From: Ceratobasidium sp. AG-K
Taxonomy: Eukaryota > Basidiomycota > Agaricomycetes > Cantharellales > Ceratobasidiaceae
Assembly: GCA_037039685.1 (NCBI GenBank)
Contig: JAWNGF010000007.1
Span: 2,232,001-2,296,000, forward strand
Length of the DNA stretch: 64,000 bases
Direction of reading: 5' to 3'
The first letter of the stretch is position 1, and the number at the start of each line of letters is the position of its first letter. A program made the translations under genes and the position numbers. Below are positions 1-64,000 of this stretch, piece by piece. The notes below the pieces were generated by a model. The model had not been told where the DNA came from. It made no database searches and was given only the letters and a program-made list of their open reading frames with translations.

Positions 1-1626
1 ATGGCGAGCAGGGATAGTACCTGACAGCCTCTGTCATGAGAAGTTGAGAACACAGTCTCGAAGATCCTACCAATGATATCCATGTCGTCATCTGTACGTC
101 GTGTTTGTTGCGAAGCCGGGGATAGAACTATCAACTCAAGCAAGGACATGTCTCTGGAGTAGTTCCGGAGCACTATAACATAAGTCACGTGGTTAGGCAT
201 CACCCCCCAGTAAGGAATCAGGCCCCCGCCCGTGCCGTACAGTGGGTGTGTTGGGCTGATAGTTTGTGGGATAATAGAGGGCATATGGGTAGGTATATAT
301 GTAGGCTTGTAGGCCAGGAGCGTGGCCCACAGAATCATAGTGAGCAAAACAAAGGACAGTCAAGCATAAAATCATCCAAAAATGGTCGTAAAATTGGCGG
401 GTGATAAGAACAGTGACACCGTTGGGCACAATAATTTGTAATAAAGGACCTAAGGCGTGTTAAATTATTATGAGAAAGATTTTAGCGGCATTGTATAGGA
501 GGAAGGTGATTGGGAGCCCGGGATCTCTAGTACGACTGAGCGCGAACTCAACAAGAACTTCTTCTGCCTTTGTCAGCAGTTATTGATGCTCGAGTGGGGT
601 ACTCAGGCGCTGTATACCCTTTACCCGGGCTGGTCGTGACTTGAGGCTGACATTGAAGAGCTTTGAGGCGCGTCACTGCGAACGGGAGCCGGGATCCCCT
701 CGAATCCAAGCAATTGCACAGGTCACGCTCTTCACAATACCATAAATTTATATGCGCAGTCGACTTTAAGCGCCCAGAGTAAGAGCCCAAAGCACCAAGA
801 ACCGTCAAACCTTACCGGATACATCAGAAGGGCTGTTACGATAGGTATCACGCTCGGGCGGGTGTATCGGGTCTGCTCGTGCTACGTATCCTCCGAGCTG
901 TGTGGGGTACCGAGCTTGGAATAGAACAGTAGAAACGGCCGCGATAGGATTCGTCAAAGGCCGATTGATTTGATTTTAAAACGGGCCGAATAAGTAATGG
1001 ATTTGGGGAAAGCTCTAGTCAAGAGTTGTCGCGGCGGTTTTTCGGTAGTTAAGTCAGCGCACTGATTGTGGATATAGAATGAAGACCAGTACGCATCGTG
1101 ACACCGGATGCTATCTGACAGTCTTAGTTGTGGGTAATCGAAAACAAGACCTTGAAGATCCCGCCAATGATATTCACGCCATAACCTGTATGCCGTGTTT
1201 GTCGCGAAGCCGAGGCGAAATCCATCAGCTCAAGCAACCAATAGGAACATCACGTATTACAGTGCAGGAAATGCCACAAGCTGTCCACCTCAGGCATCGA
1301 TTCAAGCTCTCAGCAGACGTGGGTTGGACGAGCCTGGGAGCACACGGTCGTCCGACGCGTCCGACGTGCACAATGCGGAATTCCGGGGGAAACAGCGGGA
1401 TCCGGCTCCGGATGTACCCGAAACCCGATTACACAAGCAGGTCTGCAGGCCAGAAACCGATTACCTCAGCTGGTCTGCAGGCCAAAACCCCTGAATTGAT
1501 CCGCGGACGGCGCAATTTTCGAGGGAAACATCGACGCTGTGATTGGCGGGTCTCACGGGGGAATGCGGGCGCAAGCGTAGATAAAGCCGGGAGCAAAGCG
1601 GAGAGTTGTCTGTACTGACGACCGCA
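1..1626. other. intergenic, upstream of aconitase
   Basis: No convincing gene is visible. The stretch holds two copies of a degenerate direct repeat (about 58-143 and 1153-1239). A short motif, GTCTGCAGGCCA, occurs twice near 1440 and 1480. Open frames here are short and lack splice or domain support. The last few hundred bases should contain the aconitase promoter, but I recognise no specific element. Confidence 0.5.
58..143 (+). repeat. degenerate direct repeat, copy 1 (copy 2 at about 1153-1239)
   Basis: Both copies share blocks such as GAAGATCC, CCAATGATAT, GTGTTTGT and GCGAAGCCG in the same order and spacing, and end near CTCAAGCAA. Many substitutions separate them, so the duplication is old. 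Origin unknown; it may be a decayed gene or transposon piece. Confidence 0.5.
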
Positions 1627-4478
1627 ATGTTTACGCTGAGGACCAAGGCTCGGATGTTCGCGCGTGGCTTGGCCACTGCTGCGCCCCGGATTGGCGACAA
1701 GAAGGTGCCGATGTCGCCGCTCGAGTCGGGCAACTTTATCAACTATCAGCGCATTGAGGATAACCTTGCGGTCGTACGCCAGAGGTATGTCGCGCATATA
1801 CCCAGGAGCTTGAGCTAAGCAACGCATAGGCTGAACCGCCCCTTGACGCTGTCCGAGAAGATCTTGTATGGACATCTCGACGATCCTGCGAACCAGGACA
1901 TTACGCGTGGAGTGAGCTACCTCAAGCTGCGCCCTGACCGAGTTGCGTGCCAGGATGCGACGGCCCAGATGGCGCTGCTCCAATTCATGTCTGCGGGAAT
2001 GCCCACCACCGCCGTCCCCACCACCGTCCACTGCGATCACCTTATCGAGGCCCAGGTCGGTGGAGCCAAGGATCTTGCCCGGGCGATTGACATCAACCGA
2101 GAGGTCTATGACTTCCTTGCGACTGCTACCGCCAAGGTATGTTGTATTCATTGCACACGACCATAACTCACACTTGTGCAGTACGGCATTGGGTTCTGGA
2201 AGCCGGGCTCTGGTATCATTCACCAGATCATCCTCGAAAACTATGCGTTCCCCGGAGGTCTCATGATCGGAACCGACTCGCACACTCCCAACGCTGGTGG
2301 TCTCGGCATGATCGCCTGTGGTGTTGGAGGTGCCGATGCCGTCGATGTCATGGCTGACATTCCCTGGGAGCTCAAGTGCCCCAAGGTCATTGGTGTCAAC
2401 CTCACAGGCAAGATTGGCGGATGGACCACTCCCAAGGGTACGTCAATCGAGCTTATCTCGAACTCTACTTATCTTGCCCCACAGACGTCATCCTAAAGGT
2501 TGCCGGCATTCTCACCGTCAAGGGCGGAACCGGTGCGATTGTAGAGTACACTGGACCTGGTGTCGAGTCGCTCTCGTGCACGGGTATGGCCACCATCTGC
2601 AACATGGGTGCCGAAATCGGTGCGACCACCTCGCTCTTCCCCTACAACGAGCGCATGGGCGACTATCTCCGTGCGACCAAGCGTGGTGACATTGCCGATT
2701 ATGCCAAATCATTCCAGCACAATCTCTCCCCCGACAAGGGCGCCGAGTACGACAATATGATTGAGATTAACCTGTCCGAGCTCGAGCCCCACATCAACGG
2801 TCCGTTTACCCCCGACTTGGCCACCCCGATCTCGCAATTCGCCGCTGCGGTCAAGAAGAACAACTGGCCCCAGGAACTCCGCGTCGCTCTCATCGGCTCG
2901 TGCACCAACTCGTCGTACGAGGACATGAGCCGCTCGGCCGCGATCGCCAACGAGGCTTCTTCCCACGGTCTCTCGACCAAGAGCAAATTCACCATTACCC
3001 CTGGCTCTGAACAAGTCCGCGCCACGATTGCGCGCGACGGCCAGATCGACGCCTTTGAAAAGGTTGGCGGTCTGGTCCTTGCCAATGCGTGTGGGCCATG
3101 CATCGGACAATGGGATCGCCAGGACGTCAAGAAGGGCGAAGTCAACTCGAGTACGTCATTTACTAAAAATAACCTGCTTGGTCTGACTGCTTCTAGTCAT
3201 CACGTCATACAACCGCAACTTTACCGGCCGCAACGATGCCAACCCTGCCACGCACGCTTTCGTCGCGTCGCCTGATATCGTCACTGCCATGGCCTTTGCG
3301 GGCGACCTTACCTTCAACCCTCTGACCGACTCGCTCAAGGGATCCGACGGCAAGGAGTTCAAGTTTTCTGACCCGAGTGGAAACGAGCTCCCGCCTCGTG
3401 GCTATGACCCGGGCGAGGATACGTTCCAAGCCCCACCTGCGGATCGGGCTAGGTGAGTGTCTTGAGTTCTTGGGTTTGGGGTGGGATTTGGGCGATCGAC
3501 GGTCGATCGTGGATCGCCGATGGCGCGTCATTTGTCGATCTCGTTACGACAAATGGGCCTGGCGATCCTTTCCTACAAATCATCGTCGATCCTCCCTAAA
3601 AGCGGCCACGGGACTATTGGTTCCTCGCCGTTGATCCCATCCCTGACATGGGTCGGCCAATACAAATTCGATTGCTGACAATGCTCTAGCGTCAATGTCG
3701 CCGTCGACCCCAAGAGCGACCGTCTGCAGCTCTTGCAGCCCTTCAAGCCTTGGGACGGCAAGACCCCCAAGGACTTGCCTGTCCTCATCAAGGTCCAGGG
3801 CAAGTGCACGACTGATCACATTTCCGCTGGTGGCCCGTGGCTCAAGTACCGTGGACACTTGCAAAACATCTCTCGTGAGTCGTTTTTCGGGGGAAGGAAT
3901 CAGGACTGATGTGGTGGTAGAAAACTGCCTGATTGGTGCGATCAACTCTGCCAATGGCGAGGCGAACAAGATCCAGAACTTGGATACTGGCAAGTGGGGT
4001 GGTGTTCCTCAGGTCGCTGCCGAGTACCGCGACAAGGGTGTCAAGTGGGTTGTCATTGGTACGTTCCTCCCTATGCTGCGTCAAATATATTCTGACCGAA
4101 TTGGTTGCAGGTGACCACAACTACGGTGAGGGTTCCTCGCGTGAACACGCCGCTCTCGAGCCCCGCTACCTCGGCGGCCTTGCCATCATCGTCCGCTCCT
4201 TTGCCCGCATCCACGAGACCAACTTGAAGAAGCAGGGCATGCTCGCCTTGACCTTTGTCGACCCCGCCGACTATGACAAGGTCCAGCCCACGGACCGCGT
4301 CGACATCAACGGTCTCGAGAGCTTTGCCCCTGGCAAGAACTTGACTCTTGTTGCTCACCACGAGGACGGCAGCACCGACGAGATTCCTCTTGCGCACAGC
4401 TTCAACGAGGGTCAGATTGAGTGGTTCAAGGCCGGAAGTGCGCTCAACTTGATGGCGAAAAAGGCCAAGGGCAATTAA
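1627..4478 (+). CDS. ACO1: mitochondrial aconitate hydratase (aconitase)
   Basis: Interconverts citrate and isocitrate in the mitochondrial TCA cycle through a [4Fe-4S] cluster. Eight exons join in frame: 1627-1784, 1830-2136, 2182-2437, 2485-3150, 3197-3452, 3690-3874, 3921-4058, 4111-4478, giving 777 residues, the usual family length. The start at 1627 gives an Arg/Ala-rich N-terminus ([20 protein letters not shown]) fitting a mitochondrial presequence. Cluster-ligand motifs are visible: a Cys in [11 protein letters not shown] and two in [12 protein letters not shown]; the substrate-binding [14 protein letters not shown] is near the C-terminus. All introns are GT-AG. Six are 45-52 nt; the fifth (3453-3689) is 237 nt and much longer than the rest. 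It converges on the guanine deaminase gene with 184 bp between stops. Identification is secure. Confidence 0.97.
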
Positions 4479-4662
4479 GCCGGCCGTGTAGTGTCCTGTA
4501 GCTTTGTATTCTTTTTGCATTTGTAGGCATACCTTTTCTTTTTCCCTTGGATAGTGATAATTGCATACTTTTTTCAACTGAATCTGGTGGATTATTTGAG
4601 TTTTACATGAAGAGCGCAGACAAGACCGGAGCAGGCTTGGCAAGAAAAAAGTCCGCGATAAG
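4479..4662. other. convergent intergenic gap
   Basis: This 184-bp gap separates the stop codons of aconitase (+) and guanine deaminase (-). It is T-rich and must hold both 3' ends, so the two transcripts may overlap. No classical poly(A) signal stands out. Confidence 0.4.
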
Positions 4663-6406
4663 TTATGAAGACTTGTCCGCTCCGCCCACGAGTCGGCCCC
4701 GAACCCACACCTTGCGCACGTTGCGGTCGTCGCCGCAGAAAAAGAACTTTTCGAGCAATTTGTCGAGCGAGTCGCGTGGCATGTCGACATGGCTGCCGTT
4801 CGTCTTTCCCGCATGCTCCGTGCCCAAGTTGGCCCATACGTTGGCGTTGCCCGCTTCAGATCGAACGCTTACCAATACCGCGTCGAATTCTTTTCCTACT
4901 TCCAGCGACCCGACCTTGGATTCGAGGTTGCACAACTGGGCTCCACCAAGTGTGGAGAGGTGCAGGAGCGTGGAGAGGGGTAGGTTCGAGTTGGCGAGCG
5001 GAGTCGAACCCGAGGCTGGAGTTTCCGGGTGCTTCGGTTGAGCGGGGAGCGTACCCGAGGCGCTCATGGCAATAACCTTGGATGCGATGCCTGCGTCTCG
5101 GACAGCGGTTAGGATCGAAGGGGAGAAGCCGCCGGAACAGTCTGTTCCTAGTCCAACCTAGGCAATACCCCACATTAATATAAGGATCAGAATCGGGCTG
5201 ACTCTACACACCTTGATTCCCCGGTCGAGCATCTCACCGACTCTAGCCACCCCACTGTTCAAATAAAAGTTGCTCGTCGGGCAATGGCTCACGCCCGCTC
5301 CCGTCTCGCGGATCATTTCCATCTCGTCGTGGGTCAAGTGTACCGCGTGCGCCAAAATCGTCCGGTCGGTCAAGAGGTCGAATTCCTTGTACACCCCCGC
5401 ATACGACTTGGCATTCGGGAACAAATGAAGCGTAAAATCGATCTCCTTGGGGTTCTCGGAAATGTGCGTTTGTATCGCGAGTGTGGGGTCGGACTTTGCG
5501 AGGTCACCGAGCGAGCGCAGGAGCTCGGAAGTGCAGGAAATAGCAAACCGGGGCGTGAGGATCGGGTAGACGAGCGGATGGTCGTGGTTATGCTGGTGCG
5601 GCAGGGAGCGAATGTACGAGATGAGCGACTTGGTGTCGGTTACCGACTGCTCGGCCGAGGGTTCTTGGTACGGCTCCGAGTTGCGGTCCATGTTACATTT
5701 CTAGGACACGTTAGTTTTGGTAGACGTACTCGAATGCGAACGTACCCCGACAAAGGCGCGTTGACCCCGTTCGTGGATGATCTTGGCGAGGACTTGAGTC
5801 GCTTCGAGGTGGAGCGTACCATAGTAGCAACACGTCGTCGTCTGCAAAATATGAGTGTATGTATGAACCAAGTAGAAGCAACGTACACCAGAGTTGAGGA
5901 CGCGGTCTACCACCGAGCTATATACGCGCTTGGCAAAGTCGAGGTCGGCAAAACGCGACTCGGTCGGAAATGTGACGTTATTGAGCCAGTCGAGAAGTTC
6001 GTACTGTCCTCCACTGGGAATCGATGAATACCTAGGCCACACACGACTTATTGTGGACTTACATTCCAATATTTGGGAACTGGGGCGCGTGCTGAGGAAA
6101 AAATGAGTATTTAAGCGCAAATACACGTGCCACGCGACGTACTGTATGCGTATCAACAAACCCGGGCATAAGCCATTCACCGTATTTGAGTTCATGAATG
6201 TCAACCGAATCGTCCAGCACGAGTCCCTGCTCGAGCGCTACGCGTTGAATTTCCGAAGGATCCACGTCGGAGACTATCCATTCAATGATGCCCTCTGGAG
6301 AGACGGCCAAGAGTGTGCGAGGGAGAAAATCAGCCTTGTGCACAGAGACAGGCGTAATAACGGAGCCATGAAATAGTCGGCGTCGTTGGGTTGAAGTCGC
6401 AGTCAT
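4663..6406 (-). CDS. GUD1: guanine deaminase (amidohydrolase family)
   Basis: Deaminates guanine to xanthine in purine salvage/catabolism; a cytosolic zinc metalloenzyme. Six exons on the minus strand, 6406-6143, 6091-6063, 6013-5887, 5841-5746, 5700-5212 and 5157-4663, join in frame to 499 residues. Family landmarks appear in order: MPGFVDTHT followed across intron 1 by HAPQFPNIG (metal-binding HxH region), QTHISENPKEI, a His in HAVHLTHDEM, SHCPTSNFYLNSG and the catalytic Asp in GLGTDCSGGFSPS. Introns are 45-54 nt GT-AG. One coding exon is only 29 nt. No anomalies seen. The gene converges with aconitase. Confidence 0.95.
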
Positions 6407-7519
6407 GGTGGTAGTAGGTGTGAGAAATTAGAAGTTTGAATAACAGATAGCTGAGCTGGCACTGGCAGGGATGAGCACGCCCCCAGGGTTATATCGAAAG
6501 AGGTTGATAAGATGTCAAACAGTGTTCGGCCACGATAGTGACACACAGCTGACCGACGTAATTGGAGCTATCCCCCACCTGTATAATGTATCACCGTCCC
6601 CGCCCGGCCCCGGACCCCGCCCATCGCGACCGACGCAGGCTCATCATCCAATGACCATTGTTCGATTGTATGTGTGATTGTTTGAACGAAATGTTTTAGA
6701 TCCGAGCAATAAGCTCTTCGTCGCGTTATCGAGGCTGGGTTCACAATTTCCGAAGATAACAAGCGCGCTTGGTTCTATCCGATTTGTCATGACCGGCAGA
6801 AGGCGAGTCGCCGTCGATCAAAGGTATACTATATATGGATAAATAACGCTTCAAACTTATTAAACCATCGCCCACCCAGAAAATAAAGCGAAATAACGAT
6901 CCGCGAGCGCGAAAGAAGGATTATAAGGACACTCTGAATAATCTCTACCAACTATCAATCACGGTGCTCGAAGGCGACTTTAGTCTTTACATAGTTACTC
7001 GACATCATCCTGTTGTGTATGTTGAAGACGTCGACTGGATTTCAAGCCAAGTGCTCGCTTGGGTGTCGACCCTATAGCCGATGAGCTCGAGAATACATAA
7101 GACAAGTATCCAAGAAATATGTTCAAACTGGGTCCGGGCGCTGGAGCAAGAAGTGGGTGGTCGTTGACGAATGAGAGCCAATTTACCGCACGGGATTTTC
7201 GGACTCATTTATTTGCGTCCAAGTTAGTGATGAGGACAGGGTGCGCAGGTGGCGGGAATGGGTACCCAGGCTCCCAATCGGAAAACGAGGTGCAGTTTGA
7301 CTACATGGCCGAATGCTTTATCCGCGAAGAAGTTGTTGTATCAAAAGACCAATGGCTCCAACGGTGATGCCAATAGGATCAAACTTTCGGCTTCTCAACT
7401 ACGAGTCGTCCGCCCAGCCCCGACGTCACAAACCACACCCTGGCTCCATTTTTAATCCGCTCGAATCGGGCAGGCAGACTTAGTCTAGAATCTAGTGCAT
7501 GCATTTATGTGCGTCTACA
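6407..7519. other. intergenic stretch, no gene recognised
   Basis: It holds the guanine deaminase promoter on the left and the 3' end of MCD4 on the right. Several short open frames occur (for example 7119-7367 +), but none joins to a recognisable protein. A small unrecognised gene cannot be excluded. Confidence 0.4.
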
Positions 7520-10500
7520 CTAATCAAGTTTTCTGCCATCTAGGCTATCTGGCAAATCCTCTCCGAATGCTGTCCCGCGCATGAGCCAATCTCCCGCAGC
7601 GCATATACCTGCACTCCACACTAATAACAAGGAGGCAATGGCGTAAAACGTAATGCTCTGGCCAATCTCAAGCCAGGAACCAGTGTCGCGCACGAGGAAG
7701 AAGAAGGTAAGAGTCATGACTGTGGTTCTCGCCTTAGCAAGCTTTCAATAATAGAGACAACACAACAACTTACCGTCTGTAAGACCCAAGCCGACTTTGA
7801 ACAAAGCAAAGGGTGGAAGGGCAACTCGCCTATTCAGAGTAGCGAACACGGTCGAAAGTACCACGTATGGAGCAACGATTTTGAAGATAAGGAGGGACGC
7901 CATAAAGAAGGGGTTGAAAACTGGGATTAAACGATACACGGGCTCGAGGTAGAAGGACCTGGAGTAATTTAGTTGGATTGATCGGGTAACGAATTCAAAC
8001 GAACTCACGAAACAGACGCGACACTGAAAAAGGTGCACTGTCAGTAAAACCTCTATCTCAAATTGGCCAGAACGACCTACTTCGCAGCCCCGAAGAACGC
8101 TACTTGAACAAAAAACAGAAAGAACAGCGCACGTCTTACGTCCGCTCCGGTCAGCCCACGCGAAGAGGCGGGGGCCACGTCTAGTTTAGGTTTCGGGATG
8201 GGATCAGTCTCACCCAGAGCTTTGCTCAAGGCTTCAGCTCTCCAACCAATGTTCCTTTTCACGGGTTTTGGGACGGGCTTCACTCGAGCGTTTAGCCGAT
8301 GGAGCCTAGCTTCGACTTCCACCCACAAGTAAAGCGTTAAACTAAAGGAGGCATAGAACAGGCCCTCGGTACTGATAGACAGCAAGACGAAGAGCGGACC
8401 AAACGCCAAGAAATATTGCTGGAGTTTTGACACGGGCGTCGTGGAGCTAGAACGCATTAACATTGGGATCGCGACACCCGATGCTACGCAGAACTTTAGT
8501 CGCAGAACAGTGAATGAAGGGGAACACATACCAAGGATGACCCATCCAGCGATCTGATTTGGTAGTGGCAGCCCCTGTTTACTTCGTAGACTCCGAATAG
8601 AGCTAATCGCAGTCGCTAGCGCCGCCAAAATAGCGACCACCTTTACGGGCAGGCTTTTTAGCTCTTATCCAAATTCAAATCTAGGTGACTGACCTGTGCC
8701 TTCGTCGAGCTGCGCAACCATCGAGACCGCGGTGAGGGCTGATCAGGATTCTCACTAACGGCTACCAAGTCAGCCGCGAATCCGAGGACTACGATCGCCA
8801 CCGCTCCTAGCGTACTACACATTTGTTAGCCCAACAAAATGACTCAATGTAATCAACCTACATGAGGAAAATACTCTCCGTCTTTTCGACGCTCAATACT
8901 GTGAATACCCCGGTTCCGAGACAGCTCAGCGTCCAACCCAGGCTAAGTGACCTGTTTTGCAAAAAGAAGCCTTTGGGCCATGCAAAGAGAGGCCAGGCAA
9001 CGCCAATTACGATGAACAAAACAGTCCAAAGCTCGCGGTGAGTATATGCGAGCTTCAACGACCAAACCAGTGAGTACACGCCTTGCAGGAGAGTAGCAAG
9101 GACTTACCGTCATGCATTCAAGAACCAATGCACATCCCACGCCCCATGCAAGTACCTCTTCGGGCGTTGGGAATGTACCCCAATCCATTTTGCGTGACAG
9201 GATCTCAAATAGCGCGTTTCCTTCCTTAAGGATGCTCCTAAAGAAATAGAGAGGGAAAGCGACATAGAGATAATAGGTCCACGGAGAGCGTTGATACGCG
9301 AATATCCCGGCGGTCAATAGTGACAGTGTGCCAATGAGGACATCGAGAGCCGAGACACCAGGGCTAGAATTGATAGCGGAATCCGGGTAATGAGGAACGA
9401 CATGGGTGTGTAATACGTGCAGAGCTGAAAAAAGCATCCACCCAATGTATCCCATAGTAACAATAAACCGGAGCACGTATCGGTCATATCTAATTTGAAG
9501 GAAACATGAAAAATGAATACGACGCTGCTATCTTCTTAGGATGCTTACCGTTGTAGATACCCCAGCCCCTCTATGGCGATGCCAATCAAGGATTGGGATT
9601 TTTGGCGGACACTTTGCCAATCTTTAGCTGCCAACAAGCGCTCGATCTCGCGAAGCTGGAGCGCGCCAGGTGGCAACGCTCCTCCAGCTCCTGGTTCAAG
9701 CGGCGGGAACGATTTGTATCGGAGATGGTGCGCGGCTTTATGGTCTATTTCCAAGGTATATAGTCGAGTGGTCATGGCCGAAGGTCATTACACGGTACTT
9801 ACAGTGTTTCATGCGATATTGTTCCAAGATAGCCTGTAATTCATCGACTGAGTGAGTTTGCGCGATATTGGGCGAAAGCTCAAAGCTTACCCTAGCGTTG
9901 ACAACTGCAATGCGGGCCATCTGCTCGGCGCCCCGCTCCCCGTCCTCCTTGATATGCCCCGGTCCCTCTACCAAGCCCGGCACAACTCCAACACTACCCA
10001 GTGACCTTCAACAAAAGAAGGCGAAAAAGCACCACCAAAACACACCTATTTACGGGCCATTCAACACCTAACAAAGCCGACATGAGGGCTGCGACATCCG
10101 CTTGCTGAACATCCGCACGAGCGAGATTTGTCAGCGGAACACCCCAGGCGGGTTTCGAATAGGCATCGTGGGTCGAGTTTGATTTCGGATCGGGAAGGGG
10201 GCCACGGATTCCTGACCCCCACGCAATGAGAGGTGTACGGGTATTGTCCGGGTCTGCACGAGTGAGTGCAACGTCAGAGGAAATAGAAACATGCTGCGTA
10301 CCTCCATCTCCGTGGTTTCCAATAACGCTCATCCCGTGGTCGGCGGTGAATACGAAAGCCGTGCCGGAGTCTCCTTGGGGAGTATCATCTCGTTTGTAAA
10401 ACTCAAGCATCAACCTTTCTACTTCCTGGACGATTTTATCTACATGGATGATGTTTTCCATGTATTCCTGTAGTTGAGTTGATGAGAGAAACACCAACTA

Positions 10501-11607
10501 ACGCTTACAATGTACGTACCTTGGAAAACGGCCGGTAGCTGTGACCCGTGGTATCTAGTCCTAGCAGGTGTAAAAAGATAACGACGCCCTCTTGGCGCAA
10601 GCCTCGGTCTAGGGCTGAACCCGGGTGGTGAGTGGCATTTTGTAGCGTCTCCTGTAGACGAGAAAGGACCCATGTATCAAGTTCTTTGGCATCTGCAAAT
10701 GAAGCGTCAGATACGACCAGATTAGAAGCTCCATGTCGAAGCAGGTAGCATTGCAAGGTAGGGAGCATGATACGTATGGAATGTGTGTTCTAGGGAACCT
10801 GGTGCCGAAGTTCACGCACCTTTTGTAAAATCCTCCTCGCTTTCATCGTAACACCAACTAGAAACCTTGTCTTCGGGATGTACACCTCGAGCAAACATTG
10901 GAACAATATCTGGGGAACCATACGCGAAAGTATGACTGGACTTGTTGAACACAGAATCAAAGTCGACCTAAGAGACAAGCGCAACTTAGAAAGCAATGGT
11001 CAACCACCTTGAGTAGAACATACCGGATTCGTCTTCCAACCTTTTCAATAAATTAAGCATACGACGAAGTTCAGATTCGGCTTGCACCCACCTTTAGTAA
11101 CCGCCGAAACATCCTCGTACATTCCACCAATGAGCGCCACGTCTGTTTTACCAATTGCCACGCCATCAGTGCATGACTCAATTGGACCAAAGCAAAAGGG
11201 GACTCACGACCAGGCCTACTCTCCGTGGGTACTCTTGTGTGGCTGACACCAAACGCCCCGCGTTCTGAGGCTACCGAACGCAGGAAAGGCGCTACGCTAG
11301 CCGGTGAACCCGGAATATTTGGAAACGGGTTTTGGTTGAATAAGAGATCCGCACGAAGGCCATCGCCTGAGGAGATTCTTGAAATCAGATACATTGCCAG
11401 TCAGTTCGAATGGTCCTACACACCTACGATTAAAACGACCCGTTTTGCAGGAGCCTTTTTCGGTGCGTTGTGTGGCCAGACTATGCGGTGTTGGCGCATG
11501 CCATGGACGACAGGCGAAGTAAAGTAGCAATCGAAAACGGTGTATATATAGGCTACATGAAAAATAAGGCCGATTATGAGAACCTGAGAGGTGGTGTGGG
11601 TTCGCAT
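7520..11607 (-). CDS. MCD4: GPI ethanolamine phosphate transferase 1 (MCD4/PIG-N)
   Basis: Adds ethanolamine phosphate to the first mannose of GPI-anchor precursors in the ER membrane. Start at 11607: an N-terminal hydrophobic anchor (VLIIGLIFHVAYIYTVF) is followed by HGMRQHR. Alkaline-phosphatase-fold motifs then appear across short introns: VVLIVGDGLRADLLF (metal Asp), TESRPGHVALIGGMYEDVS, GLDTTGHSYRPFSK, FVFTADHGMSVIGNHGDG and NTRTPLIAWGSGI. The C-terminal half is a series of hydrophobic segments (about 9.5 kb down to 7.5 kb), as expected for the multi-spanning PigN domain, ending at the stop at 7520. I count a dozen or more exons but did not resolve every junction, so internal boundaries are provisional. 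It is divergent from the molybdopterin synthase gene, 299 bp away. Confidence 0.92.
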
Positions 11608-11906
11608 GTCGCGGCCGTAACGAGACCTGGACGGACGCGATCAAAGCGTTACCAGCGCCTCGATCATATTTCAAATTCTGATTGCACTTTGTTCCCGTCC
11701 ACCGTTAGCAGGGTGATTTACAGTGAGCACAGCGAGACATACAATACGACTCGTAACTTGGACTAGGACTCAACTACATATTAAACGTATATACCCCATT
11801 AATCGTCTGATATCCTCAACACGCCTAGACCAATCTACGCACTTACAATCTACGGACTCGAAATCCCGTTCATCATAACCTACCAGTCAAACAAGATACG
11901 ACCGAT
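11608..11906. promoter_or_regulatory. shared divergent promoter region, MCD4 / molybdopterin synthase
   Basis: The start codons of MCD4 (-) and the MoaE homologue (+) are 299 bp apart and point away from each other, so both promoters must lie here. No specific factor site was recognised. Confidence 0.5.
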
Positions 11907-14900
11907 ATGACCACTTCCGAATCATTTGACGCAAACTTGACGGAACCTTCAACACTGGACTCATTTTCCCTAACTCATCATACACTGGACGTGAACCAAA
12001 TCATGGACTCCGTTCGAGACAACGGAGCCGGAGCGGTGGCTGTCTTTGTGGGCACCACGCGCGATAACTTCAACGGTGGGTGACCCGTACATGGGTATAG
12101 AGGTTCTCCTCATTCGATAACATTACTCTTGGGTATGTCATCATTGTAGGCAAAGAGGTGGTTCGACTAGAGTACGAAGCATATTCGAAGCTGGCCATCA
12201 AGTCTCTAGCTAAAATTGCAAGCGACGCTCGTAAACTAGTACGCTGATCCCGCTTAGGTGCATGTTTCCCGTCTCAAGGGTCACAACTGTTGAATATTCA
12301 GTCTTATACGTGTATATATGCGTATCACGTGATTGTGTTCCACATGGACACGCGCTTCGGTAAAAATTTTGTCCTCAGTTCTCTACTCTCAAGTAGTACG
12401 AGCTGAGGTATAGTTTAGATTTTATCTTTTATATTCATTTGCTTATATTACCTGTAGTTACATTGATATCCAGGTATATATATGCGCAGTTCTCTACTCT
12501 CAAGTAGTACGAGCTGAGTTACATTGATATCCAGCCCGACACTGCGCTTATCTCAAAAGGTTATGAGCCCTGGTAGCGTCAAAAGTGAAGAACCAGAGAA
12601 CCCAGAAAACGCTGTAAACGTTACTACTACTACAATGGCATCGACCGACGCTTACCTTAGCAAGAAAACCTACGAGATCCCACTCCTGAAGGACGACGGA
12701 TCCAACTATAGCTCATGGAAGTTCCGCCAAACGACGGTCCTGCGAATTCGGGGACTGCTCAAGATCGCGTATGGCACAGAAACGCCGCCTGAACCGCTCA
12801 CCGAGACCGAGAAAAAGGACTCTGCCAAAGTATCAGCCAATAAAATCGAAATTGAACAATGGCAGAAGCGAGACGACGACGCATTCGCTCAGATTACCCT
12901 GAATATGGAAGACGGAGCGATGGCCGACGTGATCGAGACGACATCGGCGCACGAAGCATGGACGAAAGTTGTCGAACGCTGGGAAGGAAAAGGAATGCAA
13001 TCGCTATCCTTTTACTATCAGCAATTCATGAGTGCAAAAATCGAGGAGGAAGAAGACTTATCTGCCGGGTTTAACAACATCCGATCGATCGCCTCCAAGA
13101 TGAAGACACTCGGAGAAGCGGTGACCGACCTTATGCTCGCGCAAGTCTTCATGAATGCGCTCCCCCCGTCCTATGCGATCGTCAGCACGGTCATCCAGAC
13201 ATCCACTCAGACCGGCCTCATCACGCCCGACATGGTTGTCAAAGCGGCATTAGCTGAAGAAGAACGACGGAAGACAGGAGGCGGACTCACAGCGATGTTT
13301 GCTCAAGCCCCAAAGCCAAAATCCAAGAAACCGAGCGACCTGAAAGGGAAGAAAAAGGCCAAAGGCCCCCTATGCGACAACTGCGCCAAGCCCGGGCACA
13401 CCAAGAAGGAATGCTGGGCGAGAGGAGGCGGAGCCGAAGGGACCGGACCACACCAAAAGCGACGAGCCGCTAAGTCAACTGAATCAAAAACGAGCGAATC
13501 AAGTAACGCACCTAAAACCGAATCGGCAAAAGTGGTCCTCACAGCCGAAGAACCCGATGATATGCCATCGATATATGCGATGCCGGCCGTGGACAATCAG
13601 TCAGCTAGAGACACGTGGCTGCTCGATTCGGGAGCGTCAAAACACATGACCCGAAATCGAGAATGGTTTTCGACTTACCGACCTCTGGTACCACCAATCG
13701 CCGTTCGAGTGGGCGACGGGAATATGATAAATGCGACCGGAATCGGCCGTGTCCAGCTTACGCTACGCAACGGAACCCGTAAGGAGACCGACATGTCGAT
13801 CGACAGTGTATTGCACGTACCGGGACTTCATGCCAGTCTGATGTCCGTCAAACAACTCGCCAAACGTGGCACTTTTGTTCTTTTTGGCAAAAGTGAGGCA
13901 AGACTCCTGGCGAACGATGGCCGTGGACCCGAGATCGGCTACGCACGCGAGTTAGGCGTCGAACTTTACCGACTAAATGCGCGCGTTAAACACGCAGAAC
14001 CGACCGCCCATGTTGCCATTGTCGAATCGGAGAACCTGAACGATGAGGATGACCTAGAAGCGAGCGAATTCATCGCATATACGGCCAGTCACATCGCCCG
14101 AGCCGATCTACATACCTGGCATCGTCGCCTAGGACACATAAACTACAAGTATGTCCTAGATATGGTCAGAAAGGGCGTCGTACGAGGGATGGACATCGTA
14201 GGCAGTCGCTTACCGCCGCAATCACAATGCGAGCCGTGCCTCAAAGGCAAGCAAACCCGCGCCCCATTTCCAACGTCGACAAATCGAGCGTCCGATGTAC
14301 TCGAGTTACTCCATAGCGATCTACACGGGCCCGCCGCCGTTCAAGCCATTCAAGGTTATCAGTACTTCGCTGTCACGATCGACGACAAGTCCCGCAAGAT
14401 ATTCGTTCACTTACTTAAGCATAAAAACGACTACGCGAATCACTTCAAGGAGTTGAAACCGTCAATCGAGAATCTGACGGGCAAGCGGATCAAGCACTTA
14501 CGAACGGACGGCGGAGGCGAATATGCATCAAACGCTTTCGAAGCATGGCTGAAATCGCACGGAATCGAGCACCAGAAGACCGAGGCGGATTCTTCAGCGA
14601 GCAATGGCGTAGCAGAGCGAGCGATTCGTACGTTAAACGATAGTCAACGAGCGATGCGAGCGGATGCAGACTTACCCGACAAATATTGGGGACTCGCAAT
14701 CATTCACGCCGCATACATCTGGAATGTAACGCCGAAACGATCGCTTGACGGTAAAACCCCGGACGAAATTTTCACGGGCAAGCTACCCGACGTCTCCCGA
14801 CTCCGCACCTTTGGCTGCAAGGCATGGGCTCGAGTACCCAATGATCAACGTACCAAGCTACAGGCAAGATCGATCGAGTGTACTTACCTCGGATTCGCCC

Positions 14901-17443
14901 CAAATCGAAAGGCGCATATTCTCATTCAGCGCTCGATCGGTCGCGTAATCACCTCACGTGACGTCGTATTCGATGAGGGAGGCGAGACGCGACAACGCGT
15001 GATAATTGAAGATTTCGAGGACGAGTTCCCAGAACAAGTGGGCGATCAGGAGCACCAGGAGCCAACGCCTGAAATCATCATCGAGCCAGAGCCAGTAAGC
15101 CGACAAGAATCTGATGCCGAGCCGACGAGCAATTCCCCCATCGAGCCAGAGCCGCCAGCGAAACAGCCTGAGCCTCCACGTCGATCAGGTCGAGCTACTA
15201 GACCGCCACTACGATACGGAGCTGAAGTGGGCGCGCAGAACGAGACTGCCACGCGAACCGATAAGCCGACGACCGAGAGCGCCCTAAATGCGCTAATTGA
15301 ACATCCCCCCGACACCTATGCCGAAGCTATGGCACGACCAGACGCCAATCTATGGCTCGAAGCTATGATCGAAGAAATCAAATCGATTACCGAGCATAAA
15401 GTTTGGAAACCGGCTGATAGACCGACTCACAAAAGGGTCATCAAATGTCGCTGGGTGTACGCATATAAGCGCGACGTCGATGGCGAAATCCTCAAATACA
15501 AAGCCCGACTCGTCGCCAAGGGTTTCCTTCAAGCTCCAGGTGTCGATTATGTTGAGATCTCGTCGCCAGTGGCCGCATCGGACGCATATAGGGTGCTTTT
15601 CAGCATCGTCGCGAGCGAAGACCTCGAGCTCCTTCAGCTCGACATCAAAACGGCGTTCCTACACGGCGTCGTCGAGGAAGAGCTCTACATGGAGCAACCC
15701 GAGGGATTTGCCGAAGGCGATCACGTCTGGCAACTCGTTAAAGCGTTATACGGTCTGAAACAAGCCGCTCGAGCATTCTACCTTCGACTTAAGGAGGTTC
15801 TCGAAGCGATCGGATTCACGAGAACCGAAAGCGACCACGCCGTATTCATTCAGCGGGATGGCGATAATTTAGCGATAATTTTAGCTCATGTGGACGACAT
15901 GCTCCTAGCCGGCAAACCTCTCTCGTTTCTAGAGGAAATCAAGTCGAAAATGCGCGAATCGTTCGACATTGTCGATCTAGGCGAGGCACGCATGTTCGTC
16001 GGAGTTGAAATCGAGCGCAATCGCGCTGCTGGCACGCTCAAAATTTGTCAAAAACGGTACATTAGCGACATATTAGCTCGATTCAGCATGACCGAGTCCA
16101 AGCCATGGGATACACCAATGGCAGAGTCACCAAATCTACCCAAACTCGACGCTCCTACTGTCGATCGGACGCTCTATCAACGTGGAGTCGGATCGCTCAT
16201 GTATGCGATGATTTCAACTCGTCCCGACATCGCTTTCGCGACCGGATTGCTTGCCCAACACGCCGCTAATCCTGGCGACGAGCATTGGTCAGCATTCAAA
16301 CGAGTTCTACGGTACCTACAAGGCACAAAAGCACTCGGGATCGTATTCGAACGATCGAAATCGTCAAAGCCGATCGGATATGTCGACTCAGACTACGCTG
16401 GCGATCCTAATACGAGTCGATCGACTACCGGTTGGATCTTCCAACGAGCCGGAGGAAGCGTCGCTTGGTCATCCCGAAAACAACCAACGATTTCATTGTC
16501 AAGTACCGAGGCTGAATATGTCGCCGCTGCGAGTGCCACCCGCCAATTGATTTGGCTTCGTCAATTTCTTGAAGAACTCGGATTTTTGTCGAAAGGTCCG
16601 ACAACTTTGCTTACCGACAATCAATCGAGCATTGCATTGGCCAAGAATCCCGTTAATCATCAAAATACAAAACATATTCGAGTAAAACATCATTTTATTC
16701 GAGAGGTGATCGCACTTCACGAAGTCGACCTTCAATTTATTCCGACCGAACAACAGGTCGCCGATGCGCTTACTAAACCACTTGGTCGCATCAAATTCCC
16801 TGGTTTCGTTACTGGGATGGGAATGTTTTAAATCCTTTCATTTCATTTTTCGCATAATCCTGAGTGGGCGTGTTGAATATTCAGTCTTATACGTGTATAT
16901 ATGCGTATCACGTGATTGTGTTCCACATGGACACGCGCTTCGGTAAAAATTTTGTCCTCAGTTCTCTACTCTCAAGTAGTACGAGCTGAGGTATAGTTTA
17001 GATTTTATCTTTTATATTCATTTGCTTATATTACCTGTAGTTACATTGATATCCAGGTATATATATGCGCAGTTCTCTACTCTCAAGTAGTACGAGCTGA
17101 GTTACATTGATATCCAGCCCGACACTGCGCTTATCTCAAAAACAACTAGGATATCCCGCCTCATGACTTTGGCCCTACGTCCTCGACTCCAGCCGGAACG
17201 AGTGCAGCTCATCTGACCCGAATTGCGATTCACCACCGCCTTGGGTCCGTCCCAGTAGGCGAATCATCAATCATTATCGCAGTCAGCTCCCCACACCGTC
17301 GCGAAGCCTTTTACGTCTGCGAGTGGATCCTGGAGCAAGTCAAGATGAAAACACCTATATGGAAACGGGAGTGGTATGCTGAGGGCGAGATGTCGCATGA
17401 GGCCCTTTGGAAAGCGAACTTTCCACCTCACAAGTCTTTGTAG
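11907..17443 (+). CDS. MOCS2B: molybdopterin synthase catalytic (large) subunit, MoaE/MOCS2B, with retrotransposon in intron 2
   Basis: Transfers sulfur from the small subunit to precursor Z to make molybdopterin, the cofactor backbone of nitrate reductase and related enzymes. Exons: 11907-12075, 12150-12238 and 17150-17443, together 552 nt, 183 residues, in frame. Motifs: GAGAVAVFVGTTRDNF, VVRLEYEAYSKLA, RIAIHHRLGSVPVGESS and AVSSPHRREAFYVCEWILE, then KMKTPIWKREW with the active-site-region Lys residues. Intron 2 originally ran from GTACGC at 12239 to ACAACTAG, 52 nt, phase 0. A 4,854-bp copia element plus a 5-bp target duplication now lies 49 nt into it, making an intron of about 4.9 kb. 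Coding sequence and splice sites are undamaged, so function depends on whether the enlarged intron is still removed. Confidence 0.93.
12283..12287. repeat. target-site duplication ACAAC (second copy 17142-17146)
   Basis: The five bases ACAAC directly flank both ends of the retrotransposon. Removing the element and one copy restores the 52-nt host intron ending ACAACTAG. Confidence 0.9.
12288..12558 (+). repeat. 5' LTR of copia element
   Basis: 271 bp starting TGTTGAATATTCA and ending TTATCTCAAAA, so the 3' end is not the usual CA. The U-rich interior contains two duplicated modules: a 32-bp block at 12376-12407 and 12487-12518, and a 17-bp block GTTACATTGATATCCAG at 12457 and 12518. Confidence 0.93.
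12559..12573 (+). promoter_or_regulatory. primer-binding site matching the anticodon arm of initiator tRNA-Met
   Basis: Directly after the 5' LTR lies GGTTATGAGCCCTGG. Its reverse complement, CCAGGGCTCATAACC, corresponds to the anticodon stem-loop of eukaryotic initiator tRNA-Met with anticodon CAU. The tRNA 3' end is not matched. This is the half-tRNA priming known for Drosophila copia and yeast Ty5. The ATG at 12563 lies within it. Confidence 0.8.
12563..16831 (+). CDS. copia gag-pol polyprotein
   Basis: One uninterrupted frame encodes Gag and Pol without a frameshift; processing is by its own protease. Likely start is the ATG at 12563, inside the primer-binding site, or the ATG at 12635; the frame is open further upstream into the LTR. 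With residues counted from 12524: Gag about 50-270, CCHC knuckle CDNCAKPGHTKKEC about 283, aspartic protease LLDSGASKHMT about 365, integrase HHCC/core with HSDLHGP about 595, RTDGGGEYAS about 660 and NGVAERAIR about 693. Reverse transcriptase shows LDIKTAFLHG about 1039 and HVDDML (YVDD equivalent) about 1122, and RNase H has YVDSDYAGD about 1285 and STEAEYVAA about 1326. All catalytic acids I looked for are present, so the enzyme set appears intact. Confidence 0.96.
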   Translation: MSPGSVKSEEPENPENAVNVTTTTMASTDAYLSKKTYEIPLLKDDGSNYSSWKFRQTTVLRIRGLLKIAYGTETPPEPLTETEKKDSAKVSANKIEIEQWQKRDDDAFAQITLNMEDGAMADVIETTSAHEAWTKVVERWEGKGMQSLSFYYQQFMSAKIEEEEDLSAGFNNIRSIASKMKTLGEAVTDLMLAQVFMNALPPSYAIVSTVIQTSTQTGLITPDMVVKAALAEEERRKTGGGLTAMFAQAPKPKSKKPSDLKGKKKAKGPLCDNCAKPGHTKKECWARGGGAEGTGPHQKRRAAKSTESKTSESSNAPKTESAKVVLTAEEPDDMPSIYAMPAVDNQSARDTWLLDSGASKHMTRNREWFSTYRPLVPPIAVRVGDGNMINATGIGRVQLTLRNGTRKETDMSIDSVLHVPGLHASLMSVKQLAKRGTFVLFGKSEARLLANDGRGPEIGYARELGVELYRLNARVKHAEPTAHVAIVESENLNDEDDLEASEFIAYTASHIARADLHTWHRRLGHINYKYVLDMVRKGVVRGMDIVGSRLPPQSQCEPCLKGKQTRAPFPTSTNRASDVLELLHSDLHGPAAVQAIQGYQYFAVTIDDKSRKIFVHLLKHKNDYANHFKELKPSIENLTGKRIKHLRTDGGGEYASNAFEAWLKSHGIEHQKTEADSSASNGVAERAIRTLNDSQRAMRADADLPDKYWGLAIIHAAYIWNVTPKRSLDGKTPDEIFTGKLPDVSRLRTFGCKAWARVPNDQRTKLQARSIECTYLGFAPNRKAHILIQRSIGRVITSRDVVFDEGGETRQRVIIEDFEDEFPEQVGDQEHQEPTPEIIIEPEPVSRQESDAEPTSNSPIEPEPPAKQPEPPRRSGRATRPPLRYGAEVGAQNETATRTDKPTTESALNALIEHPPDTYAEAMARPDANLWLEAMIEEIKSITEHKVWKPADRPTHKRVIKCRWVYAYKRDVDGEILKYKARLVAKGFLQAPGVDYVEISSPVAASDAYRVLFSIVASEDLELLQLDIKTAFLHGVVEEELYMEQPEGFAEGDHVWQLVKALYGLKQAARAFYLRLKEVLEAIGFTRTESDHAVFIQRDGDNLAIILAHVDDMLLAGKPLSFLEEIKSKMRESFDIVDLGEARMFVGVEIERNRAAGTLKICQKRYISDILARFSMTESKPWDTPMAESPNLPKLDAPTVDRTLYQRGVGSLMYAMISTRPDIAFATGLLAQHAANPGDEHWSAFKRVLRYLQGTKALGIVFERSKSSKPIGYVDSDYAGDPNTSRSTTGWIFQRAGGSVAWSSRKQPTISLSSTEAEYVAAASATRQLIWLRQFLEELGFLSKGPTTLLTDNQSSIALAKNPVNHQNTKHIRVKHHFIREVIALHEVDLQFIPTEQQVADALTKPLGRIKFPGFVTGMGMF
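16871..17141 (+). repeat. 3' LTR of copia element
   Basis: Reads the same as the 5' LTR over its full 271 bp, with the same internal duplications. It is followed at once by the ACAAC target duplication and then TAG, the acceptor of the host intron. Confidence 0.94.
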
Positions 17444-17643
17444 TCACGTAGCCCCGAAACTAAATGGCATATATTCAACCTTTCACTCACTATGAAAGCT
17501 CAAATATATTTCGGAATGCGTAACGTGATACTGGTGTCTCATCAGTGTTAAGTTACTAATTCACCGAGTATGTCAGCATAGCGCCAAGCGTTTATAAACC
17601 TTCGTATCTATTCCTTTCCTTATCACAACCACCAAACATCAAA

Positions 17644-19311
17644 ATGATCCAAGAACTCGCCGCCGCCGGCCAACATCTTCATGACGCATTAGAGCGCTAT
17701 TTCAATGCGTGTACTGCTCTACAGGGTTGTTTTGCACATGGAAAACAGATCGATAGTATTCATCAGGCTCTTTCGGATCGTGTGGTCAACGAACTTCAAA
17801 TGATCGATCACCTCGCATTCAGGCTCAAGCAGGCCAAGGCGGCGATTAGCAGCTCTAGGAACTATATTACCACTCTTGTACCGATCAATCTCCTCCCATC
17901 TGAGATCTTGGCTCGCATTTTCCGCCTCGTGCTTGATGCTCAATCCTGCACCAACCACAAAAGAGTCACGTTCCCAAAATATCCTGATCTACTTTCACAT
18001 GTTTGCTCTCGTTGGCGCCAAGTCGCATTCTCCTCACACACACTCTGGTCTCATATCGATCTCGCTCCATGCCACCCACTCCACCAAGGCTTGCTGGCTC
18101 GCGCAATAGTTCACGCAGCTCGAGCGGAATATGCACCGCTTACCATACACACCATGAGCTTTGAACCGCTTGGAAAATTCAACGATGAAATTCGGGGTGG
18201 GCTTGAACAGTTTCTTGCCTCGATTGCCCCGCGGATCAGGGCCTTGGAACTGCTCGCTGGAGGTGTGCCACCGGCGGACGATGTCTCAAGCAGCATTCTA
18301 GTCCTCAACAGCTGTATCAAGTCATGCACACCCGGAAAGCTCACCCAGCTTACGATTAAAAACACATCTGAAGAGTTTCCCACCTTAATCCGATCTAGGG
18401 AACTTAACTATGACCATGAAGACCAGGGATCTGTCGCGAGCGAGGTGTATTTAGATCAATCATACGAGTTCTTAGAGAACCTTTGGAGAGGGATTACGAC
18501 TCTACGGTTACAGGGATTGTACCCTCACTGGAACAGCGCAGCTTACCACGGGCTCGTCGAATTGCGTCTAACATTCGGCATTAATCCGCATATCACCATC
18601 TCCGAGCAACACCTTATTGCTATATTAGCATCCAGCCCTAGATTACGGATTTTCCAGCTTGATAATCCTCCTTATGATTCCCGTCCATCCGACGCTTTGG
18701 TGACCCCAGTCCTCCTGGACGAACTCGATGTACTGGATGTAGCCTTTATAAGTATCCATGTCCTTGGATGCTTACTTCGGTGGATAACTCCCGGTATGAG
18801 ACCACTGCGCTTATCTCTAACCGGGAACGACTATATGCTAAAAGATCTGGGTGAGCCTGACAGCACAGTCATGGCCTTTTTCGCCCGCTCCAATATACAC
18901 AGTCTTCGCCTAGTTTATACAGAAGTTTCGTGTACATCTCTGATCAAAGCGCTTGACCTGGTTCCAAATCTTAAAGTCTTGGTCCTAGAAAACTCGCCGT
19001 GGCACGAAGAACCAGACTTCCAACCATCCAAAGCAGATGAGGTTTGCCAGGACCAAAATCAAGTCCGTGATGCGTACCTTAGTATTAGCCACCTATACGT
19101 ACTCCATTGCCGCATCCACTTGGATAGCTTCAAGCGGTACCTAGAAAAGCACCTGATCCAAACGCTTACAATTTGGCAACCGGATTTCTTCATGGCACCT
19201 CCTTCATCAGGGCAGAAAAGCAGGGATTATAAAAACGAGCTTTGTACTTCCTGTAACGTAGTTGAGTTTCTTGACGGAGATAGACCGAGTCAGGTTGGAG
19301 ATTGGGCTTGA
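17644..19311 (+). CDS. F-box protein with degenerate leucine-rich C-terminus
   Basis: A single uninterrupted exon of 555 residues. After a helical N-terminus rich in Gln/Ala, an F-box-like motif appears at about residues 78-140: INLLPSEILARIFRLVLDA, then PDLLSHVCSRWRQVAFSSH and LWSHIDL, matching the fungal F-box-like family that recruits substrates to SCF ubiquitin ligases through Skp1. The remainder has scattered Leu-rich strands typical of divergent LRRs, for example LRIFQLDNPPYD and LKVLVLENSPW. The start at 17644 follows CATCAAA and gives the longest sensible frame. It is 200 bp downstream of the molybdopterin synthase stop. Target unknown; such proteins form large families in agaricomycetes. 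Confidence 0.85.
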   Translation: MIQELAAAGQHLHDALERYFNACTALQGCFAHGKQIDSIHQALSDRVVNELQMIDHLAFRLKQAKAAISSSRNYITTLVPINLLPSEILARIFRLVLDAQSCTNHKRVTFPKYPDLLSHVCSRWRQVAFSSHTLWSHIDLAPCHPLHQGLLARAIVHAARAEYAPLTIHTMSFEPLGKFNDEIRGGLEQFLASIAPRIRALELLAGGVPPADDVSSSILVLNSCIKSCTPGKLTQLTIKNTSEEFPTLIRSRELNYDHEDQGSVASEVYLDQSYEFLENLWRGITTLRLQGLYPHWNSAAYHGLVELRLTFGINPHITISEQHLIAILASSPRLRIFQLDNPPYDSRPSDALVTPVLLDELDVLDVAFISIHVLGCLLRWITPGMRPLRLSLTGNDYMLKDLGEPDSTVMAFFARSNIHSLRLVYTEVSCTSLIKALDLVPNLKVLVLENSPWHEEPDFQPSKADEVCQDQNQVRDAYLSISHLYVLHCRIHLDSFKRYLEKHLIQTLTIWQPDFFMAPPSSGQKSRDYKNELCTSCNVVEFLDGDRPSQVGDWA

Positions 19312-20754
19312 TAATTGTATTTGTATTGCCCCCTTCGTTTCACTCTTTCATAATATACATTCCCTTTAGAGTGTTTGCGCATTTCATAGGTCGTGAGAAG
19401 CCGTCCCTATGTTTCGTAACTCTTTGCCGCCATTATCGGCGCGGGAAACGTTTGTGTCACCCGGGAGTACCTTACTGTCCTACTCTCACTGACTCCGGTA
19501 ACTCATGCCGACGCAACCAATCATACATAAATAGGTCTTTCAAGATCAAGTTTTCAGAAGATATAAAGCGACGTTTATAGTTGATTATAGACATTCATCC
19601 TTCAGTTATATCTGCATTCACAATCGCATTCGCCATTCACGCACTAAATATCGAAGCCAATCGTCAGCATCAAACCAACCGCATCACGCTACCCTAGGGT
19701 ACAGAGCCAGTAAACAAACCTTGCTGTTTCCGCAATGTAAGTATCCTAGAAGTTCTTTCAGCTTTGTACACGATTGAATAAGAGAGAGCTAACCGTTACA
19801 CCCTGACTTAGCACAGCAACTATCTACGCACGCGCGCCAAGTGCAAGCACGAGCGTCGAGGTCGCCGAGCCCACCCTCTCGAGTGGGAAACGCAGCAGTC
19901 AAAAGGACAGAGGACAAAGCGAAAGTTACAATGAATAGAAAGCGCATGTTGAGACTGGGGGTGGTTTGGCCGAAGGGAGGGCTCGTCTGGTTGGCTCTTT
20001 ATACTGCTCCAAATGCCTCACCAACCTCGTGCTGGTGCCAATCACCGAACCTCACCCGGGGTTGCAACTTCTAAAGGGGCTTTTGTATTGTTGAATATGA
20101 AGAGGTCGACGAAAAAGCCGACAATATGTCAAATTTAGGAGTCTAACCACCATGCATGCTGTGCATACAGCTGATCACATGCGCGCAACTTGCCGCAGTT
20201 CGCAGAATAGCATTTGCAATGGTCTGAAATCGGGGCTTGAGGGCTAGCTGGTCGTACAGTGATGCATATGCATACAATATAACTGGCCACTGGTAATATT
20301 TGATACTACCAACCTAGAGGGCGACATGTATTACCAGGCCATCAGTCTCCAGCACGAGATCCCGAGTAAGCTAATGCTGACGGCTGGCGTAAAGGAGCAA
20401 GCCATTTACGGTAGGCCTTGATTCAGCCTCGTCATCCACATCATGCTTCTTTGATTCACACGCATCCTATGACTGCATATACCCAACAGCACGCAGCTTC
20501 TTGAGCGCCGCGTTCACGAAGGAATAAAGTACAGCCTCCGTTGCATTTCAGATGCGTGCGGTCGCCTTCTGAACGTGGGAAGCCTGCTTAAGTCAAGTGG
20601 CTTGAACACAAAGGAGCGGACAACCCCGGTTTTATTAGGCGTCGAATATATTATTTCCAGTAGAGGTCTCTAACGCACTGAACGAATTACATCCAAACAA
20701 ACTCTGAAAATACAAAAGTGGTATGCATCTTAATATCCACAAAGGCAAGAGGTT
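19312..20754. other. intergenic stretch, no gene recognised
   Basis: Contains short unconnected open frames and one intron-like pattern near 19736-19811 (GTAAGT to CTTAG), but no protein family is recognisable. It lies downstream of both the F-box gene (+) and the XPG-nuclease gene (-), so both 3' ends fall here. Confidence 0.4.
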
Positions 20755-23700
20755 TCAATCTGAAATCAGATCAAGTACACTCGTTTCTCCAACGTCCAAA
20801 GGATGACTTGGAGCTCGCGAACCAGTTGGCGTCCGCGCGGGTTTGTCCAACCGCGTGATGGGTGGTGGCTTAGTGGCTCGACTGGTCGCCGCAACTGGCC
20901 GTAGCACCTTGGTAGTTGCAGCGAGGACTGGCGGCAGTAAAGACATTCCACCATCATCAGAACTGCTCATAATCTCGATCACAGCTTCGGCAGCAAGAGA
21001 TAAGACTGATTTGCTTGGAGCGGGTCTGGAAGAGGCACCAAGGTTGGTCGATTTTTCGCGCAGTCGAGATGTTTCCGCAACAGGTCGAGCCATGTGTTTG
21101 CTTCCCGGTCTTGCAGGTCTGGGTTTGGGGTGGTCGTTCTCCGAGGATGATGATGCGTGTGGTGAAGTTTGCTCGCGGCTCTTTCTCCGCACCTGGCCCG
21201 GCCTCTCTGCTAGACGATCTTGAATGAGGGGTGACTTGTGTTTCACTGGCCGAGGAGTTGCTAGGTCCAGGATTTCAACCTCGGAGCTGCTGGAATGTGA
21301 GCGAGTAACAGGCCGCCGAGTAGAGGCAACCGCCTTTTTTACGCTTCCCGACTTGCCCTTCGCTGCTTTGTCCTCGACCTCGGAGCCAGACGAGTTGCGC
21401 GGGGAAGTATGCGAAAGTGCCCTCCGAGACGACTTGTTGGGTACGTCGGAGCCCGAGTCCAGGCCGGGATGAGAATCTAGTGCAACGTGTTTCTTGGGTC
21501 GGGAGAGAAGGGTCTGAAAACTGACATCTTCGAGTTCTGAGGAATCGCTCGCGGGGCCTAGACCGTTCGTAGCTCCACTGCGTCGAGGAGGCGTTGGAAC
21601 GTATTCAACGCCAGGTATCCGTGAGATTGAGCCTTTCGGGGCTGCAGCAGCAATACGCGCAGGGGCAGAGATGGTTTTCTGTGGGCGACCCGGAGGGGGA
21701 GGAAGTACTATTGGCGGTGATGAAGAGCGTTCTGGGAGAAGGGATGGAGATGAAGATCTCTCAGGGATGGGAACCAAAGCGGAGGTCAACTGAGGGATTT
21801 TGCTCAAAGGTTTAGGTCTTGTGGGCTTAGTAGGAGCTTTGCGTGCCAGAGGACTTGTGCTGCGAACAGGAATCGAATTGCTGCGGGGTTTCGAAGCTGG
21901 TCCTGACAAGGACCGGATGCTGGCGGTCGGCTCGCCAAGTTCGTCCCCGCTGAGTGTTGTCGAAATGTTCTTTGTTTTCTCTGTTTCAGTACTCGCACTC
22001 TTCCCCTTGGCTTTGGCCTTCGAAGCTAACCCTCCCTTGGACGCAACGCTATCACCGACTTTTCCTGCGCCAACCTTCCGCCTTGTAGTCGATCCGGCGG
22101 TGGCTTTCGACCTGGACTTGGTCTTGGTTCCTCTCTCCTCCCATGTACGCACGAGTTCAGGATGAACGATCCGCACCAATTCGGCAGGCACCCATACTCG
22201 AACCGGGGCAGATGGATCAACCAGCTTTAATCTCCTCGTTGTACTCTCCCCTTCATCCTCTTCCTCGTCTTGATCCTCGTCGCCTGCATCTCTGGTCGCG
22301 GAGCCTTCCATATCGAACATTGTACCAGCCAGCAGGGCAGGGTCGCGTGTGCCAAGGAGTTGTCGAACAGCTAGTCGTGCCAAGTGCCCGGGCAACACTT
22401 CGACACGGAGTTCCGGCAATCGATCGGTTGAGACATGCTGGCGCTCACCGCGAATGGCTTGCAAGAGCTGGCGCGTATCCACTTGCTCGCCCTCAAGAGA
22501 AATGGTGCGTTTCGCTCTTGGCGTTGTATCGCCCCCTCGGCTAGTACTGGCGCTCCGAACAACCCCAGAATGAATACCATCATCCGAATCAGAATCCGAG
22601 TCTCCTCCAAAGTATCTATTGACAAGTCTGCGTGGAGTTCCTGGTATGACCTGCTTTGACTGGCTCCGGGTCGGGGTAGAAGGTCTAGGCGTAACCTCGC
22701 GCGTGGAGGGGCTTGAGCCTGCGTGTTCTCGCTCCATGACCGCTCGCCGGAGCACTCGTAATACAACTGCAGGCCACAGGATGGTACGAAACCGCTGCTG
22801 AATGATTTCGCGCACGCCCCATTCGAAATATTGCTCGCAAATACGTCCCAGTGCCCCCAGAGCGAGCTCGCCCGTCCAGCCAATACGAACATCAGAAGTG
22901 AGTCCACCCGAGCCAACGGAATTTACGGTCAAGGTAGCTGCCTTTTTCTTTGACCTCGAGTTGGATTTGGTGGAAGTTTGAGAAGAAGTTACCGCCGATG
23001 CTTGGCTGGCAGACGGGAGATCGTCATCAAAACTGGGACCAGGCGCGGTGCCTGCGGAGAAAGCTCGTTCGGAGGTCCAAGGGGCGCAATAATCCTCGAG
23101 AACGGCGAGATCAGGAAAGTCACTGGCTGCGAGAGCGGCGGCAAGAGCGGGCTGCCGCTTTGCAGGAGGCTTCTTCTTTTTCCCCTTGCTCGAACCCTTT
23201 CCTTTGCCTCCCGCTTTGCTACCCTGGCTAGCGGGCAGTTCTGCGTCCTGACTGGCAGAAACGGCCGTTTCCTGACTCTCCTCGTCCGGGTCACCGAGAT
23301 CATCTTCCCCTCCGCCATCGATGTTGGCGCAGCCGGATCGAAGCGCTTCGACGACTGCGTCTTTCCAGGCCGGAATGTAGTCGGCAAATTTCTCAGGCGA
23401 AAATGTCTGAAATGCATCTAGAAGTTCATCTCCGAGGCCGCGCTGCGCCAATGCTAGTGCTGTTTTAGGTCCGCATCGTTTTGCGCCCTACAGTAGTTCA
23501 GTTGCAGCTCTTAAAAATAACCCAGGATACCAGTATGTTCACTTACTTGATCGTAATCCCCTCCACTAAGCAGGGCAATAAGGATCATCCCTCCACGAGT
23601 CAACTTGCACGCAGGATCATTCTCAATATCGTCCGCTCGGTATACCATGACATGGACGCCGTCGTCTTTACCGTCTTGATTTAGGGCAGGGTAACCACGA

Positions 23701-24571
23701 TTTCCGGACAAGTTTCCGGAAGGACTATGACACGTTAAGCGGATGAGTAATTGATGGGTAACTGGCAACAATCTCTGTGATAGCATGGCAATACTCACTT
23801 GCGAATGACTACTCGAGCACCAAACAAGAAATTATCCACATCATCCGAGAGGATTGCATCGATAACTCCAATGTTATTGAGATATGCTAGCTCGGCCTCG
23901 GCCTCTCCTGGGGCCTTGGAAATACGTCGGCGAGGGCAGCTAACATCGGGAATTAACGACTCACTGTCGCCATTCGAACCCAAAGGCAGAAATCATGTTT
24001 TTCATTCCGGGTGCGAGTGAATTCATCCGTGTGTTGATCGTCTTGCCACTGAGTGACACCATAAGTACAAGCCCGCTGAAGAGGCAACATTGTGCGCTTA
24101 CCGCTTGGTCTTGGGACGTTGCGGACCATCGAAAACAAACAAAGGACAGAACGTATACGAAGCAAGTCTAGCCAGTCTATAATCTAGGTAAGTATATTGA
24201 CCTTGCCGATACAAGGCTGTCAAGCTAACCGGAAAAACAAGGTACGCAGTTCGGGATTTTCTCCCTCCCGGCCATAAGCAGCATGAAAGAACCAAATAGA
24301 AGCATCAATGCCTATCCTGAGAGCTCGAGGGTGTGGCGTGTCTTTTGGGAGACCTGGGTTTACGGCGGTTAGGCGAGAAAGAGCACTTGGACGATGAAAG
24401 AACGAGGCGCACCTTTCAACTCACTGGCTGATCGTTCTCTCCTAAACCCTTCTAGAGCTAGCTGCGCAAGAGCTTCAGATTTCCCAGTGTGTCTGATAAT
24501 CTGCTCGATGTTAGCTTAGATGCCAGCGTTGCATGAATTGCACCTACATCCCAAAGGCCCGGAACTCCCAT
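20755..24571 (-). CDS. GEN1: XPG/Rad2-family structure-specific nuclease, GEN1/YEN1-like
   Basis: Probable Holliday-junction/flap endonuclease acting in nuclear DNA repair. Minus-strand exons: 24571-24548, 24500-24413, 24353-24230, 24176-24102, 24048-23965, 23914-23799, 23724-23547 and 23487-20755. N-terminal XPG domain: MGVPGLWD then IIRHTGKSEAL, GIDASIWFFHA, FVFDGPQRPKTKR. XPG-I domain: MKNMISAFGFEWR, then APGEAEAELAYLN and DDVDNFLFGA with metal acids. Then LLSGGDYDQGAKRCGPKTAL, the helix-hairpin-helix. The last exon encodes about 910 residues: a GEN1-type C-terminal region, then a long Ser/Arg/Lys-rich disordered tail. Oddity: intron 5 (23964-23915, 50 nt, GTGAGT...CCAAG) joins the two most conserved motifs out of frame by one base, so a 1-nt indel (sequence error or mutation) is likely there. 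Confidence 0.88.
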
Positions 24572-27500
24572 AATAAGATATAAAACAAATAGTAATAATA
24601 AGAAAGAACTAATACTGGGTCGCAAATAGATGCGAAACTAGTAGAGCCAAGCGCTAAGGGATTGTCATAGGATCCAAATGGAGCAACGAGATCCAGAGCG
24701 ATGATGGGCGGGATGACAAGGAGATTCCCACGTGACTTGAGCAACAAAGCGCGCCTCGGAGAAGCGCGATCCCCGAGCTCCATTACGCAATCTCTTTTCT
24801 ATCCGAGCTCTCCCACACCTTACAACGTCAAATGTAGTAGCACCACTATTCTAATTACTGGGTAGCCCACGCACCGGGATGTCTATGGAGCTAGTGAGAA
24901 ACCACAAAGGACCCACACGTCTTCCCTGCCTCTATTCGCTCATCCAGTGATAAGCCTCGAGGGACCGAGCTCACGACAAAATCTAGCGCTTACCCTCGTG
25001 CTACCAAAATAGTCAAGCCACCTCCATCAACCTTGCTAGAACTATCATCCACAATCACGGGCTCTTTGGAGCCCGATTCCAACCCTTAGACTTACACCCT
25101 GCTTTAGCTTTGCACTCCCTCCTTCCTCGGGGCCCGATCAATCACCTACGATCACGGAATCACGACGAGACCTCACGATGGCATACAAGGGCATCTATAG
25201 TGAGGGCCAGCAACCGGCCCGCCTGTTCGTCTCCGGTCCATCCGCATGCAGGTCGGCGCGAGATGACCCTGGTGACCAGTTGGAATGATAACAGTGCTAA
25301 GTGCTTGGCGCACTCTAACATAGGCGCGCATTATGCGTGTTCTGGGCGACAAATACAATGGGATCGACACCGGAGTGTAAATTCGAGTCCTTGACCCATC
25401 AATTCTGATGAATAGCCTAGCCCCCAACAATCACGTTCGACGAGTAGGCTAAGAATACTACCGGCGGCGATGTACTGCAAACCATGCCGAATTATGTGCC
25501 AAACCGCTTCAAGTCGTATGCACATCTCCCATGGAACTTACTGAAACCGTGTACATGTTAGCAAATGATTAGGGGTCATTTTGTCTACATGTACTGTACC
25601 AGGTAAAAGCCCGCTTGTGGTGCATTGGCCAATCGTCAGCGCTGTCCATCCTCTCCAGCACGTGAGTAGCCAATATAACGTATTCAAAAAAAAACTCTCC
25701 AGCACGTGACACAAAATCGCCATTCGCCCCGAGGCTCACGAAGGACCGGAGCAAAGAGCCTCGAGCAGCTATTATATGACTTCTTACTCGACAACACCCG
25801 TGTTGTACTAATATGATATTTTAATCCAACTTTCCCGTGTAGCTGATAGAAGACTTCGCGATCGTTACTTGCCCAGACAACTTGTGGCATCAAGGTGGTG
25901 ACGCTCCACAGCTACATTCCTATATGCTCCTAAAATGGTAGTACCAATCACCTAGTTACTTCCATTTTCTTGGCTAGCCCTCGTAAAACAAACCTGTTGC
26001 GCGACGCTTAAACTTTACACAACGTCATTTCCGGAACGATCTCGTCTGAAGCCCCACGCTCCACAATCAACAGCCCACAGTGCCCAAACTTCCTACGCGT
26101 CTTCTCCGACGATTTGCAGAGAAGGATGTGGTGCAGAGACAAGCCCGAAAGCAGAAATTTCCCGCACTGCACTGCTCAGCCGCAAGATAGCCCAATCGAA
26201 CAAACTGATCAGGCTCCAGCACGACACTCGGCCTAGCCATGGGCCAAACTCCCGATGTGAAACAACGCGAAACGGCGTTGGGCGACGGCTTGGAGCCGTG
26301 GGCATGCTACTCGGCTCCTGTCAAGAAAGCTTATCGTTGGGATTGATGCAATCCATATAAACTACTTTAGCAATACAGCTCTCCACGCCACTTTATTACC
26401 AAATATACTCAGTTGGGTAAAAACATCGTACAAGATTATCGGCAACCTCCAATAGACCTTCCTGATCGATGTCCATGTAAGTTGGTTGGAAAGGTGAAAA
26501 CGGCTGTCCGAGGAGTATACCTGAGCGCAAGGTGCTCCCGAATTTCAGTGGCAAGGCGACACACGATAACTTCGACAAGTCATCTAGTCGTAACGTAATG
26601 ATATTGCAACCTATCGTCATAAAATTGCAATCGCTTGAAAAATTAGCAACAGCGAAAAGTATGGCCTGATTTACCCCTTTACGAGGTAGAAGCTAGAGTA
26701 TCAGATTGTGAAAGTGAACAGCCCGACCACCATCGGATCAGTCTGAGAACCAGGTATGTTTCCTGCTGCATCGTGTTATTGAACTCCACAACGGGTAACG
26801 GCCTCCGAGAAACCATTATAAACGCAAGCAATACTAGACATGAATCGAGACACGTTTGTATGGGGTGCAGCTTTGTAATAAATGGGTCGCTCATCTGTGA
26901 TCAGAGAATTCGACAAGTGCCCTTGATAACCCGTGTCGGGCGGTTGCGGGGAAATGTCTGAAATGAAATACTACTGCCCAACTTCAACACGAATATCGCG
27001 TAGATTAGCTATGGGAGCGGAGCCGGAACATGCTCAGCGCCACCAAGGGCCCGACATTATCCTCTGGTTGCTGAAAGGCTGGGGGAGACGAACAGAATCG
27101 ACTCTACCCTAGTCACCAAAACCTAAGTTTTGTTTCGAGGCGGTTTCGCACCTCGAGAACCTGCTGGAAGATAAAATCAAACTGGGTGGGCGCGATACAC
27201 CCCCAGGAGAGTTTAAAGTGGCGCTTCGGGGAGGGAGCAAGCGCTGCAAGTTCCACGATTATGTAATAAAAGCCAGCAACCACTTCATCCCGACAACATT
27301 GTTGATGCTAGTGCTACAAACCGATTCTCTTACCTTTGTAGAGTCTAGCGGTAGCTGGGAGAGCACAAGGCACGCTATGCCACTTACTGCCCTTGGTTCG
27401 ACGCCTCGTGTCGTTGCCGAGCCGATTCCGGCTGCATAACCTCCGCGAATCCATACTGTCGAATATGGCTATTCGGCCCACGCCCTCAACACGCATTGAT

Positions 27501-27800
27501 ATCTCCGACCTCCAGGCCGTACGATAATCCCTGAAATGATGTCGAATGTTCTCCTGGTCCTCCGGCGCCTTGTTTGACAGTTGTGTATGCCCAACTGGGT
27601 ATTGGTCGCGATTATCGCTCTAATTAGCCACGTGGTTGGCCCCAGCGATACAACTAAACTATGGCGTAATCAACACACGCTCAGCATCTGCCAAGCTACA
27701 AAACCTTCGCATGTGACAATCTCAGAGCTCTGGGGCCTCCGGCTATCTCTACGCTCCCCTCGCTAGGCCGGCGCCTTCCCTGCATCTGAGCTCACCGATC
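24572..27800. other. gene-poor stretch of 3.2 kb
   Basis: No gene could be supported. Open frames are under 95 codons and none matches a family I know. It holds the nuclease promoter on the left and the promoter of the membrane-protein gene on the right. CTCTCCAGCACGTGA occurs twice, at 25651-25665 and 25695-25709, and contains a CACGTG core. The stretch may be decayed transposon sequence, but I saw no terminal repeats. Confidence 0.4.
25651..25709. repeat. two copies of a 15-bp motif containing CACGTG
   Basis: CTCTCCAGCACGTGA at 25651-25665 recurs at 25695-25709, 44 bp apart. CACGTG is the core bound by many basic helix-loop-helix factors, but there is no gene start close by, so any role is speculative. 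Confidence 0.3.
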
Positions 27801-30197
27801 ATGGCTAGAACGTTTATGTCCTTTGCGCTTGCAATGGTGCTTGTCCATACTGTTCGCAGCGAGACGCACCAGTCTCCGACGGAGTGCGCGGATGGGAGTA
27901 TGACGTTGTATGTATTCAGCGCCTACTCCACTTGCCGACATTGCTGAGCCCCCCACTAGGTGGATGCAGAACAGCGACGGCAAGAACCCCTGCGAGCTTG
28001 TGCAAGATGTATTGCGCGTCTGTGACGCTTCGTATAAGCTCGATTTTCTCCCTCGAGGATATACATGCGATAATGGCCCTGGATCGGCTCTCGCCCCGTG
28101 TTGCTGTGGAAGCCCAACATTTGCCCTCATGAGTGCATGCTGGTATGCGCCCTTTCTCATCAATAACTACGGATTTAGCTCACTTTTTTCAACTTATAAA
28201 TTAGGTCCTGTCAATATAACATTACCTTTGACCTAGTTTCGACAACGTTCACGGGATTTGAGAAGAACTGCGAGACGCTCCCAGATCCAATCACGACGCA
28301 AGTGGCATTTATTTATTCCAAGGTTACACTATGCTAACAAGTCCACGCTTTATTCAGCTATGACGCTAGCGTACGCAGCAACATCTTGGCCCTTAATCTC
28401 CCAGCTTGGTCCGAAGTAGAGCCACTGGCCGGGAAATGGGACTTTGCGGGTTTGTATTTGGCCGTGAGCGTGCTCGAAACGTGCTTCTGACGCTAGAACC
28501 CTAGGTGCCTGGAGAAACGCGACCCCCAATCCCACCACCACAGCGCCTGTCCCAACCGGATACCCCGTTCAGGTCAACTCGACTGGTATCTCGAAGGGGG
28601 CTTTGGCTGGTGAGTCTATTGCGACGGTGCGCCACATTGTCTGATAATTCCGCCTTCCATCTCACCTCACATCGGAATTTCTACGCTTCGATCAATGCAT
28701 CTTTCGATCTCGGCGCATACACTAGGTGCGATAATCGGCGCGATCTTAGGCTCCAAGCTCCTGTTCATGGCTGCTGGATATGTTTTTTACCGCTGGTGGA
28801 GGGGACAGCAGGAGGACCGCGACGACGAAAAGGGATACGCGCATCGGGTGTTTGGAGAACCAAGGCACGGACAGCGTGTGATCCCACGTTCTAGAAGGGG
28901 CAAGTCTGCTCGATCAAAATCGGAGTTTAGCTTATGGCATATTTACCTCGATGTATATTTTACAGGTTCCCGCGGGCATGTGGACCTCGACGAAGACACA
29001 AACTCTCCGCGATGGCCGGGCGTACCGCCATATCTCCATCCCACCTCCTTCCACTCCCATTCTTCGAGGGGTAGCGATTCGCATCCGGAACAAGATGCGC
29101 AGCAGCCCTCTGGATCGCGTGCGTATGGTCCTGGCTGCTACCCCCAAGATGAGGAAGGCGGTGTAACGCCGTTCATAGTCGACCAACGCCCCGTGGAGAG
29201 CGAGAAATCGCGACAACGTCGACAATCAACTTCACTTCGTGTGACAAACGACCATTCACAGTCCGGGGAAGAGGGGTCACCCCCAGCACCGCAGCCCGCT
29301 CTCCTCGCTCACGCCCACTCGGTTTCCTATGGCCCGACCTCGCCACGCACCTCTCGCCCTCTCATCAGCCCTGCCTCGCGTTCGAACTCGGCCTCGACGT
29401 CAAACATACACGGCCATTCGAGCTCATCTGCATCAACACGATATCAAGAAGACGATGCGGGTGTAAGCCTCGTCATTGAGTCAAGCGGGAGTGGGAGCCA
29501 CGAAGCCGACGCCATCCGATGTGTCCCGCCTGCATATGTCGACTACCGTCAGGGATACTCGAGCGACAAACCCAAACCCAAGCCAATCCGACGACGGACT
29601 GAGAGTACGAGTGCGAATGGAGGAAGCAGTGGAGGTGGCGGAACTGGGGCAAGTGATAGCGCGAGTGCGACATATATTGGATCATCCGACGGTCCTTCCC
29701 GCGCGCCGAGCATTGACAAAAGTATCGACGCCGAGCCCGAGCGACATGAGGCGGATACTATGGACGCCAAAACCATGACCGAAACGAACACTGTTCGCGA
29801 ACCCGAACCTGACGAGCCTCGGGACCGAACGACGTCCGGAGATTCCGAAGGTGCATCGACTATCAAGCCTCCCGAGCCCCCGATGGACGCAGAACGACCG
29901 GTCACCGCAGGCCGGAGCAGTACAACCGATATTGCTGCCCTCACCGCCGCTAACACGTCCGCCAACCGCGCGGGGACCGAACGCCCTGCCCCCACTTCTC
30001 ATTCTTCGGCTCCCGCTGAAGCTGTTCTAGGTAGCTCTCCCGATAACGTTGGGGATAGCCATTCCAGCTCGCATGATATTACATGGGCCCAGTCGAGCAA
30101 TACAGATGCCACTTCAGGTGCGGGTGCGTGGAGCTGGGGGCGTGCGCTTGGTGTCTTTGGGTTAACAGGGGCTCCTGCTTCAGGCTCCAGCTCGTAG
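27801..30197 (+). CDS. single-pass type I membrane protein, family copy 1
   Basis: Function unknown. Exons 27801-27904, 27960-28142, 28205-28297, 28358-28449, 28505-28609 and 28726-30197 total 2049 nt, 682 residues, in frame. N-terminal signal peptide (MARTFMSFALAMVLVHTVRS), then a Cys-rich ectodomain (NPCELVQDVLRVC, CCCGSPTFALMSACW, SCQYNIT), a Thr/Pro-rich stalk, one membrane helix (AIIGAILGSKLLFMAAGYVF) and a long Ser/Pro/Asp-rich cytoplasmic tail. Exon 2 (183 nt), exon 3 (93 nt) and exon 4 (92 nt) are the same length as in the two copies at 35.4-38.4 and 51.6-52.7 kb, which confirms the model. Intron 3 starts GCAAGT, a GC-AG intron; using the nearby GT instead gives a stop. The layout resembles fungal wall-stress or adhesion sensors, but no named domain was recognised. 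Confidence 0.78.
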
Positions 30198-32565
30198 CTC
30201 TGTGTCCTTCCAGCGAGAAAAGCGGCTCGCCGCCCAACGTTGTACATCTATCCCTGTGTTATTATTTGCCGCATTGATATGTTTTGATTGTTACTTTTGG
30301 CACAATTTCGTTGTACCCCTGCCTCATCCTTTTTTTCATTTCTCACCCAGTGCTTGTTTCGCACACAGTCGTCTACATGGAAATTCGGAATTACATGTCT
30401 CGCACACTTTTGTTTTATGAATTTGCGGTATGAGCTTTCCTCATCGACATGATGCGCTTCGTTCCTATGGTCATTGGCCTTTATCTATCTGTGTAGCATA
30501 ATTTGAAGTTTCCTATATCCTTGAGTCCGTTCGCACTCTTGCTGAATCTAAGATCGCCCAAAGTTTGTGTATGCGCCCAGTTGTTTGGCTCAAGGACAAC
30601 CCTTCGAAATCAGGCTTGTAGGCGTCAATCACCAAGGCTACAGACCTCGACTGTTCAACGTGGAGATAACCGTTTGATCGTGATCATGCGAACCTTTGTT
30701 TTATTACAAGTGCCCCAGATTCTTTGCCATTGAATCGCTTTTCGTCACGAGCTGGAATTTTGTCACTTGACTGAATAATCACCGCCTTAGTTGACATTTA
30801 CATACATTCTGAGTGGCGTCCAAGTTCGCTTGAATGCATCTGGTAGGCAGCGCGACGCCAACACGTCCGTACCGAATGTGGTGTACCTAAGTTGTGCATA
30901 CAATTGAACAACAGTCGCAAAATGAAATCTCCCGCCCGCGGTGGAGCGGCAAACGTATCCCCGGGCTCTTGTTTTAGCTTTAAAATTCCGTGAGCCATCC
31001 ATGGGATCGTGTACGCATATAGCTACTTCCCGCCAGAATCCGGGCGCCCAAATTGCTAGCACCGGGTGGGTTCTACTCGCTCGCACTAATTGAACTAACT
31101 ATTTCGGTACCTAAGGGCACGAGGCCAGTATCACCACTGGAGCAGTTTGACAGCACGGCATATTCGTATCTATGCAAACAATCGGGATTGAATCTTGGCT
31201 CCAGTTATACTTTCTCACTGCTTTACGGGGTTGAGACGGGAGTAATAAAATCGAGCTGTTCGCACCATTATTTCTACTGGCTCCATTCATTCAGTTCGCC
31301 CGATACAGAACATTCCAGGTAATGTTGCTCACCTAGAGGCGATTGATGCTGGGAGTCTCCGGACCCCCTCAGGGAGTGTAACCTACCTCCTTGTCAGCGT
31401 GCCATCCAGAGACAACGCAAGGTTGGCACCTAACAGACAAAGCACCAAACGATCAAACTTTAATGCGAGGTTCGAACCATGCTTATCCTGCTCTACGACG
31501 AGCTATTCGCTACTAGAATGTTCTACGTGTCCTGTCAATAATTCCCAAGTATTCCGTCCATTCATCTCTTGTATAGATCGATGGGCAAGTGCTTTTCAAG
31601 CGCATACAAGATCCCTTGGTTTCAGTGCCGCCGTTGGGATACACGGAAACGGAATAACGAGGGTTCCCATCATGTTGTCACCACTACGTCAGTAAAATAA
31701 GCAAGAGGGGCGGTAGGACAGATAGGCATCAACGAGGTCGCGAGCATTATTATAATACACCGTAACCCCAACTCTGAAAGGGGTCAAACTTTGCCCAATG
31801 ATCAATCTGGTCCTGAGCTATTGGCGGATATGGAGGTGATCTGAATACTATGGGAACGGGTTGTATAGACTCGGTAAATACATATAGAAAGAGGAGGGAA
31901 ACGGGGTCGAGAGAGAGGATGAGAGGGGGTCGAGGCCAAAACAGGAAGTGGTGTGTGGGGAACCCAGGGTCGTCGAAGACGACTCGGGGGTGCACCAGGG
32001 ACGCCCGTGAGCAGAGCTCGGGAGGGTGGGCGGGCGAAAAAGAAAAGAGGGGCAAGGAAAGGAGTAGATACGAGATGGGATGAATGGTATGGAGATGCGG
32101 TCGGCGCGAGTGTGGTCGAGAGTGAGAGGTGGTGAGTCGCGTGAGTTGTGTGTATGCACCGACCGCCATGAGGGGCACGGACCGGAACTAATTCCGTTAC
32201 CTCCCGCAGGCTGCGTCACGGAATGTCACTTAACGACCACTCAATAATAATTAAGTCGGCTGGTAGCTCTCACTTCAGCTAAATGGCATTGAACAAAGCA
32301 AAGTAGAGTCAAGGGAGCTGTTCAACGCTTTATTATAGATCGCAATTCAAGAGATCTGCCATTCCAACCTGAAACCGCGCATGTTCATGTTCTGGCGGGA
32401 TCTTAAGCACGAGCACTTGATATTAACAGAGAACCTAGAGAAACAAACGAGTACCCTGAAAGCACTAATATTATACTCAGAACGGAACGATATGCGGCTG
32501 TTTGAACGAAATGAATAAGCTACTGAAATGAGTGAGGGTATACCATATGTGCCCGGTATCAACGC
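30198..32565. other. gene-poor stretch of 2.4 kb
   Basis: No supported gene. 31850-32140 is purine-rich (GAG/GGG runs), which creates artificial Pro/Ser-rich frames on the other strand. A tRNA-T-loop-like GGTTCGAACC occurs near 31470 without the rest of a tRNA. Confidence 0.4.
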
Positions 32566-32725
32566 TTACAATATATGGCGCGTCATTCGATAGGGCGAGA
32601 CCGGATCAATCGCCCCAAATTTTAACTTCTTCATGTATATCGTCAAATGCCGGGTTCTGTAACAAACGTATCGCTCTAGACTTTCATCACTGTCTTCGTC
32701 GTACACTTCCTCAGCACGTAGATGA

Positions 32726-33091
32726 CTACCGCTCGGAGTCAGTCGCAAAGTGCTCGTAATCTTCGGGATCAGCGCAGTGCTCGACTTGGCACGACCTATC
32801 GGCGTTTTGAGCCTCGATATACTGTTTGTCGCATCGCAAGCACGTTTTCTTATCAAGGGCCTTAGGGAAGAGTGGGCTGAGAAGCTTCGTGACCGCCTGG
32901 ATTTCACCGGGCGTCGCAGTTTGGACAGCAGTTTGGAGAACTTGCGAGAGCTCCACAGGGTGAGTCTTGGAAAGCACATAGCTCAAGGTCCGTCCGCCTC
33001 GGATAAGCGCGTTGCTGGATCCAACGGAAGGAGAAGCCGTTGGGCCACTAATTGTGCTCGCCGTCCCGGGGGCCTGTCGCTTGCGTGACAC
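32726..33091 (-). CDS. small hypothetical protein with a Cys/His cluster, possibly frameshifted
   Basis: 121 residues from the ATG at 33091 to a stop at 32726. Middle part is helical (LSYVLSKTHPVELSQVLQTA); near the C-terminus a possible zinc ligand set occurs, CLRCDKQYIEAQNADRSCQ then VEHC, followed by acidic DPEDYEHFATDSE. Directly after the stop, another frame continues with a similar acidic, well-formed stretch (EEVYDEDSDESLERYVCYRTR) to about 32566, and no normal-size intron joins the two. This suggests either a one-base shift or an unseen intron. I do not recognise the family. Confidence 0.5.
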   Translation of the reverse strand: MSRKRQAPGTASTISGPTASPSVGSSNALIRGGRTLSYVLSKTHPVELSQVLQTAVQTATPGEIQAVTKLLSPLFPKALDKKTCLRCDKQYIEAQNADRSCQVEHCADPEDYEHFATDSER

Positions 33092-35437
33092 TTTCCTAAT
33101 AATTCAGAACGGGTCAACAGGCGCGATCGTTAGGAAGCTCGGGAGTTTAGCCTAAAAGAGCCTACCGAGCAGCATGAGGCATATTAGATGTTTATGTGCG
33201 TAAAAACTGAATTTGGGGGCGCGTCTTGGGGGTTGTGGTGGGTGAGAGCCTAGGGGGCCAGGATCACGTGGGTCATCAATAGGTAGGTTCTAGCAGCTCA
33301 AGGACGTCAGTTTGAGTGTTTCAGCCTGTTTTTGCTGAGGGCATGATACAGTATATGCATGCCCACGCATCACAAAGTATTATACGCTGTGCGATTGGTG
33401 CTAAGACATGGGCTACAATTGCACGTATTCCATTTGCGATTTGGAAAGGCAGAATTTGGTGGCCTGGGTAAACAGGGCGCATTTACCAATTACTTGTGCC
33501 ATTACATACCAGCATGGGTGAAATGATGATCACTCAACCGCCAAGAACAAAGTCTGATGACGCAAGTGACGATCGGGACCGAGGTTTCAGTTTCGGGTAG
33601 CACTTACACTTTTTGGCCGTTATCACAGAAGTTACAGGGGTGCACCAACGGAGCATCGATCAGTATCGCCCAGGTCTTGCGCGTGAGAGCCCCCCTTGAA
33701 TCCTCCAGAGTGCGACTATTCATCCTCTCGGGCCGTTCCAACAACATATTGTTCCTACCCAATACCGTGTCCCGTCTGTCTTTGCGCGATAAAACCAAAG
33801 CACACACACACACACACACACAGGTGGCGCATATATGCATCATATGGTCGGATAACATGTCACACCCTGAATCGCTTTACTTTCCACGTATTTCGTTCGT
33901 ACGTAGCAAGTGTTCTCCGGCTTTCAGCTAGATAGATCGAGCCTGGGAAAGGAAGCATCACTGAATCTTGTTACAAATGCCCGGGCTGTGTTGGGGCTCG
34001 GGAGGCCGAGAACCGCATGGGCCTGGTTTGCCACTGCTCGGTGATGGGAGCCTCATTGTAGTGCCCCCAAAACCTACAGCTGGACGATAGGAAGCGTGGG
34101 ATAATAACCAACGATCACCTCCTATATGATTAACAGCTGTCCGATGTTCAGGTCTGGCCGCATGTACCAGGGCGCACGAAGTAGGAAGATGTAGTCGCAC
34201 TTGCGGCATTGGGTAGGATCAATAGTGCCCTGAGGTGTCGCGCGCACAGGCCAGCCGATTAGCCCTTGTTCCTAATTAAAAAAGAATTATGTACATACAC
34301 TTGAAACGGTTGTCGGATACCTGTCCATAACCGCCGACCTGAGGGCCTAGAAGTGAGTGGTTCTAAAGCCATCTTAGCGCATGCCCTAGAACGAAGCTTG
34401 TCAAGAGCCCCTGAGTCAGCCGGGAAGACATGAGGCTGTAGTAACTTGACATGCTCACCCTTCAGATATGTATCATTCAATTAATGCAATCTCACCATTT
34501 ACGCGGAGCCGAACAGTCTATTTTAGGCTATTGACTTTTCAGCCTGTTTCAGTTGCGGTCGTGTATAACCCCAACATTAAATTTATGTCAAGTACTCAGA
34601 GATCAAGTTTGTCTCCACATACGGACCTCGTATAATTTATCCCAAGTAGGATAATTAATTAGATCATCTTGACCAATGACTCGTCTTGATCGAAATCCTT
34701 TTCATGATACCAAATGATCAACGCATTGCGTCACTTGATAGGCTCGCTATCTCCGGCCTCCGTAGGCTCACACTCTCGTACGTGGCTTCTCAACGCCCCA
34801 GGGAAGAGTCCAGTCTGGATTCCTGAAGGGTTCCGTGAGGTGGCGTCTTACACGATCTAGGAAAACTCCTGAAAGCGAGGCTTGGAGCACGTAAAACGAT
34901 GGTTGAATTACGGAGGATGGCGGAACGCGATTCAAGGAAGACTAGCCGTAATCAATTCCAAAACTCGCTACAAGGTTACAGGCTGATCGAGGCCCCAAGA
35001 AGGTGCTTTTCGAAGAGTTCCAACTGGTTCTCAACGGGGGCCGGGGGCCGAGGATCAAGAAGTGACCAGACGGGGCAAAATCACACGACGATAAGCTCTC
35101 AGAGTATTGATTGCGGGATGTACTGATGAGTCTATACGAGTGGGTGTACAACCGGATGGTCACTAATCTACTTGCAAACGAAGGGGTCCGAACTGGCGTG
35201 GGTAACCTTGAAAAAGAGGGTATCGATGAAGCTCAAAAAAACAAACGCGGACGCGCCGAGGTAGAGAAATATAGCAAGGGGGGGTTGAACAAATTTGGTT
35301 TGGATAAGACAATGCGAATAGTCCAAATCTGGAACGAGATATACAAGATGTATCAACGACAGCTAAAATATAGTCCAATAACGAATGACATGTGACCAGT
35401 AAACCAAGATGAAGTAGCATGGGTTCCATGCATCCAT
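33092..35437. other. gene-poor stretch of 2.3 kb
   Basis: Contains a CA microsatellite at 33801-33822 and several short frames without family or splice support. The right end is the 3' flank of membrane-protein copy 2. Confidence 0.4.
33801..33822. repeat. (CA)11 microsatellite
   Basis: Eleven uninterrupted CA dinucleotides. Likely length-polymorphic. Confidence 0.95.
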
Positions 35438-38386
35438 CTACTGATGTTGAATAGTCGAAGCCTCCTGGCTCGAATTCGACAACCCCAACGCACCGAGCAT
35501 CGCCTTTCCGTCTGCACTATCGTACTCGTCCATGTCCAGTTCAGTAGTAGACACGGCCGTGGACGAATCATCCGCCATCGTCCCTTCGTCCCTGCTCGTT
35601 CGCGCACTATCGATCGGAGGCACCGGATCAGTGATGAGTCGACCAGTCCCAACGAAACCCGTCGGCCGTCGAGCAGACTCCCACGTCTGAATCTCTCCAA
35701 CGCTAATCGTACTATCGCCAGCCGACAGCGCCGTATCGCGGGACAACATGCTCAATCGATTATGAACCAAAGCAGGGTCCAAGAGATGGGTGGTGCTCGA
35801 ATTTTCTTCAATGTACGCCGGGGGATGTGACGCGTGTGGATCAGCGGGAGTATCGGGCGAACTCTCGACGACAATCTGAACGCCCGCGTCGACTTCTTGG
35901 CGATAGCTCGAGTCGCCCTGGCCGGACGTGCGATGCCCGAGCTCGCCCAGTCCAGAAGTGCGACTGCCCAACTCGGGAGTACGGTGTGCCAATTCGGTGA
36001 CAGAGGAGCCGTGTCCCTGGGCGGTATGATACGCCGAGGTAACATCGGAATAGTCCGAGCCGGTAGACGAGCGAGGTCCGTTGGTGTTGGAGTGTGAGGA
36101 GCCCGGCCGGCTGCGAAGAAGGACTTTGGGGAGACGTTGGTGCCATGCCGAGGGCGGAACCGCAGCGGGGGAGCCAGGGGCAGGAGAGGTGGGAGGGTTG
36201 GTTGAACTTCGGCCCGATGAACTTGGCCGGCTGTTGATCAACGTTCGGGCCCGCGCGAGCAGGCTGGGTTCGCGCGTAATGGGTCGGCGTGGTCGGGATC
36301 CACCACGGTCAGAGTCGGACTGGGCGTTGGTAACTCGAAGCGGGTTGCGTGCGGGTTTGGTAGGAGCTCCGCTGCCGAGACCAGTATTCGACCGCGAACT
36401 CGTGGTGGTAGCAGGATGGGGAGTGGGAGTCGACGGCTCTTCGGGCCTCGCGTTCTCTTCATCATCGGGTGCCAGCACACGCTCCACATCATGCGACACC
36501 CTCGCCGACTGGGACCGTTGTCGAAGATGATGGTAGTTGGACCGTGTCTTGGACCCCGTCGCCTCTGCCGACTCGCGATCCTCGTCTCCCTCACTCAGAC
36601 TAGCCTTGTGCGCAACGTCGCGGCTCCGACGACCCCACCCATCGCGACTAAACCTCCCGCCGTCACGGTCCTCGAGCCGGACAAACCTGCCCACATCCCC
36701 GCTCCTCCGCGTAGAATCAAACGACCCATGACGAAGGCCCGACCGAACGCTCACGCGGTGCTCTTTCTTCCTCTCGGTGCTCATCCTCAAGTCGCTCAGC
36801 TGGCGGAAATGGCCCGAGACGGGGCGCGAACTGGGATGCGAGCCAGGGCCGTTGTATTGGCCTGAAATCGGACGCCTGGAGACAAAGTCACCACTGCCGC
36901 TTGGTCGGTGATGGCTGACATGGCCAGAGATGGGCCTTCGGCGGCCTTGGTCTCGCTCGGGGTCATAGTCTCGGCTCATTCGATATGGGGGGTCTTGGTC
37001 GCGGCTAGGTCGGTACGGCGCGCCTTGGTCACGGCTAGCTCGGTAGGGAGGGTTTGGTCGGTAGTTGTCGTAGCCGTCGCGACTCCTACGATATCCGTCG
37101 AGGTCTCGACTGGGCCGATACCCATCGTCGTATCGACTTGACCTATGCGCCAGATCCATGCTCTCCCGATGCGGAGTCGCACCTGGATGGTACCCCCGAT
37201 ACTGGCCATCCAAACTAGCATGCCGGGCCAGAGAAAATGGACTAGGAGGTTCACCCCACGTCTCGCGATACGACGGGCTGCGAGCACTCAGATGGGACCG
37301 AGGCGGATCATACTCGTAATCAGACGGCTCCCGGCTTACGTCCGAGGCGTTCAGGTCGAGCGGCCTCAGGGACTCTGTTGGGAAATAAGCGTTCCATCAA
37401 TTGTTCAAGAAGCAGAAGCATACCTCGTTGTGAGCTGAACCTCGGTTCAGGGTTGCGTGGGACATAGATGTACTCGCCGTCGAGATAGCCCATGTCTTTT
37501 CCGATGCGGACATCTTCCACAGGTCTGCGCTGCGACCGGCCAAACCCGAGGCATCTCCACAGGATGATCGCAGCGAGGATGAACATGACCGCGGTACCGA
37601 ACACCGAGCCAACGATGATCCCGATGATCGCACCTGATGATAGACCAGCTGACGAGGAACCTGAAGTATCGGTGGGGGTGGGGAACGAGGTGGGAATGGG
37701 CGCAGCCGTCGTTGGAGCCGAGGGAGTTGCGTTTCTCCAAGCGCCTGGAATAAAATGAGAATAAGCTCGAACAAAGCGAGTGAAATGCACCTTCGAGGTC
37801 CCACTTTCCAGCTGACGGTTCGATCCTTGCCCAGAGCGGAATATCAATTTCATCGATGCGGGCCTTGATGATGGGATCATAGCTGGGGCAAGGTTAGACT
37901 TGTAGGGGTGAAGTGGAGAGACATACTCAGTGAGAGGATCAGGAATGGCCGCGCAGTTCTTTTCAAACGAAGTAAACGTTGTCGAGGTAGCCTCCATTGT
38001 ATAGTTGTATTGACACGACCTATGCAACATCATTAACCGTCAATACATTCGAATGAATAGACTTACCAGCAAGCGCTGAACAACGCAAATGTGGGGCTCC
38101 CACAGCAACACGCGGCAGTGATCGACCCAGGAGAGTTGTCGCACATGTAGTTACTGGGCATCCAGTCCAGCAAATACGCAGGGCTACATATTCGCATGAC
38201 ATCTTGTAGCACTCGACATGGCGACTGTCCGCGCGAGTTGGTCATCCAGCTGCAATACTATTAGCGAACCAAAATGACTTCAACACAGTATACGTACCTT
38301 GTCATCGCTGGATCATGGCATTCATAGGGGCCCTGTTGGGCGAGTGAGAGCTGGGCCACCAAAAGGAGCGGAATGAGCACCAGCAT
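35438..38386 (-). CDS. single-pass type I membrane protein, family copy 2
   Basis: Function unknown. Minus-strand exons 38386-38298, 38249-38067, 38019-37927, 37882-37791, 37744-37424 and 37374-35438 total 2715 nt, 904 residues, in frame. Signal peptide MLVLIPLLLVAQLSLAQQ, a Cys-rich ectodomain (SPCRVLQDVMRIC, CCCGSPTFALFSACW), a Thr/Pro stalk and one membrane helix (AIIGIIVGSVFGTAVMFILA) precede a 650-residue cytoplasmic tail. The tail is rich in Arg/Tyr/Asp/Ser with repeats such as YRPSRD and YRMSRD early on, and a Ser/Thr/Pro-rich remainder. Introns are 44-49 nt. Its first five exons have a near-identical duplicate at 51.7-52.7 kb. Low-complexity tail and single helix suggest a surface sensor or adhesion protein; that is inference only. 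Confidence 0.82.
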
Positions 38387-39190
38387 GATTAGGTCCGTCA
38401 AGGGGGAGTAGTGGCTCAGACTCAGGTCGCAACCGACTTTTGTTAAACATTTGTGTCCGTTTCCACCGACAAACGCCACATGTCAACCAAGGTTCAACTA
38501 ACCTCCTTCGATCGTCGGCATAAACAAGGGTTAAATTAAACATTCATTAGGCGCTACTATGACGTAATCAGAGACAAATCACGAAATCAGGATTCATCGG
38601 CTTGGGCTTGGGCTGATGGTGAAAATCTGAAGATCCGACGCCCGCGTCGAGTCGAGGAGTTCTTGAACCCACGAATCAAATGCCGGCTGTTTGGGGAACA
38701 GTCCCGCCCTTGCGTTTCGGACGACTGTGCCAAGCTCGCTGTCTAGTACGACAGACTCGATGTACGCCTGTCGGTCCGAACATTTGTTCCATAGTCTGGT
38801 TCTTCGGTGTATGCGGGCGTTGGGCCCCCCTTTGGCGGGGTAATCCTCGAGCGATGCTTTGCGTCCTCTGGTTCGTCGTACCCAGGTGGTTGATACCTCT
38901 CCGCGCTCAATCGTTAGATGTGTCGTTCGGCGGGCACAGTTTAGGCGAGACCGCATGCTATCATTCGCGTACTTTTCAGGTTCGTACCACCTGACTTGCT
39001 GAAGGCGTTGCTTTGCGAGGGGGCAGGCACCGCCAATCGATAATGCAGCGACATCTCAGGATACTTGGAGGGTTTATCTGCGCATTACTCGAGTCGGCAC
39101 ATTTCCGGGTCCACAACGTGCTTGATAATGTCGCATCGTACAGCTACGAGCTCTAGGCGTGGGAGGTCGGGTACAATATTATCCTCGACC
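37406..39190. repeat. segmental duplication, copy A (copy B at about 51674-53470)
   Basis: Same orientation, about 14.27 kb apart; positions in the membrane-protein part differ by exactly 14,268. Similarity is very high over the membrane-protein exons and introns (37.4-38.58 kb) and lower beyond about 38.6 kb, where small indels appear. Copy A keeps the whole membrane-protein gene but only a damaged piece of the neighbouring gene. Confidence 0.9.
38594..39190 (-). pseudogene. truncated copy of the hypothetical gene at 52868-55176
   Basis: Matches the last exon of that gene: shared stretches include AYIESVVLDSELGTVVRN and ARAGLFPKQPAFDSWVQELL. It lacks everything upstream of the last exon, and small insertions and deletions put the 38.9-39.2 kb part in different frames. 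It sits beside membrane-protein copy 2 just as the intact gene sits beside copy 3, so it came with the segmental duplication. Confidence 0.75.
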
Positions 39191-39535
39191 TTACTAGGCG
39201 CATTTTAGCTACGTTAAGATTCATTGGTTTGGTGTCACTTTTATCGAATCTCTTTATATTCTACGGTAGTAGTTTGATTCGACTCCGAGTTAATAGTGGA
39301 CATCTGCGAGGAAGTTGCGGAAAGGGGGCAAGTGTACGGAGGGAATGAGCCTGGATACGGTATATATCCGGTACTGTACAGGGCCATCGTCAAATGTCGG
39401 CGACATAATAGATTTTGGAGGATTCGCGGATCATGGGACGGTCCATAGCATGTTTCCAGACTGCCAGCAATATCCAAATATGGTATTAGTTTTTCGGACT
39501 TACCTACCTCGGCATCCAGATTACTGTGGCCGAAT

Positions 39536-40241
39536 TTATTGCTGTTTTCAAAAGGGTCTGCCGGAAGCGCCGAGTGATGATGCACGCACAAAAAAACCGC
39601 CAAGAGTAAAGTCGATTGAACTCTGTCAAAACGAGTCACTGTGCTATGCAAAGTGTATACTCGGGCTCGTGTCGACGAGGCGCACGCTTTTGTGCACATT
39701 ATATGATGCAAATACAGATAATGAGAAATTGACCTCTTGGGGGTCCATGCGCGATTCTGCAGCCCGGAGTAAAGGTTGGAGCCCAAGAAAGGTATCGATG
39801 TTCCCGTAAGAGCTTCCTCTATATGCTAGCTGGCAAAGGTCTTCGGAGATTTAGTAATTTTACTATGATTGTTGCTGCAAAACCGACTCGTGACCACTGC
39901 CCCTTCGTGTATCTGGCGTGTGTAATTACCCCTCGAGAGACAGTGATCCAAGAGATGCAACAGGTACTATAAAGCGCTTGTGCACTGTGTTTAGACTCTC
40001 AACCGCCCTTCCGGCTACGGAATCGCCCATGGACCCCCACGAGGTGGATTTTTCAGTCTCTGTATTTACATCATATAATGTGCACAAAAACGTGCGGCTC
40101 GTCGACGCGAGCCCGAGTATACACTTTGCATAGCACAATGACTCGTTTTGACAGAGTTCAATTGACTTTACTCTTGGCGGTTTTTTTGTGCGTGCATCAT
40201 CACTCGGCGCTTCCGGCAGACCCTTTTGAAAACAGCAATAA
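39536..40241. repeat. imperfect inverted repeat, arms of about 222 bp
   Basis: Left arm 39536-39757 and right arm 40020-40241 are reverse complements with scattered mismatches, separated by 262 bp. Both arms carry the same protein-like stretch, for example KGLPEAPSDDARTKKPPRVK, on opposite strands. No target duplication or transposase is evident. A read-through transcript would fold into a long hairpin. Confidence 0.8.
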
Positions 40242-40243
40242 TC

Positions 40244-40470
40244 TCCGAGCTGCCACGACCTGTGAGCAACAGGTTGCATCTCTCCTAGAGGCAACAGGCT
40301 TCCACAATGCCGCAACATATATGACATAGGTAGATCTAAAGTTTGGCTCTTGTATTAGGCTAGGTAGAGTCTAAATAACGCTATTATGACAGTACGGGAC
40401 ACTCGTGGCCACATGCCATCCTTGTTCTCTGTCTGTGATCCGGAAGGGATGTTATATAAACACTGAGTAA
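40244..40470 (+). pseudogene. fragment of an Asl1-like glycosyl hydrolase gene
   Basis: CGAGCTGCCACGACCTGTGA leads into EQQVASLLEATGF, resembling REQQVAFLQEAMDF of the relic at 56.9-57.8 kb. Near 40400 the order GTGGCCACAT...CCTTGTTCTC...GATCCGGAAGG also recurs. Stops and missing exons show that it is dead. It lies between the inverted repeat and the start of the kinase locus. Confidence 0.6.
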
Positions 40471-40986
40471 GCATTGTTTGGCGATGGTTGCGGCCTGACA
40501 CATTTTAGTATCGTTCAAGTTGCACAAAACCAGCCATTATCTACGCCTTCACACCTCTCGACATTCTCAGAGCACACTTCGTGACCGGTACCACGACTTG
40601 TACGTACATGTTGTTGCACCTTCATATCGAAACGGCATGAGATCCGCGAAAAGGTACATAAGTGGTTCGGTGGTGACTCTTTTCACGTCGGGATCAACTC
40701 ATCAAGCCGCATATACTATGTTGTGTCTACGCCAAACGCGGAAATTGTGATCCTAGGTTTCCCACCCGTTTTGGACTTTAGCTAGAACCTACTGGGCTAG
40801 CACATCGTTACCGCGATGCATACCTTCTGTTTCTGGTATGATAGATTGGTGTGATTTTTGCAGTCAAATTCGATTTACCTGCATCCCACACCGGTCTTTG
40901 CCTCAGCCGCTTGATGGGTTGCCGGATTAAGGTGCCCAGATCTTATCAAAGAATCATAAGCGCTCGAGACTTTTCTCCGATCGGTT

Positions 40987-43900
40987 ATGGTCCGTGAGAT
41001 GGTGGACGATCCCGTCTGCAACGTCCATCGCGAAGAGGAAGATAGCATACACTATATTGGTATCCGAAAAATCGTTTCTCGAGCATGCAGGTCAAGATAC
41101 ACGTACGTATGCTGGTGGTAATTCCATGTGCTGAGTTGAAGGTCGTGGCTTTACAGTGGGTACGTTTGACATACTGTGCCACTTCAAGGCGCATTGATGT
41201 AGTTTGTGCCATACGTGTGACTAGGTTGAAGGCGCAAACGAAGTGAGGGTGTGTGTTTTTTGCTATCTGGTTAGTAAGCTGATACTTCTTGCTTTAACGC
41301 GACTTCAGAATGTACGTATCCACAATCACATAGACATTTCAAACCTGACAACTGAGTGTGCTGTTGGTCGATGTGGTTGTGTACAAATAGGGGGTGAGTA
41401 AGGAGAATAAATTGTGCAACCAAGCACGGAACAGTAGATCCATGGCCCTAAACGATTGTCTTCCTAACTGACAACGGGCGCTACTTTAGCTGGTGCGTGC
41501 TGAGCCCGAATTAGATGAGCTGCTAGTGCTAATCGGCGCTACGTTCGTTTATACGTTTTTCGGAATTGTGGTTCGTTGTTGTCTATTACCATGCTACTAC
41601 TATAGCGAGTGGGTCCCAATATCCAATCAAATGGAAGGCTGACTGAGCAGTGCATTGATTGGGTTTGACTCGCGATTCCATGGTGCTGTGTAACTGGAGA
41701 CTGTGAGCACAAATTACCAGGGGAAGCGAGAAAAACACTAACCATAAGTGTTCATATGGCTTAATGGACTTATTTTACCAACGGTAACACTGGGTGTATG
41801 TTCAAATTGGGTAATGTAGTGGGTGGGTGCTCTTGATATTTCAGATCTGACCCATATATTTTATTCTGCACCTAGACGGTATGTGGTACCCAGTGCCTCA
41901 ATACCGCGAGCTTCCTAATCAGTGACTTTGATGGACGTCAGTGGGTAAGTTTAATTTCACTGGCTCGCTGAGTGGTTTGCCGGAAATATAATTATTTTGC
42001 ATCTGCTGCCAGCCCGTGAATTACCGAGTGGCAAGTGCTTTAACCGTGGCTGAATCGTTCTAGTAGCTCTGACTACTTCGGCCTCACCTTTCCTACTCAC
42101 CCTTGTCCATACAGAGCGTGAGTACACCAGTTATGTGATATATTTGAGGTGCAAGTATGCTGAAATACTGGGTGGTTCGCGATTGCACACCGGTCCATCC
42201 ACAACGGCTATAGTATGTAAGTTGGCGCGTAGTTGCTGGGAGACGAGTTGTGTGTATTGACGAGATGTAATTGGTGATTGTAGAGGGTGCGTTTTGTGTC
42301 TGGCACAGAGAACATACGGCGATAACAAACGTGCGCGATGGCAGATTGTGAGTAAGATTCAGTGCGCTATATGACATGCATTGAGCTATGACGCATGCCC
42401 AACGCTCAGACTGTGAGTATTATTAGAACAGACGGGAAGCCCTACCTAACTAGGAAAATACGTTATTTCACTACCGCTGGTTATGGTAATGTGCGGACTT
42501 AGTTGGTGCGTGTGCTACATATCAGACAGGGATAATGCTGATCAATGGATCTCGTCTTGCTCTCGCTCCTGGGTAACGCTGCGGGAACGTAGTTTGTACG
42601 TTCGAGCTGCGCCTCTCGGATGGGCAGGGCAGTGCTAACTGATTGATTGTTACATCGTAATGTATACAACTTCTAACCCTGTTGACGGGGGTTAAGCCGG
42701 TGAGTATATAATTCCAATGTGGCAACTGGGGCACTGATAAGTGGAATGTTCGTGTTTACATCCTTGTCATTGTTAATATCGATCGCTGCTACTGGGTAAC
42801 ATTAGGCGGTATGTTTATTAATAGCTCGGATTATTCCTAGCCTTATGCCAACAAATTTTGCGTTCGTCCGATGGCACTTTCAGAATGTTTGTATGCGTCG
42901 CTTTCCTGGAGGGAGTAATATTAACCAGCGCAACACTTTTCTGGGCGGACCTGATTTCATTGCAACGCTGGTCAACGTTAACGCTTCCCGGGAATCTCAG
43001 AGAGTGCGTATGAGCCGTACATTCCTAAGATGTTGAATTATGTAGTAATAATCTGGACGATCTCTCATTTGCTGTTGCCGGCTAATACTACGATGCGATT
43101 TTAGCCGGTGGGTATCAATAGCATGCGAGAAGGGCGACATTGACCGTCGCAATCTAATATGTTTCGGGATGGTGTTTGACATGAATATTGGACAAACATG
43201 TGGCCTGTCCTCAGTGGGTGAGTGCAAGCAGGGTTAGGCGGAGATGATCTTGACCCTTGTTTCAATGCTCCGCAACGGCTGATGCTACTCGGTGATTTTA
43301 GAACGGAGTACGTATGTTTCACTCTGTGGCTAGGAGTACTGCTGAAAGACGTGATATCTACCTTGGTATGACTTGGTCTGTGACTTCTGGTCGACGTTCC
43401 TACGGAACTTAGGCGGTACGTTCGACATTTATAGGCATCACATAGGGATGATATTGAGTAACGAACTATCTCTTTGTTCATCCCGTTATGTGCCTATATT
43501 GCTGGGTACTTTTGACAAATGTAGTGGGTAAGTGTGTTAGACGTCAGATTGGAACCCACCTGGTATTGACTAAAGTAACACCTGTCTGGGTGCCCTATTT
43601 GTTATCACTCGCGTCTGATACTTCTGGATGACTGCAGTTGGTGCGTGTGGGCACGATGTCAGACGTAGGTGACGCTGACTACTAGCGTAATATTCCGGGG
43701 AATGCCACTCCTCCTTGCGACTGGTTGGTTCAATGTGGCAAATTTACTAGAGAGTACGTACAGACCGTGCTGCAGTTGGGATCACTCTGACTAACGAAGC
43801 GCTTCCCTGGATGCTTTGTTGATTGTTGTTCTTTGAAATTTTAGTTTGTACGTGCAAACCACTTGTTGAGTAGTCTTGACACTGCCCGGTCTAACACATA

Positions 43901-46900
43901 TCTGGGTATGTTTCCGCGGTCGTAAACCGATATTACGAATACACATTCAGGATGTGAGTGCAAAAGATATACCGGGCACTAGAATAACATTGATGTGTTT
44001 ATTATAATATTCACTTACGTTCCTCATACCTTCTTCATAATTGCCTTGTGAGTTTAGGAAGTGCGTATTAATCCTGTGTAGCAACTCTGGGTTAGAGGCA
44101 CTGATCAGAAGGTGCTTTGTTGGGAACTCACTACTCCCATGAACGTGCGCTCAGTATGTGCGTGTGAACCAAGCTTTGGATAGAAGGTTGGCTCATCCCT
44201 TGAACACTTTGGTGAACGTCTGGGTTATCACGATCGCTTGCTGGTCGCGTTGCACAATATTAGTTCGTATGTATAATCCATTTGCTGTGTATTAATGATA
44301 CTGAACTGTGTGTTAACGTTGGGGTTGATGCTTCCGGACCCTACCTGGCTCCTCTGCATACCTTTAGGAAGTATGTATAACCCGAACATTGGATGAATAT
44401 GGCGTTGATTAGAGAATTCTCTCCTGTGCTGAATTGTCGACGTGAATACTGGCAACAATACCATGGAACACAAGTTGGTGAGTGTCAATTAAATGTTGGA
44501 CGGGGATGGTACTGTTCACTGGTAGTGCGGTAATCACATGGACATGTGATGAGCACTATAGCTGATTTCACTATGCAATGCTAGGAAGTGCGTATGCGAT
44601 CACTTTTTAAACATAGAAACTGCTGACTGATACAATTGAACTTAACTCCCAACTGACTACAAACACCGGCGGGCACTGCTGTGTAACTCAGGGAGTACGT
44701 TGAAACTGTTGGCTCAACAAAATGAATACTGACTTGATTAATTCAACCTGGTATTTGATTATTCCAACGATTCTTCATTGAAATTATTGGGGGGACATAG
44801 GGAGTACGTGTACTAAGTAATACTGTGATTAACGCTAACTGCTCCGTCGCACCTGTGTGTATGGTTTTTGGCTATTTTTTTCACACCATATTAGCGGGTA
44901 CGTGCCAGCCATCCATTTGACGTTGGGTAGTTTTGGAAGCTCTGATTATCCGCTGGATGATTTTTTTGACATGTGACTATTGGCCAACTCTACTGTGCAA
45001 CTTTAGCGCGTAAGTACCACTCACCCTTCATACGTGGGTAAGAATAGCTGATGCGCTGTTTTTCTGGGTATACCACCTCATATCCCTCAAGTGGGTACGT
45101 ACTAATATGTATGCGATTGCCTTTGCAACACTCACATGACAATGCCGGGCGGCCCCTTACAATCACAGTTGGTATGCAGTGTGCTCTGAAACTTTGAAAT
45201 CGATACAGCTAACCACAAGAACTCTATCTTCAAATATATATCCTGCTATAAACACTGACTGATGGCATCTGATGGCCTTACCAGAGCGTGAGCACTAGCA
45301 TTTTTCTCGGTCAAAAGGAAACTAGCTGGTCTAATGTCATATCGCCCTTGGTGTCGGTTAATATGCATTATGCCATTATAGGGGGTGAGTAAAAAATAGT
45401 TTGAGGGAAAGCGCCTCGTAAAATTATATTTGAGCATTGCAATTGTTTTTATTATTATTAACACTACTACGTTGCTTCAGGTGGTACGTATACTCATTCC
45501 GGACCAGACGCAATCAATCTTGACATGTACTGCGTTTGCAAAACGGGAACACTCAAGACGGTGAGTAGAAGCCATGCACGGCACAAGAGTGTGATTGGTT
45601 GACATGATAACCAATTTCCCCAATTATTGGTTGGTGTGGCGTGTAATTTAGGGAATGTTATATGTACGTTGGTCAAGTACCATACACAATGGCATATAAA
45701 AGCACTGTGGACTAACGTAACAATGTGTCACTCACCGTTTCAATCGGATAATGTTGGTGCGCAACATCAGTCGGTACGTGGAAGCGTCACGTTGGGAAAG
45801 TTATTGTGCTGACCATGACAACATCTCTGCTGGTGGTTGCTTGGTGTGACCAATGTGCAATTCGCAGAAGGTGCAGCTTTGCTATGGAGTTGGGTGTTAA
45901 TGATGCTAACATACTCGGCAACTACCTAAATTGCCGTCCTCTCTTACTCGCTTATGGGCTCATATTTTTTGGTCCAAGTTTGTCTGTCATCTCATGACAC
46001 TTATTGGGGTTGTCTACTGATTGCTTTCTACTGCATAATAGATTGTGAGTTGCCGCTGTACATGTATCTGGGCCAAGATATCACCCTTAAACTTTACCTC
46101 GCCCAGACTGTATGTTCTGGTATTTCACGGGCAAAATTGCCGTTGATTGACGCATGAGATTCCGGGTCACATAGCTGGTCAGTAGTTTGTCCTTTTCTTT
46201 TTTTCGCTGCCATAGCCACACTCCACAAAATCTACTGTTGCTTGTGAAGGCCTGTTGACGTGCACCTTCTCGTGAGTGATTGCTCAGATAAAGGAGCACC
46301 CAAGTGGGCTGAGATAACAGCGCCCTTGGTGATTGTAAGTGCTCATTTATCTACGTGAGCACTCACGAGCAACTGTGTGCTCGTCAATTCTGTCAAATTT
46401 TGTGGAGCCCTTTACACCTCGCTCATGCGCACTAATGATACTATATAACACCTCTAGGATGTAAGTTCCTTGGATTACCCTGGTTACAAAATTACACGCT
46501 CTCATTATACCTGGTAATAATAACTTATAGAAAGTAGGTTACTATTCTTAGTCGCTTTTGTTTATTGTCTGACCGATTTCCTGGTATTAGGCTGTGTGTC
46601 TTTTCTGCTGATTTGAGTGAAACTTATCCCGACTTATCAACATGTCTCTGCTAGATGGTGAACATTGCAATCCAGCACTAGATTAGCCGACACTCACATT
46701 ATCTTCACTCTATCACTACCATTCTAGGAGGTATGCTTTGAGTAATCTCACTTGTTGTTTGAGCCTTCTGCTGACCTATGTGATCTTAGGCTGTACGCTA
46801 GTTCCTTCGTGTTTATTATCCAAGCTCACTAATTCTGTAACACCTTGTTCTTAGGCGGTAGGTTTGCTCAAACTGCCCACAACCGCAAAAATTAACTAAG

Positions 46901-49224
46901 TCAATGCTTTGACAGGTGGTAGGTGTTATCCCTTACCCTCATCAAACATATATTGTAAAAGCTCAACTAATCTATGCTACGTCATACAGGAAGTATGTGC
47001 TCTAATCACAATTACTCTAGCTAGTAATAGCGCTGATTCACATTATCTGCGGGATCGTGTAGGATGTAAGTTTTTCTACAGCTATTAATTGATATAGTTA
47101 GCTACTCACTTGTTTCTTCATGCTCTTAGTTTATGCATGACAAACCAAATGCTACACTGGATAAGGTTTGTTTGGATATCCCACAGCATTGTAATTTGTC
47201 CTTCCCGTTTTTAGGCTGCACTTCCTTGTTGTCAGTTTGGTTGGCGCTTGAGTGCTGACGCCCATCATTCACTAGGACCGAGGCATAATAACGATTACCG
47301 ACACTTTCTTAGGCTGGTGGTCTTCCCCGCGCCAACAGTCTCCCCCCCCGACGGCAGTCTCCCCCCCGACGGCAGTCTCCCCCACGCCAGCCATTGCCCC
47401 CACCACAGCAGCCACCGCCACGCCAAGAGTCTCCCCCAGGCCAACAGCCTGACCCGCCCCAGCGGACTCACGCAGGCCAACAGTCTTCCATGCATCACAA
47501 CGATACAAACAACCAGCCTCCGGCAAATTCCTGGGCTTGGATAACCACACCCGTCTCCTGGACTTGGATAGCCATGCCCATTGATATTCGCACCATAGCA
47601 GAAGTCTTGGTGCAAGCCGTTTTTTGGGTGCTGGGGTGGCTTCTAGCTCAACGCCATCTAGTGAGGTTGTCGCAGATAATTAGCACATATGTTGACCATG
47701 TTTCACACAGGTACGGGATGGGCATTCGAATAATAGCCACATTGGAGCCGAGAATCCAAACAACGAGGACTCTGAGTCAGATGGTGAAGACCAGGAGATG
47801 CCAGGTGGTTACACAACGATCACACACGAGATGGTAACACAGCTGAAAATCTTGCTCGGTGTTCAGCGCCTTAAAGTTGACTCCAATTTACCAGACAGTC
47901 GCTGAGATAATTGAACATCTTCGTCGACGTGGCTGCGAGGATGTGACGAGCCACCTTGATTTATCCAGGTGCAGCGAGTACCCAATTTCGTACGGTGGTG
48001 TTGGGGATGTGTTTCGTGGGGCCTTCCAAAACGGAAGTGAAGTTGCGATAAAGTGCCTGAGACTGCGTATGGACTCAACCAGAGAGACGAAGAAGCAGCT
48101 CAAGGTAAGGGGAATCTACAAACTAGGTTGTTTCTGATTACGGTTACGTAGCGTGCTGCACGGGAGCTCTACGTCTGGTCAAAGTGCAATCACCCGAATA
48201 TATTGGGTTTGTTGGGCCTAGCTCTGTACCGGAATCGGATTGCAATGGTGTCGCCGTGGATGGAGTATGGGAATCTTGGGCATTTGCTTTCTGTGCACCC
48301 AGAGGTCGATCGCTACAGACTGGTACAATGAGCCTTATCGAGTTTCCAGCCCAAATCTGACCCGACTACTCAGTGCGTTCAGATCATCAAGGGTGTTGCG
48401 CACCTACACGGTGAAGGCACTGTGAGCACTTCTTGAATCTACTATGCGCCAGAAAAAAATGCTTACCTGGTTCAAATATGTACTAGGTTCATGGAGATCT
48501 CAAAGGCGTACAAAAACAATGTGCTGGCTCGCGCCATCTCCCAAACTTATATCTATATTTTATAGGCCAATATCTTATTTTTGGTGGACTTCACGCCGAA
48601 GTTGGGGGACTTTGGAAACACAACTTTGAGGGAATATAGTCTGAGGTTCTCCAGGACGTCGAGTAGACCGGCCATGTCGCTCAACTGGGTGGTACGGGCT
48701 ATAACGTGAGCTGGTGTACCCTCTTTGACGTTGTCATCTTCAGGCTCCAGAGGTTCTCAAGGAAGAAACCGGGCTTACTATCGAGGCAGATGTGTGGTCG
48801 CTTGGAATGGTATGCTAAAAGCTTTGTGCTTCGGTAGCCTTGAGATTAACTGGGACCATTGTTTCTAGACCATCTTCGTACGTTGGTAACACCCTGTTCA
48901 GAACGTCTAGAGTCTAACCGGTTCTAAAGGAAGTTGTCACCGGAGAGATACCATACGCTGGAGTACGCGACGTAAATCTGATGAGGAGAATTGAGCGCAA
49001 CGAGCACCCTCCTCGACCTGAGGCATATATACCATCACGGACGAGGCACGCAGACTTACTTTGGTCGTTGCTTAAGAGTTGCTGGCAGTACACCGCGAGC
49101 GATCGCCCGAAATCAAGCGAAGTACACCAAAAGGTCGGTGCACGGTTTCATACGAGATAGATACCGACTGATTCGAGCTTTGTAGATGGAAAATATCGTT
49201 TTGGAAAGGGAGATGGGTAGCTGA
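40987..49224 (+). CDS. TKL-type protein kinase gene with an N-terminal half built from single-codon exons
   Basis: Predicted to phosphorylate Ser/Thr or Tyr on unknown partners. Kinase-half exons: 47313-47660 (Pro/Gln-rich linker, then a hydrophobic stretch TIAEVLVQAVFWVLGWLLAQ), 47711-47833 (acidic), 47895-48104 (GGVGDVFRGAF and catalytic Lys in EVAIKCLRL), 48152-48322, 48374-48421, 48487-48507 (HGDLKG), 48566-48691 (ANILFLVDF, DFG in KLGDFGN), 48744-48809 (APEVLKEE), 48869-48877 (9 nt), 48930-49133 and 49186-49224. All lengths are multiples of three. Upstream, exon-like units from 41091 to 47165 carry on in phase 0, most of them one codon long (separate entries). The start is provisional: ATG at 40987, ending at a weak donor at 41014 or 41023. 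Total about 79 exons and 565 residues. The kinase half is secure; the microexon half rests on splice-site pattern only. Confidence 0.75.
41091..43004 (+). other. microexon array, 5' block
   Basis: Exon-like units between YAG and GTNNGT-type donors: 12 nt at 41091-41102, 18 nt at 41225-41242, and single codons starting at 41157, 41309, 41391, 41490, 41606, 41700, 41820, 41876, 41942, 42013 (weak), 42115, 42214, 42284, 42345, 42410, 42503, 42593, 42697, 42806, 42884 and 43001. Introns run from 53 to 117 nt. From 42115 to 43001 the codons read SYRITLFPANR. Three-nucleotide spacing is exact at each site while the intron sequences differ. Confidence 0.72.
43004..45979 (+). other. microexon array, middle block with introns near 105 nt
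   Basis: Single-codon units start at 43105, 43215, 43413, 43525, 43638, 43751, 43845, 43951, 44058, 44155, 44264, 44368, 44475, 44585, 44692, 44801, 44895, 45007, 45092, 45169, 45285, 45382, 45481, 45558, 45771 and 45868. Longer units: 6 nt at 43302-43307 and 12 nt at 45652-45663. Most introns are 91-113 nt. In many, a branch-site-like CTGAC, TTGAC or CTAAY lies 29-45 nt after the donor, far from the acceptor. From 43413 to 44585 the codons read AWLRFDEYFELE. Confidence 0.74.
45979..47312 (+). other. microexon array, 3' block with introns near 60-70 nt
   Basis: Single-codon units start at 45979, 46042, 46107, 46175, 46458, 46531, 46591, 46655, 46728, 46790, 46855, 46916, 46990 and 47063. Longer units: 30 nt at 46305-46334 (WAEITAPLVI) and 36 nt at 47130-47165 (FMHDKPNATLDK). 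Introns drop to 57-71 nt here, apart from 127, 123 and 147 nt at three places where a unit may be missing or unrecognised. From 46458 the codons read DKAMEAAVED into the 36-nt exon. The block joins in phase 0 to the Pro-rich exon at 47313. Confidence 0.7.
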
Positions 49225-51559
49225 ATTTGATCGAGGATAGCATGAATCTAACACGGCTGTGTCACGTTGCGTATTTGTAGGCCTGGTCTGTGCCGTGTGA
49301 AATTGTAAACAATGAAGCATTTATTTCCTGGTTTTCTACGTCAGTTATATACGCCACGTCATTACGGGGAAACATAACTAAGGGAATGAGGTTTTATTCC
49401 TGACTGCTTTCGGGTAGATCGCAATTGATCATTGAGCACTAGTTCGCATGTGAATTCAACGCGGTATTTTGCATTCCTCCATGATAAGTTGGATCGTCGT
49501 TTGTTCTCATCGTTTACTGACACACGCGTGATATTTTGTCATCGAAAACCCGACATCGAGAGATATCGCCATGGCCGGTTCACTTCCGAAATACAGATAA
49601 ACTCCAAGCTTAACGCACGTATATATAGCCAAAGCCGACTGTCAAGCTGAGAGTCTTTACAGTGTCAGCGCTGGATTTCTGTGCATGCTCGTACATAAAA
49701 AGCTTTGCTGTATTCAACGATTTCTCGATAGCTACTTGGTCAAACCAAGGCTAGCGAGGGAGGCGCTCTGGTAAATATATGCGCCGCTTAGGTAATCCTG
49801 TTTCAGTCAGGCCCCTTCAGATCGTTGGACCACCAGATCCACCGCCCCCTGAATTGTGGTTCCCAAATGATTGACCCGCAATAAATATCTCATGTTCACG
49901 CTTTATCAGCAGGTAATCAGTATTAGGCTTGAAGCATAATCTTTATATACACAGGTGACATCTCTGCAAAATAGATTTACGTCTAGGTCAAGGCTTGACA
50001 TTTGTCCTTCGACTAGGGCGGCATATATACAATTGTTTCTACGGCATATATATAAAGGGCGCGGTGTCTAAAATTCCTGTTTCTGTATCTATAGTTCCGA
50101 TCCCAAGAACCGGGTACGCCCTGTTATCTCCCCACAACTGAGGTCGGTGGAAAAATACATATGGAACGGCTAAGGCGGGCATGTAGGTTGGGAAAAGCAA
50201 ACTGACACTTGTAACAAGATTGTGTCCCTCAGGTGCTCCAGAAACGGCATCAAGAGTCGGAACGATCAAACGACGACGATGCACAGTCAGACCCAAACTC
50301 AACTATCAATTCGGTTATATATAACAGCATCGCGGGCTGTCCGTTGACTGGTCGTACTTCAGGATTGTACGCCGCTAGAGGGTTCGGTGATTGAGCCCCG
50401 AGCGGGAACGAGGCTAGACAACCCGTGGCACGCTGGAATAGAACGGCTGGGAGCTCGGATGATACCAACGGGAACCAGGTGAGGTCAGGCCGGAACCAGG
50501 ATATATTTTGGGAGAAGCATGGATGAAGTGGTGAGGTCAATCTGCCGAGTGTTCTAGGTTACAGCGGTGGGACATCTCCTCCCTCGGCTCCACTGCAAAA
50601 CCATCACTCAAGAGTGGACTCGTCCTCTAGTTGTGTCTCACTCGTGATTTCCTGTCTGGCCTTAAGGGCCCCACCACCATGTACCGTTGCACCATAAGAC
50701 CTTGTCTCGCCACGATGTAATATACCTGATTGAGAAAAAAAAAAGCGGGCGCTTGCTGAGCAAGTTCCAGGTTCCCTAGGAGAGGGCCGCCGCCAGTGAG
50801 GTCAAAGGACGCTGAGACACGAAAATCAAATTCATTTCGTTCCTGGAGGTTTCGGCCGGTGGAGTGTCGTTGCAATTGGTCTTTTTTTTGGTTCGGAATG
50901 TGAAGGACCGCCGGCAGAGGACCCAAACGTAAGACACCCATGTTAATGTCAAAGCAAAACGACACGTCGAAGTTAGAACCGCGAAAAGTCTATCCAGGTA
51001 CACTCGGGGTAGCATCAATATAAATTCATAGTCATAATACACGCATGAACGAGGGTATTCGGGCCAATAGTTTCGACTGGAACTTCGCGGGATTGGCTGT
51101 ACTTACCTTTGCAGTTCCAAGACATCGGCGCTGGAGACACAGAGGAGGGGGGTCACCCTGTCGCATGCCGAGCTCTGCGGTGCCACCAAATACAGTGCCG
51201 AAGTTGGGCGGTGAGAATATCAGTAGTGGAAATCACCCCCCAATTGATGGTCTAATGGTGCGAGCCATGAAGTTTCCACATCACCTTCTCAATTGCCCTC
51301 TTCAGCGAGCGTGGACGGTTGTCTACTGCTCGGCGGTGATTCGTGGCACAAGGTCAAAAACGTCCGCGGTAAGCCGCACAAGTATAGGTCGGGAAGCGTA
51401 CTTTGTTTTCCTCAGCGTCCAGCTGGCACTAGACGTTGGGGTGCCACCTTGGCCGTGGACTATAATGACAAAGAAGGAGTTGCTGGTCGCCGAAGCTTCC
51501 AGGTCAAATCCAATGACCCATAATGAAGATTTGGGCGAATGCTCACACGACGCCCCTTT
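49225..51559. other. intergenic stretch of 2.3 kb
   Basis: No gene could be supported. Open frames at 51045-51575 and 51293-51523 (+) look protein-like in composition but match nothing I know and have no clear start or splicing. They may be relics moved in with the duplication. Confidence 0.4.
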
Positions 51560-53470
51560 TCTTGTCGGCACTTGACTGGGGAGATGGCCCGAGACCGAGT
51601 GCGAACCAGGACCGTTGTATTTCTTGAAATTAAACGCTCGGCACAAAATCACCGCTGGCTCCCCTCGCTGCTTCGAGAAATAGAAGCGTACCTCGTTGTG
51701 AGCTGAACCTCGGTCCAGGGTTGCGTGGGGCATAGATGTACTCGCCGTCGAGATAGCCCATGTCTTTTCCGATGCGGACATCGTCTTTGGCTTTACGCTG
51801 GGACCGGCCAAATCCAAGGCATCTCCACAGGATGATCGCAGCGAGGATGAACATGACCGCGGTACCGAACACAGAGCCAACGATGATTCCGATGATCGCA
51901 CCTGATGATAGACCAGCTGACGAGGAACCTGAAGTATCGGTGGGGGTGGGGAACGAGGTGGGAATGGGCGCAGCCGTCGTTGGAGCCGAGGGAGTTGCGT
52001 TTCTCCAAGCGCCTGGAATAAAGTGAGAATAAGCTCGAACAAAGCGAGTGAAATGCACCTTCGAGATCCCACTTTCCAGCTGACGGTTCGATCCTTGCCC
52101 AGAGCGGAATATCAATTTCATCGATGCGGGCCTTGATGATGGGATCATAGCTGGGGCAAGGTTAGACTTGTAGAGGTGAAGTGGAGAGACATACTCGGTG
52201 AGAGGGTCAGGAATGGCCGCGCAGTCCTTTTCAAACGAGGTAAACGTTGTCGAGGTAGCCTCCATTGTATAGTTGTATTGACACGACCTATGCAACATCA
52301 TTAACCGTCAATTCATTCGAATGAATAGACTTACCAGCAAGCGCTGAACAACGCAAATGTGGGGCTCCCACAGCAACACGCGGCGGTGATCGACCCAGGA
52401 GAGTTGTCGCACATGTAGTTACTGGGCATCCAGTCCAGCAAATACGCAGGGCTACATATTCGCATGACATCTTGTAGCACTCGACATGGCGACTGTCCGC
52501 GCGAGTTGGTCATCCAGCTGCAATACTATTAGCGAACCAAAATGACTTCAACACAGTATATGTACCTTGTCATCGCTGGATCATGGCATTCATAGGGGCC
52601 CTGTTGGGCGAGTGAGAGCTGGGCCACCAAAAGGAGCGGAATGAGCACCAGCATGATTAGGTCCGTCAAGGGGGAGTAGTGGCTCAGACTCAGGTCGCAA
52701 CCGAGTTTTGTTAAACATTTGTGTCCGTTTCCACCGACAGACGCCACATGTCAACCAAGGTTCAACTAACCTCCTTCGATCGTCGGCATAAACAAGGGTT
52801 AAATTAAACATTCATTAGGCACTACTATGACGTAATCAGAGACAAATCACAACACGGAAATCAGGATTCATCGGCGCCGGCTCGGGCCGACGGCGAAAAT
52901 CTGAAGACCCGACGCCTGCGCCGAGTTGAGGAGTTCTTGGACCCACGAATCAAATGGCGGCTGTTTGGGGAACAGTCCCGCCCTTGCGTTTCGGACGACT
53001 GTACCGAGCTCGCTGTCCAGTACGACAGACTCGATGTACGCCCTGTCGGTCCGAACATTTGTTCCATAGTCTGGTTCTTCGGTGTATGCGGGCGTCGGCC
53101 CCCCCTTTGGCGGGATAATCCTCGAGCGGTGCTTTGCGTCCTCTGGTTCGTCGTACCCAGGTGGTTGATACCTCTCCGCGCTCAAAATCGGGGGATGCGT
53201 CGTTCGACGGGCACGGTTCAGCCGCGAGCGTACAATGTCGTTTACGTACTCTTCAGGTTCGTAGCGCTCGGCCTGCTGAAGGAGTTGCCTTGCACGGGGG
53301 TGGGCACTGCCGATCGAGAACGTGGAAATGTCTTCTGGGTACTCAGGGAGTTTATCTGCGTGCTGCTCGAGTGGGCACTTTTCGGGGTCGACAACGTGGT
53401 CGAGAATGTGGCATCGTGCGGCTGCGAGTTGTCGGCGCCGGAGGTCGAGTACAATCTTGGCCTGCCGGAC
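51560..53470. repeat. segmental duplication, copy B
   Basis: Matches copy A as described there. At its left end, about 51690, similarity jumps from intron 5 of the membrane-protein gene straight to sequence matching exon 6 of copy 2 around 36.84-36.90 kb, so roughly 0.5 kb is missing. Similarity fades out near 51,560. Confidence 0.85.
51630..52654 (-). pseudogene. single-pass membrane protein, family copy 3, tail truncated
   Basis: Exons 52654-52566, 52517-52335, 52287-52195, 52150-52059 and then from 52012 correspond one to one with copy 2 and stay open. The donor of intron 5 at 51691 survives but its acceptor and the large tail exon are gone through a deletion. Reading through the donor adds about 20 residues and stops at 51630, giving a 279-residue product with signal peptide, Cys-rich ectodomain and membrane helix but no cytoplasmic tail. 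It could be a pseudogene or a functional decoy-like form; only expression would tell. Confidence 0.7.
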
Positions 53471-54871
53471 TTGGGTTAAATAAAATGTAGTTAGATACGA
53501 GGGTGCTCACAGTTTGGACCGCTTGTTTGCCAGCCATAACTTTCCTCTCGATAATCTTAAATGCTTGCGCCAACGCATTCACGATATTCCCCAGCTTTTT
53601 GATTAAATGCCCAAGTACTGCCAACAAGAGTTGCGCAGATGCTTTGGCCGACCTCAGCAAAAGCTCTCTAAAGACGCAACTTTACCTACCTCCACCTTTT
53701 CCGGCTTCGTTTAATTTACTACCCATCCGTCAGCACGCACATAGACCTTAAATACGATTGAACTCACTTGACCAACTGGGTTCCCGTAAATACCGGTATC
53801 AATTCTGGTATTTCTCCGAGCTCGTTCTTGATCGTTGCTCGGAATGCACTCTTGGGGTTCTTGGCGAGGTATGTATTAAGGTCTTCTCGGAGTTTGTCAC
53901 ACCATAATGCTACCGAGTGGCATTGATTGTCCAGTTCCTGTATTCGGGTGAGTGCGCTATTTCAAGGGAGGGATGTGGACTTACGACACTGGTCATCTCT
54001 TTAACAAAGAACGCTTGGGTATCGTATGGCCGCTGCACTCTAATCTTGTCGAGAATTCGGACAGCGTGTTCCTTAATCTATACCCACCGGTTCATCAGCC
54101 TTAGCCCCGAGCCAGCCAGTACTCAAACTCACAGTGTTCATAACCACATGTGCGTCCTCGGCTGGTGTAACCAACTTGTTCAGCTCAGTCTCTCGCGGGA
54201 TCCCTTCCAGCGCTTGTTCCTCCCCTCGTAACGAAGCATCGGCAACTGCGACTAGACCTTCAAGTTCGTCTTCGTGGGGAAACTCTGCGCCAACACGATT
54301 AATATACGCGTGCGGGAGCGAGGGAGGAACAGACCAGGCGTTGCACCATCAAAGGCGGTGGCATACAACTCCTCGATGAGCTTCAAAATTTCTTTCTTTT
54401 GCTCGACGCCTGCTTTTGCCTTCATTCGCTAAATATCCGAATTAGACAATTTAGGGTCCTCTCAGGCAAGAGGAGCGAACTTACGAGCTCGTCAATATAG
54501 TCGAGCCGAGCCACCACAGCAGCATATTCCTGCTCATCGAGGCGTTCTTCGCGAAAAACCGCATTCAACTTGTGATCTCGTGCGGCTTTGAACTGTCTAT
54601 CATTCGGGTCAGGCGAAGGAGTGGAAGGCCGGAAAATATGCGAGTGAGTGGAGATGCCAGGGAAAGCCCTATTCCCGGATATATTGGTATAGTTTGCCGG
54701 GTGGTGTGTTCGGAGGTATTTCTCAGCTTCTTTCTCCCTGTTTGAGGGGGGTCAGCAGTCGGTTCGGGTGGCAATTTAGGAATTGTGAGATTTGGAATAA
54801 GAATACGAACTTGTTCAAATCCCTATCCTTGAATCCCTGCTCAAGGTTCTCCTTTCGCGAATTTAACATCC

Positions 54872-54903
<32 letters not shown>

Positions 54904-55176
54904 ACCCCCCCCCCCCCCCCCCCCCCACCCCCCCCCCCCCCCCCCCCCCCATAGCTCGAGGTCTGAAATATCCTTCAGTTGGCTGGCGTTGGAATCGATG
55001 TATAGGAGAGCGAGTTGGAGACGATCGTGCTACAAGCGACAATATGTTAGTAGATTCAGGCTGCAAATGGCGTAACGTACATCTTTAGCATATGGGATCA
55101 GCCGAGTTGATTCAAGTACCAATTGGGGAGTTGCGAGTATGGGTGTCAGCGGCTGAGTGGAGTACGTATTAGGCAT
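52868..55176 (-). CDS. hypothetical helical protein, coding frame crossed by a poly-G run
   Basis: Function unknown. From the ATG at 55176 the frame reads MPNTYSTQPLTPILATPQL, then across short introns LALLYIDSNASQLKDISDLE, a 77-bp poly-G run, and RKENLEQGFKDRDLNK. Further on come EEAEKY-like REKEAEKYLRTHHPAN, KAGVEQKKEILKLIEELYAT, IKEHAVRILDKIRVQRPYDT, LWCDKLREDLNTYLAKNP, LLLAVLGHLIKKLGNIVNAL and a last exon of about 600 nt ending ELLNSAQASGLQIF. Composition is helical with charged repeats, like a coiled-coil or scaffold protein. About ten exons; not every junction was resolved. A truncated duplicate of the last exon lies at 38594-39190. Confidence 0.6.
54874..54950. repeat. 77-bp poly-C tract (two A interruptions)
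   Basis: Seventy-five C and two A (54904 and 54927) on the plus strand, so poly-G in the overlapping minus-strand gene. In all three frames it encodes glycine almost throughout. Tracts like this can form G-quadruplex or i-motif structures, but they are also a classic site of sequencing or assembly error. Confidence 0.95.
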
Positions 55177-55761
55177 ATCGTAGTTCGGGTTAAGTGGGTA
55201 TATATTAAATAAGGTGTAGCCCTAGCAAGGTAATAGCAATCGAGCGCTGGGGAGGAGCGAGGCGAATAAAATCTACTTACCGGAGCAGACTCACCTCCCA
55301 GCAACTATATATACCCATCTGGTGGCTCCCCTTTGTACCCAAAACATGGGCCAGTGCTACCGGGTAGTGCATGATATTATCGAGCGAGATTGAACCCCGG
55401 CGAAAGGGGAACATTGTTGAGGCAGTGAGTAGCAAACTCTAAGATAGTGAGCGCGATGCTTGGTCTGTGTCGGGAAGTGTAATGGTTGGGCCAAGGTTCC
55501 ACAAGTGCTGCTGAGGTTTAATGTTGTATGCGAGCGATGTATCAAGACCGCATTGTAACATCAACTCGGTCATAGAATTAGGGTTGATCGTTTTAGCATT
55601 ACGGGTATAAAGGGAGTAGTCAAGCACAGAGTTTATCGAGGTCATGCTATTATATTCGCTTCTATGATCGCGAAGAACAATTGTGGTCAGAATAGCAAAT
55701 ACTCAAGAGTGGCGGTGCACAGACCTCTTGGCTCAAATTTCACCAAACATCACCCGCCGTT
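55177..55761. other. intergenic, no gene recognised
   Basis: Upstream region of the hypothetical gene (-) and downstream of the RING-like gene (-). Nothing else is supported. Confidence 0.4.
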
Positions 55762-56382
55762 TTATTTACCCAATAATCCTGGTGGAACCTTGGCTCCCCA
55801 CCCCACCAACAAACTTGCCGCTTGCTCGTCTTGTCTCGCCAAGGAGAGCTCTAACGCCGTCAATCCACCTGTTCCTTCTTCTCTCTGGTCCAAACAATCT
55901 ACACCTAGGCCGAGCTCACTCCAATCCTCCGACTCGACGATTTCTTGAGCGGCCTCATAATCTCCGGATGCAATCATATTCCTGAACGCGCGAGCAAGCT
56001 TAGCTTCGGGATGAGTGTCGTAGTATACCTCGTCGTCGAGGGCTTGACCCAGATCGAACGGGTTGGTGGACCCGCCCTCGTTGTATAAAGTGACTAATAG
56101 TTTCCCTTGTCCCGCAGAGTTGGAGGAGCTTGTAGGTTGGTTAGGGTAGGTCAGCGTTTGCAAGCCACAATTAGGCGCTGGGCAGGTCGCTCGATGGGCG
56201 GGGTTATCAGATTCGTAAGTCGCCCAGCAGGACCAATGGAAGGTGTGCATGCAATTGGGCAGCTGGATGCTATCGATCTCCGAGTCTTGGTCAGAGGACG
56301 ATTCAAGGTCTTCGAACGGAGGGAGTTGGATGGGGCGCGAGCAGAGCTGGCATGTAGGTTGTAGTGAGCTGGAGCTGGACAT
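55762..56382 (-). CDS. RING-like zinc-finger protein with ankyrin-like C-terminus
   Basis: Single exon, 206 residues, start at 56382. The N-terminal half has CQLCSRP, then LPNCMHTFHWSCWATYE and ATCPAPNC, a Cys/His spacing close to a RING-H2 or RING-variant finger, suggesting ubiquitin-ligase or protein-binding activity. An acidic spacer separates the pairs. The C-terminal part (KLARAFRNMIASGDYEAAQE, GGLTALELSLARQDEQAASL) reads like one to two ankyrin-type helical repeats. No intron. Substrate unknown. Confidence 0.72.
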   Translation of the reverse strand: MSSSSSLQPTCQLCSRPIQLPPFEDLESSSDQDSEIDSIQLPNCMHTFHWSCWATYESDNPAHRATCPAPNCGLQTLTYPNQPTSSSNSAGQGKLLVTLYNEGGSTNPFDLGQALDDEVYYDTHPEAKLARAFRNMIASGDYEAAQEIVESEDWSELGLGVDCLDQREEGTGGLTALELSLARQDEQAASLLVGWGAKVPPGLLGK

Positions 56383-56915
56383 TTGGTCGCGGTATGGATA
56401 GGAATGAAATTGTTGTGTGCGAGAAGTTTGTCTGTGTGTATCAGGTCTGGCGAGCGCTTGGTTTGCTTAGTCACATTGGCGCTACGTCCCGTTACGCGAG
56501 CCGCCATCATCGCACCACCAACATCGCGTTGATCTCCTTCGCACTTGTGATTGAGCCTCTGTGAAACAGTTTTTTCCAATCTGAGTTGAACTCACGAATG
56601 TCTGAACATGATAACGTTCCCCGTTCGGCTGGTAAGCGGGGTATCGCCTGGCCGTGGTGTGAGTTGATTACCAAGGATCAGTAGGAGGTTTACACATATG
56701 TCGCGTGAAATAGACAACGAAAACACCCATATGGACACCGCCAAGCTCGCAAATGCGAATGTTCAGTGGTAGGCGTGCTGGTTTTCCCATCGATTCAGAG
56801 GTATAGTGATTGGTCACAGGATCTACAATTGGGAAACTTGGCGCCCGGCTAACACGAAGTACGCTATATGTATGGTTCAATCACCAAATACTTACAACGA
56901 TAATGATGACCAGAA
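56383..56915. other. intergenic, promoter side of the RING-like gene
   Basis: No gene seen. The right end may contain decayed 5' sequence of the Asl1-like relic. Confidence 0.35.
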
Positions 56916-57755
56916 ATTTGAATTGGATTGGCATGCAACGTGCGATGGACTGTGAATCCTCGCCTATTGCCGAACTTCAAGCTCGCGCCGCAGATCAAGG
57001 ATGGAATACCGTCTTTACACTCAATGAGCCAGATATCAATAACATTACCCCGAGGAAGCTGCGGAGTGGTATATCCAGTATATTAACCCACTAGCAATCA
57101 GTGAGTCTTCCAGAAAATGTTTGGCAATCCCTAATGCGTGAAATTACGAAGAGAAGGCCATCCCGTCAGTCACCAATAGTAATCGTCCAGGGCAAGGCCT
57201 CGAATGGACCGCCCAGTTTATTACTGCTTGTGCTGGACGTGTAAGCTTAATAAATGCATTTTACACGCATATAACGACTGACCCAAGATTGGCAGGCGTA
57301 CTTCGATTATATCAATATACATTGGTATGGTAGCACGTTTGGCGATTTCAGGGCGTTTGTCGAGACGGCGCACAGCATGTTCCCCAATTACCAAGTATGC
57401 AAGGCAAGAAAATCATCAGCTTGAGCTCATATTTATAAATACTCAGATTGTTGTGACTGAATTTGCACTTCAAGCCCCTGCAACCCGCGAGCAACAGGTC
57501 GCGTTTCTCCAAGAGGCGATGGATTTTCTCGATGCTGCGCCGTATGTGACTTATGTGAGTCTGCTATTTTGCTTCCAATGAGTACGGTATGATTGACGAC
57601 AACTCATATCTGGGAAGTATTCGGCGTTTGTGGCCACATCTCCGTCCTTGTTCTCCGCACGGGATCCGGAAGGGGCGGGCTATGTGGGGACCGAGTCGAC
57701 GTTATTCAATGATGACGGCAGCTTGACACACTCCGGGATAGTTTATATTGCGTAA
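56916..57755 (+). pseudogene. Asl1-like glycosyl hydrolase, 5'-truncated and frameshifted
   Basis: Asl1-family proteins are secreted glucan-active hydrolases. Recognisable parts: WIGMQRAMDCESSPIAELQA, GWNTVFTLNEPDINNITP, AIPSVTNSNRPGQGLEWTAQ, YFDYINIHWYGSTFGDFRAF, IVVTEFALQAPATREQQVAF and FVATSPSLFSARDPEGAGYV, ending at the stop at 57753-57755. Four later introns remain GT-AG. The signal peptide and first third of the domain are absent. One base is missing after ITP near 57050: restoring it would give EEAAEWYIQYINPLA, whereas the actual frame stops at 57092-57094. The catalytic Glu of the LNEPD motif is present, but the gene cannot make a full enzyme. Confidence 0.8.
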
Positions 57756-60649
57756 GAATGACCAAATGCTTATACGCTAATTTGAGGGCATGTTTTAAAG
57801 GCGGTCGAACTGAGATTTGTTTCTTGGGTAGAATGATATGCGAATGGAAGCCTGTAATGAAATTATATGTAGGGCTAGACCTTATTGCCAGCACAAGGCC
57901 TACAACGGGACTGAATCCATTCTGGGTAGATTTGAGCCACCTGCCAAATTGGGTATATTGGATGATAGTGGTCCGGGTTCATATCCATAATCGGGGGCGA
58001 ATGAAGGGTAGGCTCCGGGCCGCGGGAGCATCCCCACCGGCCAGAACACGATGGCTGCACCAAACCACTACAGTAGCTTGGGTTAAAATTTTGAGAGATT
58101 CACGGTCAAAAGTAGGCTAGTGGAACTGTTCCTATTCCCATGCCTAAAGTCCAACAACACGGCGCCGCGTCGACTCTGGGCTTTCAGTCGGGCCAATTTT
58201 TGAATCTCATTACCCACTTTGGGCTCTGTGGATATAGCCAAAATGGGGTTTATCGTGAATTTGATGGATCACACATTCGTGAGTTTAGAAGTGTGGGAGT
58301 GTGGTTTATGAGCATGAAAGGTAAAAATGAAATGCACTGATACACCCAAAATATGTATAAATATTGTTCAGACTAGCCAGCTGACTGAGACGCATATAGC
58401 CGGAATCGTAACCCAGCTGATAAGTTATAACAAGTAGAATGGACTTAGTATTCCGGTCTCGTCGCGTTCAGTTGTATCCACATCGACAGCGGGCCAATTC
58501 CACACTATTCAGCACCAGAGCCTTTTGTCGAGTAGCCACAGTCGTCCGCCTCCCCGCGCTCGGAGTGTGACCTCGTAATTTGAGCTCGAGCGCTGTTTGA
58601 TGTGAGTCCAATCGTTGTATTGCCTCAGATAGGAAAGAGTCACGAATCTAGAAGGTGTGGGGTGTACCGAATCGAATCCATCTCGACGTAGCAAATGATT
58701 TTCGGATCTGATGAGATCGCTTGGTTGTGTTGGGTCAGGTAATTCCCCGAGTGACCCTAGTCGGCGTAGTGAGGAACATCGAGAACGCCAAGGTCGCGAG
58801 CGGTCGTGGGTTGATAATGCTTGGTATTCCAGCTCCTAGGTTTTGATGAACGCCAAAGCAGATTTCGTCTCAAGGCGAAAAGTGATTCAGTTATATTATG
58901 GAATAATTCGTCTCTTGCCGGACCAATGGGGGCTGCTGCCGGAACAGAAGGGAGTAGCATTAGCCAATTGCTAGAAGAGAATGGTATTTGTAGCGGCGGC
59001 GTGACGGTGACATCGAGGCAGAGCGTGAAGCGAGGCAGGGAGTCGTATAGGAGCCTTCATTGGGCCGGGAAATGGGATCACGTCATTGGAAAGCTGGGAA
59101 CACGCGTTTGAACTCGGTCGGGGCAGTTGCAAGGGAGAGGACGAGAGCAAGGAGGCAGCAGGGATAGATTAGATTGCTCAGAATCCTGAGTACGGTGCTC
59201 TGGGATTGTCTTGATTGATGGTGAGGAAAGTGGCGGGAGGAAACAAGGATAGCTGCCAGTCAAAATGGCATCACTCTGGGTATGAAATGGCGGCCTGTCG
59301 ATCAATTCAGCACCAAGAACCAGTATAGAAGAGTATGTATTTACCAAGAGTATTTCTGGCTGATCATTTCCGAGGGCAGAGTCCCGTCGGCGAAGTCGCC
59401 CCGCAGATGGGTAATTGACGCGTCAATGACCCTGGAGAGACCACGGGCGAGAGCACCACTGTCTTTGAATACAGCCATATCGAGGAAGACCAGAGATGAC
59501 TGCCACCTGTGGCCATTTTTGGTGGCGATGGACCGCGGTTAGACAGCGCGCTCGCGTTAGAGGACCAGCGTCTCCAATCTGAAGAAATTGAGCTATGGGT
59601 GCGGGGAGGGCAAGGTTCTGAAACGAGGCTTTGCTTAAACGCAGTGCGTAGTGATTCACGCCGAGATAGCAGGCGACGGAGATCAGGTGCGGTGAGCTTG
59701 AGTAAGGAAGAGAAAGGTGGCTTGATGGTGGCCGGATACCAGATTTGACAGGTACGGCTATGAGAATCTTGGTCAACAGGGAGTATTAGCAGCCAAGGAC
59801 TCAAGCACAGGTTGTAGAAAATCACTCACAAAGGAGCACACATGGCAATACACTCGGGGTCACCACCATCCGTCAATAGTTCAGAGGGCAGCGAACGAAG
59901 GGTGGTCTCCTCGAGAATACACCCCATGGGTCAAACGCAAGGATTCCACCAAGCTACTATATCATATTCAGAGGTCTAGATATTTTCGGTCAGCAACCGG
60001 CCAGCGTGACCGTTCTCGGAGCCCGCCGATGTCGCACCGTGTCGACTCTGCATTTGCGGTCGGGCCACGATCAGCATTCGTGATGCGCACAGCCAAAATA
60101 CGCATCTAGCAATTCAGAGTGTACCCAATGATATCATGGCCTCCACGCCGCCTTGTGGCACATCTGTCTATAGTCGGTGGGTTGGTGAGTGCGGTGGTCG
60201 TCGTCCGTCTGTGGAAAAATGATCGACAACAAAGTCTAAATCACGCATATCAAATTCATTTCGCTCCAGCGGTTTCGATTACTTGCCCCGCTCGACCGTG
60301 TAGCGCCGTCAGAACCCAACACTCCTTCATTATCAATGCCCCCTATGCGTCGAGATAGTGCGCATATACACAATTGTAACTTACTCTGCATCGTTCTTAA
60401 ACGCAACTAACAAGTCAGCACTACCAGAAATACGCCCAGGTACGCTCAGACACAATCAAACGTTGATTTCTACAACCATTTACAAGCGGAGTCATGGATA
60501 TCTGGGCCAACGGTTCGAGCCGAGTTTTGCAAGACGAGTTAGACGTACGTTCGCACCTCTGGCAAGTCAGTATTTGAGATGGGAGGTTACTCGAACATTA
60601 CGCAACATCCGCTTGGCCAACAGGATACGGGCCCGTTATCAGCAACTAG
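57756..60649. other. gene-poor stretch of 2.9 kb
   Basis: Several open frames of 80-150 codons (58821-59111 +, 59364-59825 -, 60119-60657 +) overlap or lack support, and none matches a family I recognise. It may contain relics: the kinase fragment and the hydrolase relic lie on either side. Confidence 0.4.
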
Positions 60650-61151
60650 GCTCCTGAGGTACTCAACGAAGAAACCGGCCTGACTGCAGAAGCAGATGCG
60701 TACTCGCTCGGAATGGTACGGTTCAAATATGTTGCTTTATCAAAAGTCTACCAGCTAAAGTAATTTCCTAGACTATATTTGTATGTTATCGAATGATCGC
60801 TGAGATCTGCGCGATACTCAAGAAGTCTGATAGGAGATTATCACTGGCTCGCCCCCATACGTTGGTCTGCAAGACTTCGTCATCATGAAGAATATCATGT
60901 CTGGTGTGCACCCTACCCGACCTGAGGGCGATATTCCCACGGGGACGACGCATGCCGATCTGTTGTGGTCGCTGCTCAAAAGCTGCTGGGCATTTAGTCC
61001 AAAGGACCGCCCAACCTCCGCCGAGGTGCGAGACAAGGTCAGTAAATCAGGTCATAGCCAGTTTGACATCTAAGCGATGCTTGTGCAGATGAAGGAGGTT
61101 ATCTCTGAAAGGGAGAAGCATACGGTTGCTGGAGGGGAGAAGGAGAACTAA
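60650..61151 (+). pseudogene. C-lobe fragment of a TKL kinase, paralogue of the 41-49 kb gene
   Basis: Starts exactly at an intron acceptor (ACTAG) with APEVLNEETGLTAEADAYSL, matching APEVLKEETGLTIEADVWSL of the large gene. It continues through a 9-nt exon (TIF), then EIITGSPPYVGLQDFVIM, HADLLWSLLKSCWAFSPKD and a last exon beginning MKEVISEREK. Every intron is at the same place and in phase 0, including those flanking the 9-nt exon. The N-lobe, HGDLKG and DFG motifs are missing upstream, so it cannot be an active kinase. Confidence 0.8.
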
Positions 61152-62094
61152 ACGCGGTATGGAAAATAAGAAACGAAGGTGGCCAAAGTTCTTCATGTCT
61201 GCTGAAGGTCTTGTAAATGTGTGCGAAAGAAAGGATTAGGTTCTGGGTGAAATCAGCTACTTGTGCTAAACAGGATTGTTTTCAAAGCCCCAACAGCAAG
61301 ATGTCGCTTGGCCTTGCAATGCGATTGAGTTATGATACGTACAGTAGGTTGACATTTCATGTGGATGGCTAGGATTCTTGGCGTATGAGCTCAATTGTCG
61401 ACTCGTCCCGGTGCCTTGCAGCTAGCTATAGGGCCCATTTTGGGGCCGTATGGTAGTTCAACATTGAATACTACCAACTATCGAGCCTGTCGGGCCGGAA
61501 GTGGATGGGTTCTGGTTCTCCCTTGCAAAGGTACCGTCATGTGGGCGTTGCTGGAAGCTTCTCTTTGGCGCGGCGCGGCGGGACCTGGACAGAGTTCCGG
61601 ACACTATACCTGGGACATAGAATGGTATAAAATGTTGTTGCATGCATGCGCATACAGTCTATATATCAAATTTACGACGGGTCACCCAGTGGTGAAGGAA
61701 ATTTAACCAGATGGCCGACCGCGAGCCTCGTTTCAGTGACAAATTCTGGGGAGCATTTGATGAAACTTGACACCAGGTCAAATGCGCACGGGGACGAAAA
61801 AAATCCTGTATTGTAATGGATCGAGAGCCAGTTTTTAGCCTGCGATGCGAGTAAATAGATAAATACTCGATCACGCAAGACTTGGAGCATCAAATTTTAC
61901 AGGAGGTCCAAGCGGTATCGACATGGGACTTCGGCCAAGAGAGACTAGATCACAACGCGACCGAGACCATAGCCACATGTATATGTAACAACCAAGTGGT
62001 GTAGCAAAGATAAATATAGATAATACAACGATATTTAGTGGGCAACCAACGCGGAAAGTACGTGAATGGGGGGCAGCAAACCAAAGGCTATGGA
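61152..62094. other. intergenic, no gene recognised
   Basis: Short frames only (for example 61395-61706 +). Nothing supported. Confidence 0.4.
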
Positions 62095-63211
62095 AGTACA
62101 GTACCCAACAAATTTGGACAGCAAAAATGCGACCACCAAACGGTTGACCCAGATCCCACGGAAATGAAACTATATAAAAGTGGAATGAATACCTTAAGAT
62201 AGAGCATTACATTCGCTACAAAATGAATATATAAGAATGGCTATCGTGTGAAAATTGACTGGTCTAAAATCAAGTTGAACCTGGGGGTAAGTCTGTACTT
62301 TTCTGTGGCGCAAAATCAAATGCGGACACACCTTGTCAGTGCTCCTCGACCTGAGTGATATAAGAGCTCGTATCATGCCCGTATGGTAGATCTGAGGTGC
62401 CGGTACTATAGGCCGACTTGTTAGACTGGCAGGAGAGGCTGGACTGCTAAATAAGTGTGAAAAAAAGCGCTTAGGGGTGGATTTGACCCTCAACCAATGC
62501 CATGTATTTCTGCGAGGTGTTAGTTCCACCCAAACACATTCTTAGGGTCAAATAATCCGATTGAATTCGTTTGAGAGAGCATTTGGAGCATTTGGAGCTC
62601 GTATTAGAAGTAAAAACGCGTTTCATTAGCGCATACAAAAACAGAGGTTTATTCCGCCCGGGGGCTTATGTATGCGCTAATGAAACGCGTTTTTACTTCT
62701 AATACGAGCTCCAAATGCTCCAAATGCTCTCTCAAACGAATTCAATCGGATTATTTGACCCTAAGAATGTGTTTGGGTGGAACTAACACCTCGCAGAAAT
62801 ACATGGCATTGGTTGAGGGTCAAATCCACCCCTAAGCGCTTTTTTTCACACTTATTTAGCAGTCCAGCCTCTCCTGCCAGTCTAACAAGTCGGCCTATAG
62901 TACCGGCACCTCAGATCTACCATACGGGCATGATACGAGCTCTTATATCACTCAGGTCGAGGAGCACTGACAAGGTGTGTCCGCATTTGATTTTGCGCCA
63001 CAGAAAAGTACAGACTTACCCCCAGGTTCAACTCGATTTTAGACCAGTCAATTTTCACACGATAGCCATTCTTATATATTCATTTTGTAGCGAATGTAAT
63101 GCTCTATCTTAAGGTATTCATTCCACTTTTATATAGTTTCATTTCCGTGGGATCTGGGTCAACCGTTTGGTGGTCGCATTTTTGCTGTCCAAATTTGTTG
63201 GGTACTGTACT
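62095..63211. repeat. near-perfect inverted repeat, 543-bp arms, 31-bp spacer
   Basis: Left arm 62095-62637 and right arm 62669-63211 are reverse complements with very few mismatches, for example one near 62268/63034-63038. Spacer 62638-62668. The same 111-codon open frame therefore appears on both strands (62194-62529 - and 62777-63112 +); it resembles no protein I know. No terminal duplication or transposase was found. Confidence 0.95.
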
Positions 63212-64000
63212 GGTATCCAGCCGGCGATTTGTGTGTTATGTATCTGGGTTTCGTCGGCAAGATACCAGACTTAACTAGCAACGAATTAAAGCTTCTTCAT
63301 CTGCGATTGGGCGAAACCCCAAGCGAGATACTCTAATGGTCAAGCTGGCTGAATGCTGTCTCGGTCAAATTCAAGTTCCGAATTTGGGGCAGATTACGCA
63401 ATAAGCGCCCAGTAATGATACGCATACAAAAGCGGCCATTCGGTCCCCTGTAACAACGACCACCGAGCGACGATTGACAGAGGGTCTTGAGACCGCTCAC
63501 CATGGAAATCAAAATAGTTGTATGTGCATGTCTGATCGGTCATTTCCCTGTGCTAAACCACATCATTTTAGTGGGTAGGCCCAGAGATGCAATTGAGACG
63601 AACGTGGATACCTCACTTACCCATGTTCGCTCAGGTCGAAAAAACAGATTACGTGAGTGAGCATCTAAAGTGCTATAACTTCTCTCAGCTAACAAATACT
63701 GCGCAATGCGACGATGCGACCTTAGAAGGTGGGCGTCTACTACTCAATCATGATTATTCGATGGCATTGACCGTTTGAATCGTGGCCCAACGTCCTGGCG
63801 ACTGGCTTGACTACTGGCGCCTTTAATCGTGAATACTATCCCAGGTGGGTTACCTTACACTTTGTTCGAGTGTACAGCTGAGAAAACTCCAATCGTGCGG
63901 CTCAACGGTAATTCAATGACTGGACGGAACGGCGGGGCAAGCACAGGGGGTGCGCATTATCTATGCATTGACATTAGGATCATACTGACGGGCAAACTGG
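63212..64000. other. window end, no gene recognised
   Basis: Short frames only. An intron-like GTGGGT at 63844 suggests that a gene may be running off the right edge, but no product is recognisable. Confidence 0.35.

Follow-up and report, generated by a model that had tools for sequence, protein, structure and literature searches.

A predicted array of single-codon exons leading into a protein-kinase gene in Ceratobasidium sp. AG-K, and its paralogs

Layout of the locus

The stretch of DNA analysed here (the window) comprises 64,000 nucleotides of the genome of Ceratobasidium sp. AG-K (C7:2232001-2296000); the genome searched amounted to 53.6 Mb in 17 contigs. On the plus strand of the window lies a predicted gene which begins with a long series of three-nucleotide exons and ends in a protein kinase. 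Its features are as follows.

41085..41102, plus strand: predicted first coding exon, 18 nt, beginning with ATG (MQVKIH), donor GTACGT; based upon the splice-chain fit and paralogs
41157..42347, plus strand: N-side framework, consisting of TGG, the 18-nt exon VEGANE (41225-41242) and the single codons N G L R T W T W P S Y R I
42410..45773, plus strand: array centre, consisting of single codons, a 6-nt exon (43302-43307, NG) and a 12-nt exon (45652-45663, GMLY)
46042..47065, plus strand: C-side framework, single codons I T D K A M E A A V E D
47130..47165, plus strand: array-closing 36-nt exon FMHDKPNATLDK, in paralogs FLRNNPEEMLSE and FLRRNPTMTLNE
47313..47710, plus strand: predicted proline/glutamine-rich linker exon with a hydrophobic end, AEVLVQAVFWVLGWLLAQ; boundaries deduced from the frame and the splice-site letters
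47737..47833, plus strand: predicted acidic linker exon (S)HIGAENPNNEDSESDGEDQEMPGGYTTITHEM; boundaries deduced
47895..49133, plus strand: protein-kinase domain (PF07714) in several ordinary exons, with VAIK, HGDLKG, DFG and APE

Based upon the strict pattern YAG-NNN-GTRNGT, 46 sites were identified on the plus strand between positions 41000 and 47200 and three elsewhere in the window (49 in total), while the minus strand of the whole window gave six matches. In 1000 mononucleotide shuffles of the region the pattern occurred 0.57 times on average and five times at most, which rules out a chance origin. The repeats of YAG, three bases and a donor-like motif described in the original prediction were thus recovered, and the array is real and far above chance. 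Within the region the distance from AG to GTRNGT was exactly 3 nt in 52 cases, every other spacing from 0 to 39 nt being found between zero and five times.

The model of the gene contains 63 predicted exons before the linker, 58 of which are 3 nt long and the others 18, 18, 6, 12 and 36 nt. It encodes 88 residues without a stop from the ATG to the kinase gene, and all of the longer exons are multiples of three. Its 62 predicted introns measure between 53 and 348 nt (median 91 nt) and fit the fungal GT-AG type (GTRNGT donor, YAG acceptor, length of the order of 50-120 nt), with a minority of sites off-consensus. When joined, the downstream exons matched Pfam PF07714 with an E value of 2.8e-34, and the kinase motifs were located in separate exons by six-frame reading. 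The single-codon array originally put at 61 units stands, now with 58 exons of 3 nt, and the claim that no single codon is a stop holds for all 58. The longer units had been given as 6, 12, 12, 18, 30 and 36 nt; that they are multiples of three agrees with the model, but the model has a different set, in which the 30-nt unit was not accepted, and its first exon begins at the ATG at 41085 rather than at 41091.

The model was derived from a fit which strongly favoured 3-nt exons and, less strongly, other multiples of three; four exons (18, 12, 3 and 3 nt) were added by hand through comparison with paralogs, and the 36-nt exon closes it. A splice-chain fit with no preference for length returned many long exons and stops and no clean chain, so that free fitting alone does not yield the model. 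Because of the preference for 3 nt and the exons added by hand, the independent evidence for exon length is the spacing count and not the model. Five of the 58 single-codon exons have an AAG or GAG acceptor and two a GTGAAC or GTGAAT donor; given these weak sites, the biased fit and the hand-added exons, individual exons of the model may be wrong.

Spacing of the units was 104.5 +/- 8.5 nt in the array centre (43001-45092) and 87.8 +/- 19.7 nt in the first part. CTRAY was present within 45 nt of the acceptor at 16 of the 46 strict sites in the window as a raw count, and an internal YTGAC at +31 to +42 was found in 7 of 24 centre introns, 3 of 21 early ones and 3 of 12 late ones. RNA folding of four single units was unremarkable (z -0.37 to 1.18).

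Several other features were observed in the window. At 12288-17141 there is by eye a Copia-like retrotransposon, with an ORF of 1437 aa (12518-16831) between 271-bp direct repeats; these are 100% identical, and the insertion is therefore probably recent. The array gene is flanked by a direct duplication of about 1.8 kb (37404-39177 and 51672-53455, 92.7% identity). A 233-bp inverted repeat lies at 39536-39768 and 40010-40241, and a run of 77 bases, mostly C, at 54874-54950.

Paralogous arrays and their tandem units

A 70-residue kinase exon had at least 150 matches in the genome (150 of 177 candidates were scored). Arrays accompany 15 of the 30 kinase loci examined, with nine or more single-codon sites in the 1.56 kb upstream (0-2 at the other 15), and mark an expanded paralogous family; eight of these 15 loci form four near-identical pairs, so that four are second members. 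Eight array loci (L045-L048 and L049-L052) were read over 7.5-7.8 kb, and six of them have long arrays with both ends. The seven long paralog arrays carry 35-60 single-codon sites each. In L047 and L052 only the C side and a small number of units are present, with no N-side framework within 7.5-7.8 kb; the units of L047 amount to 3.4 copies of 109 bp, and L052 has one single unit codon. The array of L009, which stands before a more distant kinase, has 13 sites, and its framework residues are not the same.

Cut arrays were seen in L054 and L055, which break off after the N-side framework exons and five and three units, respectively; that of L054 continues into a gag-like ORF. The kinase relatives on contigs C3, C8 and C12 include many equal-score pairs per contig, often inverted and far apart, reflecting either large duplications or assembly effects. 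As a check for introner-type spread, in which near-identical introns sit in many unrelated genes, the tandem unit was compared with the genome; it gave at least 81 matches, all of them on C3, C5 and C7. Those which were read (L046, L049, L050, L052, L053, L054 and L055) are kinase-type or cut arrays, C5:2126082 and C5:2275662-2276074 lying outside that reading.

The two ends of the array recur among the paralogs. An ATG exon before the first TGG is common to six aligned loci, being MEIEII-like in four, MEVT in L048 and MQVKIH in the window; MEIEII, MEIEIV, MEIKIV and MEIELI are the forms found in paralogs. The N-side residues W, G, T, W, T and W recur in the same order in diverged paralogs, and the C-side framework residues and their order are partly kept. 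By position, the array centre of the window (42410..45773) matches the hypervariable part of the paralogs. At the DNA level the window array matched, in the whole genome, itself and two stretches of 82 and 105 nt in its last part; its kinship with the tandem arrays therefore rests on position and residues, and it would be an old, diverged member of the family.

The arrays of the young paralogs consist of intron units of 109-112 bp repeated in tandem. The centre of L046 holds 36.6 copies of a 112-bp unit in which the introns are about 97% identical and the codons (TAT, GGA, GTT, CGA, GAT, CTT, ACC or CGG) near saturation. In the 34 units that measure exactly 112 bp, the three positions of the codon had diversities of 0.66, 0.69 and 0.51 versus an intron mean of 0.025, and in 18 units of 109 bp in L045 they had 0.70, 0.68 and 0.70 versus 0.089, units of other lengths being left out in both cases. 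Within the L046 intron, four bases near the acceptor have a diversity of 0.45-0.51 and four others 0.11-0.21. A 109-nt intron is found ten times in L046 without a single difference, before four codons (CTT, GTT, CGA and GGA), and one identical 95-nt intron start occurs 23 times, after five different codons. Another identical intron precedes TAT in 8 of 8 cases, so that codon and acceptor end are partly linked. L049 and L050 carry the 112-bp unit of L046 with other codon orders. The central peptides are GYYYRLTRYVYRDYGGYYYYGVVGYRGDRVVDYGVVD (L046), DRLYGLRGSRDLYDLGLGSLRRLYRL (L049), YGEYYRVRRGEYRYRYR (L050) and YGWSSYKWEAYAKTSPTASDDS (L045), and the hypervariable centre of the young arrays is rich in Y, R, G, D, L and V.

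The speed of change is best seen in the pair C3:2622331 and C3:5603225, whose sequences agree at 99.9% across the 3207 bp surrounding the kinase exon, with three mismatches and one gap. The two copies differ at 11 of 1277 positions in the N-side framework and at 7 of 1521 in the last array part and C side. Their central codons number 17 and 24, alike at both ends and different, partly reordered, in the middle. One residue of the shared array part is Y in one copy and L in the other, and seven further, linked changes lie in the 80 bp or so around it, the pattern that cassette or gene conversion from another unit would be expected to leave.

Departures from the regular unit were also noted. Where units of L049 and L050 have lost an acceptor or are fused, one longer intron would result, with the frame intact. 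On the C side the second codon, GAG after GAT, is followed by GCTCGT in L046, L049, L050 and L052 and by GTAAGT in L045; with GCTCGT it is either spliced from a GC donor or skipped. A conserved TAG-AAA-GCGAGT directly before the variable centre of L046, L049 and L050 resembles one more single-codon exon, in this case with a GC donor.

Coding evidence and competing explanations

Within array bounds set by hand, none of the 409 single-codon sites in 11 loci is a stop, with about 19 expected from base composition and 47 stops among 468 control YAG+NNN triplets of these stretches that lack a donor; as tandem units and loci are related, these counts, like the diversity figures, are not independent trials. 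The sites dropped as lying outside the bounds were three in L047 (one of them TGA, more than 1 kb upstream of the units), two in L048 and one each in L050 and L009.

Framework residues were compared in five diverged loci (the window, L045, L046, L048 and L051), in columns which were placed by hand, gaps included. Identical residue pairs numbered 46 of 83 and 44 of 88, versus permuted means of 14.5 and 11.1, and this level was reached in none of 20000 permutations. The DNA of the C side gave no blastn alignment in 10 of 10 pairs of these loci, and that of the N side gave only matches of 14-15 nt, in three of 10 pairs. The end residues and their order kept across diverged loci, the absence of stops, the longer exons of the model being multiples of three and the continuity of frame into the kinase support, from sequence, the codon-by-codon coding originally suggested. 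A conserved peptide with conserved codon boundaries, which was to be sought in other strains, was encountered at the array ends, among the paralogs of one genome instead.

A test of the close paralogs for purifying selection revealed none, the exons being no better conserved than the introns. On the C side (L046, L049, L050 and L052) the values were 0.162 for single-codon exons, 0.134 for the closing exon and 0.098 for introns, and on the N side (L046, L049 and L050) 0.118 for exons and 0.133 for introns (Fisher p 0.58). Constraint is thus seen only at long range, in the diverged loci.

In a set of 5.8 billion proteins, searched through shared 5-residue words, no protein with the array peptide was found; annotation thus seems to miss the array. 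One query consisted of the L050 N-terminus joined to the window linker and kinase, three of its N-terminal residues differing from the later model. The array peptide had no match in Pfam or NCBIfam and none better than E 1.7 in the PDB. The kinase half had 219 homologous proteins, and among the 120 listed all of the named ones are from Rhizoctonia or Ceratobasidium. When these 120 relatives were scanned for array motifs over their first 400-450 residues, the closing exon appeared only in P0009 and P0018, and array peptide no further upstream than M-N-H. The contigs of these two proteins, of 1707 nt and 1539 nt respectively, are uninterrupted at the kinase introns of the window. P0009 begins with MNHFLDGHPEVTLSE and P0018 with MTLSE, at or just before the array-closing exon, and the M-N-H of P0009 (start M-N-H-F) was aligned by hand to three separate single-codon exon positions of this genome. 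This would suggest joining of the last single codons in the mRNA; against it, P0009 and P0018 could derive from array-less paralogs.

It is considered highly probable that the 58 triplets are spliced codon by codon into the N-terminus of the kinase, the sister arrays varying their codons and so, likely, diversifying a recognition surface. A minisatellite or an array of binding sites, with a core which merely looks like splice sites and is never spliced, would also give the near-perfect tandem repeats of the young copies, and minisatellites change copy number likewise. Without a coding function, however, the conserved end residues, the ATG exon, the continuity with the kinase frame and the lack of stops would be unexpected, which makes this reading very improbable; a plain minisatellite was rejected on the stop count (0 of 409 versus 47 of 468 in the control) and the conserved framework residues. 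That the window array is the relic of a once-working young array, now drifting and either not expressed or mis-spliced, is an unlikely explanation. It would agree with introns which are diverged and less regularly spaced than in L045, L046 and L049, with exons that need weak sites, with the lack of purifying selection on exons in close paralogs, and with arrays which are cut short (L054, L055) or lack the N side (L047, L052), but 58 of 58 single codons without a stop, longer units in multiples of three and intact framework residues and kinase motifs argue against decay.

A third reading concerns the mode of splicing and is compatible with the favoured one. The array may be a pool of optional codons from which alternative splicing picks subsets, yielding many N-termini per gene. 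Every unit being 3 nt and in phase 0, any skip is frame-neutral; some units have weak splice sites; and alternative splicing of codon-sized exons is stated, in partial descriptions, for the NACHT-ANK genes of Tuber. The fixed end residues and their order across diverged loci suggest, on the other hand, that the ends are included as a rule, and we rate this mode as a real possibility, somewhat short of an even chance.

Proposed mechanism and comparison with known systems

For splicing codon by codon into the kinase N-terminus, the following mechanism is proposed. In fungi, short introns are recognised individually, each as a unit (intron definition), and a 3-nt exon between two of them would thus be tolerated. 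Neighbouring introns would probably be removed one after another, because two sites so close together presumably cannot both be occupied. As every unit would contribute exactly one phase-0 codon, unequal exchange, gene conversion, unit loss or exon skipping should alter the peptide by whole residues and leave the frame unshifted. The predicted product would have a conserved frame, MEIEIIW-VE..-G..TWTW..Y / D.AKN.AV.D-FL..NP..TL.E, around a hypervariable centre, followed by the linker to the kinase. A sensor which changes fast between copies and signals through the kinase would fit this layout, and by analogy we infer that the array may have a recognition role.

More tentatively, and with slightly less confidence than doubt, the arrays may be regarded as a codon-cassette system, in which tandem introns each carry an exchangeable codon between framework exons and recombination rewrites the sensor of a kinase receptor in frame. 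If true, this would be an antibody-like variable region with one amino acid as its shuffling unit and introns as the recombination homology. The young arrays suggest protein evolution residue by residue through recombination, without frameshifts. For the spliceosome, the gene would be an extreme test of the smallest exon, some sixty times in one predicted transcript.

TAL-effector repeats are also near-identical tandem units, which differ in one or two coding positions. In the present arrays it is an intron that is repeated, and each copy would contribute one residue; no DNA-binding code is implied. In the repeat domains of fungal NLRs, fast sensor change occurs through unequal crossing over between tandem repeats. 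The repeat in that case is a protein repeat of tens of residues, whereas in the present arrays it comprises one codon and the accompanying intron. A passage of PMC9815663 mentions that similar repeats undergo unequal crossing over.

Plants and animals have single microexons, no longer than 15 nt, which are described as missed by annotation pipelines (e.g. PMC8831610); on that description they are isolated exons, in contrast to the dozens in succession found here. A functional microexon has been described in Xlr2 of Trichoderma virens, and the abstract states that filamentous fungi had until then yielded no description of functional ones (PMC11121469). Xlr2 likewise concerns a microexon in a filamentous fungus, but according to this account it is one regulated exon (PMC11121469). 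Among the papers listed in literature searches, none reports codon-sized exons in kinases or in Rhizoctonia, and PMC4014442 names microexons only as an aligner setting.

The closest likeness is to the NACHT-ANK genes of Tuber melanosporum, for which partial descriptions give many 3-bp exons ("tens", "dozens") that are alternatively spliced, with a proposed role in diversifying the recognition domain (PMC4986451, PMC3689799, PMC10197012, PMC9815663). The original prediction knew of no gene built from dozens of such exons, and on these descriptions the Tuber genes correct it. Both systems have tens of consecutive 3-nt exons in an expanded fungal family, here at the sequence level (58 in the window model). 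As far as those descriptions go, the Tuber genes encode an NLR in an ascomycete, with exons bearing on the C-terminal recognition domain, whereas the present exons belong to the N-terminus of a kinase in a basidiomycete; since the downstream domain is a protein kinase (PF07714) and not a NACHT-ANK NLR, the gene does not belong to the nank family, although it would work in a similar way. Provided that the kinases act as receptors, codon-sized exons would vary a sensor in another fungal phylum and another class of protein as well, which would point to a way of telling self from nonself that is more general among fungi and has been overlooked. In the present genome the tandem units are seen to consist of near-identical introns with exchanged codons, Tuber being compared from partial descriptions. 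Dozens of 3-bp exons being already known in Tuber, the kinase context and the tandem codon-cassette anatomy, as read from sequence, appear to be what is new.
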